The translations under genes and the position numbers were made by a program. Below, one piece after another: positions 1 through 64,000 of a stretch of 64,000 nt of DNA. The notes beneath the pieces are model-generated. The model was not told where the DNA came from. It searched no databases and worked only from the letters and a program-made list of their open reading frames with translations. Where the stretch lies: the NCBI RefSeq assembly GCF_002574545.1, contig NZ_NUGT01000020.1, positions 62,001 to 126,000 on the forward strand, read 5' to 3'. The DNA comes from Bacillus sp. AFS055030 (GTDB taxonomy: Bacteria > Bacillota > Bacilli > Bacillales > Bacillaceae_G). The number at the start of each line of letters is the position of its first letter. Position 1 is the stretch's first letter.

Positions 1-898
1 ACACAGAGAACGGGACGGTAAGAATAGCTAGATCAGAAGAAGTTTGAAATGATTCATTACTTTTTATATTTAATGTATGAATAACTATCTGTTCATGATT
101 TTGAACCAATTTTGTCATCTTTTGCCCATAATAAATATTATTCTTTAATTGTGATAGAAACGACTTTGGTAACTGATCATTACCACCTGTAATTTCATAA
201 AATGTAGGATTAGTAAAAAATATCATAAATTCTCTAAACACTGCTGTAAATGCCAATTCTGGAAAACCTCTTGTTCCAACATTTGTTTTTATTGATTCCA
301 CAGCACCTTGGGACAATGAAACACCGATTGGATTATATTTCAAAAATTGATCCATCGAATAATGATCAAATTGTTTCACTATATTTCCCCAATTCACTTC
401 AGGGTTTTGATTAATATATTCGATTATCGGATTAATAACTAAATTTAATAATTGATCAGAATTAAGACCACTTTCAGATGCTACAACCGGAAAATTTAAT
501 ATTTCCGGATTTTTGTCATATTTTTCTTTTGTTGTCTTAACGCCATTCACATAAAATAAATCATTTGAAGTAGTATTGATAAATTTATTTATCGGCAAAT
601 TAAATTTTTTAATATATTCCATTACAAGCTTATGAGTCTCTGGTATACGCATTGCGCCATAATCCAAGTATTGATCATTTACAAATGCACAACGTTCAGT
701 ATATACTCTCCCGCCTACACGATTATTAGCTTCTAGTAGGATGACTTGATGACCTGAATCCATTAGTAATGAAGCAGCCACTAACCCAGCCAAACCTGCA
801 CCGACGATTGTTATTCGTTTTGGATTTGTTGATTTAGGCAATCCATTACGTATGATAAATAACATTTGATCTTTAGAAGGATTATTGGCTAATCTCAT
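1..898 (-). CDS. Flavin monoamine oxidase family protein (N-terminal 299 residues, 3' end beyond window)
   Basis: Continuous minus-strand reading frame that runs off the left edge, so the C-terminal part is missing. Near residues 24-60 there is a Rossmann dinucleotide-binding motif (IVGAGLAGLVAAS) followed by the acidic ribose-binding end and the amine-oxidase hallmark LLEANNRVGGRVYT, which places it in the FAD-dependent amine oxidase/phytoene desaturase superfamily. Such enzymes oxidise amines or L-amino acids; the substrate is not visible here. I chose the ATG at 898 because GGAAAGAG lies just upstream; an in-frame ATG at 916 has no ribosome site. It follows the tetR gene on the same strand after 234 bp, so separate transcription is possible. 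Confidence 0.75.
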   Translation of the reverse strand, partial: MRLANNPSKDQMLFIIRNGLPKSTNPKRITIVGAGLAGLVAASLLMDSGHQVILLEANNRVGGRVYTERCAFVNDQYLDYGAMRIPETHKLVMEYIKKFNLPINKFINTTSNDLFYVNGVKTTKEKYDKNPEILNFPVVASESGLNSDQLLNLVINPIIEYINQNPEVNWGNIVKQFDHYSMDQFLKYNPIGVSLSQGAVESIKTNVGTRGFPELAFTAVFREFMIFFTNPTFYEITGGNDQLPKSFLSQLKNNIYYGQKMTKLVQNHEQIVIHTLNIKSNESFQTSSDLAILTVPFSV

Positions 899-1132
899 TT
901 TTATCACTCTTTCCATGATTTTTGTTCGTAGAAATTTTATTCTTAATTAAGCAAATTTAGAATTATTTATCATACAAATGGAGTGAGTGTTCTAATAATA
1001 TTACGATTATTAATTTACAAGGATTATTATAGGTTACTTTTTCGTGTCACCCTCCAAATATTTTGGATTTTTTTATTTACGTAAATTCTTTCTTAAACTT
1101 AGATATCTTACCTACTATTGTTAGAAAGTACT

Positions 1133-1711
1133 CTATTTTAAACTATTTGATAGATGAGCTTGGATGAGAGTCATTGCCGCGTTTAAAAAGTTTTCACTAC
1201 CTACTTCTGGTTTATGAATACGAGTTTCTACATAAGCCCCGCTATACAACATTTCTATTTGCGAAGCCAAAGATTCAGGATTTTTCACTCCAGAGTCTCG
1301 CGCAATTTGTGCAATTAATCCTTCATGATGCTTACGACATTTCAAAGCCGCTTGATGATTCAGGTGTATAGCATCTGGAAACTCAAGCAATGTATTTGTA
1401 TATGCACATCCACGAAAATCTTGTTTGAGGATAACTTCTGAAAGTCTTTTAATTAATTCATTCAACTGTTTAATTGGTTCATTTGGGTACAGACTTTTAA
1501 TTTCATCTATTCTAGCTAGATTTCGACTATGTCGAAGTTCTAAAAAAGCAATAACTAGATCATCCTTCGTCGCGAAATTTCGGTAAAAACTTGATTTTGC
1601 AACTCCTGATTCGGCAATTATACGATCTATACCTACAGCACGTATTCCTTCAGAATAAAATAATTCAGAAGCTACTCGTAAAATACGTTCCTTTGCAGTT
1701 TCTTTTGTCAT
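1133..1711 (-). CDS. TetR/AcrR family transcriptional repressor
   Basis: 192 residues, normal for the family. The N-terminal helix-turn-helix is clear (ILRVASELFYSEGIRAVGI, then AESGVAKSSFYRNFATKDDL, about residues 9-52); the rest is the helical ligand-binding domain, including the FRGCAYTN...EFPD segment seen in one TetR subgroup. It is divergent from an MFS exporter, and the 263 bp between them carries two promoters and matching palindromes, so it very probably represses itself and the exporter and releases on binding a drug-like ligand. The ATG at 1711 follows GAAAGAGGTT. The ligand cannot be deduced. Confidence 0.9.
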   Translation of the reverse strand: MTKETAKERILRVASELFYSEGIRAVGIDRIIAESGVAKSSFYRNFATKDDLVIAFLELRHSRNLARIDEIKSLYPNEPIKQLNELIKRLSEVILKQDFRGCAYTNTLLEFPDAIHLNHQAALKCRKHHEGLIAQIARDSGVKNPESLASQIEMLYSGAYVETRIHKPEVGSENFLNAAMTLIQAHLSNSLK

Positions 1712-1747
1712 TATAGTAACCTCTTTCTATTATAATAAAAAACTTCA

Positions 1748-1776
1748 TTGACAAGAGACAGAACTGTCTGTATCAT
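1748..1776 (+). promoter_or_regulatory. SigA-like promoter for the MFS gene with TetR operator in its spacer
   Basis: -35 TTGACA (1748-1753), exact 17-bp spacer, -10 TATCAT (1771-1776). The spacer is almost filled by the palindrome AGACAG-AA-CTGTCT (1756-1769), a classic steric repression position. The message has a leader of about 190 nt before the ATG at 1975. Confidence 0.75.
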
Positions 1777-1793
1777 GTGGATGTACACGGTAC

Positions 1794-1837
1794 AGACCTG
1801 TCTCCCTCATTTTAATGAAAGGTACGACAGTTGTCAA
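1794..1837 (-). promoter_or_regulatory. SigA-like promoter for tetR with second TetR-type operator
   Basis: Read on the minus strand: -35 TTGACA (1832-1837), 17-bp spacer, -10 TAAAAT (1809-1814). Immediately downstream, near +1, is the palindrome AGAC-CT-GTCT (1794-1803), which shares its arms with the operator at 1756-1769. The two operator centres are 36 bp apart. Confidence 0.7.
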
Positions 1838-1974
1838 TTATCTAACAAGAGTTGAAGAGGTGATCACATATATTTCAAAATTTTTTGTACGTAAATGGAT
1901 TATAAAAAGAATTTCAAATGAAGAATAATCAATAGATAAATGACTTATTTCGTTAATTAAAAAGGAGAAATATT

Positions 1975-3153
1975 ATGAAAAAAATGCTTTGGATTGTGTT
2001 ACTAATGTCCTGTGGGGCTACATTTATCTCCTCATTATTCCCTTTATATGGGAAGTATTATCAACTTAGCAATTTAGAAATTAGTCTATTATTTGCAGTT
2101 TATGCGATTATATTGCTACCTACTTTACTAATTGTAGGAGCTAAAGGTAGTACTTGGGGTTTAAAAAGAGTGCTTCGATTCAGTATATGGATCTCTATAG
2201 TGTCAACATTGCTTTTCATTTTTAGTCAAAACGTTTGGATGCTTTACACAGCAAGGATATTAGAAGGATTAGCATACGGTGCTTTTACTGGTACAGCAAG
2301 CGCTTTTTTATTAAAGCAAACTACTCAAGATAAAGTAAGTAATGCATTAAAATTTTCAGGTATAATCGTAAATATTGGTTTTGGATTAGGTCCAGCAATT
2401 TCTGGGTTGATCGTACAATATATTCAGTTTCAACCTCTTCAGTTGCCGTTTTGGGTATTGATAATAATGCTATTTATTTCATTGATTTTGTTAGAAATAT
2501 TACCAAAGAATGAAGAAGCTCTTTCAAATAAAAAAGCAAATACAAAAATTTCACTAGGTGTACCAAAAAATATTCGATCACATTTTATTTCTATTATTGG
2601 TCTACCTGCGTTTACTTTTTTCATGTTAGGTGGAATTGTATTATCACTAATTCCTTCTTTCGTCAAAATTGTCATTCATACAGACAATCTGGCTATTCCT
2701 GGTTTATTAATGTTTTTACTATTAGGAATAGGCTCATTAATACAGTTATTTCCATGGATTCAAAATCCAATTAAACGCATGAGGATTGGAGTAGTACTTC
2801 TAGCTATTGGCCCGTGGATTATTGTTGCTTCTGGTCACTCAGGGAACTTATTATTACTCTGGCTTGGTATGCTTGTGCAGGGGATTGGTGCAGGTTGGTC
2901 TTTTCAAGCTGCATTAAGATTTGCTGGACAATTACCTAAACCTGAGGAACGTCCTCGTGTCATTTCGGCGTTCTATTTATGTGCATACTCTGGTTTTATA
3001 ATTCCTCCAATTGGAGTTGGAATACTGACACAATTTTTTAGCTTAAACTTCTCATTAATCATTTTAAATTCAATTGCTGCGGTACTCATTTTCTATGTGT
3101 TAATTTATTCAATTAAATTTAAGAAATATTATGAAGCAGTTACAACTCGATAG
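1975..3153 (+). CDS. MFS transporter, probable drug exporter
   Basis: 392 residues, with about twelve hydrophobic spans evenly distributed and an N-terminal membrane segment starting directly after MKKMLWIVLL. The loop between the second and third spans has the shape of MFS motif A (GAKGSTWGLKRVL), and TARILEGLAYGAFTGTASAFLL resembles the conserved fourth/fifth-helix region of the 12-helix exporters. The start is fixed by AAAAAGGAGAAATATT before the ATG. The divergent TetR gene and the operator inside its promoter suggest substrate-induced efflux of a toxic compound; the substrate is unknown. A strong terminator follows. Confidence 0.85.
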   Translation: MKKMLWIVLLMSCGATFISSLFPLYGKYYQLSNLEISLLFAVYAIILLPTLLIVGAKGSTWGLKRVLRFSIWISIVSTLLFIFSQNVWMLYTARILEGLAYGAFTGTASAFLLKQTTQDKVSNALKFSGIIVNIGFGLGPAISGLIVQYIQFQPLQLPFWVLIIMLFISLILLEILPKNEEALSNKKANTKISLGVPKNIRSHFISIIGLPAFTFFMLGGIVLSLIPSFVKIVIHTDNLAIPGLLMFLLLGIGSLIQLFPWIQNPIKRMRIGVVLLAIGPWIIVASGHSGNLLLLWLGMLVQGIGAGWSFQAALRFAGQLPKPEERPRVISAFYLCAYSGFIIPPIGVGILTQFFSLNFSLIILNSIAAVLIFYVLIYSIKFKKYYEAVTTR

Positions 3154-3194
3154 TAGTTTTAAATGATTAAAGTAAAAACATTTTTGAATCGACT

Positions 3195-3234
3195 AAAATA
3201 TCAAAGGGCTGAATTTTCAGCCCTTTGATATTTT
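3195..3234 (+). terminator. Rho-independent terminator of the MFS gene
   Basis: Perfect stem of at least 15 bp (ATATCAAAGGGCTGA pairing with its complement), 4-base loop, then TTTT. It is symmetric enough to work on both strands. Confidence 0.9.
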
Positions 3235-3543
3235 CACATTTAAATGTTGAAATCCTCATACCAGTTTTGAACCTCAGACGGAAATATAAATACGATCTTC
3301 TTATTGCAACCAATTTAATTCATTAAAGCATTCTTTCTTATTATCTTAGGGAGAAAAAAAATACGCCTTTAAAAAAGGAAAATTGATACTCCTTTTAAAA
3401 GAAGTATTAGTAATGCCTTAACTAAATAGTGTTTAAACCATTACAAACTGAGGTTATTGCTTTATAAAGGAGCTAAGCTAATTACACTAATTTAAGTCTG
3501 ACATCCTGTAATACTCAATGTGCAGATAAAGGAGAATAAATGG
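3235..3543. other. Intergenic stretch without a recognisable gene
   Basis: About 300 bp of AT-rich DNA between two terminators. The only coding-like trace is a 7-codon reading frame (ATG at 3540) behind a good AAAGGAG site, which runs straight into the next terminator; I regard it as a relic or chance. Confidence 0.5.
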
Positions 3544-3576
3544 AAAAAAGCAGAACCAACTAGATCTGCTTTTTTT
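3544..3576 (-). terminator. Terminator downstream of the vanY-like gene
   Basis: Stem AAAAAAGCAGA / TCTGCTTTTTT with a 10-base loop. Read on the minus strand it ends in a T run, about 70 bp after the vanY-like stop codon. Confidence 0.75.
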
Positions 3577-3645
3577 AAATGAAATTATCTTACTTTTTAT
3601 GCCATCGTAAAAATTCATTTTAAGTATTTTATTATTTTTCACTTT

Positions 3646-4530
3646 TCATTCGAAATTGGTTACAATTACTCCATCCGTATTGTTACCCGAAATTTCATAA
3701 TTAATTTGATCATTTATGTTTATTTCTCTGCCTTTTGAAATAGGATAATATTTTATTGTGTAATTTTTCCCATTATTGTTAATATTTATTTGTTTTTTTG
3801 CCCTTAGGTACGCTAGATATTCTTCTAAAACAAAATTCTTTTCCTTCATTATCGCACTATGTGGCAAACCAACATAGCGGATATGCCAAGGTTCAAATTT
3901 AATTCCTGTTACATCCGTTTTATCTCTTGGATAACGTAAAATGAACCCATATTTCCAGGCGTTATTTTCTATCCATTTTCCTTCAGGCGCATTAGCCATC
4001 TTCATTTGTGTTGATCCTACATCAATAGACAAGCCTAAATTATGCTCGCTATACCCGGCGGGCAAGGCATATGCAGAACCTATTTCTCGATAAATTTTAC
4101 TTTGCTTTTCAAAATCTCGATAACCACTATTTATGGTGAAATTAGTAACTCCATCTTGTTCTGCAGCAGCAATCATCTCTGAAAATCTCTGCGCTATTTC
4201 TTCTGACAAATAAATTTCGTTATCAAACAATTTGAATCCTACTGTCAATTCATTATGCGTAGATAGATTTATAATATCCGACCTAATACTTTCTTGTTGA
4301 ACTGGAATTTTACTGTTGACCAACAGCAGATTTCCCTGATAAATTTGTTCTTCTCCAATCGTTATTTTAGGGATATTTTCAGAAGTATTTTTTTCCTCTA
4401 CTTTGTTATCTACATTTATATGTTTTGGTATTTGACTTACTACTTTTGTTCCAAATAACGGTTCAACATTTATGAAAGTTAAATACACACACATTAGTAT
4501 TAATAAAAATAGTAATCCCCACTTCTTCAT
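3646..4530 (-). CDS. vanY: VanY-type D,D-carboxypeptidase, membrane anchored
   Basis: 294 residues. Residues 5-22 form a single hydrophobic anchor, so the enzyme acts on the outer face of the membrane. The M15B (VanY/VanXY) core is complete: SGYRDFEKQ (135-143), SEHNLGLSIDV with zinc ligands H163 and D170, and FEPWHIRYVG with catalytic E213 and zinc ligand H216. This family removes the terminal D-Ala from peptidoglycan precursors. The C-terminal tail NYEISGNNTDGVIVT is shared with the VanXY-like protein encoded at 6381-7229, so the two are paralogues. It is a separate unit with its own Bce-type regulator box (4685-4698) and terminators on both sides. RBS GGGAGGAAATT supports the start. VanXY-like peptidase activity is an alternative. 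Confidence 0.85.
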   Translation of the reverse strand: MKKWGLLFLLILMCVYLTFINVEPLFGTKVVSQIPKHINVDNKVEEKNTSENIPKITIGEEQIYQGNLLLVNSKIPVQQESIRSDIINLSTHNELTVGFKLFDNEIYLSEEIAQRFSEMIAAAEQDGVTNFTINSGYRDFEKQSKIYREIGSAYALPAGYSEHNLGLSIDVGSTQMKMANAPEGKWIENNAWKYGFILRYPRDKTDVTGIKFEPWHIRYVGLPHSAIMKEKNFVLEEYLAYLRAKKQININNNGKNYTIKYYPISKGREININDQINYEISGNNTDGVIVTNFE

Positions 4531-4634
4531 ATTTTTAATTTCCTCCCTAATCTATTAATTCATTTTCTCTTCTGATATGGCTGTTATATCTAGTAACCAA
4601 TGAGAACTACTGCTTTTGGTATTCCGATAACTAA

Positions 4635-4698
4635 ATAATAATTTGTCACTACTTTTTTAGGGATTCATTTTACTTACTCGATTCTTACATTGTTGTAA
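4635..4698 (-). promoter_or_regulatory. Activator-type promoter of vanY with TTACA-N4-TGTAA box
   Basis: Box TTACA-TTGT-TGTAA at 4685-4698; read on the minus strand a -10 TATTAT lies at 4635-4640, 54 bp centre to centre. There is no fair -35 hexamer (TCCCTA at the expected place), as expected for a promoter needing an activator. The same box and spacing occur before the ligase and the ABC genes. It sits in the 482-bp gap 4531-5012, whose remainder holds a terminator and nothing else recognisable. Confidence 0.7.
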
Positions 4699-4746
4699 TG
4701 TTGAATTATATATAAATTTAACTTTTTGAGCTTTTAGGTGAGAAGA

Positions 4747-4778
4747 AAAAATACCAAGAAAAAATTCTTGGTATTTTT
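4747..4778 (-). terminator. Terminator of the ligase-vanXY-racemase operon
   Basis: Perfect 14-bp stem AAAAATACCAAGAA / complement with a 4-base loop and flanking A and T tracts, so it can act on either strand. It insulates the vanY promoter from the upstream operon. Confidence 0.85.
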
Positions 4779-5012
4779 TGGCGTATTCTTTTATCAATTA
4801 AGAAATACATTTTGATAATTATCTCTCGAGAATTACAATTTAAGATAATAAATTGGTAAATGAATCCAAATAAAAGTTAACATTAATAGAAATGGAAAAA
4901 TAAAGGAGTGTTGAAACTCATGTAAATTGGATCTTAAAAATCTATCTATTTTGCTCAATTAATGTCACAGAAATATAAAATATTGATAGAAAAGTATCGT
5001 GTTGTCTTTTAT

Positions 5013-5129
5013 TTATTTAAATAATAATGTTGCAGTCCACATCAACATATAAAATAATGGTTCTGCAATAATTAATAACATAACACCTCCTAGAAATAAT
5101 ATTGCAATAAGTTTCAGGATTGAATTCAT
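5013..5129 (-). CDS. Small 38-residue membrane protein in the van-like operon (unrecognised)
   Basis: Small frame found by reading the gap behind the racemase gene. ATG at 5129 follows a strong GAGGGG site with 5-6 bp spacing. The product starts MNSILKLIAILFLGGVMLL and is hydrophobic through most of its length, with one acidic residue mid-chain (IAEPLFYML) and a terminal lysine, so it probably spans the membrane once. It lies 127 bp after the racemase stop and before the operon terminator, so it is probably co-transcribed with the ligase genes. I do not recognise the family. Codon pattern and RBS argue for a real gene, but length makes this uncertain. Confidence 0.5.
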   Translation of the reverse strand: MNSILKLIAILFLGGVMLLIIAEPLFYMLMWTATLLFK

Positions 5130-5256
5130 TTTTCCCCTCTTTTATGACAAATTAACTTCTCTTTTTTATTTTTGTCTTTATGACTTGGTAAATTTGAAAA
5201 ATCATATTTGTTTATTTAATTTTTTTATATTAGAATCCAGGTATTTGAACGCTTCT

Positions 5257-6384
5257 TTATTTAATAATTTTTCTTTTTACACGATCTCCAATGGTGCTTA
5301 GTAACTCATTTGTAATCGTGCCAGTCAATGAGGCTATCTCTTCACAACTTATCGTTTCAGAACCGTCTTGTCCAATCAAGGTTACTATGTCACCTTGTCG
5401 AATGTTGCTGATTTCAGTTACATCTACGGAAAGTTGATCCATGGAGATGTTTCCTATTATTGAAGCTCGTTGGCCGCAGATTAATACCTCACCTCCTAGT
5501 TTAGATAACTGTCTAGGAATACCATCTGCATATCCAATAGTAACCGTCGCAACGACACTTTCACGGGCTGCGGTAAAACTAAGTCCATAACCTACTGAAT
5601 CCCCAGCTTTTATTTTGTTGACACGTGAAACTCTAGCTTTGAGTGATAAAACGGGCAATAAATTTATTTTTGAGCCCACAGAAGTGTCCTTTTTAGAGAG
5701 AACACCGTATATTGCAAGTCCCGGTCTAACCATATCCGATTGCATGTAGGGATGATTGATTATGCCATAACTATTAAGAATATGAATCTTTCCTGGGTTA
5801 TATCCATTTTCTCGTATGTGTTCAGCTATTTTTTGAAGGCGATTATACTGTACACGCGTGAAATTAACATGTCGATCCTGGAGACTATCGGCTACGGCTA
5901 GGTGACTAAAGGTTCCTTTAATTTGTAAATTCTTCTGCCTGTATATCGATAATATTTTGTCTGTACGTACATAAGGTTCACCTAAACGGTTTAAGCCGGT
6001 ATCGATTTTAACGTGAACTTTTATAAGTTTACCAAAATTCCCAAGACGCTCACCATCTTCTGCATTAACAACTGTTTGAGTTAGGTCGTAAACTAAAAGA
6101 TCTTCCAAACGGTGTGTTGGCGTGTATCCAAGGATCAGAATTTCTTCTAGTATCCCATAGTTTCTCAGTTTGATTGCTTCATCTATTTCTGCTACGGCAA
6201 AATGATGTACCCCGGACTGTACTAACCGTTTTGCAATATCCACACTCCCGTGGCCGTAAGCATTTGCTTTAATAACTCCCATAAGCTCTGTTCCTCTAGG
6301 AAGGAGATCCATTAACGCAATAACATTATTTTCGAGCCTAGAAAGATCAATTTCGACCCATGCCCTATAGTCCTCACATATCAT
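5257..6384 (-). CDS. Alanine/serine racemase, PLP-dependent, VanT-like role
   Basis: Fold-type III PLP racemase of normal alanine racemase length (375 residues from the chosen start). GVIKANAYGHG carries the PLP lysine; the second active-site tyrosine is in SVGYGLSF and the C-terminal domain is complete (IGNISMDQLSVDV). I chose the ATG at 6384, whose ATGA overlaps the stop of the VanXY-like gene and which has GGGGGG upstream; an in-frame ATG at 6399 would add five residues. In VanC/E/G-type systems the third gene is vanT, a serine racemase fused to a membrane domain. Here only the soluble racemase part exists. Position in the operon implies supply of D-Ser (or D-Ala) to the ligase; substrate preference cannot be read from sequence. 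Confidence 0.85.
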   Translation of the reverse strand: MICEDYRAWVEIDLSRLENNVIALMDLLPRGTELMGVIKANAYGHGSVDIAKRLVQSGVHHFAVAEIDEAIKLRNYGILEEILILGYTPTHRLEDLLVYDLTQTVVNAEDGERLGNFGKLIKVHVKIDTGLNRLGEPYVRTDKILSIYRQKNLQIKGTFSHLAVADSLQDRHVNFTRVQYNRLQKIAEHIRENGYNPGKIHILNSYGIINHPYMQSDMVRPGLAIYGVLSKKDTSVGSKINLLPVLSLKARVSRVNKIKAGDSVGYGLSFTAARESVVATVTIGYADGIPRQLSKLGGEVLICGQRASIIGNISMDQLSVDVTEISNIRQGDIVTLIGQDGSETISCEEIASLTGTITNELLSTIGDRVKRKIIK

Positions 6385-7229
6385 TTCCGGTCCCCCCATT
6401 TCAAATAATGCGTAGTTACGATAAAACCATCTACGTTATTACCAGAGATTGTCCAGTTACAATCGTTAGCCGGAACTGTAATAGTGGTAAAATTTCGCTC
6501 TGCAAACGTGAAATAAATTTCATATAAATGATCACCTAGCTCTAGATATAGATGTTTTTTCCCATATTGAAATTGTTTTATATAGTTGATATATTCTTCC
6601 AAACATAAATTCTTCTGATCAATAATGACTGAATGCGGATGTCCTACAAATCGATAATGCCAAGGTTCATCTGCAATACCTGTTATGTCACTTTTTTCAT
6701 CTTTGTACCTACGGATAAAACCGAATTCAGTGGCTTCTTCTCGAAATTTTCTGCCTACTCCTTTATCTGGGAATTCTGGTCTGATATAATCAGTCTCCAA
6801 TTGATGAATGCCAACATCCACGGCTAATCCAGTTTGGTGTTCACTCGCACCTGGTAAAGCAACGTACTTCGTAGTGAATTCTTTTCCGTTTTCTATTAAG
6901 GATTTACAATAGAGCTTATTCTGTGCTTCCCTCGTTCTGTAACCACTAACGATTGCGATTTCTTCCCTTCCTCCGCAATAATCAATTAAATTAGTAAGCT
7001 GAAACGTGCATGCTTTCTCTAATTGAATAAAAGGTTCTTCGGGTGATACGACTTGAAGCATATCTGTTGGCAAATGGATTAAGTCCGGAGAGAGCATCTT
7101 AACTGGGTGATTCCTGTTTACCAAAATCAGTTCTCCTTCATGTATTTGATTCTTTTGTAAAATAATGTGGTCAGTTTCCTTTTCTTTAAATTTGGGAACA
7201 GAACTCCAAATACTAATAGTTTTCTCCAT
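6381..7229 (-). CDS. vanXY: VanXY-type D,D-dipeptidase/D,D-carboxypeptidase
   Basis: 282 residues without signal peptide or membrane segment, as for cytoplasmic VanXY enzymes. Motifs: SGYRTREAQ (95-103), ASEHQTGLAVDVG with zinc ligands H131 and D138, and DEPWHYRFVG with E188 and H191. The tail WTISGNNVDGFIVT matches the C-terminal extension I recall from VanXY of VanG-type clusters. Such enzymes destroy D-Ala-D-Ala and trim D-Ala from pentapeptide so that modified precursors prevail. The ATG overlaps the ligase stop (TAATG) behind GAAGGGAT, and its own stop overlaps the racemase ATG, so the three genes are translationally coupled. Confidence 0.87.
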   Translation of the reverse strand: MEKTISIWSSVPKFKEKETDHIILQKNQIHEGELILVNRNHPVKMLSPDLIHLPTDMLQVVSPEEPFIQLEKACTFQLTNLIDYCGGREEIAIVSGYRTREAQNKLYCKSLIENGKEFTTKYVALPGASEHQTGLAVDVGIHQLETDYIRPEFPDKGVGRKFREEATEFGFIRRYKDEKSDITGIADEPWHYRFVGHPHSVIIDQKNLCLEEYINYIKQFQYGKKHLYLELGDHLYEIYFTFAERNFTTITVPANDCNWTISGNNVDGFIVTTHYLKWGDRK

Positions 7230-8287
7230 TAAATCCCTTCTCTCTCCAATGAAGTTTGTATTAAGCGATCGAGTAGCTCTGTAAATCCGATTCCTGCTCC
7301 ACGCATCATGTTCGGATAACGACTTGTCTCTGTAAATCCTGGAAGTGTATTTACTTCATTAAATAAGAGAGTTCCATCAGGCGTCAGGAATAAATCGATC
7401 CTTGCTAGCCCATTACACCCAAATAAGCGATAGATACATAGTGCGATTTCTTTTGCTTCTTTCTCCTTTTCGGGACTAATTCGAGCAGGCATATGAATAG
7501 TTGAACTGCTAAGCGTATACTTTTCAGTGTTGTCAAAAAATTCACCTGATAAGGAAATTTCATCTATTAATCCTATAGTAAGATCACGATTTCCCAAAAC
7601 AGCACATCCTAATTCAATACCTTCAACATGAGACTCGATAATTATTTTGTTATCATGTTCCCACGCTTCATTTAAACCTGCTACCAATTCATCTCGGTTG
7701 TAAGCTTTTGAAATTCCAATTGAAGACCCAGATCGAGCTGGTTTAATGTAAAGGGGATAATCCAATCTTTCTGCCTCCAAAATAATATCTACATCCAATA
7801 CTTCTTTTGTTGCTATAAAAAATGGAGGAACGTGAATTCCTGCCTCTTTAGCCAAAATTTTAGACAGAGGTTTGTCCATACACATTGCTGATGATATAAG
7901 ATCGCAACCGATGAAAGGTATGTTCGCAAGTTGCAAAAGTCCCTGAATGGTACCGTCTTCACCGTTTATTCCGTGCATTACTGGAAAAACGACATCAAGT
8001 GAGGTAAAGCGGTATTCTGTATTAACAAGTTCAATTAATCCCTTCATGGAACGATCAAGAGATAATTGCGCGGGAATACAACCTGAATGGTCACTCCAGC
8101 AATCCTCTTTGATGGCTTCAACATCTCCACTGTATCGAAACCAGCGTCCTTGTCTTGTAATTCCGATCATTACCACATCATATTGATCTCTATTTATATG
8201 TTGAATAACAGAAGAAGCAGATGAAAGTGATACTTCGTATTCAGTAGAAACTCCACCAAATAATATTCCTACAGTAAGTTTTTTCAT
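7229..8287 (-). CDS. vanG: VanG-type D-Ala-D-Ser (D-Ala-D-X) ligase
   Basis: 352 residues, ATP-grasp D-Ala-D-X ligase. N-terminal motif FGGVSTEYEVSL (10-21), HGINGEDGTIQG (105-116), YIKPARSGSSIGISK (180-194), omega-loop segment FFDNTEKYTLSSSTIHMPAR (250-269) and the metal site LFNEVNTLPGFT (308-319). The TEYEVSL start, the EKYTL omega-loop and the MPARI stretch are what I remember from VanG-type D-Ala-D-Ser ligases and differ from VanA/B D-Ala-D-Lac ligases. Presence of vanXY, a racemase and vanY in tandem supports a role in glycopeptide-evading cell-wall precursors rather than housekeeping Ddl. First gene of the operon, preceded by a Bce-type box. The exact acceptor (D-Ser versus D-Ala) needs an assay. 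Confidence 0.85.
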   Translation of the reverse strand: MKKLTVGILFGGVSTEYEVSLSSASSVIQHINRDQYDVVMIGITRQGRWFRYSGDVEAIKEDCWSDHSGCIPAQLSLDRSMKGLIELVNTEYRFTSLDVVFPVMHGINGEDGTIQGLLQLANIPFIGCDLISSAMCMDKPLSKILAKEAGIHVPPFFIATKEVLDVDIILEAERLDYPLYIKPARSGSSIGISKAYNRDELVAGLNEAWEHDNKIIIESHVEGIELGCAVLGNRDLTIGLIDEISLSGEFFDNTEKYTLSSSTIHMPARISPEKEKEAKEIALCIYRLFGCNGLARIDLFLTPDGTLLFNEVNTLPGFTETSRYPNMMRGAGIGFTELLDRLIQTSLEREGI

Positions 8288-8336
8288 TTATATGCACTCC
8301 TTTGAGTAAATTTAATTCGTTGTCTTAGACACCTTA

Positions 8337-8403
8337 TTTATATCACTGATGCAACCGGTTAACGTATCGATTAATCTTTCTGTTTCCTTACAGAATTGTA
8401 AGG
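8337..8403 (-). promoter_or_regulatory. Activator-type promoter of the ligase operon with TTACA-N4-TGTAA box
   Basis: Perfect 7-bp-arm palindrome CCTTACA-GAAT-TGTAAGG at 8386-8403. On the minus strand the -10 TATAAA is at 8337-8342, 55 bp centre to centre; the -35 position reads ACGTTA, which is poor. The leader to the ATG at 8287 is about 45 nt. Confidence 0.72.
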
Positions 8404-8481
8404 TTTCCATTGTTAATTTCATTTAAGGATCATATGAAAATGGATGTGTTAAGAAATAAAATAGCGATCTATTTAAGCAAA

Positions 8482-8518
8482 CAAAAAATAGCATCCAACC
8501 TTTGTAGTTGGATGCAAA
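8482..8518 (-). terminator. Terminator of the Bce-type ABC operon
   Basis: Perfect 9-bp stem GCATCCAAC / GTTGGATGC (8491-8515), 7-base loop, T-rich tail on the minus strand. It separates the permease gene from the ligase promoter. Confidence 0.88.
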
Positions 8519-8539
8519 AATAAAATCCTATTTTTAGCT

Positions 8540-10486
8540 CTAGATAAGATGTTTTTTTATTACATTCAAATAACTTTTAAAAATAATAAGGAAATAAACA
8601 ATCTGATAGAGCAAGAAAGTGCTCAAAACGGTAATCGTGGCAGTGCCAACATCTAGCTTAAAAATCCTTTTCATAGCTTCTAAAGCAACTGTAGAGTGAA
8701 TTGTTGCAACGATATACGGTAATAAGAACATAACGCCAATTTCAATTGAAATAATTTTTTTCATTTCCTTAAAAGATACCCCTATCTTATGCAATTGTTT
8801 ATATTTCTGTTTATCACTTTCCTCATCCATATAATATTTGTTATAGATAAAGCTTCCTGTCGCTACAAAGAAAATAATGCTTAAGAAAAACGATAAAAAC
8901 ATAATCGTACCATATGCTCTTTTTTCAGTCTCATAAATATGGGATTTCGACAAAAATAATGAATTAGTATTATTTCCGAAATTTTTCTCAAACTTATCAT
9001 AAATCGTATAAGTATCTGTCCAATCTTTCACATTAAAAAAATACTGAGCATATTTTGAAGGTATTAAATATTTGTTTTCAATGCGATTAAATAACTCATC
9101 ATTAATCACATAAAATGAGTAATCTTGTTTTGGTATTGATAGTTCAATACTTTCCTTAATATGAACCTTCACTCCTCCAACCGATTTAAGAATATTTTCG
9201 GTTGGATTTTTTGGATTAATGATCTTAATGGCTTCATTCTTCTTTAAGATTAATGGTATTAAGTTTAAATTTTTTGCAAATTGATTATATACACTAGATT
9301 TCATTACAACTATTTCAGGGGCATTCTTTTGTTTAAGATATTTATTTTCGACAACTAATTTTTCATAAGATAGACTATTTTTCTTTAATTGATCTTCTAT
9401 AAAATGAACTTCTTTTGCAGTAAATGGGGCTTCTTTATGATAACTTTCATACGTAAACGCTATCGGATATCTCTTTTCTATATCTCTTAAGGTATTTGTC
9501 CAAAAAGTGAAAGAAGCGCCACTTAATATTACAGCTGCTGTAGAAGTGATGGTAATAATGAAATACATTCTGGCATTATCACGTATGCGATGAAATAAAT
9601 TAGAGACCCAAATTAGATTGGTGCTTCTTAAATAAAAGTATTTATTTTTTTTCAATAAATCAATTCCAAAAATAATGAATTGGGAAAATAATAAATAAGT
9701 GGCAATAACGACTATACCGATAATGATTAATATTAATTTCTCTAGAACAAACCCTGCAAAAATACCTCCTTTAGAAATAAGCCAATAAATCCAACTATTC
9801 TCTATTAAGTTACCAGAGATAAATACTGCATATATTTGATTTACAAAAAAAGATAATATATATCCTGAAATTAATAAAATAAAGGCTAAGAATGCAATAT
9901 ACTTTGAATATTTAGGAGCAGGACTAGCTGATATTGTTGCTTTTAGTAAATGCAGTATTTCTTTTTCCTTTACAAACAATGATGTGATTAATGAGACGAA
10001 AATGCCAAGTAACAAAAAACAAACAAGTGAAATAAGTATAGCTTTTATCGGAAAATAAAACGGTAAAGAAGGAAGCCTAAGAAGTTTTTCGATGATTTCC
10101 AAAAATAGTTTGGAGAACACTAAGCCAGTAATGATGCCGCTAATTGTTGCAGCCATACTAATTATCATATTTTCAATATAAATCATCTTAAGAAGTTGTC
10201 TTCTTGAAATGCCTAGCGTATATAGAATTCCAAATTCTTTATACTTTTTTTTCAATAATACACCGCTAGAATAAAATACATAGAAAAACAAAAACAAATA
10301 AGTAATAAATTCCGCGCCAAAAAGAGATACCTTGATATAGGACTTGAATGTTCCTTTTTCGGAATGAAGTATAAACATGGTCAAAGAGAAAAATAAAGTT
10401 GCGGAAATGAATATACTTAAAAAATATGCGAAATAAACCTTGCCATTGCGTATGACTTTTCTGGTCGCAAACTGTTTAAAATCCAT
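8540..10486 (-). CDS. BceB-type ABC transporter permease (peptide antibiotic detoxification and sensing)
   Basis: About 648 residues, the size of BceB-family permeases. Layout fits the family: one membrane span at residues ~15-38, a group of three (about 50-180), four more (about 195-310), then the large extracellular domain (about 325-520) and a last FtsX-like group of three. In this family the permease forms a complex with the BceS-type kinase, signals antibiotic load and frees lipid II-cycle intermediates from bacitracin-like or lantibiotic drugs. I place the start at ATG 10486, which has AGGTGGAG six bases upstream; a GTG at 10498 would lie inside that site. It overlaps the ATPase gene by 11 bp. 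Confidence 0.85.
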   Translation of the reverse strand: MDFKQFATRKVIRNGKVYFAYFLSIFISATLFFSLTMFILHSEKGTFKSYIKVSLFGAEFITYLFLFFYVFYSSGVLLKKKYKEFGILYTLGISRRQLLKMIYIENMIISMAATISGIITGLVFSKLFLEIIEKLLRLPSLPFYFPIKAILISLVCFLLLGIFVSLITSLFVKEKEILHLLKATISASPAPKYSKYIAFLAFILLISGYILSFFVNQIYAVFISGNLIENSWIYWLISKGGIFAGFVLEKLILIIIGIVVIATYLLFSQFIIFGIDLLKKNKYFYLRSTNLIWVSNLFHRIRDNARMYFIITITSTAAVILSGASFTFWTNTLRDIEKRYPIAFTYESYHKEAPFTAKEVHFIEDQLKKNSLSYEKLVVENKYLKQKNAPEIVVMKSSVYNQFAKNLNLIPLILKKNEAIKIINPKNPTENILKSVGGVKVHIKESIELSIPKQDYSFYVINDELFNRIENKYLIPSKYAQYFFNVKDWTDTYTIYDKFEKNFGNNTNSLFLSKSHIYETEKRAYGTIMFLSFFLSIIFFVATGSFIYNKYYMDEESDKQKYKQLHKIGVSFKEMKKIISIEIGVMFLLPYIVATIHSTVALEAMKRIFKLDVGTATITVLSTFLLYQIVYFLIIFKSYLNVIKKHLI

Positions 10487-11231
10487 AAGGATCTCCACCT
10501 AAAAGTGAAAGGACATCAATTACTTGTTGATAGAATTGCAGTCTACTCCCTCCACTATGAATTTCATTATAAATCAAACCATCTTTAATGAATATAATCC
10601 TCTCACAATAACTAGCTGCCACAGGGTCGTGCGTCACCATAATTGTTGTCAGCTTTTGTTCTTTATTAACTTTCTCAAACAATTCCATCACAGTTCTAGC
10701 TGATCTGGAATCTAAATTTCCAGTCGGTTCATCTGCCAAGAGTAGTGAAGGATTATGAATGATCGCTCTAGCTATTGCTGTTCTTTGTGCCTCACCACCT
10801 GAAACTTCATAAGTCCTTTTGTCAAGAAGATGATCAATCCGTAAAGTTTTTGCGATACTATACAACTTACTCTCTTGCTCTAATACGGAAATATTATCTA
10901 AGGTAAGTGGTAACACCACGTTCTCTGCAATTGTTAAAGTATCGAGTAAATTAAAATCTTGAAAGACAAAACCAAGCTCCCTACGTCTAAAGAGAGCTAA
11001 ATCATCACTATTCAACTGTTTTGTATTAATACCTTTAATTTGAATTTCACCAGTTGTTGGTTGATCAACAGTAGAAATCAAATTAAGTAATGTAGTCTTT
11101 CCGCTACCCGATGGCCCCATAACTCCGACAAATTCTCCAGGTTCAATTGAAAAACTTATATGTTTTATAGCGTGAGATATTACTTCTTTTCCGTAGTTTT
11201 TACTTAAATGACTAACTTTGAGCATTTCCAT
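10476..11231 (-). CDS. BceA-type ABC transporter ATP-binding protein
   Basis: 251 residues. Walker A GPSGSGKTT (about 39-47), Q-loop FQDFNLLDT, signature SGGEAQRTAIARA, Walker B LLLADEPTGNLDS and H-loop MVTHDP, the MacB/LolD/BceA class. It energises the permease encoded immediately downstream. AGGAGG seven bases before the ATG at 11231 fixes the start. First gene of a two-gene operon with its own Bce-type regulator box upstream and a terminator separating it from the kinase gene. Confidence 0.9.
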   Translation of the reverse strand: MEMLKVSHLSKNYGKEVISHAIKHISFSIEPGEFVGVMGPSGSGKTTLLNLISTVDQPTTGEIQIKGINTKQLNSDDLALFRRRELGFVFQDFNLLDTLTIAENVVLPLTLDNISVLEQESKLYSIAKTLRIDHLLDKRTYEVSGGEAQRTAIARAIIHNPSLLLADEPTGNLDSRSARTVMELFEKVNKEQKLTTIMVTHDPVAASYCERIIFIKDGLIYNEIHSGGSRLQFYQQVIDVLSLLGGDPYGF

Positions 11232-11253
11232 TTTCTAGCCTCCTTTTAATCAA

Positions 11254-11318
11254 AATATATATCTATCGTTTCTTTACAAGCGAGTCATATTTATTACTCT
11301 ATTCTTACATTATTGTAA
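11254..11318 (-). promoter_or_regulatory. Activator-type promoter of the bceAB-like operon with TTACA-N4-TGTAA box
   Basis: Palindrome CTTACA-TTAT-TGTAAG (11304-11319). On the minus strand the -10 TATATT lies at 11254-11259, 55 bp centre to centre, and no good -35 is present. This is the arrangement described for Bce-type response regulators, whose published consensus I recall as TNACA-N4-TGTAA. Confidence 0.75.
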
Positions 11319-11333
11319 GGTTTAAGCGTAAAT

Positions 11334-11370
11334 AAAAAGAACATGTATAAAAGTAAAACATGTTCTTTTT
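11334..11370 (-). terminator. Terminator of the two-component operon
   Basis: Perfect 13-bp stem AAAAAGAACATGT / complement with an 11-base loop and T tract; bidirectional in form. It lies right behind the kinase stop codon. Confidence 0.88.
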
Positions 11371-11374
11371 ATTA

Positions 11375-12373
11375 TTAGATATGATTTGTTAAAATATTAT
11401 CAAACAAAATACTGACCTTAGTACCTCGGTTCACTTCAGATTCAATTAAAATTTTATGATTTAAGTTTTCACAGATCTTTTTTACAAGATATAGACCCAT
11501 TCCAGTAGATTCTCCTAATATTCTGCCGTTTTCACCTGTGAAGAAAGGTTGAAAGACTCTCCTAATATCCTTTGGATTTATCCCAATTCCTTCATCAATC
11601 ACTTCCAATACAACATACTTTTCTTTTCTAAAAGCAGAAACTGTCAAATATTTTCCTTTCCCTTTAGAATATTTGATGGCGTTTGTAATCAATTGCTCAA
11701 TTACAAATTTAAGCCATTTTACATCGGTATATACTTCAATTGCTTCATCTACTTTTACTTTAGGCATTATATTATTCTTGATAAATAGCTTTTTTTCTTG
11801 ACTGATACTTTCCAATACTAACGATTTCAAGCTTTTCTTTTCGATCACAAAGTCACTTTCAAAGGAATCAATTCTAGCATAATATAAGGCCATATTTAGT
11901 CCTTTTTCAAGCTTTAATGCTTCATCACTCAAACCGTGTGCATAAGCTTCTCCAGCGTGTGCTTCAAGCTGAAGCCGGATGACCGAAAGTGGTGTCTTCA
12001 TTTGATGTACCCATTGATTGATAAAGGTTAAATGTTCTTGATGTTTTTTGTTTAGTTGATTCATGTTTATTTCAAATAATTGGTATTGCTGCCGTAACAA
12101 AGAAGTTAGATGTCTTCCCCAAAAGGAATCACCTTGATCTAAAGAAGTTTCCTCAATAGAATCGAATTTACTTTTGAATAAAATATAGAGGTTTTTAGTT
12201 TTAATAAATTTCCACCCTAAAAAAACGGTAAGAATGAAAGAATTGAAAATAAAGATATATATAGTATCAAAAAGTGGAAAATTCCCAGCAAGAACACAAT
12301 AAAAAGTAGTTAAAATCACGGAGAAATAATAAACAACAATAAACGGTTGGTGCTCCTTTAAAAATAAATTCAT
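11375..12373 (-). CDS. Intramembrane-sensing histidine kinase, BceS type
   Basis: 332 residues. Two N-terminal membrane spans (about 10-30 and 35-56) are separated by only a few residues, the hallmark of intramembrane-sensing kinases that detect through their ABC partner instead of an own sensor domain. H-box FINQWVHQMKTPLSVIR with H123, N-box EQLITNAIKYSKG, G-boxes DEGIGINPKDI and GESTGMGLYLVKKI are all present. Directly downstream of its response regulator (12-bp gap). Expected to autophosphorylate when the BceAB-like transporter is engaged by a peptide or glycopeptide antibiotic. The inducer is inference. Confidence 0.9.
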   Translation of the reverse strand: MNLFLKEHQPFIVVYYFSVILTTFYCVLAGNFPLFDTIYIFIFNSFILTVFLGWKFIKTKNLYILFKSKFDSIEETSLDQGDSFWGRHLTSLLRQQYQLFEINMNQLNKKHQEHLTFINQWVHQMKTPLSVIRLQLEAHAGEAYAHGLSDEALKLEKGLNMALYYARIDSFESDFVIEKKSLKSLVLESISQEKKLFIKNNIMPKVKVDEAIEVYTDVKWLKFVIEQLITNAIKYSKGKGKYLTVSAFRKEKYVVLEVIDEGIGINPKDIRRVFQPFFTGENGRILGESTGMGLYLVKKICENLNHKILIESEVNRGTKVSILFDNILTNHI

Positions 12374-12385
12374 TATTCTAACCTC

Positions 12386-13078
12386 CTACCAACTCTTGTT
12401 TAATTTGTAGCCCAAACCCCTTATTGTTTGAATTCCATTCGCAATATTAAGGTCTTGTAGTTTTTTTCTTAGCCTTGTTACATTTACGTTTAGAGTGTTT
12501 TCTTCAACAAAATCGGAGTGATCCCACATTTGTTCCAAGAGATAGTCTCGGTTAACCACCTTAGGGTATGTCTGAATCAGACTTTCTAGCAAAATTGCTT
12601 CTTTTTTTGTCAAGAGGATCGTCTTACCTTGAAACGAGACTTCTAGTCTTTCAACGTAAAATTTTAATCCTTCCATTTCGATTATCCGCTCACCTAAAGG
12701 ATTAGCATAATCCCCAATGGCCCGTCTTATATGGCTATTTATTTTGGCCATCACTACTTCATATGAGAATGGTTTTGTAATATAGTCATCTGCACCATTT
12801 TCAAGAGCCCTAACTTGATCCAAACCGCTTTCTCTAGCGGAAATAAAAAGTATAGGGACCTTAGATTTTTCCCTTATCCTCCTGCACCAATAAAATCCAT
12901 CAAACCTTGGTAAATTTACATCAAGTAAGACTAGATGTGGTTTGATGAGAAGAAATTCTTCCATAATGTTTTCAAAGTTTTCAACAATTATAGCTGATAG
13001 GCCATATTTATCAATGTGTTCTTTAAGTAAACGACTAATTGAAATATCATCTTCAATAATATAAATCGTATAGTTCAT
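12386..13078 (-). CDS. OmpR/PhoB-family response regulator, BceR type
   Basis: 230 residues: receiver domain with acidic pocket E9 D10 D11, phosphorylation site D53 (LLDVNLPRFDG) and the conserved K of DYITKPFSYE; then a winged-helix DNA-binding domain (KKEAILLESL, ENTLNVNVTRLRKKL). Paired with the BceS-type kinase downstream. The likely targets are the three identical TTACA-N4-TGTAA boxes at 4685, 8388 and 11305, which precede vanY, the ligase operon and the ABC operon; none is seen before its own gene, suggesting constitutive expression of the sensor pair. Confidence 0.9.
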   Translation of the reverse strand: MNYTIYIIEDDISISRLLKEHIDKYGLSAIIVENFENIMEEFLLIKPHLVLLDVNLPRFDGFYWCRRIREKSKVPILFISARESGLDQVRALENGADDYITKPFSYEVVMAKINSHIRRAIGDYANPLGERIIEMEGLKFYVERLEVSFQGKTILLTKKEAILLESLIQTYPKVVNRDYLLEQMWDHSDFVEENTLNVNVTRLRKKLQDLNIANGIQTIRGLGYKLNKSW

Positions 13079-13343
13079 AAAATACTATGCCTCCAAAATT
13101 GGATCCACTCCAGAATCTAGGAGCTTAATTCTCAGTAACCAATCCAAATATCTTTTCGTAAAATTAATTCAATAAATCCAATCATATATTAATATAATCT
13201 CATGAAAGTTAAATATTAAAACGTCTTTATCGATTTTTCGGTATAGTTTCGATGTATTTATGTTTAAAGACAATTCATCTGCTATATTTTGTTATATTTA
13301 ACGTTCAAATATGAATAATACTAAAAAAACAAAATATAAAAGA
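13079..13343. other. Intergenic region upstream of the response regulator
   Basis: Must contain the promoter of the two-component genes, but I find no convincing -35/-10 pair and no TTACA-N4-TGTAA box. No coding-like frame. Confidence 0.4.
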
Positions 13344-13376
13344 ATATCCCTACTCCATAAATTGGAATAGGGATAT
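13344..13376 (-). terminator. Terminator of the first subtilisin-like protease gene
   Basis: Stem ATATCCCTA-C-TCC with its complement (one mismatch), 6-7-base loop, followed on the minus strand by a T-rich stretch, directly behind the stop codon. Confidence 0.75.
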
Positions 13377-13385
13377 CTACTAACA

Positions 13386-16300
13386 TTATTTTTTAGTCAA
13401 ATTCAATCTGTGAACACTGCCACCCTGTGTACCTACAAACAAAAATTGTTCATCAGGGGAAAGTTCTAGTGCTGTAGCGTTCCTATTCTGTAATCCATTG
13501 GAAATATTTTTCCAAGTTTTCCCTCCGTCAACACTCATTAATACGCCTCGACCTTTTTTTAGAAGACCGTATTCTCTAAATGCACCCGTGGCTGCATAGA
13601 TGATTTTGCTATTTTTCGGAGAAATAAGAATATCATTTATTTTTATATGAAGCTCATCACTTCCCACACCTTGTGCTTTTTCAAAGGTTTTGCCACCATT
13701 TTTACTTAAATATAAATGGTTTCCACCGACCACTATATGCTTTGGATTTTTAGAATCGATCGAAATACTGTTCACAGAAATATTTTGAATTTTCTCGAAA
13801 GTTTTTCCCTTATCCTTAGATAAGAATAAACCTTCGTTTCCACCTGCCCAAATTCGATTAGGATCCTTAGGATCAGCAGCTAATGCAAAGAAGATGTGGT
13901 TTTGTTTATACTTTTTCCAATTTACTCCACCATCTATACTTATGATGATTCCACGTTCATTCGTTAATGGAATGTAATAAGAAATGATGATTTGATTAGA
14001 ATCGGTTGGACTAACTATCAAATCAAGTGGAGGTACTTTAGGTTTAGATTTTAGATCCCATTTTTTACCACCGTCTTTACTACTATAAAAATACGGTCCA
14101 TCTGTACCTGAGCGTATTTTGTAAACAACATTCTGTTCTTTTGGAGAAGTAGCAATATGTTGTACAGCTTCTCCCACCATACCTTCACTTCCTGATGTTC
14201 CCCATTCTAAAACAGACGAATCAACCTTTTTTTGAGTTGGTAAAGGCGTCATGTAAGTATTTGAGATCGTACCTGCAAGTAATTGATATCCTTTAGAGTT
14301 ACGAGCAATAGCTAAACTGTAAATATTTGCTCCAGGAATTCCAATTCGTTTATAAGACTCACCATCATTTTGAGTCTTATAGATTCCTGCTTGATCAGAT
14401 GCTACATAAAATTGTCGTTTTTCTTTACCCGTAGATTTTGGACCTAATTCAAAATCAATTTCATACGATCTATACCCAGGGAGTGGTTTTTTCATTACTT
14501 TCCATGATTTACCCTTATCGTCACTTCTCCAAATCCCATCATATGCTGTCCCAACATATATATTCCTTTCTAGAATTTCAAGTCGAGATACACTCTTAAA
14601 TGGTATACCATTGTGTGTTAATTCCTTCCAATCTTTACCTTTATTTAATGAAATGTACATACCATTCTTATCGGTATTAGTTGTACTTGCGATTAAAATA
14701 TCATCATTTGCGTCAATCTCATTTATAAATGTACCATTTTGTGGAGTATACAATAGTTTTGATTTAGCAACACCAGAGAATACATCTTTAATAACATTTA
14801 TTCCTTCAAAGTATGAGTAAAAGTAAAGGTCATTGTTATGAAGTTTTGATTTAGTAAGATTTGTCCACGAACCCGGCTTCTTTGTCCAATTGATTCCACG
14901 ATCCGTGCTAACATAGATTTCGTGTTCAGTTATCATAACTAGTTTTTTCCCTGATTTATCTATCATTAAATCTACTATAAAGACGTTTGGAGAAGGTAAA
15001 TTTTTCCATGATTTCCCACCGTCATTACTAGTTACTATTTTACCAATGTAAGTAGGATCACTTTGATAAGAATTAAGAGCTACAAACAGATTTTTGTCAT
15101 TTGTAGGATCAACAACTATTGCTCTACCATCCCCATCTGCCGCAGGAAAATTTTGATACTCATTCCACGTTTTAGCGTTATCTTCAGAACGGAAAAATGA
15201 TAGATGCTGCTTCCCTAAAACTCTCATTTGATTAGAATTCTTTTTACCAAAATTTATCAAACCAGTATTTGAGTATGGACCAACTGATTTCCAATTAGTC
15301 TCTTTTTCTTTATTTGGGGTTAATTTTTCCATATAACCTGAACCGATAATTGTCATTTCTTCATTTAAGGAATTTTTAATTTTCGAACTTGAATCAATTC
15401 GATAGATACCTGATTCATCAATTGGTAATTTAGCCTTCCACCATCTGCCTTGGTCTAAAACAGCAGTCACTTTTTTAGTTTTTCCATTTGGAGTTCTTAA
15501 TGTCACTTTTGGTGCTTGTGACAATTGAACTGGACTGTAAATATAAGCCGTTGATTCATTTACAGTTGAGGGTGTTGGATCTGGTGTAGCAGTAATCTGG
15601 AAATGTCTTACAATAAACTGGTATGGTATCCTTAAATGTTGTGAATTTTTCCCAGTTTTAATTTTACCTTCTACCCAACCAGTGATATTCGTATCTTGTT
15701 CAGGTCGTTTCATGTTAATATTCACTGTAACATTAACCGGTCTACCGGGTTTTATTTGAATATGTGATGGGTTTACTGTAATAGCAGCTTCTGATTTTAT
15801 ATCGTCTTTAATAGTGAAATCGATCTCAACAGGTTTATCGCCGTAATTATTCAAAGTTAATGTTGCGCTTTTCTGAATTTTAGAATCTTTCAAATCTGCC
15901 ATGCCGAAATTTAAGGCATTTGGAGATGCAACCACATTGGTTTCTACAGCAGCTTTGATATCCAATCTTCCAGCACCTTGTGAATCGACATCATATGATG
16001 AAAGTCGATTCACCGTTTCTTTTAAATTACTAGAAATATCAGTGCTCTTCCAAGTCGGTTTAAGTTGTTTCAATAGTGCAGCTGCACCTGCTACATGAGG
16101 GGCTGCCATGCTTGTCCCGCTTAATCTTGTATAACCAGAATCATTGTACTCAGTCTTAATGTACGTAGATTTTATTTCAACACCTGGTGCTACTAGATCA
16201 GGCTTTCCATTGAAGTCACCACGTGAACTAAAGCTTGCCATAAGATCCGTTCCGTCTTTTCCTGTCAACATTAATTTAACAGGTCCATTGGCCAAGTTTG

Positions 16301-17777
16301 ACTTTATTTCCTGAGCTGTTGAGTCATCAGTCCCCATAGCAATCAATGAATCAAGCCTTCCATCCATTGAAGAACTTGCTTTGAATTGATGTTGTCCAAT
16401 GAATTTGCTAAAAGGATTGGATTTTTCTAGAGATGATGTAACATTTCCTATTCCAGCTCCAGGACCAGCACTATCATCCTGGTCTGGCTGGAAAAATACG
16501 GTAGCGTATGCACCTTTTTCTTCTGCTCTGATTGACTCTGTATAGGCATGTAAATATGGATTAACATCGTGTGGTATTTGAATAAGTACAATTTTTCCTT
16601 TTACATCTTTACCTTCAAATTTTTCAGAACCACCTTTTCCAACATCTACCACCTCACGAGTTGTCGGTGCCTCTTGTGGATTTGCTGAAAAATCAAGGCG
16701 ACTAACTTTCAAATTCTCTTTAACTGGGGAAATCATTTTCAATTCAGGAACTTTTATGCCACTTAAACTTGCCCCAACAGCAAGTACACCTTTTGCAATT
16801 GCTGGTGCTCCGATCGTACCGTAATCAGGGCCATTATTACCGGCAGCAGCAACTACAACTACACCTGCATCAACAGCATTTTGAGCAGCTTTCGAGACGG
16901 GATCGTTCTCATCACCTGCACCACCAAGACTCATATTAATAACATCTGCAGGGTATGGATTATCTGGGGATATAGATGCTTCTATTCCTGCAATAACATC
17001 GGAGGTACTTCCTCCTCCATTATTGTCCAAAACTTTATAAGCAGTAATCGAAACATCGGGTGCTACTCCCATTAAATTTCCATTCGCTCCGATAATACCA
17101 GCGACATGTGTTCCATGTCCTTGGTCATCCATAGGATCAGCATCTTTATTGACAAAATCATAACCACCAACAATTTTATGTCCAGCTCCAAGCGCCCCGC
17201 CAAGGTCTGGGTGTGTATAATCGACACCGGTATCAATTACTGCAACTGTGACTCCTTTACCAGTAGCATCTTGATTATTTTTGTCTTTTTTATTCCAAAC
17301 ATCAGTAGCGCCAATTAAAGGAACGCTTTTTGTTAAATTTGCTCGAACTTCCTTATCCGGATAAACTGCTTTTACACCAGGAAGTGAGCGCAATTCTTCT
17401 AATTTATTTTTAGGAACCTTTAATGACATACCGTTAAAAGAAAACGTAAATTCATTTGATTTGGTGTATGGAATTCGCTTATCCTTTACTTTTTGTAAGA
17501 CTTTACCATGTGATTGTCTTAAGCTTTCAATTTGCTGGTTCAATTTTCTTTCTGTGTTACTTGAAGTAGCTCCGATCAGTTCCGTTTTCGGCAAGCTTTC
17601 AATGGCAGGTACGCCTTCCATCTCGACTATCACGCTTGTCATCTGATCATCAGGATTAATTTCTTGTGCCTTACTATTTGGAAAATCGAATAAAACATTA
17701 GCATTAGAGATTACAAGGGTTGAAGCAACAAAGCCAACTGCGGTTCTTTTCTTTAACCAATTAGTTCTTTTTTTCAT
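13386..17777 (-). CDS. Secreted subtilisin-like serine protease (S8) with PA insert and Asp-box beta-propeller
   Basis: 1463 residues, far longer than classical subtilisin. Signal peptide about 1-38, inhibitor I9-like prodomain (about 45-145), S8 catalytic domain with D182 (VIDTGVD), H221 (GHGTHVAG), oxyanion N314 (AAAGNNG) and S556 (SGTSMAAPHVAG). The roughly 200 residues between N314 and S556 hold a protease-associated-type insert. A beta-sandwich region follows (about 620-840), then at least ten Asp-box repeats of the SxDxGxxW type (SNDGGKSW, SDDKGKSW, SVDGGKTW and others, about 910-1440), typical of BNR/VPS10-like propellers. Probably released or wall-associated, degrading or binding extracellular protein. 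RBS AGAGAGGAT supports the start. It is monocistronic. Confidence 0.9.
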   Translation of the reverse strand: MKKRTNWLKKRTAVGFVASTLVISNANVLFDFPNSKAQEINPDDQMTSVIVEMEGVPAIESLPKTELIGATSSNTERKLNQQIESLRQSHGKVLQKVKDKRIPYTKSNEFTFSFNGMSLKVPKNKLEELRSLPGVKAVYPDKEVRANLTKSVPLIGATDVWNKKDKNNQDATGKGVTVAVIDTGVDYTHPDLGGALGAGHKIVGGYDFVNKDADPMDDQGHGTHVAGIIGANGNLMGVAPDVSITAYKVLDNNGGGSTSDVIAGIEASISPDNPYPADVINMSLGGAGDENDPVSKAAQNAVDAGVVVVAAAGNNGPDYGTIGAPAIAKGVLAVGASLSGIKVPELKMISPVKENLKVSRLDFSANPQEAPTTREVVDVGKGGSEKFEGKDVKGKIVLIQIPHDVNPYLHAYTESIRAEEKGAYATVFFQPDQDDSAGPGAGIGNVTSSLEKSNPFSKFIGQHQFKASSSMDGRLDSLIAMGTDDSTAQEIKSNLANGPVKLMLTGKDGTDLMASFSSRGDFNGKPDLVAPGVEIKSTYIKTEYNDSGYTRLSGTSMAAPHVAGAAALLKQLKPTWKSTDISSNLKETVNRLSSYDVDSQGAGRLDIKAAVETNVVASPNALNFGMADLKDSKIQKSATLTLNNYGDKPVEIDFTIKDDIKSEAAITVNPSHIQIKPGRPVNVTVNINMKRPEQDTNITGWVEGKIKTGKNSQHLRIPYQFIVRHFQITATPDPTPSTVNESTAYIYSPVQLSQAPKVTLRTPNGKTKKVTAVLDQGRWWKAKLPIDESGIYRIDSSSKIKNSLNEEMTIIGSGYMEKLTPNKEKETNWKSVGPYSNTGLINFGKKNSNQMRVLGKQHLSFFRSEDNAKTWNEYQNFPAADGDGRAIVVDPTNDKNLFVALNSYQSDPTYIGKIVTSNDGGKSWKNLPSPNVFIVDLMIDKSGKKLVMITEHEIYVSTDRGINWTKKPGSWTNLTKSKLHNNDLYFYSYFEGINVIKDVFSGVAKSKLLYTPQNGTFINEIDANDDILIASTTNTDKNGMYISLNKGKDWKELTHNGIPFKSVSRLEILERNIYVGTAYDGIWRSDDKGKSWKVMKKPLPGYRSYEIDFELGPKSTGKEKRQFYVASDQAGIYKTQNDGESYKRIGIPGANIYSLAIARNSKGYQLLAGTISNTYMTPLPTQKKVDSSVLEWGTSGSEGMVGEAVQHIATSPKEQNVVYKIRSGTDGPYFYSSKDGGKKWDLKSKPKVPPLDLIVSPTDSNQIIISYYIPLTNERGIIISIDGGVNWKKYKQNHIFFALAADPKDPNRIWAGGNEGLFLSKDKGKTFEKIQNISVNSISIDSKNPKHIVVGGNHLYLSKNGGKTFEKAQGVGSDELHIKINDILISPKNSKIIYAATGAFREYGLLKKGRGVLMSVDGGKTWKNISNGLQNRNATALELSPDEQFLFVGTQGGSVHRLNLTKK

Positions 17778-18345
17778 TTCGTTATCCTCTCTAATAAAAA
17801 TAGCATTTTTTTATTTTTGATTAAGTAATTAATTAGATGTTAAATGTTTAATTAAGTATTTTTTTAAAGACCAATTGTTAATTCTGTTTAAAAACGACTT
17901 AGCTTCTTCGTACTCCACCTTCCTATCTAAACAATTTACTATCTGCTACTTTTCCTCCTTTTTAAAATATCTGAAGCCATATATAAATGTAATAAATGGT
18001 TGGATATGTGAACAATACAGAATTTTAAATGGTTATGATTAAGTATTTAGATAATAAACACTTAAATGAAAAAAACTATGTCATAAGTACTATATTGTTA
18101 GAACTAATCACTTTAAAATAGAAAAAAATATTCTTAAATACTCATAAATAATCTAAATGTACTTTTAAAAAAAGGTGTAGTTGAAATTGTTAAAAAAGTG
18201 GGCTCGCATTATTAAGTTAATTTGTTGATTGATTTTATTTATTAGTTACGAATAAGCGAGAAAGAGGGATGTTTATACTTTTTAAAAGTTGAATAATATA
18301 CCACATTATTAAGTACGAGTCCTCAGCTATTTAAGTTTTTTCTTC
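17778..18345. other. Upstream region of the protease gene, no gene seen
   Basis: About 570 bp, very AT-rich, with repeated ATTAAGTATTT-like words. It should carry the protease promoter and probably transition-state control sites, but I could not assign a specific promoter or operator. No coding-like frame. Confidence 0.45.
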
Positions 18346-18379
18346 ATAAAAAATACAGTCCCAATTTATTAGGACTGTA
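18346..18379 (-). terminator. Terminator of the fumarase gene
   Basis: Stem TACAGTCC / GGACTGTA with a 10-base loop followed on the minus strand by a TTTTTT run, 38 bp after the stop codon. Confidence 0.88.
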
Positions 18380-18416
18380 ACTTAGATAAATAGGCATATT
18401 ATTAAAAATTATTTTA

Positions 18417-19793
18417 CTAAATCATATTTTCAGGTCTTACAATCCGATCGAATTCTTCCTCCGACAAATAACCAGTTTTTAATGCGGCCTCTTTAAGTGT
18501 CAAATTTTCGTTATAGGCTAATTTCGCAATTGTTGCTGCTTTTTCGTATCCAATATGAGGATTTAATGCTGTTACAAGCATAAGCGATCGATTTAGATTT
18601 TGTTCAATGATTTCTATATTTGCTTCTATGCCTTTTGCACAATGATCGTCAAATGAACTGACTGCGTCTGAAAGTAGTCTAACTGACTGCAGAAAATTAT
18701 AAATAATGACTGGTTTGAACACATTTAATTCAAAGTTACCTTGACTAGCAGCAAAGCCGATTGTCATATCATTTCCAATTACTTGTGTTACAACCATTGT
18801 TAATGCTTCTGATTGAGTTGGATTTACTTTCCCTGGCATAATGGAACTTCCTGGTTCGTTTGATGGAATTGTTATTTCACCTATCCCACTTCTAGGCCCA
18901 CTAGCCATCCAGCGGACATCATTTGCGATTTTCATTAAATCTGTTGCCAATGCTTTTAAAGCGCCATGTGTAAAAACAATTTCATCATGACTTGTTAATG
19001 CTTGGAATTTATTTTCAGCTGAAACAAAATGAAGTCCAGTTAACGAACTAATTTCTTCAGCCATCATCGTTCCGAAACTCGGATGTGCATTAATTCCTGT
19101 ACCAACAGCAGTCCCACCAATTGCTAACTCGGCAACATATTTCATACTATCTATTATCATATTTTCACTTTTTTCAAGCATTCGATGCCAACCACTGATC
19201 TCTTGACCTAGAGTTATAGGTGTTGCATCTTGCAAATGGGTTCGGCCAATTTTTATAATCTGTTTAAATTTATTCATCTTTTCGTTTAATGTCATTTTTA
19301 TATTTTTTATTGCAGGAAGCAATTGCTCATTTACTGCTAGAACACTTGCAATATGCATTGCTGTTGGAAATGTATCATTTGAACTTTGAGACATATTCAC
19401 ATCATCATTTGGATGAATTTTTTGATTGATTCCTTTTTCTTCTAAAATTTTATTACCAAGGTGAGCGATTACTTCATTAACATTCATATTTGTTTGTGTA
19501 CCACTTCCTGTTTGCCATACAACAAGTGGAAAGTGTTTGTCATGCCTACCATTTACTATTTCATCTACTGATTCAACGATTGCATCTGCCTTTTCAATAT
19601 CTAATATACCTAGTTTATGATTTGTAATTGCTGCACTCTTTTTAATTAGTGCCAAAGCATAAATTAATTGAATAGGCATTTTTTCAGCACCGATTTTAAA
19701 GTTTTCAAAACTTCGCTGTGTTTGAGCTCCCCAAAGTTTATCGACCGGTACTTTTATCTCACCTATTGAATCTTTTTCAATTCGATAATCCAA
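18417..19793 (-). CDS. fumC: Class II fumarate hydratase
   Basis: 458 residues, the length of Bacillus fumarase (citG/fumC). It interconverts fumarate and malate in the TCA cycle in the cytoplasm. Visible family signatures: [15 protein letters not shown] near 105-120, SSNDTFPTA near 138, the catalytic-region [11 protein letters not shown] near 185, and the superfamily signature [13 protein letters not shown] around 318-330. I choose the TTG at 19793 because a perfect AGGAGG lies seven bases upstream and the product then begins [12 protein letters not shown] like its homologues; the longer frame to 19853 would place 20 unrelated residues in front. Monocistronic, own terminator. Confidence 0.95.
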
Positions 19794-19933
19794 TTTTTTG
19801 CCTCCTAGTTTATCATTACTAAAACATATGTAAATAGATGGTTTCGAAGTCATAATTTATATCATTTAAAACAACAACTTCATGTTTGTTTATGTATATT
19901 GCTTTGCTTAATGAAATAAATTAATGATAGTTT

Positions 19934-19983
19934 AAAATAAAAGTAAGCTAACCGAACAAAACCGATTAGCTTACTTTTATTTG
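19934..19983 (-). terminator. Terminator downstream of the first DoxX gene
   Basis: Stem of 16 bp (AATAAAAGTAAGCTAA with complement) plus flanking A/T tracts, 14-base loop; works in both directions. Confidence 0.88.
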
Positions 19984-20059
19984 TCTTTCATTTTCTATTA
20001 TTTCTTTTTTTCATGTTCAAATTCATTATTTAACATTATATAAATTCTAAAGTGATTAA

Positions 20060-20458
20060 TTAAAATAAAATTGCATCTAATGCATATTTTCCAGGACCAA
20101 TTAAAGCTAACCCAATAGCAACTGAAATTAATGTTAAGTTGTATTCGTATCCATTAGCTGTTGCCCATAAACCATTTGGCCCATGAACTTTAATAATTGC
20201 TATTAACATTGTTGCCGCAATGATTAATCCTGCAACTGGTGTTAATAGACCTAATGCAAGCAAAATTCCAGCGATCAGTTCTGCTAACCCTGCTAAAAGT
20301 GCCATCATTACACCCGGTTTCATGCCGATTGAATCAAACCATCCACCTGTTCCTTTTAATCCATATCCACCAAACCAGCCAAATAGTTTTTGAGCTCCAT
20401 GACCTACAAAAAGTAAACCGATTACTAAACGAATAATTAATAAACCAATATCTATCAT
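20060..20458 (-). CDS. DoxX family membrane protein
   Basis: 132 residues with four membrane spans and the DoxX pattern LFVGHGAQKLFGWFGGYG near the N-terminus. DoxX/CatD-type proteins in Bacillus accompany thiol- and quinone-stress genes and are thought to act at the membrane in redox detoxification. RBS AGGAGGATTT places the start. The gene is preceded, after a 240-nt leader, by a TTGACA-17-TATTAT promoter with a TATCTtG-type palindrome right after the -10, resembling the box of MhqR/DUF24 regulators. Biochemical role is not proven for the family. Confidence 0.85.
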   Translation of the reverse strand: MIDIGLLIIRLVIGLLFVGHGAQKLFGWFGGYGLKGTGGWFDSIGMKPGVMMALLAGLAELIAGILLALGLLTPVAGLIIAATMLIAIIKVHGPNGLWATANGYEYNLTLISVAIGLALIGPGKYALDAILF

Positions 20459-20685
20459 CTTTAAATCCTCCTAATTGTTTTTATCTTTAATTAGAGATAA
20501 TATTTTAAAAAAATTTTTATTAGATTGGTTACTACACAGTATTTAAAAGACCAATTCTATTATGAACCTAATAAACAATATTGCTTTTTACTATATATAT
20601 TTCCCATATTAGTGCTTAAAAAGTAAAACAAAGAGTTTTGCATTCATTATCCAATAATCACACCTCCAATTATTTCAAATCAAAA

Positions 20686-20732
20686 TATCTTGAATACGAG
20701 ATAATAATATTATGAAAAAACAAAGATGTCAA
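20686..20732 (-). promoter_or_regulatory. Promoter with MhqR-like operator upstream of DoxX
   Basis: Minus strand: -35 TTGACA (20727-20732), 17-bp spacer, -10 TATTAT (20704-20709), followed at once by the imperfect palindrome TATCTCG-TATT-CAAGATA (20686-20703). The sequence resembles the MhqR box TATCTcgaAtTCgAGATA as I remember it. Downstream, GGAGGTGTGATT precedes a 12-codon frame (TTG at 20654 to stop at 20616), possibly a relic of a lost first gene. The rest of the leader shows nothing. Confidence 0.6.
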
Positions 20733-20954
20733 TATAGATTAATAAAAATTTTTTCTACAAGATTTGAGTTTACATTCTGAGGTTCTTTCTAATAAGTATT
20801 TGAATAAATCAATAATAGATGGATGATTACTTGACGTCTTTAGTTTGATCACTTAATCATACGTATTTTGCTTAAAAACAAATTACTAAAAAAAGTAATG
20901 GGGGGAAATCACGTTGAAAACAAGTGTTTTTTACAATATGAAGGAAAGTACCGT

Positions 20955-21122
20955 TCAATGACCTTTCAAATGTGGAGTCCATTCCCTTGTTTCTACATAT
21001 GGATTTTGTAAATAACAACGTTCAATGATTTGTTTATCTATCTTCAGCCATTTCTAACAAGTTTTGAAAGGCAAGTTCAGGATCAACAGATAAACCAAGA
21101 ACTTTTGCCCTTTTTTTGCCAT
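20955..21122 (-). pseudogene. Short decayed coding fragment, possibly a transposase OrfA start
   Basis: An ATG at 21122 behind AAGGGGTGAT opens with MAKKGQKF, a start I associate with IS3-type OrfA proteins, but the frame stops after 22 codons. Coding-like sequence continues in a second frame (LGLSVDPELAFQNLLEMAE) and then a third (KIDKQIIERCYLQNP...KGH, stop at 20955). Two frameshifts within about 55 codons suggest a dead gene. The family assignment is weak. Confidence 0.3.
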
Positions 21123-21186
21123 AAAAAATCACCCCTTAAAATCAATGTGGATCAACTGTGATTTTATCAACATCTACTTTAAGGGG
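21123..21186 (-). terminator. Compound hairpin terminator downstream of the second DoxX gene
   Basis: Outer stem CCCCTTAAA / TTTAAGGGG (21132-21186), inner stem AAAATCA / TGATTTT, then TTTTTT on the minus strand. Read on the plus strand it lacks a T run. Confidence 0.6.
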
Positions 21187-21234
21187 CATCTACCTTTGTT
21201 TTATATTATTTAAGACTTAACCTTTATGAAAAGT

Positions 21235-21615
21235 TTATAGCATCCAAGACCAATCATTTATTTGGAGTAGCATTAACACCACGGATGCCAATGCGATGTT
21301 TTTCATAAATTGGGTTTGTTCTCCCATTTTTTGCATTGGGTCTTCTAATGTCCAGAAATTGTGAACCGTAAATGCTGATATCACCAAGAATAAAACAAGT
21401 AATAATACTCCTAGACCAACATAAAAGCCAGTTAATATAGTAGCTCCTCCAATTATTAGCATAAGTCCCGAAACGATAACGGAAGTACCTGGCATAGGAA
21501 TCTTTTTATATTGAGATGCTTGTTTTAACCCTTGGAAATTAGAAAAATGATTAAAACCCACCATTATAAAATAAACCCCAAAAAGAACACGACCTATTAA
21601 CCATATAATACTCAT
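21235..21615 (-). CDS. DoxX-like membrane protein
   Basis: 126 residues, about four membrane spans; starts IIWLIGRVLFGVYFIMVGFNHF, the DoxX/DUF417-like N-terminal helix pattern. Only distantly like the DoxX protein encoded at 20060. It is preceded by a palindrome that overlaps its promoter and resembles a split MhqR-type box, hinting at control by an electrophile-sensing MarR/DUF24 regulator. RBS AAAAAGGATGAATTTAGA. Function beyond a membrane redox partner cannot be stated. Confidence 0.8.
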   Translation of the reverse strand: MSIIWLIGRVLFGVYFIMVGFNHFSNFQGLKQASQYKKIPMPGTSVIVSGLMLIIGGATILTGFYVGLGVLLLVLFLVISAFTVHNFWTLEDPMQKMGEQTQFMKNIALASVVLMLLQINDWSWML

Positions 21616-21647
21616 TCTAAATTCATCCTTTTTTAGTTATTTGTTTT

Positions 21648-21686
21648 ATCTATCTCGAATTAAAGTATTATTAATTCAAGATAGAT
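21648..21686 (-). promoter_or_regulatory. Long inverted repeat in the promoter region of the second DoxX gene
   Basis: Arms ATCTATCTCGAATT (21648-21661) and AATTCAAGATAGAT (21673-21686), one mismatch in 14, spacer 11 bp. On the minus strand possible -35 TTAACA and -10 TAATAC/TACTTT elements overlap it. Each arm contains the TATCTcGAATT half-site also seen at 20686. The remaining upstream 200 bp to 21895 shows nothing recognisable. Confidence 0.5.
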
Positions 21687-21895
21687 GTTAATACTGATGC
21701 AAATTTGATTCTCTGCTAATGGAACGATTTGATCATCAAGCTAGCAATCTAGTCCGGCAAAACGAATCTAATGCCACGTCTGACTACAACAAGAAAAATC
21801 ATACAGATACTAAAGTCCCGTAGAGGCCATTTAATGAATAAACGACATTTTTAGAAATTTGATACCTTAAAGTTTAGTACTACCATGCTCTATAA

Positions 21896-22525
21896 TTATT
21901 TTATCGCAGCCTTTTTGAAAGTTTGTAAAAACACATTTACTGGCTGTAAACCTTGAATGATATATTGACCATCAACGATAAATGTTGGAACACTGTGGAT
22001 ACCTTTTGTATTTGCATCCCGTCTATCTGAATCGACTTCCTTAGTAAAAGCATCAGAATCAAGAATTTTTTTAGCTTCTTCCTTATTTAAGCCAACAGAG
22101 TCAACAATTTGTAATAATTCCTGTTCGTTATTTAGATTAGCCCCTTCTGTAAATAATCCATAGAAGAATGCTTCAGTTATATCTCTTGCTTTCCCAAACG
22201 ATGCAGCCCATTTTGTTAAACGGTGTGCCTTTAACGTATTAGATGCCTTCATAATTTCATAATTGTAGTCAAGTCCAAATTGATTCGCTTCGTTTTTTAT
22301 TTGTGCTGTTCTCAACAGCATCTCTGCCTTTGTTTTATTGAACTTTTTCGCTAACATCTCTACCGTTGGAATAGCAACCTCAGTAGATGCCTCAGGTGTT
22401 AACTGAAAAGATTTGAATTCAAATTCAATTTCTTCGTCGCTTTGTTCGATAACTTGATCTAATAGACGTTTGCCTATATAGCTAAATGGACATGTAAAAT
22501 CAGCATAAAATTGTACTTTCATCAT
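21896..22525 (-). CDS. DsbA family (FrnE-like) thioredoxin-fold oxidoreductase
   Basis: About 209 residues. Thioredoxin-fold N-terminus KVQFYADFTCPFSYIGKRLL, in which the usual CxxC is reduced to CPFS, as in FrnE/2-hydroxychromene-2-carboxylate isomerase-like members; C-terminal half contains the cis-Pro segment GIHSVPTFIVDGQYIIQG. No signal peptide, so cytosolic. Likely acts on disulfides or glutathione/bacillithiol-type adducts. Last gene of the MDR-pirin-FrnE operon, 15 bp from pirin. The ATG at 22525 (or 22522) follows AAAGGTGG; the frame also allows a GTG at 22534 that would lie inside this site. Confidence 0.85.
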   Translation of the reverse strand: MMKVQFYADFTCPFSYIGKRLLDQVIEQSDEEIEFEFKSFQLTPEASTEVAIPTVEMLAKKFNKTKAEMLLRTAQIKNEANQFGLDYNYEIMKASNTLKAHRLTKWAASFGKARDITEAFFYGLFTEGANLNNEQELLQIVDSVGLNKEEAKKILDSDAFTKEVDSDRRDANTKGIHSVPTFIVDGQYIIQGLQPVNVFLQTFKKAAIK

Positions 22526-22540
22526 ATTTCCCACCTTTTT

Positions 22541-23362
22541 TTAATATGTTCCTTGTATAAATGTTCCATTTCTATAACTAGCAAATGCTTCATTGATTTC
22601 TTCAACTGTATTCATAACAAATGGCCCTCTTGCAACAACAGGCTGTTTAATTGGTTTCCCAGCGAAAATGACAAATTTTGTTCTTTCAGTTGCAGAAAGA
22701 GGTATAATGTCTGCTGTTTCATTCTGTTCAAAGTGCACGACATCAAACGTATTAATGTGTTGTTCACTTATCTTAGCTTTTCCTTCTAGCATATATAAAT
22801 AACTATTGTAGCCAGCTGGAATAGGAAACTCATAGCTTGCACTCTCTTCAAGTGAAACTACGGTGTAAAGGAATGGCGTAAACAGTTTTAATGGAGATGC
22901 CACACCATTCACTTCACCTGCATATATTTCAATCTTGCCTCCTTCAATAGGAAGAACTGGTACTTGTCTATATGGTAAATCTTCATATTGACCAGGTACT
23001 TTTTTGTCCTCACTCGATAAATTTACCCACAGTTGAAGTACCCGAACGTCTTCACCTGGGTCTGGATTCTCATTATGAATAATGCCGCTTCCTGCTGTCA
23101 TAATTTGAAAATCCCCCTCATATAATCTTCCACCACCGCCTGTTTTACTATCATAATGTTGTAAATTTCCCTCAAGAACGTATGTCACAGTCTGTATCCC
23201 TTTATGTGGATGATCAGCAAATGTATTATGAGCAAATTTGTCATCAGCTAAAATGATAAAGGGATCATTATTCATTAAATTGTTAGGCTGCATCACATAG
23301 CGTAAGTGGCGACCATCACCTTGTTGCAATGGAATAGCTTGTGTTGTACGAATAGACAACAT
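22541..23362 (-). CDS. Pirin family protein
   Basis: About 273 residues, the two-cupin pirin architecture. Metal-binding histidines are visible in FADHPHKGIQTVTYVLEG and the pair in GSGIIHNENP; the C-terminal cupin ends GPFVMNTVEEINEAF. Bacterial pirins are nuclear-pirin homologues, some with quercetinase activity, often induced with quinone or electrophile detoxification genes. Start set at ATG 23362, where AGGAGGGTG lies upstream; the frame's earlier ATG (23380) is itself part of that site. Sits between the MDR gene and frnE on the same strand. A degraded second copy of its first half lies at 24397-24538. Confidence 0.92.
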   Translation of the reverse strand: MLSIRTTQAIPLQQGDGRHLRYVMQPNNLMNNDPFIILADDKFAHNTFADHPHKGIQTVTYVLEGNLQHYDSKTGGGGRLYEGDFQIMTAGSGIIHNENPDPGEDVRVLQLWVNLSSEDKKVPGQYEDLPYRQVPVLPIEGGKIEIYAGEVNGVASPLKLFTPFLYTVVSLEESASYEFPIPAGYNSYLYMLEGKAKISEQHINTFDVVHFEQNETADIIPLSATERTKFVIFAGKPIKQPVVARGPFVMNTVEEINEAFASYRNGTFIQGTY

Positions 23363-23419
23363 TATTAACACCCTCCTCATTATTTTTATGCAAAAATTTT
23401 ATAGTTTTTGTCCATCAAC

Positions 23420-24361
23420 CTAGTTAGATTTTAGCAATACTTTACCTGGTATTTTCTTTTCAATAATTGCTTCGTGAGCTTTTTTAGCTCCTTCTGCCGT
23501 TAATGGAAAAGTCATCGCAGTTTTTAACTTTAATCCCACTCGTTTATTCAAATCAAACAAGTAATTAATTGCTTCTTTTTCAGTCATTGAAGAAGACCTT
23601 CCACGCATTCCAATGATTTCAACGTTTTTATTGGACACAGTTGTTTGGGGATCAGTGGTTAACGTAACATAGCGTCCGCCTTCTTTTAATAAATTGACAC
23701 CATTTTCAACACCTTTACCAAGAAGCGAAGCATCAATGACTACATCTGCTGATCCTTTTATTTTTTCCATCTCTTTTTTTTCATTGTAGTCTACAAATCG
23801 ATCTGCTCCCAAGGAAAGTACATACTCTTCATTTTTCGTACTTGCAACTCCAATAACTGTCAATCCACAATCCTTTGCTATTTGTGCAGCTATACTTCCT
23901 ACTCCTCCTGAAGCACCCAGAATCACTACAGTCTCTCCTTTTTTAATACGGCCATACCCAATTAATGCCCAATAAGCTGTAATCCCAACACCAGAAAAAC
24001 CAGCTGCTATTTCTATATCCATATCCTCTGGCTTCTTAAAAATACGATTGTTATCTGCAACAACATATTCGGCATACCCAGCATTTTGCACCTTTGCAAT
24101 GACTGTCTCCCCCACGTGTACGTTAGTAACTTGACTACCGATTTTTTCAACGATTCCTAGCACTTCAGTCCCGGGAAAAACTACTCTATTTAAGGGAATC
24201 CCTCCAGACCAAGCACCACTACGAACAATGGTTTCTACAGGATGTATGCTAGAATACAATACTTTGACTAAAACTTGATTTGAATTCATTTCAGGTACAA
24301 TCACTTGAAATTCTTCAAAAACCGAAGGACCACCATATTTACAATAACCTACTGCCTTCAT
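23420..24361 (-). CDS. Quinone oxidoreductase-like zinc-type alcohol dehydrogenase (MDR)
   Basis: 313 residues, medium-chain dehydrogenase/reductase. N-terminal GroES-like domain (MKAVGYCKYGGPSVFEEF, then PVETIVRSG) and NADPH-binding Rossmann motif VVILGASGGVGSIAAQIAK (about 145-165). The structural and catalytic zinc cysteines are absent, as in quinone oxidoreductases (QorA/zeta-crystallin type). Reduces quinones or enones with NADPH. ATG at 24361 has AGGAAG upstream; a GTG at 24370 is less likely. First gene of the MDR-pirin-FrnE operon. The palindrome at 24553 sits about 190 bp upstream and probably regulates it. Confidence 0.85.
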   Translation of the reverse strand: MKAVGYCKYGGPSVFEEFQVIVPEMNSNQVLVKVLYSSIHPVETIVRSGAWSGGIPLNRVVFPGTEVLGIVEKIGSQVTNVHVGETVIAKVQNAGYAEYVVADNNRIFKKPEDMDIEIAAGFSGVGITAYWALIGYGRIKKGETVVILGASGGVGSIAAQIAKDCGLTVIGVASTKNEEYVLSLGADRFVDYNEKKEMEKIKGSADVVIDASLLGKGVENGVNLLKEGGRYVTLTTDPQTTVSNKNVEIIGMRGRSSSMTEKEAINYLFDLNKRVGLKLKTAMTFPLTAEGAKKAHEAIIEKKIPGKVLLKSN

Positions 24362-24396
24362 AAGTAACACTTCCTTTTCTGCTAATTGATTTTAAA

Positions 24397-24538
24397 CACG
24401 TATGTCACATTCTGCATATCTTTATGCGGTATATGCAAATGCAAATAGATTATGCGCATGCTTGACATCTGCAATAATAATGGTGGGATAAAGGTTCGTT
24501 ATCCCTTAAATCGTAAGGCTGAATCATATAGCGTAAAC
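24397..24538 (-). pseudogene. Degraded fragment of a second pirin gene
   Basis: The stretch aligns by eye, with small gaps, to 23178-23309 inside the intact pirin gene: both carry ACGTATGTCACA, a TCTTTATG/CCTTTATG core, and end in ATCACATAGCGTAA versus ATCATATAGCGTAA. It lacks both ends and any open frame. It lies between the MDR start and a duplicated tetR-type promoter. Confidence 0.7.
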
Positions 24539-24552
24539 TATCAGTTTTTTTG

Positions 24553-24572
24553 TATACAACACATGTTGTATA
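24553..24572. promoter_or_regulatory. TetR-type operator upstream of the MDR-pirin-FrnE operon
   Basis: Perfect palindrome with 9-bp arms: TATACAACA-CA-TGTTGTATA. On the minus strand it overlaps a possible promoter (TTCAAT, 16 bp, TATACA). The core ACAACA-N2-TGTTGT recurs at 25516 and, with one change, at 25409. Confidence 0.65.
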
Positions 24573-24660
24573 ATTGAATTATAAAAGGCTAAGCGCCATA
24601 CTACCATAAACAGTTCTATCCATCTGTCGCTTACACAACATTTCTTGAAAATTGTGGCTA
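24556..24660 (+). repeat. First copy of a 105-bp duplicated promoter segment
   Basis: Gap-free match to 25516-25620 (offset exactly 960 bp), about 84% identical counted by eye. It includes the operator and CTACCATAAACAGTTCT. The copy at 25516 drives the tetR gene; this copy no longer leads into a gene on the plus strand. Confidence 0.8.
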
Positions 24661-24702
24661 AAAGGCGAGGATATAAACGACTGAGACAAAACAAAATTTG
24701 CG

Positions 24703-24743
24703 AAAAAAAATAGCACACCAAACCCATTGGATTGGTATGCTAT
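24703..24743 (-). terminator. Terminator downstream of the VOC gene
   Basis: Stem ATAGCAxACCAA / TTGGTxTGCTAT with one mismatch, followed on the minus strand by eight T residues. The 150 bp between it and the VOC stop contains a 31-codon frame (ATG at 24857) without a ribosome site, which I do not count as a gene. Confidence 0.75.
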
Positions 24744-24894
24744 GACAACTATTATTTTTAATTTTTTTCAAGGAAAAGGATTAATACTTAAACTAGCTAA
24801 CATATTATCTTTTTGATTTACTTTTGTTGGTCCAATCCTCTGCTTAGCATTTTCCTTCATAAGTAGCACCAAATGTTATTACATCTATCTCCTC

Positions 24895-25379
24895 TTAATT
24901 CTCGACATAACCTAAGCTACGAGCATCAGGATAAAATAAAGATTCATTGGTGGCTTCAGCCAGTTCAATAATATAGCCCGGTGCCAATAGTAATCGACCT
25001 TGAGCGCCCATGATGTTTTCAGTACGTGGTTGCAAGATTGGTATGCCTAACTGTTTCGCTTTTTCATACACTGCTTCAATGGAATCCACCACAAACATAC
25101 TGTTAGTGTATTGAATGAAATCGGGTAATTCGCTCAACGACTTGTCATCAATCACCACAGCAGACACATTGCCCAATACTGATTGCAAGCCGATTACTTT
25201 CAAATTGAAGTATTCTTCCAAGCGAAACTCATACTCCAAAATACCGTCCATGTGCTTAAGATAGTTATTCACATAGGCGAATTCTTGTCCAGGTTGCAAA
25301 AAAGTCGTTCATAAGGACCAGAAACCAAGTGGTTATTTAAAAAAGTGTGTTCGACGGAACTATTTTTATGTTTACTCAT
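24895..25379 (-). pseudogene. VOC (glyoxalase-like) protein gene with a frameshift
   Basis: The true start is ATG 25379 behind GGAGGAGATTTTA: MSKHKNSSVEHTFLNNHLVS then GPYERLF. The frame is then lost at a run of six A (25298-25303 on the plus strand); continuing in the shifted frame gives LQPGQEFAYVNNYLKHMDG and the rest of a complete VOC domain to 24895 (about 160 residues in total). One extra base in the run would restore the gene, so this is either a recent mutation, phase-variable slippage or a sequencing error. A TetR-type palindrome lies 30 bp upstream of the start (25409-25422). Function unknown; probably detoxification. Confidence 0.75.
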
Positions 25380-25408
25380 TAAAATCTCCTCCTATAAACA
25401 TCTTATCT

Positions 25409-25422
25409 ACAACACATATTGT
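25409..25422. promoter_or_regulatory. TetR-type operator before the VOC gene
   Basis: ACAACA-CA-TATTGT, one mismatch from the perfect ACAACA-N2-TGTTGT palindrome found at 24556 and 25516. It lies between the start of the VOC gene and the tetR promoter. Confidence 0.5.
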
Positions 25423-25512
25423 GAACTGCATCCGGAATTTCGCTGTAACTGAGAAAGTTGTATGGTCTGTATAAATACCATTAAAAACTCACTCCGTTAC
25501 TAACGGTTAGCG

Positions 25513-25542
25513 TTGACAACACGTGTTGTATAAATGTATTAT
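25513..25542 (+). promoter_or_regulatory. Promoter and operator of the tetR gene
   Basis: -35 TTGACA (25513-25518), 18-bp spacer, -10 TATTAT (25537-25542). The perfect 14-bp palindrome ACAACACGTGTTGT (25516-25529) overlaps the -35 and spacer, indicating autorepression. Confidence 0.7.
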
Positions 25543-25620
25543 AAAATGCTAAGAGCCATACTACCATAAACAGTTCTTTAAATTTGTAGTTTACACAACA
25601 CTTCTTAAAAGTTGTTGACA
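25516..25620 (+). repeat. Second copy of the 105-bp duplicated promoter segment
   Basis: Counterpart of 24556-24660. Includes operator, promoter and leader of the tetR gene at 25639. A further imperfect inverted repeat ACAAC...GTTGT lies near its end (about 25594-25616). Confidence 0.8.
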
Positions 25621-25638
25621 AAGGAGAGGTTAAAAAAT

Positions 25639-26190
25639 ATGAATACGCAATCGATGGACCCCCGTGCCGTTCGGACACGACAACTGATTATCGACGCTTT
25701 CAATCAGCTAATATCTACAAAAAATTTCGATCAAATATCTGTCAAAGATATAACAGCAGTAGCGACAATTAATCGAGCTACATTTTATACTCACTTCGTT
25801 GATAAGTATGTATTACTTGATGTGGTGTTAACAGAAAGAATTAAGGATATCATGAAGGGACAATTTAACTGTAATCAGGAACTCAATGAGGAAACAGTCG
25901 TGCAAATGTTTAAATCAATTGTGCAAATACACGAAAATATGCATACGCATTGTAGGCGAGGATATAATACATTTACTCAAATGATTGAGGAAAAAGTAAA
26001 AGAGCAATTAACGTTGATTGTAACCCATATCCTACAAACTGAAAATCGCTTAGAAGCTGCAATGTTTGCTTGGGCATTGTACAGTTCTTTTGTTGAATGG
26101 GAAAAAACAGGTCAAGAGCCAGCCGAACAATTTGCGAAGAAAGCCACAACATCACTACTTCGAATAATCGATTCGCCTCACCATATTTAA
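25639..26190 (+). CDS. TetR/AcrR family regulator of the detoxification cluster
   Basis: 183 residues. Helix-turn-helix visible in QLIIDAFNQLISTKNFDQISVKDITAVATINRATFYTHFVDKY (split here by family spacing, residues about 15-57), C-terminal helical sensor domain with YSSFVEWEKTG, the TetR_C pattern of Bacillus members such as those next to quinone-type reductases. Start ATG 25639 is set by AAAGGAGAGG; the upstream TTG/ATG at 25612 would precede the ribosome site. Palindromes of one type at its promoter, before the VOC gene and before the MDR operon suggest that it represses all three. The one plus-strand gene in this cluster. Confidence 0.88.
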   Translation: MNTQSMDPRAVRTRQLIIDAFNQLISTKNFDQISVKDITAVATINRATFYTHFVDKYVLLDVVLTERIKDIMKGQFNCNQELNEETVVQMFKSIVQIHENMHTHCRRGYNTFTQMIEEKVKEQLTLIVTHILQTENRLEAAMFAWALYSSFVEWEKTGQEPAEQFAKKATTSLLRIIDSPHHI

Positions 26191-26360
26191 AGCAACTCCT
26201 ATTTATTGCACATAAAATGGAGATAAAAGGTTGTCTAACTAAGTGTAGCTGATTCAAAGGTTGGCAACCGTGTTTTTTAAGCTGTTGTAGACATAGGGTT
26301 GATAATTAGTGTTTAACGTGATTTCCCTTTAGTAAAGGTAATGAGACTAATCTAACTTCA

Positions 26361-26402
26361 AAAAAAATCCCGATATACTCATTAGAGCAATCAGGATTTT
26401 TG
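26361..26402 (-). terminator. Terminator of the second subtilisin-like protease
   Basis: Imperfect stem AAAAATCC-GAT with complement around a 14-base loop, T8 on the minus strand. May also stop the convergent tetR transcript. Confidence 0.75.
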
Positions 26403-26423
26403 TTTTGTAAATAATTATTCAAA

Positions 26424-29400
26424 TTATTTAACTAATGTAAACTGAGTTAATTTAAACGAATCAACATTTATTAACTTATTTGTTGCAGCACTAGATTTTG
26501 TACCTGTAGCAACAATTTTAATAGTGTGTGCTTTGTTTGCTAGATTTTGAATATCGAAAACATTTACTTTATATTTACGACTAGAAGAGTAAAGATCAAT
26601 TTGCTTGATTTTTTTACCATCGATATAAACATCAGCTCTACCCATATTCTTATCTTTTAAAGCATAAACAGTTATTCCTGTACCACTAAAATTATATTGA
26701 AGTGATCCAGTAGACCCTTTTGTTTGATTAATCGTGCCACCAGATGCACTCGTATATTTTAACTTACTCCAAGTTCCAGAGTATTTAACATTAGCATCAG
26801 TGTTCTCTACTGTTTTTGTCGTTTGCACTGAAATATTTAGACTATATTGGCCAGAGCCTTTTACAGCAGATGGTACCATGTAGTACATTCCAGTTTTTGT
26901 TGGTTTAAATACAATTTTTTCAGTAGATGTAGTACTAGCAGATTTTTTCAATTCTTTCGCACCATAAATAGTTGATGTACCAATGTTGTATAATGAAAGA
27001 TCAAAGTTTGCATTGGAAGGGCCAGTTAATGCGATTTCATATGTTTTGCCTGCTAATAAATTTTTAGCCCAAACATCTTTAAAGTCTTTTGCGTCAGGAT
27101 TAAGACTTCCTTTTGCAGTACCTGTTATATAAATTCTTGCTTTTGTATCATCATCATTTACGTAATTAATAGATTTTGAATATGGTGTCTCAGTTTTATC
27201 CTTTGTATTAATTACGACAACATAATTATACGTTTTTCCAGCCGTCATTGCAGTTGTATCTGTATAAGACGTTGTAGTGATCGGTGTTTTATTTAATTGT
27301 ACATAATCAGTTTGTGATGAATCTTTGCGATAAATAGTATACGATTCAGCCCATTTTGGAGCAGTCCATGAAATAACTGGATATTTTTTTACCGTATCAA
27401 AAGATGTTTTTAATGCAATCGGATTATCTTTTACAATGAATCGATCTAAATTGATCCCTGTAGCAGATTTTCTTGCCGCTGGATCATTTTTTCCTGTCCA
27501 TACAATTCTTATTGAGTGGTTTCCATAAGTTGTAAAATCATATTTTAATAAACTTTGTTTCGATTTTAACGTATCATTATAAAGCGATGGTGATGCAATC
27601 TTTTTACCGTCAATATAAACATCGGCAATTCCTTGAGAAGGATTTTTAAAACCTTGCCATTCAATGCTTGACCCAACAAATGAGAAATTAACTTCACCTA
27701 TAGAATTTAGGACTCCTGCCATTCCTTCAGAGAATTGTTCATTGAATACTGGATTCCATTCTCCATCTAAAGTTACTGATTCTGAATCATCTTCATACGA
27801 TCCACCGAAATTACCAGAATAAAGTTTGTAGTTTCCTGATCCTTTGAAGTCGTAGACATTTACAAAATAGATTCCAGTTCTAGGAGCAATAAAATTAATC
27901 TTCTCTTTTGATGAATTTATGTTCTCTGAGTAAGCAACCATACCATTCTTATTATTTACACTAGTAGTTGACTCATCATATACATACAAATCAAAATCGC
28001 TTCCTGCTTGTCCATTCAATGAGAATGTGATGCCTTGGCCTTCTTTTAATGATATTGCATAAACATCATTTTTATCTTTTGTAGAATCAAGACTTCCATT
28101 TAATACACTTTTATCTAATGGAATACCAGGTGTATCATTGTCATCAAAGTTATTTAAATTTGATGATTTAACTATTTTTCCTGTGCTTACAAATCCTTTT
28201 AGTGTTTCTAATTTTGCTCCTTTTGCACTTGTATATAGTTTAAGCATCTCTGGTGACATATTCGGATGTAAACCTAATAAAATAGCAGCAGCACCCGTAG
28301 TATGCGGAGTTGCCATAGATGTTCCACTATAGTAATCGTAGCTTTGTGTATAATCAGAAACATATTTAGAATTAATGACTGTCTTTGGATCATTCGATTG
28401 TACATAATCAGCCATGTAGAAAGGGAAATCATATCGATTAACCTCAAACTTAGTATCTTTATAGATCCCTTCAGATAAACCTTCAACATTTAAACTTGGA
28501 CCCATGTTAGAAAAAACATTTAAATGTAAACTATCCTGTACAAACGATGATTTTTCTTGGCCTTCTAAGGCGTTAATCCCTGTTAATAATAACTTACCAC
28601 CATTCGAAAGATAATTTTTTAATAACTCAGTATCTGATTTTGTTAAAGTAGCACCTTCTTCAGAGTTAAATCCAATACCATTTCCAGAAAACCAAATTAC
28701 TGCATCGTATTGTGATAAATCAGTACTTTTCATTGATAAAGAAGATTCAGAACTGATTGTAACTGTATTTACTGAAGAATACTTAGATAACAATTTTTGA
28801 TATGTCGGTAAATAGTTTTTAAAGATTTTTGATAATTCAGGGATGTCTTTGAGCATGTCTGCAAGATCATTTTCATCATCTTGAACTAGTAAAATCTTTT
28901 TATTCGTGTCCGTTAAATCTAAATAACTTAATGCTTTATCAAAAGCAGCCTGTCTTTGTTTTTCAGATATCTTTTCAAATCCAATACCATCAAAGATTGC
29001 TTTGTAATTGTCTCCAGCAATTTGAGCTGATGCTCCCGCTTTGTCAATTTTTAATAATTTTGTAATATCATCGATTGGATATTTAGGGATTGAACTTAAA
29101 ATGTCAACTCCAGGAGCAGCAACATCAACAGATTCTGCACCATAATTCGAGAAAGGAGCTAAGTTACCTTTATTATCAACAGCAGCTACAGATAATATAT
29201 TTGAACTTTCAAAGCTTGCCGGATAAGCTTCCATTTCATCATTATCCATTCCGTCATTACCTGCAGCGGCTACAAATAAGCTATTAGAATTTGCAATTGC
29301 TTCTTCAAGTAATGGATCATATTCTCCACCACCCCAGCTGTTATTTGTAATTTTTACGCCCATACTTTTAGCGTATTCAATTGCTTCAATCGCATCTGCA

Positions 29401-30377
29401 GAAGTACCTCCAAAAGGACCGATGAACTTTAATGGTAAAATTTTTACATTAGGAGCAACACCAACTACTCCTTTATTATCTTTTAAACTTGGACCTTCTA
29501 AAGCTGCAGCAATTGTACCGGATACATGGGTACCATGTTCATCTCCATCAAGTGCATCATAAACGGTATTATCATCGTTATAAAAATCCCAACCATTTAC
29601 ATCATCAACATAACCATTATGATCATCATCAATTTTATTATTAGGAATTTCCTTAGTATTTGTCCAAATTTTACCTGCTAAATCTGGGTGGTTAATATCT
29701 ACGCCAGTATCGATTACACCAACTACTACTTGCGCTTCGGGTTTTGAAAGTTTTGAACTAAAATTAGTCCAGCTTTCAGGTGCATCGACATCAATATCTA
29801 CTTTTCCTACACTATCATTAATCGTTTGACCTTTATTATTAAGTCCCCATAATTGATCATAAAAGTCATTCGCATTATTGAAGTCAGAAGCATAATATTT
29901 GTAGTTCGGTTGTACCGATTCAACATTTGGATCTTTTTTCAACTTAGTTATGTACTCAGTAGAGCTTTCACCAGTTGGGATTTTTACTACTTCAGCATTT
30001 AAATTCTTTAATTTCTTTGAAGACTTTAAAGAATACTTTTTCTGAAGAGTATTAATTTCACCTGAAGTTACTTTCTTTTTGTATTTAACGATTAATTCAC
30101 CTGTTTGTTCATTATGTTTTGTTACGAACTGTTTATTTTTTAATTTATCTCTTAATTTAGTTTCAATTTTAGATTCTGCCTTTTTCGGGAGTACTTTACC
30201 ACTTACTTTTGGTACTTCTTTCATTTGGCTTTTTCTAACGTTTTTACCAGAGTCTACCTGATTAGTAACTGAACTATTAGCCCCTGTTACTGATGCTGCT
30301 TGAACCGTTCCAGAGTAAATACTTGAAAATAATAGAATGGTAGATACAGGTAGCGCTAAATAATTTTTTTTCTTCAT
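26424..30377 (-). CDS. Secreted subtilisin-like serine protease with large insert, PPC and carbohydrate-binding-like repeats
   Basis: 1317 residues. Signal peptide 1-27 (TVQA cleavage), prodomain to about 165, S8 domain with D223 (VIDTGVD), H281 (EHGTHVSG), N374 (AAAGNDG) and S687 (SGTSMATPHTTG). Some 250 residues (about 430-680) lie between the DVAAPG stretch and the catalytic serine; this insert holds ILLVQDDEND and VIWFSGNG, reminiscent of a glutamine-amidotransferase-like/flavodoxin-like fold. Then two PPC-like beta domains (about 760-860, 1110-1200), an Fn3-like segment, and two copies of a module containing ADVYIDGKKI. Likely extracellular, cell-surface or matrix active. RBS AAAAGGGG. 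Monocistronic. Confidence 0.9.
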   Translation of the reverse strand: MKKKNYLALPVSTILLFSSIYSGTVQAASVTGANSSVTNQVDSGKNVRKSQMKEVPKVSGKVLPKKAESKIETKLRDKLKNKQFVTKHNEQTGELIVKYKKKVTSGEINTLQKKYSLKSSKKLKNLNAEVVKIPTGESSTEYITKLKKDPNVESVQPNYKYYASDFNNANDFYDQLWGLNNKGQTINDSVGKVDIDVDAPESWTNFSSKLSKPEAQVVVGVIDTGVDINHPDLAGKIWTNTKEIPNNKIDDDHNGYVDDVNGWDFYNDDNTVYDALDGDEHGTHVSGTIAAALEGPSLKDNKGVVGVAPNVKILPLKFIGPFGGTSADAIEAIEYAKSMGVKITNNSWGGGEYDPLLEEAIANSNSLFVAAAGNDGMDNDEMEAYPASFESSNILSVAAVDNKGNLAPFSNYGAESVDVAAPGVDILSSIPKYPIDDITKLLKIDKAGASAQIAGDNYKAIFDGIGFEKISEKQRQAAFDKALSYLDLTDTNKKILLVQDDENDLADMLKDIPELSKIFKNYLPTYQKLLSKYSSVNTVTISSESSLSMKSTDLSQYDAVIWFSGNGIGFNSEEGATLTKSDTELLKNYLSNGGKLLLTGINALEGQEKSSFVQDSLHLNVFSNMGPSLNVEGLSEGIYKDTKFEVNRYDFPFYMADYVQSNDPKTVINSKYVSDYTQSYDYYSGTSMATPHTTGAAAILLGLHPNMSPEMLKLYTSAKGAKLETLKGFVSTGKIVKSSNLNNFDDNDTPGIPLDKSVLNGSLDSTKDKNDVYAISLKEGQGITFSLNGQAGSDFDLYVYDESTTSVNNKNGMVAYSENINSSKEKINFIAPRTGIYFVNVYDFKGSGNYKLYSGNFGGSYEDDSESVTLDGEWNPVFNEQFSEGMAGVLNSIGEVNFSFVGSSIEWQGFKNPSQGIADVYIDGKKIASPSLYNDTLKSKQSLLKYDFTTYGNHSIRIVWTGKNDPAARKSATGINLDRFIVKDNPIALKTSFDTVKKYPVISWTAPKWAESYTIYRKDSSQTDYVQLNKTPITTTSYTDTTAMTAGKTYNYVVVINTKDKTETPYSKSINYVNDDDTKARIYITGTAKGSLNPDAKDFKDVWAKNLLAGKTYEIALTGPSNANFDLSLYNIGTSTIYGAKELKKSASTTSTEKIVFKPTKTGMYYMVPSAVKGSGQYSLNISVQTTKTVENTDANVKYSGTWSKLKYTSASGGTINQTKGSTGSLQYNFSGTGITVYALKDKNMGRADVYIDGKKIKQIDLYSSSRKYKVNVFDIQNLANKAHTIKIVATGTKSSAATNKLINVDSFKLTQFTLVK

Positions 30378-31055
30378 TGTTGAGCCCCTTTTTTAATAGA
30401 TTCAAAGTAAATTAACTAGACAAACATATGTAACAACTAACCATTTCTCCATTTATTTAAATGATAGATTAGAATTTATCACTAAATGGATTAAACTTTA
30501 TATATAGTTACATCAGTTCCAAATCAAAACAGTGAGTCCCCTCCTTTCTCTTGGAATTATTTTCTAGTAAACACTCGAAAATACCTTTTAGATTACGCAA
30601 AAACAGGAATTTTGGATTTAATAATTTAAATTTCCGAGCAGTTTCAAGGTCAAATTACCTATAACATAATTAACAAAACATGTGTTTTTCTTAATATTAA
30701 TAGAGTAAAAGCTATAATTGTAACAATCTCTTATTAATCGTAAGGTGTCTATAATAAAATAACATATATTTTAATATTAATTTAAAATAAATAGAAAAAA
30801 TTTCCTTATTTTTTGATTCCAGGGCAAATAAATTTAATTCAAATTTTTTATACACTAGAATTAAGAGTAAATTGGGGGAATAAAAGCAATTATGTTGCTT
30901 ATTACATTTAATCGGGGAATTATTAATATATTTAGTGTTTTGTGAAGTGATATTTTGTCGAAGTGTTATTTTGATTTTTTGTACAATAATAATAATGAGA
31001 TAGCAAAATAGCTCATTACTAAAATAAGAATCCAAACATGTACTTAGGAATACAA
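30378..31055. other. AT-rich region upstream of the second protease; no gene accepted
   Basis: About 680 bp. A weak TTGACC-type -35 near 30650 on the minus strand may belong to the protease promoter. The only long frame (minus, 30712-31035) has no ribosome site and a composition of chance AT-rich sequence, so I reject it. Confidence 0.5.
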
Positions 31056-31056
31056 T

Positions 31057-31086
31057 TAAAAAGAGTCTCCTAAAATATGGAGACTC
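31057..31086 (-). terminator. Terminator of the DUF3055-like gene
   Basis: Perfect 8-bp GC-rich stem GAGTCTCC / GGAGACTC, 8-base loop, T tract on the minus strand, 8 bp after the stop codon. Confidence 0.9.
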
Positions 31087-31093
31087 TCGCTTT

Positions 31094-31384
31094 TTAATAT
31101 TGATCGCTAAAAATTCGTTGATCCAAAATAGAATGAAAAAATTCTTCTATTTCTTTGATGTCCTCAGATGCAATTCCTAGTTTATGTTCCCAGTGTTCTG
31201 GATGGTCTATATCTTCTCTGCAAAGTAGAACCATTCTTCCACTTTGAATTGATACAACCATTGCTTTGCCTAGAAATTTTTCTGAAAAGATAACAGCAAA
31301 GTCGTAGCGATGGCTACCTGCAGCGATACAGTAATAATGAATGTTTTGGTTTTCTTTCTCTTCCGATATAATGTAGAAATTCAT
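31094..31384 (-). CDS. Small conserved protein, DUF3055/SAV0927-like
   Basis: 96 residues from ATG 31384, chosen because AAAGGAG lies eight bases upstream; an in-frame GTG at 31393 is part of that region. The pattern RYDFAVIFSEKFLGKAMVVSIQSGRMVLL followed by an acidic helix EDIKEIEEFFHS resembles the DUF3055 family of small Bacillus and Staphylococcus proteins. No membrane segment or signal. Function of the family is unknown to me. Monocistronic. The 281 bp upstream contains only promoter-like AT-rich DNA. Confidence 0.6.
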   Translation of the reverse strand: MNFYIISEEKENQNIHYYCIAAGSHRYDFAVIFSEKFLGKAMVVSIQSGRMVLLCREDIDHPEHWEHKLGIASEDIKEIEEFFHSILDQRIFSDQY

Positions 31385-31674
31385 CCCTACCACTCCTTTT
31401 TTACACCATATTTTTTACTTTGAGCATCTTACACTTAAATCGAATAGTTGCATCGATTTTTAAAAAGAAAAGAGTGTATGAACCCCCTTACTTATTAATT
31501 AGCTAAATATGTCAATTTTCCTTCATTTTAATTGTTAAAATTTTGTGACAAATTAAAAAATATGTCGTAAATGCATCAAAACTATATACAAGTAATTAAA
31601 TGTAACTTTATCTTTACATATTCAAATTATTTCTCATAAAAAAGTTAAGCATTTAGTTGTTTATCTTAAACTAT

Positions 31675-32238
31675 TTATTTTACTGAATTTAACTTTTCGG
31701 CAAATTCTTCTTCTAAGATTGCCAAACAGACATGATCATACCATTTATCTCTAATTTTTAAGTTTTTACGATAATATCCTTCTTTCACAAATCCAACCTT
31801 TTCAAGGACGCGTAAAGACGCTAAATTTTCAGGATTTACTTCTGAAGTTACTCGGTGGAACTTCAAATCTTCAAATGCAATTTTCAAAGCAAGTTTCAAA
31901 GCTTCCGTCATATATCCATGACCATTAAATTTTTCCCCAATATGATAACCAACCATACAACTTTGTTTTGGTCCTCGTGTGACAAAAATGAACTGTACTT
32001 CTCCTATTAAAGTTAGATCATTTTCTTCTTTTTTAAAAATCGCAAAATCATATCTACTATCTTCTGCACTTTTTTCCATAAACTCTTTAATACTATTCAT
32101 TTGACCTTCAATTGTATAAAAATCTTCCTTTCTTAACGTAGGAGACCATTTCTCAAAATGTTCTTTATTTTCAACATGTAACTGTAACTTAGCTTCTGCA
32201 TCTTCAAATGTATATGGGCGTACGATAATTTCTTTCAA
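31675..32238 (-). CDS. GNAT N-acetyltransferase, RimJ/RimL-like
   Basis: 187 residues from a TTG at 32238 preceded by a perfect GGAGGAG five bases away; the ATG 39 bp further upstream lies before this site. The GNAT fold is clear: IIVRPYTFEDAEAKLQLH, VGYHIGEKFNGHGYMTEALKLAL (acetyl-CoA P-loop, about residues 98-120), VNPENLASLRVLEKVGFVKEG and WYDHVCLAILEEEF. The RimJ/RimL subgroup acetylates N-terminal alanine or serine of ribosomal proteins, but many relatives modify other amines, so the substrate is open. Stands alone. Confidence 0.88.
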   Translation of the reverse strand: MKEIIVRPYTFEDAEAKLQLHVENKEHFEKWSPTLRKEDFYTIEGQMNSIKEFMEKSAEDSRYDFAIFKKEENDLTLIGEVQFIFVTRGPKQSCMVGYHIGEKFNGHGYMTEALKLALKIAFEDLKFHRVTSEVNPENLASLRVLEKVGFVKEGYYRKNLKIRDKWYDHVCLAILEEEFAEKLNSVK

Positions 32239-32398
32239 AATAACTCCTCCAATAACTGATCTATATCTACGATTCATTAACCATTAAATTTTTTGATTAA
32301 AATATACGGAAAATTGTTAATAATTAAATTTTATCATAAAAAATGACAAAAATGCTATTTCTTGCACATTATTGGACAAATTAAAAAGGGGTGATTTG

Positions 32399-33196
32399 AT
32401 GGAAGTAAAGCCGTTGTCAGAAGTCGAAAAGTTAGCCTTAAAGAAACAAAAAATATTTGACCAAAGCCATCTCCGCTACATTTTAAGAAGTATGCTTGCA
32501 AGTATGTTTATTGGATTCGGTGTAATGGTTGCTTTCAAAACTGGGAATGGTTTTTATCTAGTACATTCTCCTGTTGCTTACCCAATCGCTGCATTAACAT
32601 TTGGTTCAGCAATTGTTTTAATTTGGTACGGTGGTGGAGATCTCTTCACTGGGAATACATTTTATTACACCTATGCTGCATTGAGGGATAAAATGAAATG
32701 GCCAAAAGTTGTTGAGCTCTTGGTTTATAGTTATGTAGGAAATGTTTTAGGGGCATGTCTATTTGCTTTGATCATTTATACAACTGGACTTTTTGATACA
32801 CAAGACTCAAGTACATTTTTATTATCAGTTGTCGAGCATAAAATAGATAATTCTATTTTTCATTTATTCTCAAGGGGCATCTTATGTAATTGGCTCGTCT
32901 GTCTTGCCTTTTTCATACCAATGTCATTTGGTGAAACTGAAAATTTAACAAAAATTACAGCGATGATGTTATTTGTGTTTTGTTTTTTTATGTCCGGTTA
33001 TGAGCATAGTATTGCCAATATGTGCTCCTTTGCGATTGCTCTTGTAATTGACCATCCTGACACAATTACCTTTTCAGGTATGATACGTAATTTAATTCCT
33101 GTTACGATAGGTAACCTTATTGGTGGAGAATTTATGATGGCTGTAATGTATTATTTTGCAAACAAACCATTTTTTGATGAAGTAGATTCAAAATAA
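32399..33196 (+). CDS. Formate/nitrite transporter family (FNT) channel
   Basis: 265 residues with six membrane spans. FNT features: GFGVMVAFKTGNG, the YGGGDLFTGNTF loop after helix 2, RGILCNWLVCLAFFIP before helix 5 and the signature GYEHSIANMCSF with the central channel histidine. Such channels pass formate, nitrite or hydrosulfide across the membrane. Start ATG 32399 follows AAAAAGGGGTGAT; an in-frame TTG at 32372 is upstream of it. No formate or nitrite enzyme gene is adjacent, so the substrate is unclear. A terminator follows immediately. Confidence 0.9.
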   Translation: MEVKPLSEVEKLALKKQKIFDQSHLRYILRSMLASMFIGFGVMVAFKTGNGFYLVHSPVAYPIAALTFGSAIVLIWYGGGDLFTGNTFYYTYAALRDKMKWPKVVELLVYSYVGNVLGACLFALIIYTTGLFDTQDSSTFLLSVVEHKIDNSIFHLFSRGILCNWLVCLAFFIPMSFGETENLTKITAMMLFVFCFFMSGYEHSIANMCSFAIALVIDHPDTITFSGMIRNLIPVTIGNLIGGEFMMAVMYYFANKPFFDEVDSK

Positions 33197-33225
33197 GATT
33201 TTGGAATAATCCAAGATCTTTTTTC
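33195..33225 (+). terminator. Terminator of the FNT gene
   Basis: Stem AAGATxTTGGA / TCCAAxATCTT around ATAA, then TTTT on the plus strand. Confidence 0.85.
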
Positions 33226-33270
33226 TTTTTAAAAAGCCTCTATTAAATTAAAATGTTGATTTTCCAAACT

Positions 33271-33299
33271 AAAAAAGAGGCTGTCTGTTTAGACAGCCT
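33271..33299 (-). terminator. Terminator of the DUF7660-like gene
   Basis: Perfect 9-bp stem AGGCTGTCT / AGACAGCCT with a GTTT loop; six T residues follow on the minus strand. Confidence 0.9.
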
Positions 33300-33334
33300 T
33301 TAGAGTTTCTTATTTAACTACCATGGTAGTTGAA

Positions 33335-33553
33335 TTATTCATATCTACTTCCTTTTGCAAATTCGATCCACTTAGGTTCTTCTGACAATAAAACAGAATA
33401 AGAGGTACATCTTTGCATCGCATCCAAAAATGAAACAATATTAGCGCTTTCCCATTCCTTCTGGTTATCTAAATTATCTTGTTTCATTATCTCTAAAAAT
33501 TGAATCAAATCTTTTTTAGACTTAACTTTCTGCTCAATCTCATTAAATTTCAA
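33335..33553 (-). CDS. Small DUF7660-like protein
   Basis: 72 residues: an N-terminal helix (KVKSKKDLIQFLEIMKQD) then NQKEWESANIVSFLDAMQRC, the pattern VxSKxDFIxFLxxLxxD...EWENxxLxxFLEAM that I recall for DUF7660. Acidic, soluble, no known function; relatives are often found next to toxin/immunity genes, but nothing of this kind is visible here. RBS AGAGGTAATGC is fair. Monocistronic with its own terminator. Confidence 0.6.
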   Translation of the reverse strand: MKFNEIEQKVKSKKDLIQFLEIMKQDNLDNQKEWESANIVSFLDAMQRCTSYSVLLSEEPKWIEFAKGSRYE

Positions 33554-33781
33554 TATGCATTACCTCTCATCTTTGATAACAATTTTAACTTCCTTATCCA
33601 ACTATTGCATCAATTCGTTGCATAAATGAGTGATTCAGGTCATTAAAAAAGGTAAATCTTTATTTAATAGGACTTACCCTTCTTTACTTCTTCAAAACAA
33701 ATTGCATGACTTTTTATGTGCCTTAATTTTAGCCATGTATGTTTATTCCCGTATTTTTCCCTATATTGCATTTGAGACATA

Positions 33782-33910
33782 TTAGTTGGTAGCTAATGAT
33801 TTCTTTAACATCTTTATCATGTTAACAATATCAGGTGAATTTTTATGTTTTGATTTATAACCAAGATATATCTCATTTTTTATGAAACAGTTTGGGAGGC
33901 TTATTTTAAT
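33782..33910 (-). pseudogene. C-terminal remnant of a LysR-family regulator
   Basis: Open minus-strand frame of 42 codons with no start, preceded by in-frame stops. It reads IKISLPNCFIKNEIYLGYK followed by SKHKNSPDIVNMIKMLKKSL and a stop; the IYLGYxxxxxxSP...FIxxLK pattern is the usual end of a LysR substrate-binding domain. The rest of the gene is missing. The other sequence in the 33554-33921 gap shows no feature. Confidence 0.6.
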
Positions 33911-33921
33911 CTCCTAATCAA

Positions 33922-34308
33922 TTACAGCATTTTATATATTTCAATAAGGTTCTTATCTGGGTCATGAAAATGTGCAATACGTGATCTCCATTCTTTACGA
34001 TCGTGTGGTTTAGTAATAAATTCAATCCCATTTTCTCTTAACCGGTTATAAGTCATATCAACATCTTCTACTTCAAATTGAAGTAAAAATTTTGTTTGAG
34101 ATCCCCCTTCTAAAAATATCTTTTCCTCTCCGACCACTTCTGCCATGGCTTTTCGGGATAAAAGCTCGATTTTCGTTTCTCCATTATTGAAAAGTGCATA
34201 TTCCATTTCTTCCTCGTACCAACTTATTGAAAGTCCTAATAAATCTTTGTAAAAATTGGAACTTTTTTTAAAATCATTAACCAACAGTCTGATTTGTAAT
34301 AACTTCAA
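33922..34308 (-). CDS. VOC family protein (glyoxalase/bleomycin-resistance/dioxygenase fold)
   Basis: 128 residues, a single VOC domain with both beta-alpha-beta-beta-beta modules: MKLLQIRLLVNDFKKSSNFY...LLGLSISWYEEEMEYALF and FEVEDVDMTYNRLRENGIEF...RIAHFHDPDKNLIEIYKML. The metal-ligand pattern H...E is partly present (HFHDPDKNLIEIY). Members bind small hydrophobic or antibiotic ligands or catalyse lyase reactions; the exact role is not deducible. RBS AGGAGGAGATTG precedes the ATG at 34308. Monocistronic. Confidence 0.82.
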   Translation of the reverse strand: MKLLQIRLLVNDFKKSSNFYKDLLGLSISWYEEEMEYALFNNGETKIELLSRKAMAEVVGEEKIFLEGGSQTKFLLQFEVEDVDMTYNRLRENGIEFITKPHDRKEWRSRIAHFHDPDKNLIEIYKML

Positions 34309-34586
34309 TTCAATCTCCTCCTATTAAAATTCCCTTCATTTATAAAAAAAACCTTATGTAAACTAAACCTGTAGCCCATCTACATTTCTAGTTACCATAA
34401 ACTAAATATATTTTCTGAATTTAACTTCGATATACTTACGAATAATCCCTTCTCTAAATCAAGAGAATGGCCTGATTGTTGAATAGAATGACTCATCCTT
34501 TTTAAAAACTTTTTTGTCACTTAACATCTGAGCAGTAAAATGCACCTTGTATATTACGGTTTGATAAAATTTTCGGTAATCAAAAG
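34309..34586. other. Intergenic region upstream of the VOC gene
   Basis: AT-rich, no coding-like frame; presumably carries the VOC promoter. I could not define -35/-10 boxes. Confidence 0.4.
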
Positions 34587-34627
34587 AAAAAAGGAGATTT
34601 AGAGAAGCTCTCTCTAATCTCCTTTTC
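34587..34627 (-). terminator. Terminator of the ABC exporter operon
   Basis: Stem AAAAGGAGATT-AGAGA with complement (18-bp imperfect), four-base loop, TTTTTT on the minus strand. The 254 bp between it and the ATPase stop contains only unsupported short frames, including a 24-codon one behind GGAGG with too long a spacing. Confidence 0.75.
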
Positions 34628-34881
34628 CATAGATAGATTCACAATTTCATTAGACTGTTTATTATCCAAATCAGTTAAATAATTATTAATCTATTATTGA
34701 AATTTTAAATTTATCCTTTAAAAAATGATAAAATTTACTTTCAATTGGGTTACTAGACATACGTATTTATTACCTCCAACCGAAAGTAATATCAATACAA
34801 GAATTACTATCAAGCTTTTTTTGAGATATTTTTATGATATGCCCCCCATTTTATAGATGGATATTGCAAAGTTTAACACAT

Positions 34882-35580
34882 CTATTTTATTCTTGACTCA
34901 TTCGAACTTTGGATTGATAAAACTCCATCTTCCATATAATATACTTGATCACAATAACTTAGCATTCGTTCATCGTGCGTCACCATAATTGCTGCTTTTT
35001 CTCTCTTCTTTACCTCACTAGCAATTAATTTTACAACTTCATGAGCTCGGTTTGAATCTAAGCTTGCTGTAGGTTCGTCTGCTAGAATGATACTTGGTTG
35101 ATTAAATAGTGCCCTAGCAATTGCTACACGTTGACGCTCACCACCAGATAATTCATTTGGCATTTTTGTCAACTTATTACCTAAACCAAGCTCAGTTAGT
35201 AATTCAACTGCATATTGCTGGTCATTTTTAGTTAACTTTCCAGACATTTTTTTTATTAATATTAGCTGGTCATATACAGATAAGTACGGAATTAAGTTAG
35301 ATGATTGTAAAATAAACCCAATTTCATTTAAACGAAAGTCTGCAAGTTGTTTAGCATTTAACGTTGTTACATCTTGACCATTTACGCTTACTTTTCCTGA
35401 AGTTGGTTTTAATAATGCACCAATCATTGATAATAATGTACTTTTACCAGATCCAGAAGGTCCAACAATGGCAACCAACTCACCGGGATTCACAGTAAAA
35501 GAAACTTCTTTTACTGCTGTTACAATCGAATGCCCCTCTTTATATTGTTTAGAAACGTGATGTAATTGAATACCACTCAT
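34882..35580 (-). CDS. ABC transporter ATP-binding protein, MacB/LolD class
   Basis: 232 residues. Walker A GPSGSGKST (about 39-47), Q-loop LQSSNLIPYL, signature ELSGGERQRVAIARAL, Walker B IILADEPTASLDS, H-loop MVTHDE. Together with the FtsX-like permease encoded directly upstream (stop and start adjacent, TAAATG) it forms a MacB-like transporter. Controlled by the upstream TetR gene through repeated operators. Substrate probably an antimicrobial compound or lipophilic stress agent; this is inferred only from regulator type. Confidence 0.92.
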   Translation of the reverse strand: MSGIQLHHVSKQYKEGHSIVTAVKEVSFTVNPGELVAIVGPSGSGKSTLLSMIGALLKPTSGKVSVNGQDVTTLNAKQLADFRLNEIGFILQSSNLIPYLSVYDQLILIKKMSGKLTKNDQQYAVELLTELGLGNKLTKMPNELSGGERQRVAIARALFNQPSIILADEPTASLDSNRAHEVVKLIASEVKKREKAAIMVTHDERMLSYCDQVYYMEDGVLSIQSSNESRIK

Positions 35581-36702
35581 TTATTCCACCCTCCCTAAAG
35601 CTGTTAGCGGATCAATTTTTGTAATTTGTCTGACTGAAACAACAGAGCTTAATAGGCTAATGACTAATAACCCTAGTGCATATAAACCAACAAGTTTAGC
35701 ATCTAAAGTAAAAGGCATATTTTTTGGAAATGCGAGTGCAGTCAAATAAGTTAATATAATGCCAATCACAATCCCGAAAAATGATAAAATAAATACTTGT
35801 GCAACAATCGCTTTTGAAATAAATTGATTAGATGCTCCAATCGCCTTCATTACACCAAATTGAGCTGTTTTTTGAATCGTAATAACATAGAAGAAAACTG
35901 CTACGATAAATGCTGAAATGACTATTAGAAAAGCAAGCATCATTAAGATTGTTCCATTTTCTTCCTTATACCCTGGCATTTCTTTTACAGCTACTTTTTT
36001 TGTTACTGTTTCAATTCCATCTACCTGTTTATCCAGCTTTTTAGCATCCAATTGTGGTGCTTTTAAAACTATGGCTTGAACAGGATTATGAATATCATTG
36101 TCAGATCCTGGTGCAGCATATTGATAACTTCTCCAAGTATCAATATTAGCAAATAATACAGGTAAATGATTGAATGTTTCATTTTCAACAAATCCAATAA
36201 TTTTAAACTTCATTTTAGAATTTGAAACTAGTAATTCATCACCAAGCTTGTACCCTGCATCTTTTAAACTCTTATTTGCAAGAACACCAAATTTGTCATC
36301 AGTAGAAAGCTGTTTACCTTCTACTACACTTGGCTCAATAAAAGAACTTACCTCTATCCCAATTATGGCAACATCGGTTTTTTTACTGCTATCATCCGTT
36401 TTTTCTTTTGAAACCGATCCTAAAGAGGATCCAAAACTAGCTGCATTTTTCACATCATGATTTTTTTGAATCTCTTCCAATAAATCACCAGAAATAATCG
36501 ATTTACTAAATGTAGCACCAGCAGTTTTTTCATAAACAACATAGTTGGCATCTAAGTTCTTTATGGATGCTGCACTTAGAGTAGATAGACCATTTCCAAG
36601 CCCAGATAAAATAAATACTAGCCAAGCAATTAAAATAATAATAATGCTCATCATTAAATAACGAAATTTTGCATGCTTTAATTCCTTTAATGCTAAAAAC
36701 AA
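35581..36702 (-). CDS. FtsX/MacB-like ABC transporter permease
   Basis: About 373 residues: one N-terminal span (about 15-40), an extracellular MacB-type domain (about 45-250) and three C-terminal spans, the classical FtsX fold. It begins LFLALKELKHAKFRYLMMS like its relatives. I place the start at TTG 36702, eight bases from AGAGGGAG; a GTG at 36711 would be too close to that site. First gene of the operon, reading into the ATPase. The promoter lies within the end of the tetR gene. Confidence 0.85.
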   Translation of the reverse strand: MFLALKELKHAKFRYLMMSIIIILIAWLVFILSGLGNGLSTLSAASIKNLDANYVVYEKTAGATFSKSIISGDLLEEIQKNHDVKNAASFGSSLGSVSKEKTDDSSKKTDVAIIGIEVSSFIEPSVVEGKQLSTDDKFGVLANKSLKDAGYKLGDELLVSNSKMKFKIIGFVENETFNHLPVLFANIDTWRSYQYAAPGSDNDIHNPVQAIVLKAPQLDAKKLDKQVDGIETVTKKVAVKEMPGYKEENGTILMMLAFLIVISAFIVAVFFYVITIQKTAQFGVMKAIGASNQFISKAIVAQVFILSFFGIVIGIILTYLTALAFPKNMPFTLDAKLVGLYALGLLVISLLSSVVSVRQITKIDPLTALGRVE

Positions 36703-36725
36703 ATCAAACACTCCCTCTAAAATAA

Positions 36726-36809
36726 GTTACACATATGTCACTTTGAATAAAAAAATAACTTATATGTTTCTACATTGAATAGTATACATATAAGTTACAC
36801 ATATGTCAC
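36726..36809 (-). promoter_or_regulatory. Promoter and two direct-repeat operators of the ABC exporter
   Basis: A 16-bp imperfect palindrome GTTACACATATGTCAC is repeated exactly at 36726-36741 and 36794-36809, within a 21-22-bp identical block. On the minus strand the upstream copy provides the -35 (GTGACA, 36804-36809); 17 bp further is -10 TATACT (36781-36786). The second copy is about 50 bp downstream of the -10. The upstream copy overlaps the last codons of tetR. Confidence 0.78.
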
Positions 36810-37381
36810 TTATTTTTTATTACACCACTTAAAATTAAATTCCTTATATAGTCCATCAACTTTTCATCATCTAATCCAGAGTGATTTGGAATTGAAATAC
36901 TTTGAAAAATAAACCCAAGTAATAGCTCATTAGGTATTTCCATTTCAATAAAACCCTCTTTTTTCCCTTGTTGTATAATATGGACAAGGGGCATATATAA
37001 TTCTCTGTGCATCAAAGACAGCTTCTTTTTCTTATTCTCGAGATGTGGAGCATCTTTCGTTGGAATAATATCTTGCATGCCAAGTATTAAATGTAAATCC
37101 TTGTACATAAAAATTTTTTTCAGCAATAAATCAATCTTTTCTAAAAAAGTTTGTTCCTCTGGAATGGTTTTAAAACTTATCAAAACATTATTCATTTCCT
37201 CAATCATAAAATCCAATAATAATTCATCTTTATTTTGATAGTATTTATAGATTGCTGCACGTGAAACGTCTAACATTTTTGCCAATTCTCCGATTGTGAA
37301 ACCTTCGTACCCAGTTTGTAAAATTAATTTTTTAGTGCAAAGGAACAAATCTACTGTATTAAATTTTCGATCTCTCCCCAT
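36806..37381 (-). CDS. TetR family repressor of the ABC exporter
   Basis: 191 residues with the N-terminal helix-turn-helix KKLILQTGYEGFTIGELAKM...VSRAAIYKYYQNKDELL (about 16-56). It is the first gene of a same-strand cluster with the FtsX-like permease and ATPase. Two identical operators before the permease gene strongly suggest that it represses the exporter. Upstream of the gene there is a 17-bp palindrome GTAATTG-ACA-CAATTAC (37437-37453), and a fair promoter TTACAA-16-TATAGT, which may be its own control region. RBS AGGGAAAAA is weak but near. Confidence 0.88.
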   Translation of the reverse strand: MGRDRKFNTVDLFLCTKKLILQTGYEGFTIGELAKMLDVSRAAIYKYYQNKDELLLDFMIEEMNNVLISFKTIPEEQTFLEKIDLLLKKIFMYKDLHLILGMQDIIPTKDAPHLENKKKKLSLMHRELYMPLVHIIQQGKKEGFIEMEIPNELLLGFIFQSISIPNHSGLDDEKLMDYIRNLILSGVIKNK

Positions 37382-37614
37382 TTTTTCCCTACTTTCGATT
37401 TATTACTATAGTTTTGTTTTATCCGCTTGTAATATTGTAATTGACACAATTACTTTGTAACAATTATATCCTATTTATTAATTTAAATATAATTCTTTTA
37501 TATTTAGTTTGGTACCTCTTTTCATTAAATCTTCCATTAATATGATAACATTACTTGAATTACTTAACCCATGATTATTCTAAAGCATAATTTTCAACTC
37601 AAGATTTTGTATAC

Positions 37615-37848
37615 CTAACATTTTAGTTTTAATGTTAGTCCGTTTTCATATATTAAGCCTCCTATCACTTCAATATCAAATCAACACTCTTCAAATATTT
37701 GTCTCGGTAATTTTCCTTTCTTATTTTCTGATATAAAATTACGCTTGAACTCATCTGTGAAAGTGATTCCTTTCGTACTAACTGACTTTACGTGTTGGTT
37801 TTTGGAAAGTAGATTCATTTCTTTATCAGTAAATATTTTATCGCTCAT
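37615..37848 (-). pseudogene. Dead IS3-like OrfA/HTH transposase fragment
   Basis: ATG 37848 opens MSDKIFTDKEMNLLSKN and continues HVKSVSTKGITFTDEFKR...PRQIFEEC, a sequence type I know from the HTH orf in front of IS3-like transposases in Bacillaceae. The frame then hits TGA (37681-37683) where homologues have Gly (ECGFDI), continues FDIEVIGG for a short way and ends at 37615. The rest of the element, including the catalytic orf, is absent. The remaining 37382-37968 gap holds the tetR promoter and a terminator. Confidence 0.65.
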
Positions 37849-37886
37849 CTACTATTTCCGCTATGCCGTTTTTTCTCATTATAAAC

Positions 37887-37941
37887 AAAAGTACCCTATA
37901 GAGGGCACTTTTTTAAGTGTCTACTCTATAGGGTACTTTTT
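37887..37941 (-). terminator. Long-stem terminator behind namA
   Basis: Outer stem AAAAGTACCCTATAGAG with complement, inner stem GGCACTT / AAGTGTC, T tracts at both sides. It lies 28 bp after the namA stop and may work both ways. Confidence 0.85.
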
Positions 37942-37968
37942 AATTTAGGCGTTTTTTTTTGCAATAAC

Positions 37969-38991
37969 TTAATATGCTCTCTCATATGGTTTTGGAGTCA
38001 AAGGTTTCCCATCAAGAAGGATCGATGCTTCGTTTGCCCAATAAGGATTGCTTAACATCCCACGACCAACTGCGATTAAATCTGCTTCTTCGTTGCCAAG
38101 TACAGATTCTGCAAGATTTGCATCATCCAATTTCCCTACTGCAATTACAGGGATTTCTACTTCTTTCTTTATTTGTTCGGCCAATTTGACTTGATAGCCA
38201 GGATGAGAACCAGGTCTACCTCCTGAACCGATTGGACCTTCACCACCAGAGGAAATGTGGAAAATATCAACACCTGCATCTCGGAATGCTTTAGCCATTT
38301 CTACAGAATAATCAAGTCCATAGCCTCCATCAACGTATTCTAACGCTGAAATTCGCATTATAAGTGGCATGTCATCTGGCATGACACTTTTAGCCGCTTT
38401 TATGACTTCTTTTCCAAATAAAAATTTATCTTGCCCATATTCATCTGTTCTTTGATTCGTATAAGCAGATGCAAATTGGTGAATGAGATAGCCATGTGCA
38501 CCATGAAGTTCAATTGTATCTACTCCTGCAAGAACAGCACGCTCTACACCTTTTTTGAACTTTTCAACCATTTCTTTAACTTCTAAAGTTGTTAACTCAT
38601 GTGGAGTTTTTGAATTCTCGCTAAAAGGGTTTGGTGAAGAGGACACTGGAATTTGGGCATCTTCAGCTTTACGTCCTGCATGAGCAATTTGAATCGCAAC
38701 TTTTGCACCATATTTATGACATTCATCGATAATACGTTTAAATGCCGGTATATGATCATCACTCCAAATTCCTAGGCAATAATCTGAAATGCGGCCACGA
38801 TCTTCAACATTCGTCATTTCAATAATGATTAAACCTGTACCCCCAATCGCACGGCTAGTATAATGAACGAAATGCCAATCTGTTGGAATCCCATCTTTTA
38901 AATGGACTGAATATTGACACATTGGTGGCATTACGACACGATTTTTTAATTCTAATCCTTTGAATATGAATGGCTTGAATAAATTAGACAT
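37969..38991 (-). CDS. namA: NADPH dehydrogenase NamA/YqjM, Old Yellow Enzyme family
   Basis: 340 residues, FMN-dependent ene-reductase of the YqjM type. LFKPFIFKGLELKNRVVMPP then MCQYS holds the redox-tuning cysteine of the thermophilic-like OYE class, QIAHAGRKA carries an FMN contact, and HGAHGYLIHQFASAYTNQRTDEYG is the catalytic His/Tyr region. It ends YERAY, as YqjM ends YERGW. It reduces activated C=C bonds, nitroesters and quinones, giving protection against electrophiles. ATG 38991 follows AAAGGA by eight bases. Monocistronic. Confidence 0.93.
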   Translation of the reverse strand: MSNLFKPFIFKGLELKNRVVMPPMCQYSVHLKDGIPTDWHFVHYTSRAIGGTGLIIIEMTNVEDRGRISDYCLGIWSDDHIPAFKRIIDECHKYGAKVAIQIAHAGRKAEDAQIPVSSSPNPFSENSKTPHELTTLEVKEMVEKFKKGVERAVLAGVDTIELHGAHGYLIHQFASAYTNQRTDEYGQDKFLFGKEVIKAAKSVMPDDMPLIMRISALEYVDGGYGLDYSVEMAKAFRDAGVDIFHISSGGEGPIGSGGRPGSHPGYQVKLAEQIKKEVEIPVIAVGKLDDANLAESVLGNEEADLIAVGRGMLSNPYWANEASILLDGKPLTPKPYERAY

Positions 38992-39110
38992 AGTCAACGT
39001 CCTTTCACAAATTGTTTATTTAAACTTTAATCCCATATTATCCCAACCTTGTAAAAAATTCTATTTAACTGCTCAGTTCACTAAATTTATCTTACCCAAG
39101 AAATAGAATA

Positions 39111-39143
39111 AAAAAGTAGAAAGCATAGAGCCCTCTACTTTTT
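39111..39143 (-). terminator. Terminator of the ABC-2 type operon
   Basis: Stem AAAAAGTAGA / TCTACTTTTT with a 13-base loop, T5 on the minus strand, 15 bp behind the permease stop. Confidence 0.85.
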
Positions 39144-39157
39144 AGGTTGATATCGTT

Positions 39158-40792
39158 TCAAAAATTCCAAATCGTGTGATAAGCACGTTTCCATGAAAAG
39201 AAAGTGAAAATCATTAGCAAGACTAAGTAAATCATTTCACCAAATGGAATAAAAGTGATCCCCCAGTGAATTAAGGCCAATATTCCCCCTAATAATAAGG
39301 CAAACAATATTTTGATACCCGAATTTTGTTGAGCATCCTCAAATGACTCTGAAAATGGGAGTGTTCCTTTAAGATAATTTGAGCAAATAACTGTATATAA
39401 AATCGAGCTAACAAAGACAACTAATAAATCGGGAATGATTTTCATACCAAAGATTCCAATAAATAGTATGCTTAAAATAAAATAGACAGGAAAATATAGA
39501 TTAGCGATAAATACCTTTAAAGTTGCACTATATAAAGGTGCAAGGTTTGATACTGGCGCTGTTTTATAGATCCAAGCTCCTTTATATTTCCCGGAATATT
39601 TTAGCATTGAAATTGCATTCGGAATGATTAAGCAAGACATATAAATTGTTAAATAACTCTTACTTACGATTAGATGTTGATAGGAGTGAATTTGTAATTG
39701 ATTAAATAGAAAAACGATTGGAAGAACGAATGATAATCCTAATGATGGATAAACCTTTAGACGGAATTCCCGCTCATTTCGCATCATGTTATCAGCGAAT
39801 TTAAAAAATACTTTTTCTTCATTATTACGGCAAAATACGCTAGATAGCCAATTCTTCCACTTACTGACTTTTTTTCTATTTAAACCACTATTATTAGATA
39901 ATTTTTGAAGATTTTTCTCAAAGGATGGGATCATTAAACTATATAGCATGATTGCAATAATAGGTATAATTACTGCTAAAATAGTAAATCCAATAAGAAA
40001 TGTATTGGTGTTACGATTTAAAATTAACTCAAATGGTGCCCCAAACCAAATAGGTGGAATTAGAAAATGATACCAAGTTGGTGAAAATGACAGATCAAAA
40101 TTCACAAAGCTAAACGCTCTAGCAACAAGTTGATAACCTACTGTAATCGAGATTGATAGACCGATTTGAACGTAATTGATAATATCTTTTAATTTTTCAC
40201 CATCAAAAAATCTTAAAATATAATAATAGATAATCGCTGTTAAAACTACTATAAATAAATTGACAAGAAGAAGTTCTACAATCGCTAAAAATAAAAATAA
40301 AATACCGTGTCTAAATGTCCCGACTATTACTGGTAATGCTGTAATAGATGTAGTTATTAATAAAAGATAGATTGATATATGTACCATTTTAGCAGCTGTA
40401 ATCGTCTTTTTTCCAACCGGTTTTGTAAGAAGGATTCCCTTGTCTTTCACATCTAATAAGACAGTTGAAAAATCCGAGATCATCGATGTCATGATGAGAA
40501 ACATAACAATGCCAAAGAAAGCGCTCATTTCATATACATAGCTTTTTCCAAAAATCACTAATGGAATGAGCATCAAACTTAGTAAAACATACATTCCTAA
40601 TGATTTTATTATTCCATTTTCTTCATCTTTCTTTGTTTTCTTATTGTTTTGATTAAAAATGGTCGGTGTCCTACGACGATCCATTGTTAATTTAACGACT
40701 AAAATTTTACGCATGATTTGATATTCAACACCAAACAATTCAAATAGCGGTCGAAAAAAGTCTAAGATTTTTAGCATAGGGAAATCCTTCAT
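39158..40792 (-). CDS. Multi-spanning ABC transporter permease
   Basis: About 544 residues with at least ten hydrophobic segments and basic cytosolic stretches near the N-terminus (MDRRRTPTIFNQNNKKTKKDEEN). No sequence motif that I recognise names its substrate; size and partner resemble the ABC-2 superfamily permeases of Bacillus YthQ/EcsB type. ATG 40792 is directly behind the ATPase stop, and AAGGGGG six bases upstream supports it rather than a TTG at 40810. Co-transcribed with the ATPase. Confidence 0.75.
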   Translation of the reverse strand: MKDFPMLKILDFFRPLFELFGVEYQIMRKILVVKLTMDRRRTPTIFNQNNKKTKKDEENGIIKSLGMYVLLSLMLIPLVIFGKSYVYEMSAFFGIVMFLIMTSMISDFSTVLLDVKDKGILLTKPVGKKTITAAKMVHISIYLLLITTSITALPVIVGTFRHGILFLFLAIVELLLVNLFIVVLTAIIYYYILRFFDGEKLKDIINYVQIGLSISITVGYQLVARAFSFVNFDLSFSPTWYHFLIPPIWFGAPFELILNRNTNTFLIGFTILAVIIPIIAIMLYSLMIPSFEKNLQKLSNNSGLNRKKVSKWKNWLSSVFCRNNEEKVFFKFADNMMRNEREFRLKVYPSLGLSFVLPIVFLFNQLQIHSYQHLIVSKSYLTIYMSCLIIPNAISMLKYSGKYKGAWIYKTAPVSNLAPLYSATLKVFIANLYFPVYFILSILFIGIFGMKIIPDLLVVFVSSILYTVICSNYLKGTLPFSESFEDAQQNSGIKILFALLLGGILALIHWGITFIPFGEMIYLVLLMIFTFFSWKRAYHTIWNF

Positions 40793-40793
40793 A

Positions 40794-41591
40794 TTATTCC
40801 CCCTTAACAATGGATACGAATTCCTCAGCTAAAGATTGATGTTCATTAAACCCTGTAAGCTGATTGAAAATCTGTTCCAATGATCCTTCTTTATTTTGCT
40901 CCTTTAACTCTTTAAAACTACCATCTGCTACGATTTTGCCATCATTGATCAAAATAATTCGATTACTTATTTTCTCTACTACATCCATAATATGAGACGA
41001 ATAAAAAATCGTTTTCCCATTAGCAGCCAAAATGGCTAGAATTTCTTTAAATACCATTACACTATTAGCATCAAGTCCACTAAGTGGTTCATCCAAAAAC
41101 AATAGGTCAGGATTATGTATTAAACTGGAAATGATAAGGACTTTTTGCCTCATCCCCTTTGAAAAAGAAGCAATTCGCGATAAGTAAACTTCCTCTAAAC
41201 CAAATACTTTCATTAACTTCATAGCCTTCTCATCAGCTTCATCAAAATCCATCCCGTATAATTCGCCAACGAATGTTAAATACTCTCTAGCTGTAAGATT
41301 ATCGTATAATTCAGCAATTTCAGGAACATAGCCAATTCTCTTCTTGTATTCAACATTCTGTTCTGAGATTTCTTCCCCAAAAATCTCAACATTCCCAGAG
41401 TAATTACTTTCTAATCCTAATAAAATTTTAATAGTTGTACTTTTACCTGCTCCATTCGGCCCAATGTAACCAATAATTTGTCCACGATGGACTGTTAAAT
41501 CAATTCCTTTTAAAACAGATTTAGCCCCATAGTCCTTCTTCAAATCCTTTAAACACAATACGACTTCTTCTTTTGCTTCGATGATGATCAC
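40794..41591 (-). CDS. ABC transporter ATP-binding protein (ABC-2 type partner)
   Basis: 265 residues. Walker A GPNGAGKST (about 42-50), Q-loop YVPEIAELYDNLTAREYL, signature FSKGMRQKVLIISSLI, Walker B LLFLDEPLSGLD, H-loop FYSSHIMDV. Drives the permease encoded right after it. The likely start is the GTG at 41591, which has only a weak AAAGTAGG site; a later TTG start within EEVVL cannot be excluded. Function, export of an unknown compound or envelope maintenance, is not deducible. Confidence 0.88.
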   Translation of the reverse strand: MIIIEAKEEVVLCLKDLKKDYGAKSVLKGIDLTVHRGQIIGYIGPNGAGKSTTIKILLGLESNYSGNVEIFGEEISEQNVEYKKRIGYVPEIAELYDNLTAREYLTFVGELYGMDFDEADEKAMKLMKVFGLEEVYLSRIASFSKGMRQKVLIISSLIHNPDLLFLDEPLSGLDANSVMVFKEILAILAANGKTIFYSSHIMDVVEKISNRIILINDGKIVADGSFKELKEQNKEGSLEQIFNQLTGFNEHQSLAEEFVSIVKGE

Positions 41592-41746
41592 CTACTTTTA
41601 ATTTAATACTTTAATATTAATAGACCATTAATCTTGTTGAAAAGAGTAAGATTTACCATATTTTGGATATTTATTGATATTTTCAGAATGATTTTTTGAA
41701 ATGTAAAAACATGACATAAGATTTAGGACGTTCATTCGTGCCAATA

Positions 41747-41778
41747 TAAAAAAGCATCGATCTGTATAATCGATGCTC
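41747..41778 (-). terminator. Terminator of helD
   Basis: Perfect 9-bp stem AGCATCGAT / ATCGATGCT, 7-base loop, T6 on the minus strand. Confidence 0.9.
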
Positions 41779-41821
41779 CTTTAAAATTGAGTTTAATCTT
41801 TTAGCTTAATAATTATTGTAG

Positions 41822-43939
41822 TTAAACAGTCTGAAGCGGTGATTTTTCAATTAATGGAGATTTGTTTCCAGAATATAATACAGTCAAATTGTGAAGTGCT
41901 CGTGTACATCCAACATAAAGCAACTTAGCTTCTTGTTTCGTTTCTTCATAGTGCACATCATCTACATCGACAAGTATGACTGCATCAAATTCTAGTCCTT
42001 TAGAAAGATACACAGGTACTACTGAAATGCCACCTTCGTATTTTCTCTGTTTTGAATGAATAAAGGAAACTTCTTCTCCCGCTTTGCATAATTCACTATG
42101 TAAAATGGCACAATCATCTTCTGAGCGGCCAATAATTGCAATTGTATCCATTTTATCCTCTTTTAGTTGTTGAATCGTATTAATAATTACTTGAATTCGA
42201 TTAGTTTGATCAACTTCTTGTATTTTAACTTTTTCTCCACTTCGAAATACTGGATTTGCTAAGCTAACAGGAATATTTGCCTTTTTTATAATCTCATTTG
42301 CAAAATGAATGATTTCCATTGTGGAACGATAGCTTCTATTTAACTCGTAATAAGTTACTTCTTTATCATTGAAAACATCTATAAATTCATTCCAATTATG
42401 AATCCCTTGATACTCGTGAATGGCTTGTGATAAATCTCCGAGAATGGTGAATGAATTTCCGATTGTCAATTGTTTTAATAATGCAATTTGAAAAGGTGAA
42501 AAATCCTGTGCTTCGTCGACTATTACATGATGGAATTTTTGCTTAGACTCAATTCCATAAAGTCGATTATGAATATAGACTAGCGGAGCCAAATCTTCCT
42601 GGTCCATCTCTTTCTTTTTACAATTTAAAGATGTAGATTTAATAATATCTGCTGGTATTTCGTATACAATAGAAGAACCATATGTTGTTGTGAATAAAGT
42701 TTTATAAAAGGAAAGTGCAGTATGTTTTGGCCATTGTTTCATATAAGAATTTAAATACTGGGTTGCTTTTTTCTTTTTCTCTTTTCTTCTGTTCGTTTCT
42801 TCGATCACTTTTAGCTCATTATCTATCCATTTCTTTAGCCGTGCTACAATGCGTTCTCTTCGTTTGGCAAGTGGATAATGTTTATATTCAACATCAAACC
42901 AATGTTTAAGTGTTTCTTTATCAATCATTCTTTTTTTCCATGGTTTGAAATCCTTTTCAGGAACAGCTGAGGCTTCATAAGTATCCAAACATTGATCAAT
43001 ATAGGTTAAAAATTGAGTCGAGCCTTTCCATTTCCCTGGACTATTATGATTAATTTCGATTCGATTGGTGCCAGTTGCGAACCATTTGTTTAAGTTATCT
43101 GATGAATCCTTTAATTTTACTTCATAGTCGAGAGTGTTTAATGCCCAATCAGAAAAGGTTGTTTGTTGAATGCCGCCTACTCCTAACTCAGGAAGTACGT
43201 TTGAAATATAATCTAGAAACATATTATTAGGTGCAAAAATAATCATTTTATCTGCCCTTAATGTTTCACGGTATTGGTAAATCAGAAATGCAAGTCGATG
43301 AAGAGCAACAGTTGTTTTTCCGCTTCCTGCCACCCCTTGAATGACTAAAGGTGTATTTTTGGATGAACGAATAATATCATTTTGTTCAGATTGAATGGTA
43401 GATACAATATCCTTTAAGCGATTATCTTTGTTTTCACTTAATCGATATAGAAGAAAATCATCAGTAGTTGATACATCTTGATCGCCTTTTACATATGTAT
43501 CTACAACGCGTTGGAGATTTTTTTTGCGGATTACTATATTTCGTTTTAAATAGATCGTACCTTCAATCATACCTTCAGGAGATTCGTAATAAGCAGGTTC
43601 ATCTCCCCCTGTAAACGAATAAAACATACTAGCAACAGGAGCACGCCAATCAATTATTAATGGATTTTCCGTAGCTTGTTCTGATATTCCTACTTTTCCT
43701 ATGTAAACAGGTACTAACTCTTTCTGTTCCTCTTGAAAATCCATTCGACCAAAATAAGGTTCATTTTTAGCTAAGCGAAGATTTCTTCGATTCGTTTCTC
43801 GAATTCCTTCAAGAACTTGTTCGGTTACATCACTACCAGTGTATACGGGAATCCCTTCAAGTTTCGTTAGTTGCCGTTCCATTTCAGATAAAATTTTGTT
43901 TAAATACTGAAGTTCTTCATTAAATTGTTGTGTAGACAT
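41822..43939 (-). CDS. helD: RNA polymerase recycling motor HelD (superfamily 1 helicase-like ATPase)
   Basis: 705 residues. N-terminal coiled-coil (about 1-60) followed by the HelD-specific FGRMDFQEE...IGKVGI...IIDWRAPVASMFY segment, then SF1 ATPase motifs: VIQGVAGSGKTTVALHRLAFL (motif I, about 203-223), HHVIVDEAQDFSPFQ (motif II), ILGDLSQAIHEYQG (motif III), LNRSYRSTMEII (motif IV), and the C-terminal VPVYLSKGLEFDAVI plus LLYVGCTRALHNL. HelD removes stalled RNA polymerase from DNA and, in some hosts, gives tolerance to rifamycins. RBS AAAGGGGG fits the ATG. UvrD/PcrA is ruled out by the N-terminal region and size. Confidence 0.93.
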   Translation of the reverse strand: MSTQQFNEELQYLNKILSEMERQLTKLEGIPVYTGSDVTEQVLEGIRETNRRNLRLAKNEPYFGRMDFQEEQKELVPVYIGKVGISEQATENPLIIDWRAPVASMFYSFTGGDEPAYYESPEGMIEGTIYLKRNIVIRKKNLQRVVDTYVKGDQDVSTTDDFLLYRLSENKDNRLKDIVSTIQSEQNDIIRSSKNTPLVIQGVAGSGKTTVALHRLAFLIYQYRETLRADKMIIFAPNNMFLDYISNVLPELGVGGIQQTTFSDWALNTLDYEVKLKDSSDNLNKWFATGTNRIEINHNSPGKWKGSTQFLTYIDQCLDTYEASAVPEKDFKPWKKRMIDKETLKHWFDVEYKHYPLAKRRERIVARLKKWIDNELKVIEETNRRKEKKKKATQYLNSYMKQWPKHTALSFYKTLFTTTYGSSIVYEIPADIIKSTSLNCKKKEMDQEDLAPLVYIHNRLYGIESKQKFHHVIVDEAQDFSPFQIALLKQLTIGNSFTILGDLSQAIHEYQGIHNWNEFIDVFNDKEVTYYELNRSYRSTMEIIHFANEIIKKANIPVSLANPVFRSGEKVKIQEVDQTNRIQVIINTIQQLKEDKMDTIAIIGRSEDDCAILHSELCKAGEEVSFIHSKQRKYEGGISVVPVYLSKGLEFDAVILVDVDDVHYEETKQEAKLLYVGCTRALHNLTVLYSGNKSPLIEKSPLQTV

Positions 43940-44258
43940 TTTTCTACCCCCTTTATGCCAATAAATAGCCGAATTTTCAGACGGAAAGCTATTGTATCAA
44001 GAAGTTCATTAAAAAGTAAAGAGGTTTTTAAAATAAAATTTATATTAGCTAAACAAATGCAAATAGATGGAAGTAGTATAAAATAAAAAAGAGAACCTGT
44101 AGAAAACAGAATTCATCTCCTTTTTAGAGACTTCACGTTATCTTAGGTTCTTCCCTAAATAGCATTTCTACAATAGAGACTTTATTGTTTATAGGTAAAA
44201 TATCCTGTTTTAGTTCTTCCTCATCAAATAATACTTTCGTGTTTCAATCTTATATTCC
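43940..44258. other. Gap behind gerAC with one coding-like stretch
   Basis: 319 bp. Minus-strand codons 44243-44133 read an open frame without a start (including VLFDEEELKQDILPINN and SIVEMLFREEPKIT before the stop), whose composition looks coding. It may be the tail of a lost gene, but I cannot identify it. No clear terminator for gerAC was seen. Confidence 0.35.
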
Positions 44259-45377
44259 TTACATTGATATACCTCTATCAACTAAGATAATTTTAACTTT
44301 AACCTTAATTTTTGATTGTTGAAATGCACCAACCCAATCATCCTCTACTTTTTTCCATTCTGAGTATTTAAAGGATCTAGCAAAAAGACCGAGGCCAATT
44401 GGATCAACCTTGTCATTTTGCAGAGATTTAACGAAAAGATTTAGTTCTTTTTGCAATTCATTTTCTATTTCTTTTACTAACTTTCCTTCTGACTTGTCAT
44501 TTAATTTAATTGGAGATTCAGTAATAGCAATCGGTAGTTTGAGATTAATATTAAATTGGTATTTACCATCATCAAATTTCTTTTTTACGTTCCTTTTTAT
44601 ATTTTTAATATAAAAACTGATTTTACTATTCAAGATTGTATTTTCATTTTTTTTATGTTTATTCCCATTTAACCACATAGTTAATTGGCCTGCTTTTCTA
44701 TCCTGTAAAATTATTAATAGCATTGTTTCCTTTAATGATAGAGTCCTTCGATATTGGTTTTGTTTGTTTAATAATATCGTACCACTTACTTCCAAAGCGT
44801 TATCTTTTAAAGTTAATTCTGGTGTATAAGGAGTAATACCTTTTTCAAAATTTATTTTGTAAAAATACCTTAATGGAGTACGCACAGAGACGTTTCTAAA
44901 ATTTGCAGTTTTTAGTAACTGTGGAATAAATAATGATAAACTTGGCTTATTTTTTGGGCTAAAATCAAAAACATCTGAAACAGAACCATTAACAACTACT
45001 AAATCAGCATTAAGACGCATCTTTGGATCTCGATAAAATAAATCTAATAACGAATACCAGTTTTTTTGTTCAATTACTTTTCTACCAATTAAAACCGTCT
45101 GTACTTTTCCACCAGCTGTGATTCCTAGTGCTTTTGAATCAATAATATCTCTAGCTTCTCTAAATGATAAACTTTTAACTTTAAAATGTTCATTTTTTTC
45201 TTTAACATCTTTACTAAATACAGGACTTGCCATATAAATAACAACATCACCTTGCTGATCTAAATCGATCCCCCATATAAGAGCTATTGTGAGATCTTCA
45301 ATATTTATTTTATCATTACAACCAGTTAATCCAATTAATAACGTAACCATTAACAAACATTTAGCAATCTTTTTCAC
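44259..45377 (-). CDS. gerAC: Spore germination lipoprotein GerAC (Ger(x)C family)
   Basis: 372 residues. Lipobox LIGLTGC near residues 14-20 anchors it to the outer face of the spore inner membrane. Family features: LTIALIWGIDLDQQGDVVIYM, SKALGITAGGKVQTVLIGRKV and the three-domain body ending in the KVKVKIILVDRG-type strand. Third subunit of a GerA nutrient receptor; overlaps gerAB by 4 bp. Expected to be expressed in the forespore under SigG with the two genes before it. Confidence 0.93.
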   Translation of the reverse strand: MKKIAKCLLMVTLLIGLTGCNDKINIEDLTIALIWGIDLDQQGDVVIYMASPVFSKDVKEKNEHFKVKSLSFREARDIIDSKALGITAGGKVQTVLIGRKVIEQKNWYSLLDLFYRDPKMRLNADLVVVNGSVSDVFDFSPKNKPSLSLFIPQLLKTANFRNVSVRTPLRYFYKINFEKGITPYTPELTLKDNALEVSGTILLNKQNQYRRTLSLKETMLLIILQDRKAGQLTMWLNGNKHKKNENTILNSKISFYIKNIKRNVKKKFDDGKYQFNINLKLPIAITESPIKLNDKSEGKLVKEIENELQKELNLFVKSLQNDKVDPIGLGLFARSFKYSEWKKVEDDWVGAFQQSKIKVKVKIILVDRGISM

Positions 45378-46471
45378 TTTGTTGTCACCCTAAACTTATC
45401 TTTATTTACTATTCTAGCTACCCATAAAATTAAAGGTATTCCTAAAATAACAATTAGTCCTGTGTTAGAAATTATTTTTAATTGAAGACCAATTAATTTA
45501 AAGGTTGGAATGAATAGATAAGTACTAATGGTGATTATGCCAAAAATAATTAACACAAAAAGTGGAAATTTTTTCATTTTAAACAACTCATTAAATCCTA
45601 CCAACCCGGCCCAAAAATATGTAACCCATGTTTTTGAAATAACCATAAATAATAATGATAATAGGATTACATCCATTCGTTCTAAAAACTGAAATTCAAT
45701 AATACTTAACATCGCTATAACAGGTGAAAAAATATCCAATATTTCATACGGGTTAGCATTAACAAAACTAATAATTGTTACAAATAAATACATAAACGTA
45801 CTCATCACATTAGCGGTAATTACACCTTTCATTGCTTTATCCTTTTTTTCTAAATATGGATAGATTAAAAATATTATTTCAATACCTAAAAATGACATTG
45901 TCGTTGTAGGTACAGCTTTTATAATAGGAAGCCAACCTTCTTTTATAATAGGAAATAGATTTTTAATGTTTGGCTCTTTTAATGTTAGAAATAGAATAAC
46001 TATAAAAAAAATAATTAGCGGAAAAATCGTTTCAATATATTTCGCTATTAAATGAATACCACCTGTTATTAATTGATAACTAGGAATAAGAAATAAGAAC
46101 AAAATGATAAAAGCACTAGTATGTTGAAGTAAATAAGTTTGAACAAATAATACAGATAACATTAATACTAAATAAGCAGCATATAAGAAGAAGATTGCTA
46201 GTAAGAAGAGACAAATTTTTCCAAGCACATTTCCTAAATAAATCGTAATTAAAGACGAAAAACTATCGTGTGGAACTTTTTGACTTAACTTTATATATAA
46301 CATACTAAGTAATGTAGTGATTAAACCTCCCAAAATGATTGAAATCCAACTGCTAGTTCCTGCTATTTCAGCTAAATTACGTGGTAGAGATAACATCCCA
46401 ATACCGACCTGTACACCAAATATTATTAGAACAAATTGATAGTATGAAATGTTAAATTTGCTTACATTCAT
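45374..46471 (-). CDS. gerAB: Spore germinant receptor subunit GerAB (amino-acid/APC-type membrane protein)
   Basis: 365 residues with ten membrane spans. Starts KFNISYYQFVLIIFGVQVG then IGMLSLPRNLAEIAG, the GerAB N-terminus, which belongs to the amino-acid/polyamine/organocation transporter-like fold and forms the germinant-binding site. The glycine-rich first helix is intact. Middle gene of the A-B-C receptor operon. The germinant (probably an amino acid or nucleoside) is unknown. Confidence 0.93.
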   Translation of the reverse strand: MNVSKFNISYYQFVLIIFGVQVGIGMLSLPRNLAEIAGTSSWISIILGGLITTLLSMLYIKLSQKVPHDSFSSLITIYLGNVLGKICLFLLAIFFLYAAYLVLMLSVLFVQTYLLQHTSAFIILFLFLIPSYQLITGGIHLIAKYIETIFPLIIFFIVILFLTLKEPNIKNLFPIIKEGWLPIIKAVPTTTMSFLGIEIIFLIYPYLEKKDKAMKGVITANVMSTFMYLFVTIISFVNANPYEILDIFSPVIAMLSIIEFQFLERMDVILLSLLFMVISKTWVTYFWAGLVGFNELFKMKKFPLFVLIIFGIITISTYLFIPTFKLIGLQLKIISNTGLIVILGIPLILWVARIVNKDKFRVTTK

Positions 46472-46495
46472 TTTCTAATCACATCCAATTTTCAC

Positions 46496-47965
46496 TTAAC
46501 CCTTTTTAATGTTTTTATTTTGATTTTTCCAAAGATAGTTTAATGGCATTCGTATAAATGTATCCTTTAGCTGAGTAAATATAATTGGTGAAAGTGGTGA
46601 AGTATACGAAATATTGTAGCTCTTTAATGATAATCCGTGTACGATTAGGATCATCGTGCTTATTACTAGACCAAAAATGCCAAATAAAGATGCCATTAAC
46701 ATAATTGGAAATCTTAATATGCGTAAACTTGATGCCATTTCATATTTTGGAATAATGAAGGAAGAAATAGCTGTCAATGCTACAACGATAACCATAATAT
46801 TACTTACAATACCCGCTTGAACAGCAGCTTGGCCAATTACAATTCCTCCAACTACTCCTACTGTCGTACTAATGGGTGCTGGTAATCTTATCCCAGCTTC
46901 CCTAAGCATTTCTAATGTAATTTCCATAATAATTGCTTCAAATAGTGGATCAAAAGGGACATGAGCACGTGATTCACCAATTGAAAAAAGTAATTTTAAT
47001 GGAATAACTTCATAGTTGAACGAAACCATTGCAATATAAATTCCAGGTAAATAAAGTGTAATTAAGAATGCACAAACCCGAAGTAGACGATTAAAGGAAG
47101 CTACTAAAGTTCTAGAAGAATAATCATCAATACTTGTAAAGAATGATATAAACTCAGATGGTAAAATAATGACTTCAGATGAACGATCTAATATTAGAAC
47201 GACTTTTCCTTTTAAAATAGACGTAGCCGCTTCATCTGGTCTTTCCGTCGTTATGATTTGTGGGAATGGTGAGAATTGATTTCTCTCCATTAATTGAGCC
47301 AATTGATTGGCATTTAACACTGAATCTACTTTTATTTCTGAAATTGTATTCTCTACAGATAATAAGAGATTCTCGTCAACTACACCATCTAAATAAGCAA
47401 TCGACACGATGCTTCTATTATCATTTCCAATTTCAGTTTGTTTTGTTCGAAAATCTCTATTTTGAATAAATCTACGGAGCAAGGCAATATTATCTTGATA
47501 TGTTTCAACAAAAGAAATTCTTGAACCTTTCAACGAATTATCGATATTTGGTGGCATGAATGATCTATGAGGTGGATTCTCTGTAGCATAAATAAAAGCA
47601 GATGAGATCCCGTCTAAAAATAAAATGCTCTTACCATCTAATACTGCTTTTTCGATTTTAGCAATTCGAATAGTACATTCCGTATTGTTATTCAAGAATA
47701 TCTCTAAATCTTTTTTTGGCGAAATAATATTATTAATAAATGAATCAATTTTTTGCTCATTTACTAAACCAGATAAATAAATTAAAAGTGCAGCCTTTCC
47801 ATCAATCATTAAAATTTTTTTTACAATGTCAGAAGTAGGAAAGATTGATTCGATGATTTCCAAGTTTTCATTGATATTTCCATCAGGATTTATTGTGAAA
47901 TTATGGATATTATTTTTCTTATTTTTTTCGTTTCTTCCATTTATACTATCCACTTCATATTTCAT
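46496..47965 (-). CDS. gerAA: Spore germinant receptor subunit GerAA
   Basis: 489 residues. Soluble N-terminal two-domain part with the family stretches DIVKKILMIDGKAALLIYLSGL and the motif FVETYQDNIALLRRFIQNRD, then five C-terminal spans with ESRAHVPFDPLFEAIIMEITLEMLREAGIRLP, the GerA/SpoVAF signature. Forms an oligomeric ion-channel-like part of the receptor. First gene of gerA operon; the ATG at 47965 sits very close to AGAAGGG, so a GTG four codons later is possible. A SigG-type -10 lies 56 bp upstream. Confidence 0.93.
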   Translation of the reverse strand: MKYEVDSINGRNEKNKKNNIHNFTINPDGNINENLEIIESIFPTSDIVKKILMIDGKAALLIYLSGLVNEQKIDSFINNIISPKKDLEIFLNNNTECTIRIAKIEKAVLDGKSILFLDGISSAFIYATENPPHRSFMPPNIDNSLKGSRISFVETYQDNIALLRRFIQNRDFRTKQTEIGNDNRSIVSIAYLDGVVDENLLLSVENTISEIKVDSVLNANQLAQLMERNQFSPFPQIITTERPDEAATSILKGKVVLILDRSSEVIILPSEFISFFTSIDDYSSRTLVASFNRLLRVCAFLITLYLPGIYIAMVSFNYEVIPLKLLFSIGESRAHVPFDPLFEAIIMEITLEMLREAGIRLPAPISTTVGVVGGIVIGQAAVQAGIVSNIMVIVVALTAISSFIIPKYEMASSLRILRFPIMLMASLFGIFGLVISTMILIVHGLSLKSYNISYTSPLSPIIFTQLKDTFIRMPLNYLWKNQNKNIKKG

Positions 47966-48020
47966 CCCTTCTCTAAAAACTAAGACTATAAATCAATCGT
48001 CCATATAAAATTATCTAGAA

Positions 48021-48027
48021 TAGTATG
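48021..48027 (-). promoter_or_regulatory. SigG-like -10 element of the gerA operon
   Basis: Minus-strand CATACTA matches the forespore SigG -10 consensus (CATAMTA) exactly, 56 bp upstream of the gerAA start. The -35 is only partly recognisable (TAATGA or AATGAA at spacing 16-17). Confidence 0.5.
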
Positions 48028-48110
48028 CGCTTTTTTGTACTTTTTCATTATTTTGAGTATAAATAATTATTTATAAAAAAATTTGTTTTCGAGAAGTTTT
48101 TATTCAAATA

Positions 48111-48147
48111 AAAAGGCATGAATCGGAAAATTATTGGATTCATGCCT
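48111..48147 (-). terminator. Terminator of the YerA-like deaminase gene
   Basis: Perfect 11-bp stem AGGCATGAATC / GATTCATGCCT, 12-base loop, TTTTTAT on the minus strand. It separates the deaminase gene from the gerA promoter. Confidence 0.88.
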
Positions 48148-48203
48148 AAGTTGTAGCTTGCGTTTTATGTTAGTTTATTAACTATTTGTATCTAATATTT
48201 TAC

Positions 48204-49964
48204 TTAAATTATTTTTTGTGAAGTTTCTCTTTTGATTGGAGAAACTAGAATTTGTTTATTTTTCACATCATATAATCCACTTGGCGTTATACGAATAAAT
48301 GGTAAATGGGTTGCAGAAAAAAATAGCAGGGTAAATGCAGGATCGTCGTATTTATACCCTCTTTCTTGTAACAATTCAATCATTTTTTTCTCAATTTTGA
48401 TTAAACTGTCCATATCTAAGTTAGACATGCTACCTTTTAAAGATAAAGCTATTTCGTAAACAACTTTGTTATCTTCTACTAGTACTATGCCACCGCCGAT
48501 TTCTTTCATTCTTTCAAAAGCTTTCAACATATCTGATTTTCTTTTGCCTAAGATTAAAATGTCTCCAGTACCAGAATAAGAACTTGCAAATCCCCCCATA
48601 TATTGAGCAAATCCTTTCACAAGGGTATTTATTCTCCAAGTACCATCTCTTCCAACCATTAAAAGAAAACATTCATCATGTTCGTATGATAGTTCATCAC
48701 ATTCTACATCGATTTTACTTTCATATGGTTTAGTTATCACATTATTTATCAAGTTAATCCCATATGAGTTTGTAAGGCTCAGATCCTCTTTATGTAAAGT
48801 CCACTTTAAATCAAGTTTAGAGAAGTGGTATTTCTCCCAATCAATTGACAAATATTCATCAATCATCATTCCATCTCTCTTAATCCATTTACCTTTTGCT
48901 ATAACGCTAATAGGTGTTGGATTTTCTTTACTATGTAGTATATTAAGATTTGCAATTCTTCCTGTGGCGATTGAACCATGTAAATGTTCCATATTATAAT
49001 AGCAAGCTACATTATAACTTGCCATATTATATGCATCAATGACTGGTATTTCGTGACGGATTGCTATTTTAATTAATTCATCCGTCATCCCTTTTTCATA
49101 AAAATAGGGGTGTGAACCGTCAGTTGTAAAGAAAAATCGATCAAATTTTTGGATGCCTTGCTCTTTAATTTCCTTTAAAAGCACTTCTAAATCAGGTCGT
49201 ATCGAAGAATGTCTTAATGAAACGATATAACCTTGCATTAAACGGGAAAGTACTTCTTTTCCTGTCATTGCTTCATGATCGCAATCTGCACCTAATAACA
49301 TTAATTTAGCTAAAGTGCGTTCTGAAGCCCCAGGAAAATGCCCTTCGACTTTCTTATTTAATTTCTTTGTCTCTTGGATCCAGGTAAGCATTTGGTTGTC
49401 ACCATTTAATAGCTTTGGCCACGCAGTTAATTCTCCACCTTGTAAAACCAATTCATTTTCAAGCCAAGATATTACATCAGTTGAATTAAATAGCTCATCA
49501 TTATTTGGAAATTCAGATTGTGCATCAAAACGGCACCACCAATACATGCTTGAAGGAATATGTTTAAAATCATTCAATAGTTCAAATGCAGCATGACTAG
49601 GCAATTCTAAGAAGAATTTTAGATTATCGCATATTAATGTTGTTGTACCGAATTGTCCAGCATGTTTTGCTAAAGTAAGAGGATTATAGAGTTGATATGG
49701 GTGAGCATGAGGCTCAATATAACCTGGCACTATGTATTGTCCTTCACAATCAACCACTTCAATTTCATTTACGTTATTCGGAAGAGCTTCACCAACATAG
49801 ACAATCCGATCATGATAAACCCAAATATTCGCATGCAACCATTGATTCAAATATGAATTTAAATACGTTGCATTTTTTAAAATGATATGCGGATTAATTA
49901 CGCCATCAAGAACATTTACTTGTTTTCTAATCTCTTCATTACTCCATCGATAATTTTTCATCAT
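48204..49964 (-). CDS. yerA: Putative adenine deaminase YerA-like (amidohydrolase)
   Basis: 586 residues. Metal site of the amidohydrolase superfamily in VPGYIEPHAHPYQLYNP (H-x-H near 85-90), further ligands around VEGHFPGASERTL and CDHEAMTG, and FFFTTDGSHPYF with the catalytic Asp near 288. The C-terminal adenine deaminase domain is visible (GMMIDEYLSIDW..., GGGIVLVEDNKVVYEI). Length and architecture fit B. subtilis YerA, itself annotated as a putative adenine deaminase; actual substrate unproven. RBS AGGAGTGAT before ATGATG. Monocistronic. Confidence 0.85.
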   Translation of the reverse strand: MMKNYRWSNEEIRKQVNVLDGVINPHIILKNATYLNSYLNQWLHANIWVYHDRIVYVGEALPNNVNEIEVVDCEGQYIVPGYIEPHAHPYQLYNPLTLAKHAGQFGTTTLICDNLKFFLELPSHAAFELLNDFKHIPSSMYWWCRFDAQSEFPNNDELFNSTDVISWLENELVLQGGELTAWPKLLNGDNQMLTWIQETKKLNKKVEGHFPGASERTLAKLMLLGADCDHEAMTGKEVLSRLMQGYIVSLRHSSIRPDLEVLLKEIKEQGIQKFDRFFFTTDGSHPYFYEKGMTDELIKIAIRHEIPVIDAYNMASYNVACYYNMEHLHGSIATGRIANLNILHSKENPTPISVIAKGKWIKRDGMMIDEYLSIDWEKYHFSKLDLKWTLHKEDLSLTNSYGINLINNVITKPYESKIDVECDELSYEHDECFLLMVGRDGTWRINTLVKGFAQYMGGFASSYSGTGDILILGKRKSDMLKAFERMKEIGGGIVLVEDNKVVYEIALSLKGSMSNLDMDSLIKIEKKMIELLQERGYKYDDPAFTLLFFSATHLPFIRITPSGLYDVKNKQILVSPIKRETSQKII

Positions 49965-50263
49965 ATCACTCCTATTTTGTTAAGAAACTTATTGTACAAG
50001 AATCATATAAACAAACGTCACTCCCGCAATTGAAAGAAGTATCATTCACCTTTATAAATAAAGAATCTCAAAAACATAACAATTTCAAGCTCGTTCGTAT
50101 TGAATTTTACAAGGTATCCAAAAATTCCTCCAATGAGTAATTTTATTTACAGGGAAATAGGATAAAGTCATGTCGTTTAAAGTTTCAACCATTGATTCTT
50201 TGTTGAGGGATTTCATGCCCTTTATCTTCTTTTCGACCGATCATAAGCATCTTCCAATCAAAA
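49965..50263. other. Intergenic region upstream of the deaminase
   Basis: Roughly 300 bp without an accepted gene. A 19-codon minus-strand frame (MIGRKEDKGHEIPQQRING, starting near 50243) has a poor ribosome site and is not called. No purine-riboswitch-like structure was recognised before the deaminase gene. Confidence 0.4.
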
Positions 50264-50293
50264 AACCTGTATAGACTAATTTCTACACAGGTT
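50264..50293 (-). terminator. Terminator-like hairpin
   Basis: Stem AACCTGT-TAGA with complement (one mismatch), T6 on the minus strand. It could end transcripts that escape the hairpin at 50373-50410, or be the relic of a lost gene. Confidence 0.7.
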
Positions 50294-50372
50294 TACAAAT
50301 TCCTATTTTGTCGATTAATATCTTCTTCAACATTTAATATTTCTTGCAATTTCATCCTTATTGTCAAAAACT

Positions 50373-50410
50373 TAAAAAAAACGAGCTACAGTAAATAATA
50401 GCTCGTTTTT
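50373..50410 (-). terminator. Terminator of the sugar-efflux-type MFS gene
   Basis: Perfect 8-bp stem AACGAGCT / AGCTCGTT, 12-base loop, A7/T5 tracts on both sides. Confidence 0.88.
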
Positions 50411-50526
50411 GATCTTTATTATAATAAACATTCTTTTGATTTCATTATTTTCATAAAAGTAGCTTGCCTGAAATTGATCCTTTTACTTCTTAATTTCAAA
50501 TGAAAACTCACCGTCAAATAAATCAA

Positions 50527-51747
50527 CTAAACAGACTGACTATGACTTGTTGATATCTCCATTTCCACATTATTTTTTGATTTCCATAAGATAAAGAGTG
50601 AACAAATTACAAACAATATACAAAGTAAATAAACATTTCGAAAACCTGCTATTTGTGCAAAAAGACCTCCGCCTAAATTGCCGACTAAACTTCCGATCGT
50701 CGAGCAATTCGCATAAATAGATGCAGAAAAGCCAGGTGAGTTTGGTAATAAGTCGTTAAAATAACTTATTCCATTTCCCATAACAATCGCGATGTATGTT
50801 GCCTGTAACAACTGTGCAATAATTAATTCCCACGTATGGGTAGATATGCTTAAGATAAGGTAATAGAGTAAACCAATAAAACAGCCGTAGATCATTAATG
50901 CATGATTCGAGATTTTTTTAGAAAGTACTCCTAACACAAGCATGATTGGAATTTCCAAACCTGCACATATACTTACGACTAATCCAACATCAGTATTCGT
51001 ACCATGTAACTCATTGACAATAAATAGTGGTGTGTTGATCCAATTAATCGAACTCACAGCAAATAATAAGATAAAAGCAATAAATGGTTGTCTGAGCTGT
51101 TTTCGTTTAGCTGCTGATACATTTGTCTTGTTTTTCTTTTTTAGATTGTTCGAAACTGGCTTTCTCTTTTCTAAAAAGAAGAATACTAGAAGTGTAATCA
51201 TGACATAAATGCTAGATGTTCCCCAAAAAAGTCCTTCATATCCTCTTGCTCTTAAAATCAATGTGCCTACTAATGGTCCAATTAAAAATCCTAAAGAAAC
51301 AAGTGATCTTAAAGTTGATAATGCTAAAGTTTTATCTTTAGATAAACTTGCATTTGCCGATTCCTGTGCGGATGCAAAAATTTGTGGCATAGCTGCTGCG
51401 CCTAATCCATTAAATACAGCAACAAAAACTAATAATAAATAATAGTTATGAAATATTAAAAAAGAAGCATAGCCAATTGCTGATGAAATCATCGCAATCA
51501 TTATGAGCCATTTCCTGTCAATCCCTCGATCAGAACGTTCAGCAATAAATGTATTGACTAAAACACCACTTAATGAAATCACTGCCATGAAGATTCCAAA
51601 TGCTCCAGAGCTCATCCCTATATATTTTGTAGAATACAAGGATAAATAAGGAGTTGTGATTGAAAGTCCAATCCCTACAAATAACAAGCAGATAACAAAT
51701 AAACTATACCCTTTAATGGCAAATAGTTCTTTAATCCGTGTAACCAA
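50527..51747 (-). CDS. MFS transporter, sugar efflux (SET)-like
   Basis: 406 residues and about twelve spans with a central charged loop (KKKNKTNVSAAKRKQLRQ). First half: GLSITTPYLSLYSTKYIGMS and AERSDRGIDRKWLI (motif A); the second half with NTPLFIVNELHGTNTDVGLV resembles the SetA/SetB family that exports sugars and sugar analogues. The start is a TTG at 51747 preceded by AAGGGGTG. Monocistronic. Real substrate unknown. Confidence 0.82.
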   Translation of the reverse strand: MVTRIKELFAIKGYSLFVICLLFVGIGLSITTPYLSLYSTKYIGMSSGAFGIFMAVISLSGVLVNTFIAERSDRGIDRKWLIMIAMISSAIGYASFLIFHNYYLLLVFVAVFNGLGAAAMPQIFASAQESANASLSKDKTLALSTLRSLVSLGFLIGPLVGTLILRARGYEGLFWGTSSIYVMITLLVFFFLEKRKPVSNNLKKKNKTNVSAAKRKQLRQPFIAFILLFAVSSINWINTPLFIVNELHGTNTDVGLVVSICAGLEIPIMLVLGVLSKKISNHALMIYGCFIGLLYYLILSISTHTWELIIAQLLQATYIAIVMGNGISYFNDLLPNSPGFSASIYANCSTIGSLVGNLGGGLFAQIAGFRNVYLLCILFVICSLFILWKSKNNVEMEISTSHSQSV

Positions 51748-51877
51748 TATTTAGCACCCCTTGCCAAATTCTATATTTTAACGAGTAGTTTAAATTAACA
51801 AAAAAAACAACCTTGATCATGTATCATACTCACACATTTAACCAAGGAAAACGTTGATTATTTAGATATCTTTTCTA

Positions 51878-52747
51878 TTATAGTACATTTGACTCTGTAA
51901 AAATATATTTTTCGAATGCATAAGCTACACCATTTTCATCATTACTTAATGTAACAACATCACTTGAGAGCTTTACTTCTTCTTCAGCATTACCCATGGC
52001 AATTGATAAACCGGCTATATTAAGCATCGGTAAATCATTTTTTTCGTCTCCTATAGCTACAGTATTTTCTAATGGAATATTAAAATATGATGCCATTGCT
52101 TTTAACCCATATCCTTTATTTCCATTTAAATGTGTAACTTCAAGATTAAAAGGGGAAGAACTAGTAACATAAGTCTCATCTATTAATCTTAATTTTTGTT
52201 CAAGTCTCACCATTTGTTTTGGATCAAGAGTTAATATAAGAAACTTTTGAATCGTAAAATGCTCATTATCGATTATTTCATGAACTTTGTTAAAAAATGA
52301 ATGTCCGTATACCTTTGGAGATGTAGTAAACATTTTAAAGTGTCTGTTTTCAAAGTATTCTTTAGGAACACGGCCTGATGAAACAACTTGTTCAAAGCGT
52401 TGTTCCCAATTACTTGGGGCAAATATCCCCTTATTTGTAGAAATATTATACGGTAAGATTTCTTTCTCAACTTCTAAGGCGATTGCCTGAATTTGAGGTC
52501 CTCCTAAAGAATTTAATTCTATTAATTCTCCATTAACATATAATGCCGTCCCGTTATGCCCTCCAATTGGACAATTTAAATCATACTTTGAAAGTTCATC
52601 TTTTACTGAGTTTGGTGAACGCCCGGATAAAATCATAACGATATGTCCCGCTGCCTGGGCTTTTTTAATTGAGTTTAACGTCTCTTCACTTATAAATTTA
52701 TTCGTGTTAAGTGTAGTACCATCTAAATCTAATGCAATTAGTTTCAT
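51878..52747 (-). CDS. Cof-type HAD superfamily phosphatase
   Basis: 289 residues. HAD motif I LIALDLDGTTLN (nucleophile Asp at about 7), motif II LSGRS, motif III K at GNKGYGL and motif IV VAIGDEKNDLPML; cap type C2B of the Cof subgroup between motifs II and III. Such enzymes hydrolyse sugar phosphates, flavin phosphates or similar cytosolic metabolites with broad specificity. RBS AAGGGAGAGA. It stands alone between two unrelated genes. Confidence 0.9.
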   Translation of the reverse strand: MKLIALDLDGTTLNTNKFISEETLNSIKKAQAAGHIVMILSGRSPNSVKDELSKYDLNCPIGGHNGTALYVNGELIELNSLGGPQIQAIALEVEKEILPYNISTNKGIFAPSNWEQRFEQVVSSGRVPKEYFENRHFKMFTTSPKVYGHSFFNKVHEIIDNEHFTIQKFLILTLDPKQMVRLEQKLRLIDETYVTSSSPFNLEVTHLNGNKGYGLKAMASYFNIPLENTVAIGDEKNDLPMLNIAGLSIAMGNAEEEVKLSSDVVTLSNDENGVAYAFEKYIFTESNVL

Positions 52748-52884
52748 AAGAATCTCTCCCTTAATGGGTTTTAAATTTCTTAAGTAATAGGTGAAATGAT
52801 ATTATTATAGTTTTGAAGATATGTTTATTCTATTTATTTATGCATATAAAAAATCAGAATTTCTTAGTTAAATACAACTTAACG

Positions 52885-53921
52885 TTAGTTACAAATCTGT
52901 TGATACAAATAATTGGCATCTTTTCCAACTCCATAAAGAAGCCCCGAGCCTCTACGAAATTGCCAAGGTAAACCTAGAAAGTATAAACCTTCAATCGTTG
53001 TAACTCCTCTTTGATGAATTGGATCTCCATTTGAATCGATTAGATCATCTATTTGAATCCAAGAATACTCCTCCTTAAATCCAGTAGACCAGATTACGTT
53101 ATCCACATGCAGTTGAGTGTGATCCTCAAAATAAAACAGGTCATTATGTATGGATTGTGTTCTTGATTTCAGTTCGACTGTAGCATTTTTAATCAAATTT
53201 TTAAGTTCTAACCCAAAAATAGGATCGTGTCGCTTACTTAAAAACTGACCCACATTTGTATTAATATTTACATTTAATAAGCCTAATTTATCGAACCACC
53301 AAAAAGATTTTTTGTACCGATGGTTTGAGGTAAAAACATCATCTTTTGTCCAATTGACAAATACACTTTTCTTTCTTTTGAGAGTTCTACTGCAATTTGT
53401 GCTCCGGAATTTCCCCCACCAACTACTAATACAGATCCTTCTTTTAATTGATTTTGGTTTTTGTATTCAGATGAATGTACTTGGTAAACAGTTGAAGAGA
53501 GATTGCTTGAAAATTTTGGGATGAATGGTGTTTGAAAAGGTCCTGTTGCAACAACAATATTTTTTGCATGAAATTCCCCGACATTTGTTTTAATCGTAAA
53601 ACTATTTCCTGCTTTAGATAATTTTTGAACAGAAGTGTTTAATTGAATAGGTAATGAAAAAAATTTTGCATATGTAGACAAGTATTCGACCACTTCATTT
53701 TTTGTTGGATAATCATTTTGATTTCCATCAAAAACGAAACCAGGCAGTGAACTATATGATCAAGGAGAAAATAAAGTTAAAGAATAATATCGTTTTTTCC
53801 AAACTTCACCAACTTCTTTTATCCTATCAATAATCAGAAATGTTAAGCCAGATTTTTTCAAATAATACCCCATTGAAAGACCAGCTTGGCCAGCACCAAT
53901 GATTATTACATCATAATTCAT
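52885..53921 (-). pseudogene. FAD-dependent monooxygenase (CzcO-like) gene, broken by a stop and a frameshift
   Basis: ATG 53921 behind GGAAGTGAT starts MNYDVIIIGAGQAGLSMGYY, a complete FAD-binding motif. An in-frame TGA (53760-53762) interrupts LTLFSP-stop-SYSSLPG, where homologues have Arg; reading on gives the NADP motif VLVVGGGNSGAQIAVELSKE. Then a frameshift near 53300-53320 moves the frame from FLPQTIG to SFWWFDKLGLLNVNIN, which continues to the natural end at 52885 (GLPWQFRRGSGLLYGVGKDA). About 345 codons in total, with two independent lesions, so this is most likely a true pseudogene of a flavin-containing monooxygenase. Confidence 0.85.
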
Positions 53922-54024
53922 CCAGATCACTTCCATTAATCGTAATATATGAATAGTTGTTCATATATTATTATACTTTTCTTATTTCATTTCTTTCAAT
54001 ACAAGTTTGAAAATAAAATAAAAT

Positions 54025-54055
54025 AAAAAGGAAATAGATTTCTCTATCTCCTTTT
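54025..54055 (-). terminator. Terminator of the MCO-ZIP operon
   Basis: Stem AAAAGGAxATAGA / TCTATxTCCTTTT, 4-base loop, T-rich tail on the minus strand, 36 bp after the ZIP stop. Confidence 0.85.
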
Positions 54056-54090
54056 ACATTACTCGCGAAATTTCGCTTTTATATTGTTTA

Positions 54091-55260
54091 TTAATACTTC
54101 ACAAAGAAAGCAGTAAAATACATAATTAAAAGCCCTATTGTAAAACCAGCCAGATTTAACCAAGAAACAGACTGTTCATTATGTTTTTTATGGTCTTCAA
54201 TGAGCATTTTCGTAATGACAAAGATTACTTGTAAAATAGCTCCTGCTCCAATTCCTAGGAAGATCGCTCCCCATATTGGTGAGAAGATAAAGCCACCGAA
54301 CCAAGTTCCCAAAATTGCAGGTGCACCAGCAATTGCTCCTAAAAGGATGAATGTACTTATTTTTGGTTTTGTTTTGAGTAGCGGTGCTGCAATTCCGATT
54401 CCTTCTGTAATATTGTGAAGGGTAAAACCGATGATTAAAAATGTACCTAGTGCTGCTTCACCAAGCGCAAATGACGAACCAATCGCTAAACCTTCTCCAA
54501 AGTTATGCATTCCGATTCCTGTTGCCATTAACAGTGAAATACCAAATGGTGTATATCCGATACTTTTTTGTCGTTTTTGTTGATACTGATCAAATCCAAT
54601 TAATAGTAAAAACGAAAGGACTGTACTGATAATCACAACCATATTCCCTTGGAAAACTGCTGGCGCCTCTGCTCCGATTTCAAATCCATCTGCAATTGTT
54701 CCGACAAATAGAAATAATAATAGTCCTACGGTAAGTGCTAGTATTGCATTAATCCAACTTCTTTTTAAGCGCTTCATAAATGGATACCATAATAAACCTA
54801 ATGCGATTGGAACAATTCCCACATAAAAACCTATTAATCCATAATTCATAAAGTTTTTCCAACTTGGTTCGGGAGTTAAAGTTGCTGCAGCTACTTCACC
54901 TTCTGTAACAATTCCATTTGACGTAATTAACTTAATCACGTGAGGATCGCCTTCAACCCAAGGATAATAAATCGTAATCTTACCATCTTGAAATCTCTCT
55001 AAAGTCTGACTAGGAGTAACCGTAAAATTCCAGACTGAATCATCAACCATCAACTGGGCAATAGTTAGTGATTCAGGTCCCGTATTTTTAACATCTACTT
55101 CAAATCCAGCCTTAGTGATTTTTATTTTTTCAATATTTAATACTTCTATTGGTGCAGCAGGATCTTTTTCAACTCCAGCTCCATTCATAAATATCCAGCT
55201 TAATACGACAACCAATAAAACGAATGGGATAAGCCCTATCATAACCCCTTTTAGTTTCAT
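54091..55260 (-). CDS. ZIP family metal transporter with extracytoplasmic N-terminal domain
   Basis: About 389 residues. After a first span (about 8-28) comes a beta-rich extracytoplasmic stretch (about 35-130) unusual for ZIP proteins, then the ZIP core of some seven spans. The metal-site helices are visible: IGMHNFGEGLAIGSSF and GFTLHNITEGIGIAAPL. ZIP proteins move Zn, Fe or Mn into the cytoplasm. The start may be ATG 55260 (nine bases from AGGAG) or 55266 (three bases). Ten base pairs behind the multicopper oxidase gene, so in one operon; coupling of metal oxidation and uptake is inferred. Confidence 0.85.
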   Translation of the reverse strand: MKLKGVMIGLIPFVLLVVVLSWIFMNGAGVEKDPAAPIEVLNIEKIKITKAGFEVDVKNTGPESLTIAQLMVDDSVWNFTVTPSQTLERFQDGKITIYYPWVEGDPHVIKLITSNGIVTEGEVAAATLTPEPSWKNFMNYGLIGFYVGIVPIALGLLWYPFMKRLKRSWINAILALTVGLLLFLFVGTIADGFEIGAEAPAVFQGNMVVIISTVLSFLLLIGFDQYQQKRQKSIGYTPFGISLLMATGIGMHNFGEGLAIGSSFALGEAALGTFLIIGFTLHNITEGIGIAAPLLKTKPKISTFILLGAIAGAPAILGTWFGGFIFSPIWGAIFLGIGAGAILQVIFVITKMLIEDHKKHNEQSVSWLNLAGFTIGLLIMYFTAFFVKY

Positions 55261-55276
55261 CAACATTCACTCCTTT

Positions 55277-56290
55277 CTATTCAACCTCAAAGAAGCCCAT
55301 CCAGCCTAATTCTGCAAATTCACTTACGTGAGCATGGAACATATATTTCCCCCTGTAAGGGAATCGAACCTCAATAATTCCTCGCTCTCCTTGACATTGC
55401 ATGACTGTATCAGTAAATTGAGTCGGATTTTCATTAATTCCTGTTGGAATATAAGTGAAAAAATTCGCATGTAAATGAAACGAGTTTAATAAATCAAATT
55501 CAGTTAGATTACTTAAGTAAATACGAACAAGTTCATCTTTCTTTACCTTAATTGGATGATTCATGAATGCAAAAGCATAACCATTAACTGTGTAAAACTC
55601 ATTTTCGCCATCTAAATCAAGATCGAATCCATTCATAACCATATTAAATTCTTTTGCTTTATCTCTAGGTTTTTTTGGATCAATAATAAAATTCCCATAT
55701 AATCCCTTATGAATATGGCGTGCTAAAGGGAGTACATGACAATGATAAATCTGTAATCCATAAGGTTTTGCTTCAAATTCATAAGTAAATGATTGTCCAG
55801 GCATAACTGGTAATAGGCCATCCATTTTAGGTGGATGTATACCGTGAAAATGAATAGAGTGTGGATGGCTTCCCTTATTTGTAAAATGGAAACGTAAAAG
55901 ATCACCTTCTGTACATCTAAAAGTTGGTCCAGGAATCGTCCCATTGAACGTCCAACCTGGAAATTTAATACCTTTGGCAATTTCAATTTCTTTATCAATT
56001 GCAACAACTGTATATTCTCGCAATGTTTTACCATTTGAAAGTGTCGATACTTTTCCATAATCAAATTCTGTTAGAAGGCGTTCAGCCATTTTATACCCTT
56101 CTGTTTTCGAAGAATCGATCATTGTATCGTGATTCATAGAATGATTGTGTTTATGATTTGTATGTTCTGAAGCGTTTACTTTATTAGTAAAAGGACTTAA
56201 CGCATTTAAATACATACTTCCAGCAATTCCTAGCATGCCAGTTGTGCCAATCTTTAAAATATCACGTCTTGATACTTTTTTATTAGGCAT
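55277..56290 (-). CDS. Tat-exported multicopper oxidase
   Basis: 337 residues, a two-domain cupredoxin. Twin-arginine signal SRRDILKIG (7-15) followed by a hydrophobic stretch, then a histidine-rich linker (SEHTNHKHNHSMNHD, 41-55). Copper ligands: HPHSIHFHG (142-150), YHCHVLPLARHIH (182-194), FHLHANFF (271-278) and FHAHVSEFAELGW (318-330), a near-complete type 1 / type 2-3 set. Size is closer to two-domain laccases or nitrite reductases than to the three-domain CotA. Probably oxidises metal ions or phenols outside the cell. RBS GGGGAGG. Promoter TTGACA-18-TAAAGT upstream; operon with a ZIP transporter; a TatA gene is just upstream. Confidence 0.88.
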   Translation of the reverse strand: MPNKKVSRRDILKIGTTGMLGIAGSMYLNALSPFTNKVNASEHTNHKHNHSMNHDTMIDSSKTEGYKMAERLLTEFDYGKVSTLSNGKTLREYTVVAIDKEIEIAKGIKFPGWTFNGTIPGPTFRCTEGDLLRFHFTNKGSHPHSIHFHGIHPPKMDGLLPVMPGQSFTYEFEAKPYGLQIYHCHVLPLARHIHKGLYGNFIIDPKKPRDKAKEFNMVMNGFDLDLDGENEFYTVNGYAFAFMNHPIKVKKDELVRIYLSNLTEFDLLNSFHLHANFFTYIPTGINENPTQFTDTVMQCQGERGIIEVRFPYRGKYMFHAHVSEFAELGWMGFFEVE

Positions 56291-56344
56291 AGTTTGACCT
56301 CCCCTAAAGTTTTTCCCAAGTGCAACTTTATTGTATTTGTCTAT

Positions 56345-56374
56345 ACTTTAGGATACGGACGGGTTTATTGTCAA
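56345..56374 (-). promoter_or_regulatory. Probable promoter of the MCO-ZIP operon
   Basis: Minus strand -35 TTGACA (56369-56374), 18-bp spacer containing CCCGTCCG, -10 TAAAGT (56345-56350), about 55 nt before the ATG. No metal-regulator box was recognised with confidence. Confidence 0.55.
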
Positions 56375-56406
56375 TAGAAAAATACACATTACATTAAATT
56401 TTTTTA

Positions 56407-56456
56407 ATAAAAAAAAGATTGTACTTTTTGTAATCAATACAAAAAATACAATCTTT
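56407..56456 (-). terminator. Terminator of tatA
   Basis: Long stem AAAGATTGTA...TTTTTGTA with complement, 5-6-base loop, T8 on the minus strand. It separates tatA from the multicopper oxidase promoter. Confidence 0.85.
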
Positions 56457-56618
56457 CAAATTTTTAAGATCATTATATGGAAAATAGTTGGATTCGAAAA
56501 ATAAAAATCTAATAAAACATGAATACTTAGATATTCCAATCAACGTGAGTCCTTGGTGTTGAAGAAAATACCTGCGTTGTAGGTATAATAACGATTCCTA
56601 TGATTCATTTAACTAGGA

Positions 56619-56801
56619 CTATTTCTTCTCACTATGATCCTTATCTTCTATAATATCATTTGTTAAACCTTGAGTTGAGCGTTTAAACTCTTTCAGCGTC
56701 TGTCCAAAGGCTTTTCCAATTTCAGGTAATTTCTTAGGTCCAAAAATGATTAAAGCCAAAATTAAGATTAGTATCAACCCTGGTATGCCTATGTTTGCCA
56801 T
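56619..56801 (-). CDS. tatA: Twin-arginine translocase subunit TatA
   Basis: 60 residues. Short N-terminal span ([17 protein letters not shown]), the [22 protein letters not shown] hinge and amphipathic helix (split here by position: about 20-42), and an acidic tail: a typical TatA/E protein. It oligomerises to export folded proteins through the Tat system with TatC, which is not in this window. The Tat-signalled multicopper oxidase lies next to it on the same strand, the likely cargo. RBS AAGGGAGGGAA. Confidence 0.93.
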
Positions 56802-57090
56802 TACTTATTCCCTCCCTTTATCTTATTTATTAACTATTCACTAATGTACTTATCTATAAGACCATAAAAATAGTACTACAAAAAGATATTCCTCTTTAAT
56901 CACATAAATTATAAACAGATTTCAACAAAAAGACCAAGATTTTTTTAGTTGATTCATTTTTTAAGTCATAACTTAAGAACTTAATTGAACGGAATTCTTT
57001 TACTATTTTTGACTTAAAAATGTACGCCTAACCATGCCCATTCATTATTCCTAAATTTGTATATATTAATTATACATACGAAAATTTGAA
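56802..57090. other. Intergenic region between divergent tatA and the 77-residue gene
   Basis: AT-rich. Near the right end lies the inverted repeat TGTATA-TATTAAT-TATACA (about 57058-57076), next to the start of the 77-residue gene and a candidate operator. No other signal. Confidence 0.4.
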
Positions 57091-57102
57091 TTTAGGAGTG
57101 AT

Positions 57103-57336
57103 ATGATAACTTCAACTAATAAGTTTGATGATTTTTTATTTGGTCGAAATTATGAGAATAACATTCATAAAAATGAATCAAATAGTGAACATGTAAAAGT
57201 AAAGGTTAAAGGTTCCCGTCATAAGAATCTAAAAAGTGTTTTTTCCAATCTACCTCCAGTGCCCGTTGAATTGAACCCTATTCCGTATCAAATTACGCCA
57301 ATTGGTACGATTCCTATCTATTTCAAAAATTGTTAA
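57103..57336 (+). CDS. Orphan 77-residue protein, unrecognised
   Basis: Start ATG 57103 has a good AGGAGTGAT site at the right distance, and a strong terminator follows, so this is a real transcription unit. The N-terminal half is charged and polar (FGRNYENNIHKNESNSEH), the middle basic (VKVKVKGSRHKNLK), and the C-terminal half proline-rich (LPPVPVELNPIPYQITPIG) ending in a free cysteine. No membrane span or signal peptide. I do not recognise a family. A spore- or surface-associated peptide is only a guess. Confidence 0.65.
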   Translation: MITSTNKFDDFLFGRNYENNIHKNESNSEHVKVKVKGSRHKNLKSVFSNLPPVPVELNPIPYQITPIGTIPIYFKNC

Positions 57337-57385
57337 AAACATATTTACACTTAACTTTTCTTAAAAAAAGTAATTCTAAAAAAAT

Positions 57386-57425
57386 ATAAAAGCCTGCGTT
57401 TTTTTATTAACGTAGGCTTTTTTAA
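57386..57425 (+). terminator. Terminator of the 77-residue gene
   Basis: Stem AAAGCCTxCGTT / AACGxAGGCTTT with an 8-base loop and T6; usable in both directions. Confidence 0.88.
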
Positions 57426-57465
57426 ATTAAGATTATGATCATTAGTTTATTAATCTTTAAGAGAA

Positions 57466-57940
57466 TTATTTTATCAAGTAATGGACTAAGTGAAATAAAT
57501 ATTCTTCAATATTTTCATGTACTAAAGGAGAGTCCTGTTGATATGCGGCTTCAGGTGAATTTACGACAGGAAGGGGTTCGTATTGAATACAGATTAAAGT
57601 AGATGCTTTTATTGCAATAGCTTCCGTATCTGCTATGACAATAGCAACTGGCTCACCATAGTATCGTACTTTTTCAAAAGCAAGTAATGGTCGGTCTTTA
57701 ATCGTTGTTCCTATAAGAAGCGGATAGTCTGTTCCAAATGATCATCCGTACTCCTTTGACCTTCTATGCTTTCTTTATATAAATATCACGTATAATTGCA
57801 TAAGCATGAGTACTCGTTACGAGTTTGGCATGTAGTGTACCAACCTCTTGAACATCATCAATATATTTTACTCTCCCGGTTACTTTATCCCAACTTTCTT
57901 TTTTAGGAACACTTTTCCCAATGACCCTATTCTGCTTCAC
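57466..57940 (-). pseudogene. Decayed N-terminal part of a xanthine dehydrogenase molybdenum subunit (XdhA/PucD-like)
   Basis: GTG 57940 behind GGAGGGGG starts VKQNRVIGKSVPKKESWDK then VTGRVKYIDDV...TLHAKLVTSTHAYAI, the aldehyde/xanthine dehydrogenase a/b-hammerhead domain. An in-frame TAG (57764-57766) and a frameshift near 57735-57745 interrupt it; in the second frame it continues GTDYPLLIGTTIKDRPLLAF, VRYYGEPVAIVIADTE and EYEPLPVV-like codons, ending at 57466 with LVHENIEEY. The remaining 600 or more residues are absent. No other xdh/puc gene remains nearby. Confidence 0.8.
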
Positions 57941-58051
57941 GACTTCCCCCTCCTTTTTACCACTATAAATTCCAATTAACCTTTGAATGATGGAGAAAGG
58001 TTAATTGAAAAAAGATATGTCACCTTACTACATATCTTTTTCAAGTATCTT

Positions 58052-59200
58052 CTATAATCCAATTCGATTGCCTTTTTCGAGTCTTTGAATCTGTTGTGAA
58101 CCAACTTCAGCTAATTCTTGAAATTGTAGGATTGTTTGACGCATTTTTGGCAAAGCTTCTTGCTTAAAGATACTAATCGATTCAAATGCTGATATGACGT
58201 TTGTGAATGAAGTTTTTAGTGTTTCAACAGAAACTGCTGACTCCATTGCTTGCTTTTGGATCGCAACTCCTTGTTCCTTTAATAATCTAGAAGTGCCTTC
58301 AATAATCGTATTTGTTGTGTGATTTAATGCAGTGATTTTTTGTAAAACAATTTTTTGATTATAAAGAGCACTTGCTACAGTTACTGCTGTATTCAGTGCA
58401 GAAATCGTTACTGTTTTTGCACGTTCTACACCTCGAATTAATTCGCGATTATTCCGAATTACAACCTCATAAGACAGATCTCCTTGGTGATTGACAACTA
58501 GCATTTGCTGTAAGTCCATGACTCGTTGTCGTAACGGGTAGAGAACTTCTTCTGTGATGAATTTTATTTTTTCTTGATCTACCCCTTCGATTTTTGCTTT
58601 TTCAATCTGATTTTCAATTGACTCATCCATCAATGTTCCAAGTTTGATTTCTTTTTCTAGTGTTTTTGAAAGCATACGAAGTGAATGTTGTTCAAGCTCT
58701 AATGTCGTGTTATCATTTTCAAGAATTTTTTTCCCTTTATCAAGTGATTTTACGATATCTGCGATTGCGACATCTGCTTTTTCAAATCTCTGAAAATAGG
58801 AACGAATCGGATTAAATAACTTACCTAATAGACCCGACTTGGAAAAATTAATAACACTTGGATCTAAGTCCTTTAATTGAACTTGTAGCTCTGCTAATCC
58901 TTTTGCAACTTGCCCTCCTTCATCTCCACTTTTTGCAAGTTGACCAAGTGAAACCTTAAGAAGCGAATTTTTGTTCGAAGAAGATTTCATTGTCTGTAAA
59001 CCAAATGATTCAATTGATTGAAGAATATCCTTTCGTTTTTCATATGTTTCCTTTGAAACCGTGTCTAATTCCATAATCATCGCTACATTTGCATCTGCTG
59101 TTTCTTTTAATTTCATTAATTCTTCTGGTACTGGCTTTACTTGCTCTTTTATTACCGCCTTGATTTCCTCTTCATTTACAACTTGCATAGAAAATGACAT
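58052..59200 (-). CDS. TelA-like toxic anion resistance protein
   Basis: 382 residues, soluble and mostly alpha-helical with several coiled-coil stretches; the TelA family (PF05816-type) central part LLGKLFNPIRSYFQRFEKADVAIADIVKSLDKGKK is visible (in pieces about 130-170), as is the C-terminal GTSRLLKEQGVAIQKQAMES. Family members are linked with tellurite, nisin or other envelope stress resistance, without a settled mechanism. AGGAGG is seven to eight bases before the ATG. Third gene of the XpaC-like/VWA/TelA operon. Confidence 0.9.
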   Translation of the reverse strand: MSFSMQVVNEEEIKAVIKEQVKPVPEELMKLKETADANVAMIMELDTVSKETYEKRKDILQSIESFGLQTMKSSSNKNSLLKVSLGQLAKSGDEGGQVAKGLAELQVQLKDLDPSVINFSKSGLLGKLFNPIRSYFQRFEKADVAIADIVKSLDKGKKILENDNTTLELEQHSLRMLSKTLEKEIKLGTLMDESIENQIEKAKIEGVDQEKIKFITEEVLYPLRQRVMDLQQMLVVNHQGDLSYEVVIRNNRELIRGVERAKTVTISALNTAVTVASALYNQKIVLQKITALNHTTNTIIEGTSRLLKEQGVAIQKQAMESAVSVETLKTSFTNVISAFESISIFKQEALPKMRQTILQFQELAEVGSQQIQRLEKGNRIGL

Positions 59201-59219
59201 TTTTATATCCTCCTACTAC

Positions 59220-60893
59220 TTAAAGTTGAACATTAAAGAGATTACGAATTTTATAGATTACGTCATCTGAATCTGCATTAATATTTGCCGCTTCGTTAAT
59301 ATTCGAAATACTTTCAAGCGCTTTAATATTAGCGTTATAACCAATCGTATATATTGGAATTTTATATGCTTTTATAATTTCTTTTACATTCTTTAATGAG
59401 TGGCCGTAATTGGTCTCCCCATCAGTAAGAACAAAAATGAGCGGCCTTACATTTGGATTTTTTTTCATTTCGTCTTTTAGCATATTAATTGCAACAAGGA
59501 TTCCATCATTTGTTGCGGTATCTCCGCCTGCATCAAGGCTAGTTACTGCGCCAACAAATTTTGACTGTTGATTTGCATCATATTTTGCGATAGGAAGATT
59601 GATCGTTACGTCGGCCGAGTATGAGATTAAGCCAATACTATTATCTCTTCCTAAATATTTTTGACCTTTTAGTAGTGATTCTTTTAGCTCATTTAATGGT
59701 TTTCCATCCATACTACCTGAAACATCTGCTACAAAAACGGCAGCAATTGGATTTGAACTATTTTTCTTACCTTTCCAGAGTTTCTGTGCAGCGCTTAACG
59801 TATCTCCATCGATCGTTCTAAGCTCCGAACTGTAATTATTCAATCCGTTAAACCCATATTGCTTCGCTAGTGATTGAAGATTTGATTGACTAGTAAATTC
59901 AGCAAATTTTTTCAATATTTCCATTTTTTCATTTGGTAAATTCCCTAAAGCATAAAGTGGACTATCATGTCGTACACCAAATGGTATAAATTCGTAATTA
60001 TTTCTTAAATCAGGTGAATTAACAAATGTTTGATATTCTAAAACAAAAGCATCTAAGACGCCAGATTCCGCTGCATCACTCATTTGTAAAGTCGTAGAAG
60101 CAGTGAACGGTACATTTGCTTGGAAGCTTTCAAACCCTTTTACAGCATTATCACTAAGTACATCATTTGAATCAAAGGAGTTCAAAGTCGATACTAAAAA
60201 ATTTAATCCTGTTGAACTTGTAAACGGGTCGGTATATCCCATTGATAGTTCATTTTTCGTCATTGCCTCGATAACAGTTTTCGGATCGACTTTACGATAC
60301 TTTTTCATTAACTCATTATATTTTGTTTTTGAAATGACAATTCCAGGAACATTCCCAACTAATCGCGAGGATACGACTTTAGTTTTCACACCACTTGCTG
60401 AAATCATTTGACCCCAAAGTTCATTAGAAGGTGTAAAGGCATCAGGAACATATTTTCCAGATTTAATAAAGTCTGTTGCCGTACCAGATGCAATGTTTCT
60501 AATTTTTACAGATACTTGCATACCATTTAGATTGAATTTCGCATCATTGAACTCATTTGCGACTTCGTTTAACCAACCATTTTTTCCATCACTTGATTTT
60601 TCAGTAGATGAAAAAATTTCAACAAAATGATCTGTCGTATTGTCGACGGAAACAGGAAATTTAGAAATATCAGGGAGTTCACTTGCAACATCGGCTGAAC
60701 TTAAGTCAATTTGACCTTTAATTGGTTTTGCTTTTGAAATATTAATTTTCGAAATCATTTTAGCTAATTGTTGATGTTTATTTTTATCAGTAATTTTTAC
60801 AACTTTATCTCCTGAAGTCAAATTAACTCCAATATAGACAAGAAGAAAAACTACAACGATCACAGCAATCGATGCAAAAAGAAACTTCCTCAT
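59220..60893 (-). CDS. Substrate-binding-like protein with C-terminal VWA domain
   Basis: About 557 residues. N-terminal hydrophobic anchor (about 3-22), an extracellular solute-binding-protein-like fold (about 50-345; FVEIFSSTEKSSDGKNGWL, NELWGQMISASGV, LSMGYTDPFTSSTGLNFLVS) and a C-terminal von Willebrand A domain (about 385-557) with MIDAS residues in FVADVSGSMDG, the threonine in GGDTATNDG and VLTDGETNYG. Start ATG 60893 is supported by AAAGGATGAT; the ATG at 60914 lies upstream of it. Overlaps or abuts the XpaC-like gene. Together with TelA it probably acts in envelope or metal-ion stress. Confidence 0.85.
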   Translation of the reverse strand: MRKFLFASIAVIVVVFLLVYIGVNLTSGDKVVKITDKNKHQQLAKMISKINISKAKPIKGQIDLSSADVASELPDISKFPVSVDNTTDHFVEIFSSTEKSSDGKNGWLNEVANEFNDAKFNLNGMQVSVKIRNIASGTATDFIKSGKYVPDAFTPSNELWGQMISASGVKTKVVSSRLVGNVPGIVISKTKYNELMKKYRKVDPKTVIEAMTKNELSMGYTDPFTSSTGLNFLVSTLNSFDSNDVLSDNAVKGFESFQANVPFTASTTLQMSDAAESGVLDAFVLEYQTFVNSPDLRNNYEFIPFGVRHDSPLYALGNLPNEKMEILKKFAEFTSQSNLQSLAKQYGFNGLNNYSSELRTIDGDTLSAAQKLWKGKKNSSNPIAAVFVADVSGSMDGKPLNELKESLLKGQKYLGRDNSIGLISYSADVTINLPIAKYDANQQSKFVGAVTSLDAGGDTATNDGILVAINMLKDEMKKNPNVRPLIFVLTDGETNYGHSLKNVKEIIKAYKIPIYTIGYNANIKALESISNINEAANINADSDDVIYKIRNLFNVQL

Positions 60894-60910
60894 TGTTATC
60901 ATCCTTTCAT

Positions 60911-61645
60911 TCATTGCCTATAAAATTTTGTTTGTTGAATTAACGAATCGATTTCTTTTAAACATTCCATTTTTTCAATATCATCGATCCCTATATCATC
61001 TAGTCTTGAAATTTCTAAAATTAATTTATCAATGTTAACTAAAATCTCTTCATTCGATTCAATTGCTCTTTTTACGAAGTTGATATATTCATTTATAAGA
61101 TTTGTTTTCTCTTGAATTAATGATTTTGAGTATCGTAAGCCGTCTTTTCCCTTTATTTTTTTATAATCAAGTTCATCAAAAGTACTAATCTTATTTATGA
61201 TGTTTCTTATTCTTAAATAAAATAATGTCTCAACCTCGTCCACAACAGATGCAAACTTGTTGTATGTAATTTCTGTTTTAGAAAATCGATCGGTTAATAA
61301 GTTATAAAATACGCCTTTTTTCATTTTCATTCGTTCGATTTGCCCAATTGAAGTAATAATATCTTCTTTTAGTACTTTATTATTTTTATATCGACTTAAA
61401 GCAAGAACAAAATCTTCATTTGATTTTAGTTGCTTAATTGGCTTTTCTTTAACAGGTTTAAAATATAGTTGAAACAGACTAAATAGAAGTACTACCAAAT
61501 TCGCTATTATGAACGATACTCCAAATGCAGTTTGAAATGCACTCGCATTCATTACTTGGATTCCGATTAAACCTGGAGAGAATACGATCACATTCAAAAT
61601 TGAAATGAAAGTGATTAGCCCCAAAAATTTTAATCCTTTTTTCAT
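60911..61645 (-). CDS. XpaC-like membrane protein (5-bromo-4-chloroindolyl phosphate hydrolysis family)
   Basis: 244 residues. Two N-terminal spans (about 8-28 and 40-65), then a cytosolic helical domain with many charged residues (YFKPVKEKPIKQLKSNEDF, MKMKKGVFYNLLTDRFSK). The order of a short two-span helical protein before TelA is typical for xpaC-telA pairs, although here a VWA protein sits between. Assignment rests mainly on topology and neighbourhood. RBS GGAGGAGTGAAGG is strong. First gene of the operon. Confidence 0.65.
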   Translation of the reverse strand: MKKGLKFLGLITFISILNVIVFSPGLIGIQVMNASAFQTAFGVSFIIANLVVLLFSLFQLYFKPVKEKPIKQLKSNEDFVLALSRYKNNKVLKEDIITSIGQIERMKMKKGVFYNLLTDRFSKTEITYNKFASVVDEVETLFYLRIRNIINKISTFDELDYKKIKGKDGLRYSKSLIQEKTNLINEYINFVKRAIESNEEILVNIDKLILEISRLDDIGIDDIEKMECLKEIDSLIQQTKFYRQ

Positions 61646-61775
61646 CCTTCACTCCTCCGCTACACTCTATTTATGCTCTATTACTCATTTATATTTATCA
61701 ATTTGAATTTTTAGTTTAATAAAATAAAAGAAATAATGAATTGACATGAAGTTTTTCGATTAGATTCTTTTAACA
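61646..61775. other. Promoter region of the XpaC-VWA-TelA operon
   Basis: Short gap before the operon. A TTGACA sits at 61741-61746 on the plus strand without a fitting partner; no box is assigned. Beyond the hairpin at 61776, bases 61803-61938 contain no accepted gene. Confidence 0.35.
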
Positions 61776-61802
61776 AATAAAAAAAAGACTGCTAAACAGT
61801 CT
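61776..61802 (-). terminator. Second hairpin downstream of the penicillin-binding protein gene
   Basis: Perfect 6-bp stem AGACTG / CAGTCT, 5-base loop, T8 on the minus strand. It backs up the terminator at 61939. Confidence 0.7.
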
Positions 61803-61938
61803 AAACGACATTCTTCTAGGGTACTGCGCTATTGGGAGCAAAAAGCAGATCCTTTACACTGTCAATTAAGATTTTGCTTTCTCATTTTTTATTAAATACT
61901 TTTTTAAGAAAAAATAAAAACACCATTTTAAAACTCCA

Positions 61939-61979
61939 TAAAAAAAAACGCATTGACATTTTTTTTCAATGCGTTTTAA
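61939..61979 (-). terminator. Terminator of the penicillin-binding protein gene
   Basis: Perfect 12-bp stem AAAACGCATTGA / TCAATGCGTTTT, 9-base loop, T tract on the minus strand, right behind the stop codon. Confidence 0.9.
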
Positions 61980-61983
61980 CTAT

Positions 61984-64000
61984 TTATTCTGGATTATTTG
62001 GATTAGGGACAATTGGATTTACATTTTGATCTCCATTCTCGTCTCCTGTACCCGGTTTTTGATCACCTGGTTTCGTACCTTCTTCTGTCCCGTTTCCATT
62101 TCCTTGTCCATTACCATTTCCCTGTCCGTTTTCAGATCCTTGTCCACCTTCATTTATAGGTGGAGTAATTGGTTGTTCAGTTGAAGATAAATCGACAGTT
62201 ACTGTAACAGGTCCGCTCTTACCTTCAGCATTTGTAGCGATAATCGTTATTTTTACAATATCACCAGGGACAATTCCATTAATACTAGTTGCAGTACCAT
62301 GAATTTTTTGAGATTGTCCTGCTACACCATTTACAGTATAACTCACTTCAAATGACGTTTTTTGAAGCAGATTTGGAGGATAAGTCCAATTTATTGAAAT
62401 ATTACTTGTAACAGGGTCATAATTTGCCTTCACATTTTTTACAGACTCAATTACAATATCTTTAGGAATATCATCTACTTTTTCTCCTCGAATGTATAAT
62501 TCATTTCGAATTTCTTCTACTGATGAAGGTTTTCTAAATACTGCGTTTCGATCTCCATTGGCAGCTAACATATCTCTTGCAATGAATTTTGCAATATTTG
62601 TTGATCCTTTACCAAGAAAATTATTCTTTTTATTTTTTTCATAACCTGTCCAAACGGCCATTGTAACATCAGAAGAATATCCGATAAACCAACTATCACG
62701 AGTTGCGTTATCAGGAAATCCGTATTTTTGTTTTACTTCATCAGTGTAGTTTGTCGTACCTGTTTTACCTGCCATGTCAAGGCCTGGTACATTTGCTCTT
62801 TTTCCAGTACCAAGTGATGTTTTTACTACATCGCGAAGCATGTCTGTTATCATATATGCAGTATAATCACTCATTGCTTGTTTAGGCTCAGTTGCAAATA
62901 CTTTTTCCGTATTATCTGGATAGATAATTTTTTTTACGGAATGAGGTTTATTATAAATTCCGCCATTTCCAAAAGCAGCATATGCTCCTGCCATTTCCAT
63001 AGCTGATACACCTGTGAATCCTCCTATAGAATAGGACTCATAATATGTATTTTTCGAGAAATTAAACCCTAAACCATTCGCAAATTCTCTAGAGCGATCA
63101 CTTCCAACAGCCTGGAATGTCTTTAATGCAGGAATATTACGTGAATCAACTAATGCTAATCGAATTGAAATATCACCTTTATACTTTCGATCCCAGTTTC
63201 TAATAGGAGTACCATTAGAATAAGAATATGGCTCGTCAAGAATTTGATGATAGGTTGACCATTTTAAATACTGAATAGCTGGAGCGTAATCAAGGATCGG
63301 TTTAATTGAAGAACCCGGCTGTCTTTTAATATCAGTAGCAAAGTTTAAACCGCCAGTACTAGTATTTCTACCAGCGCCTACTGCTCGAATTTCACCTGTT
63401 TTCGTATCTAATAATACAAATCCAGTTTGAAATTCATCACTAGGATAAAAGCTTTTTCCTCTATTTAAAATTTCATCTGCTTTATCTTGGGCTTTAGGAT
63501 CTAATGTTGTTTCAATCGTTAGTCCATCAGTATAAACATTTGCATCGCTGTTTTTTTCCACCTCATTTACGACCACATCGATAAATGAATTGTATTTTGT
63601 ACCCCCAGATTCATGAACCTTTACTAAAGTTTTCATTGGAATTGCTTTTGCATTTGAATATTGTTCCTCAGTAATATAACCATATTTTTTCATTTGACTT
63701 AATACAGTATTTCGACGATTTTGCGACTCAACAGGATGCTTTGCAGGATTATAGTTATTTGGAGCCTTCACCATACCTGCTAAAGTTGCTGCTTCTGGTA
63801 AGGTAATTTTTGATAAATCTTTACTAAAATATGTTTCACAAGCTTTGGCTACTCCATATACTCCTCGCCCTTTAAGACCGTTTGAAAAGTAAACTTTATT
63901 TAAATACATTTCTAATATTTGATGTTTAGAGTATCTTTGTTCTAATTTAAAAGCTAAATACCATTCCTGAACTTTACGCTTAATTGTTTTTTGAGAAGAC
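61984..64000 (-). CDS. Class A penicillin-binding protein (PBP1A-like), 5' end beyond window
   Basis: Frame runs off the right edge; 672 codons are visible. They begin within the glycosyltransferase domain (KTIKRKVQEWYLAFKLEQRY then LEMYLNKVYFSNGLKGRGVYG). The transpeptidase domain follows with SxxK in PGSSIKPILDY, SxN-like DSRNIPA and KTG in AGKTGTTNYTDE. C-terminally there is an Fn3-like module (residues VNWTYPP region, VSYTVNGVAGQS) and a Gly/Asn/Pro-rich tail with GQGNGNG repeats. It polymerises and cross-links peptidoglycan at the outer membrane face. The ATG at 63909 is internal, not the start. Confidence 0.92.
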   Translation of the reverse strand, partial: SSQKTIKRKVQEWYLAFKLEQRYSKHQILEMYLNKVYFSNGLKGRGVYGVAKACETYFSKDLSKITLPEAATLAGMVKAPNNYNPAKHPVESQNRRNTVLSQMKKYGYITEEQYSNAKAIPMKTLVKVHESGGTKYNSFIDVVVNEVEKNSDANVYTDGLTIETTLDPKAQDKADEILNRGKSFYPSDEFQTGFVLLDTKTGEIRAVGAGRNTSTGGLNFATDIKRQPGSSIKPILDYAPAIQYLKWSTYHQILDEPYSYSNGTPIRNWDRKYKGDISIRLALVDSRNIPALKTFQAVGSDRSREFANGLGFNFSKNTYYESYSIGGFTGVSAMEMAGAYAAFGNGGIYNKPHSVKKIIYPDNTEKVFATEPKQAMSDYTAYMITDMLRDVVKTSLGTGKRANVPGLDMAGKTGTTNYTDEVKQKYGFPDNATRDSWFIGYSSDVTMAVWTGYEKNKKNNFLGKGSTNIAKFIARDMLAANGDRNAVFRKPSSVEEIRNELYIRGEKVDDIPKDIVIESVKNVKANYDPVTSNISINWTYPPNLLQKTSFEVSYTVNGVAGQSQKIHGTATSINGIVPGDIVKITIIATNAEGKSGPVTVTVDLSSTEQPITPPINEGGQGSENGQGNGNGQGNGNGTEEGTKPGDQKPGTGDENGDQNVNPIVPNPNNPE

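Follow-up and report, generated by a model that had tools for sequence, protein, structure and literature searches.

A VanG-type precursor-switching operon and vanY as probable members of a Bce/Psd-type regulon in Bacillus sp. AFS055030

The window, i.e. the whole stretch of 64,000 nt analysed (Bacillus sp. AFS055030, GCF_002574545.1, contig NZ_NUGT01000020.1, positions 62,001–126,000; genome 4.4 Mb), carries van genes directly beside a Bce-type set, which raises the question of which sensor the van genes obey. A sequence-only reading of this DNA had argued from adjacency that precursor switching is wired to Bce sensing, and the later analysis adds evidence in cis, namely a shared operator. 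The gene content described by that reading for 3544..13078 was recovered, with all eight genes open, on the minus strand and in their places; all features given below are on this strand unless otherwise indicated.

The ligase (7229..8287) is of the VanG type, with 505.9 bits to NF000091 (cut-off 495), and its best solved relative is the VanG structure 4fu0 (392.7 bits). The possibility that it is a housekeeping Ddl, set beforehand as a refutation, is ruled out by the VanG model score, the 4fu0 match and a tree that places it apart from the genome's own Ddl, the sole housekeeping row in that tree. The neighbouring CDS (6381..7229) encodes a VanXY-like D,D-dipeptidase/carboxypeptidase with a VanY domain in which the SEHQTGLA and EPWH stretches are kept; among solved structures it is closest to 4f78, likewise a D,D-dipeptidase/carboxypeptidase (202 bits), and its scores of 204.3 bits on VanXY-G (cut-off 500) and 193.3 bits on vanXY (cut-off 250) fall below both curated NCBIfam cut-offs. 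The VanT-type racemase (5257..6399) consists of the catalytic part only, which scores 510.6 bits to NF033131 (VanT-G C-terminal part, cut-off 460) and is closest among solved structures to the serine racemase 4ecl (351 bits, compared to 227 bits for the best alanine racemase). No membrane segment was detected in it by hydropathy, the block contains no further VanT ORF, and the locus is in this respect without the membrane-bound VanT of VanG operons. These three genes overlap in one operon, as proposed from the sequence. The product of vanY (3646..4530) is a D,D-carboxypeptidase of the VanY type that has a single membrane segment at its N-terminus and scores 441.1 bits to NF000472 (VanY-A/F/M, cut-off 425). 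A hydrophobic small ORF of 38 residues (5013..5129), located 3' of the racemase gene, is kept in the congener locus L036 with 32 of 38 residues identical and 6, 1 and 8 base differences in the three codon positions. In a megablast search with the block against a plasmid collection there were no matches, and the closest ligase among 442 plasmid records was at 53.9%.

The set beside the van genes is a complete Bce-type set, as the families and solved structures matched by its four proteins confirm. The response regulator (12386..13078) is of the OmpR/PhoB type and the Bce/NsrR kind, with Response_reg and Trans_reg_C domains; its best solved relative is NsrR (5dcm, 159 bits), and its recognition-helix region, NTLNVNVTRLRKK, differs from that of VanR, NTVMVHIRTLRKK. 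The short histidine kinase (11375..12373) has a HATPase_c domain and only two membrane segments, both N-terminal (residues 10–35 and 32–57), with the outside loop nearly absent as in intramembrane-sensing kinases, and scores 190.8 bits with the SapS model compared to 74.7 bits with the VanS model. The BceA/PsdA-type ATPase (10476..11231, ABC_tran) is 46% identical to the ATPase of a second Bce set in the genome. For the BceB/PsdB-type permease (8540..10498, FtsX), hydropathy predicts about ten membrane segments and, at approximately residues 333–526, a large outside domain; the best solved relatives of this permease are PsdB (9ugg, 201.8 bits) followed by BceB (7tcg, 94.2 bits). The locus combines an OmpR-type regulator and a kinase without an outside sensor domain with an ATPase and a large FtsX permease, and the transporter genes are preceded by a palindromic candidate regulator site that matches a published consensus.

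By their coordinates, bceA, vanG and vanY are preceded by gaps of 143, 252 and 726 bp, and bceAB, the vanG operon and vanY are for this reason regarded as separate units, in the case of vanY as had been proposed earlier. A terminator-like hairpin between bceB and vanG (8491..8515) is a weak candidate, since six such sites occur in the region compared to 4.3 in shuffles. The palindrome TTACA-N4-TGTAA is found three times in the 64 kb (0.28 expected), once in front of each unit. The putative operators are ACCTTACAATAATGTAAG upstream of bceA (11304..11321, with a -10-like TATATT at 11259–11254), ACCTTACAATTCTGTAAG upstream of the vanG operon (8387..8404, TATAAA at 8342–8337) and ACATTACAACAATGTAAG upstream of vanY (4684..4701, TATTAT at 4640–4635). 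All three fit the consensus AnnTTACnAnnnnGTnAG given for a Bce-like regulator of L. paracasei in the excerpt of PMC10858260, and the window has three consensus sites where 0.20 would be expected. Neither pattern alone is enriched genome-wide, with 11 core sites compared to 12 for the reversed pattern and 14 consensus sites compared to 23, and motif abundance was therefore dropped as evidence. What is enriched is coincidence and position: the other eight core sites of the genome do not fit the consensus, so that the two lists overlap in just the three sites of the window, and at the genome's own density about 0.003 core sites are expected in the three gaps.

The arrangement is kept outside this genome. 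The congener G015 retains the block with the three sites, of which the vanG site deviates from the excerpted consensus in the last base, and a VanZ gene there is preceded by a fourth. A diverged version (ligase 61%) is found in Paenibacillus montanisoli, with sites before the ligase (one mismatch), VanXY and bceA, followed by a shared longer element. All ten promoters of this kind in the three genomes have a -10-like hexamer 58 or 59 bp from the operator start, compared to seven of ten for the best offset across 2000 shuffles; this set leaves out the bceA promoter of L074, a Clostridia MAG locus, where the hexamer is at 67 bp. The genome's second Bce set has a TGACA-N4-TGTCA site, and its hexamer is also found at 67 bp. 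Bacillus sp. AFS055030 and G015 are close kin, and their ligases fall into a single clade with that of P. montanisoli, indicating one inherited arrangement rather than repeated invention. Within the genus, the Bce kinase (at least 82% identity) and VanXY co-occur in two of 13 genomes, and the other 11 have neither.

A genome-context comparison, the check proposed from the sequence alone, was run on VanG-type clusters. The genome search took in 80 of 591 confirmed places. The 119 loci compared were reduced to 95 by removal of L178, a duplicate of L051, and of 23 without ligase and VanXY matches on the same strand within 3 kb; L049 had been excluded beforehand as it is on the same contig as L036. 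Of the 95 clusters, 52 are linked to VanRS and four to a Bce set, and the box precedes the ligase in three of these four compared to one of the 91 others. With one mismatch allowed and the final G dropped, the box is also found before one VanRS-linked ligase. The proposition that every Bce-linked VanG cluster is wired in this way was rejected, as the fourth, L074, has the box before bceA only and an exact VanR box (consensus from the excerpt of PMC4405338) before its ligase. A core palindrome 15 bp before the ligase ORF of L091 (Lachnospiraceae) was judged to be due to chance, since it is near the start codon and downstream of a possible -10 and the locus has no Bce set.

From these results the locus is probably a flux-sensing module of the Bce/Psd type that has recruited vanY and a VanG-type precursor-switching operon to its regulon. 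The genes present, the operator common to the three units, the constant spacing between it and the -10-like hexamer and the conservation in two relatives are read directly from the DNA. By analogy with known families, from which the flux-sensing chain and the enzyme chemistry are taken, the BceAB/PsdAB-like transporter would meet a peptide, the presumed inducer, bound to a cell-wall lipid intermediate, and its activity would drive the intramembrane kinase to phosphorylate the regulator. The phosphorylated regulator should then bind TTACA-N4-TGTAA before bceAB, vanG-vanXY-vanT and vanY and activate all three units; we infer this binding from the shared sites. The transporter would release the lipid target, and the ligase, racemase and peptidases would move the peptidoglycan ends from D-Ala-D-Ala to, most likely, D-Ala-D-Ser.

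The least unlikely alternative keeps the same wiring and gives it another purpose, with peptidoglycan ends that are less well recognised by a lipid-targeting peptide or a D,D-peptidase, glycopeptides not being the selecting drug. The lantibiotic permease PsdB as nearest solved relative of the permease fits this, as does a VanS elsewhere in the genome that is available for glycopeptides, but a ligase with VanXY and racemase is the usual equipment against glycopeptides, run by VanRS in 52 of the 95 clusters, and we consider this purpose unlikely.

Control in trans by that VanS and its partner, of the kind exerted by VanRS in ordinary van clusters and with the palindrome belonging to something else, is appreciably less probable. 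The statement that no VanRS pair is present is correct for the locus and fails for the genome, where contig C8 carries consecutive genes for VanR, VanS, VanY and a VanZ-family protein, with VanR at 462.9 bits (VanR-F/M cut-off 460) and VanS at 395.3 bits, narrowly below its cut-off of 400. The C8 VanY is likewise of the VanY-A/F/M type and 56% identical to that of the window, but this operon has its own VanR and VanS, which have the VanY and VanZ of C8 to control, VanS is found in 12 of the 13 genus genomes compared to two for VanXY, and no TTACA-N4-TGTAA occurs in the stretch of C8 read (L035). The members of the genus share an element upstream of vanR, and the van gaps contain no copy of it. 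The block is without VanRS, and a scan with the excerpted VanR consensus gave no exact box before vanG, vanY, bceA or the regulator gene and a single-mismatch match at 8430 on the opposite strand; this absence is weak evidence, since that box is found within one mismatch in just 16 of the 52 VanRS-adjacent clusters.

Least probable of all, and hardly to be expected, is that a resistance island gathered a Bce set and a VanG set as passive neighbours, each unit with unrelated control: most Bce sets and VanG clusters examined do stand apart, and L074 has such neighbours and a VanR box, but operator and spacing are alike before all three non-regulator units and persist in relatives whose permeases are as little as 29% identical, and sites in the three gaps are hardly expected by chance.

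Compared with known systems, the Bce/Psd-type regulon proposed here joins two patterns. The VanG operon of Enterococcus faecalis (vanURS-vanYWG-XY-T, a layout given in part in PMC4405338) resembles the window in its ligase and in the VanXY-like and VanT-type partners, whereas the window has a Bce regulator and operator in place of VanURS and VanR boxes, a racemase without the membrane half, and a separate VanY of the VanY-A/F/M type. B. subtilis BceRSAB/PsdRSAB and L. paracasei PsdRSAB/ApsRSAB share the regulator, intramembrane kinase, ATPase and large FtsX permease with the window, as well as a palindromic operator before the transporter genes, which in the window matches the L. paracasei consensus, but the putative regulon of the window includes precursor-switching van genes. 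Known Bce-type regulons include dlt and mprF, and the excerpt of PMC10858260 does not mention a D-Ala-D-X ligase. The Bce-like YsaDCB/TCS-G module of Lactococcus lactis has a VanZ-domain protein, YsaA, in its cluster, but unlike in the window ligase, VanXY and racemase are unmentioned in the excerpt of PMC7438565. No report of a Bce-controlled D-Ala-D-X ligase was found in the literature searched, in agreement with the earlier impression that the combination is undescribed; novelty is uncertain since subscription papers and preprints were outside the search, and the window is not the only place with this combination, which the relatives carry too.

Tentatively, and with less than even probability, the VanRS sensor may have been permanently replaced by a Bce/Psd module in a VanG clade comprising a Bacillus-type genus and Paenibacillus, with the transporter as the actual drug sensor and with lipid-target release and precursor switching as one response. 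If the wiring is true, target-changing peptidoglycan resistance would be inducible by non-glycopeptide peptides, the sensor could be a transporter and not VanS, and both an exact regulon and cross-induction between lantibiotic- or bacitracin-like drugs and vancomycin-type resistance would be predicted. It would also show that the control of van enzymes can be exchanged.

The block is transcribed from the minus strand and starts with the genes of a response regulator (13078–12386), a short kinase (12373–11375), an ATPase (11231–10476) and an FtsX permease (10498–8540), in that order. In the kinase, hardly any loop separates the two membrane segments; in the permease, residues from about 333 to 526 make up a long non-membrane stretch. 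Among solved structures the permease matches PsdB (9ugg) first (201.8 bits) and BceB (7tcg) next (94.2), and the regulator is nearest to 5dcm (159.0 bits), which is NsrR according to PMC4773095. The van genes encode a ligase (8287–7229) above the curated VanG cut-off, a VanXY-like peptidase (7229–6381) below both VanXY cut-offs and with 4f78 as nearest solved structure, a racemase (6399–5257) above the curated VanT-G C-terminal cut-off, and a VanY carboxypeptidase (4530–3646) above the curated VanY-A/F/M cut-off. The structure nearest to the ligase is 4fu0, which we take to be VanG, with 392.7 bits against 299.2 for VanA and 285.2 for the best Ddl. The racemase is nearest to the serine racemase 4ecl (351.1 bits, best alanine racemase 226.6) and has Asn where the alanine racemase 4luy (third alignment) carries Tyr, presumably the position that separates the two kinds of enzyme. 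Between the genes of the racemase and VanY lies a hydrophobic ORF of 38 aa (5013–5129, minus strand). The congener shares 32 of its 38 residues, with base changes mostly in third positions, and the ORF may encode a small membrane protein that belongs to the van operon.

Elsewhere in the window TTACACATATGTCA occurs twice, at 36727–36740 and 36795–36808. The two copies, spaced by 68 bp, adjoin the start-distal end of a TetR-type gene (36806–37381), precede an ABC permease unit, and might be TetR operators. Two adjoining ORFs at 52885–53693 (minus strand), resembling halves of one flavin monooxygenase-like protein, are probably a broken gene.

The palindrome TTACA-N4-TGTAA, a putative Bce-type operator, is found at only three sites in the window (0.28 expected), one in each gap upstream of bceAB (11305–11318), the vanG operon (8388–8401) and vanY (4685–4698), and the window scan gave none upstream of the regulator-kinase pair. 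Known Bce modules likewise have the operator at the transporter unit and none at the regulator-kinase unit. The core was first spotted upstream of vanG, and the independent evidence is therefore the other two sites; with one mismatch allowed the window has 7 sites against 5.99 expected, which is chance level. All three sites match AnnTTACnAnnnnGTnAG, the consensus for Bce-like regulators of L. paracasei given in PMC10858260, and are its only matches in the window (0.20 expected). Genome-wide the core is found at 11 places (reversed control 12) and this consensus at 14 (control 23), so neither is enriched alone, and the only entries common to both lists are the three sites of the block. Two other core palindromes in the source genome do not match the consensus: one (C91:27854–27867), followed at 58 bp by a perfect TATAAT, is upstream of a response-regulator gene that we presume to be Spo0A from its looks, and the other (C25:32715–32728) precedes by 83 bp the gene of a secreted coiled-coil protein, presumably CwlO-like.

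VanXY was found at E ≤ 1e-40 in 2 of 19 family genomes, the source genome and its congener G015. The congener locus (L036) has the same eight genes in unchanged order, 76–94% identical to the window, with core sites before bceA, vanG (where the final G of the consensus is missing) and vanY, and a fourth (17257) before a VanZ-family gene (17443–17997). The Paenibacillus montanisoli cluster (L050) contains the ligase, VanXY, a full VanT, regulator, kinase, ATPase and permease, with 61% identity to the window for the ligase, 45% for VanXY, and 50, 39, 57 and 29% for the four Bce products respectively. Exact core sites precede VanXY (6613) and bceA (11483), one with a single mismatch is located upstream of the ligase (5433), and at each of the three a common longer element then follows. 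A TATAAT-like hexamer (at least 4 of 6 matches) begins 58 or 59 bp past the operator start in all ten promoters of the three genomes, and the best offset in 2000 shuffles reached at most 7 of 10, the ten not being independent since the promoters of the source genome and G015 are kin.

In a tree of 96 ligases, with the Ddl of the source genome as sole housekeeping row, the window, G015 and P. montanisoli ligases form one clade (100/99). The Ddl groups with six Paenibacillaceae-type rows (L053, L058, L059, L062, L073 and L181), apart from the other 89; these six adjoin VanXY and VanT-like genes and are a different, VanXY-linked ligase type, with no VanRS seen.

The comparison comprised 80 named loci of 591 confirmed places, 5 loci from the search at order level (matches in 7 of 397 genomes) and 33 from those at class and phylum level (matches in 22 of 398 and 12 of 398 genomes). 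Among the matches listed, the 119 loci examined gave 95 distinct clusters that combine ligase and VanXY: 52 have a VanS-type kinase in the vicinity, seven a weak one, four a Bce set, and in 32 no VanS-type kinase was seen within 8 kb, some of the contigs ending early. With one mismatch allowed, TTACAN4TGTAAG lies in the 350 bp before the ligase in 3 of 4 Bce-linked against 1 of 91 other clusters among the matches listed. The VanR box YCGTANGAAAWT (consensus from PMC4405338), sought in the same stretch and also with one mismatch, precedes the ligase in 16 of 52 VanRS-linked, 1 of 4 Bce-linked and 1 of 7 weak-VanS clusters, in 6 of the 32 where no VanS was seen among the same matches, and in 2.2% of shuffles. 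The Bce-linked cluster with this box, from a Clostridia MAG (L074), is ruled out as a Bce-wired VanG cluster, because its Bce box precedes bceA alone and the two sets are mere neighbours; its ligase falls elsewhere in the tree, next to a VanRS-linked ligase. The core site is absent from the five relatives at order level, which carry VanRS and a full-length VanT.

A less likely alternative is that the van units of the window are controlled in trans by a VanRS pair on contig C8 of the source genome (VanR 462.9 bits, cut-off 460; VanS 395.3, cut-off 400), which also encodes VanY and a VanZ-family protein. No exact VanR box was found upstream of the window's units, only one single-mismatch match on the opposite strand, nor did the window's gaps contain the element that most of the genus conserves upstream of vanR. 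VanR boxes are visible in just those 16 of 52 VanRS-linked clusters, so this absence speaks only weakly against such control. Among 13 genomes of the genus VanS is present in 12, the VanG set in 2. The source genome's second Bce set, on contig C77 (L037; ATPase ORF 6140–6910), has a palindrome of the form TGACA-N4-TGTCA (TGACA-AAAT-TGTCA) before bceA, with a -10-like hexamer at 67 bp, and its difference from the window's operator suggests two insulated Bce circuits.

It is likely that the van units are wired to the Bce-type module. Transporter flux would activate the kinase and regulator, and the activated regulator would switch on the three units together: bceAB, the vanG operon and vanY. What the module senses and what the van enzymes make, we infer. 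A search of the openly accessible literature gave no description of Bce-type control over a D-Ala-D-X ligase. VanG-type enzymes with Bce-type control would be a variation on known kinds of system, and the single clade of the three ligases suggests that clusters wired in this way go back to a single lineage, retained across large divergence.
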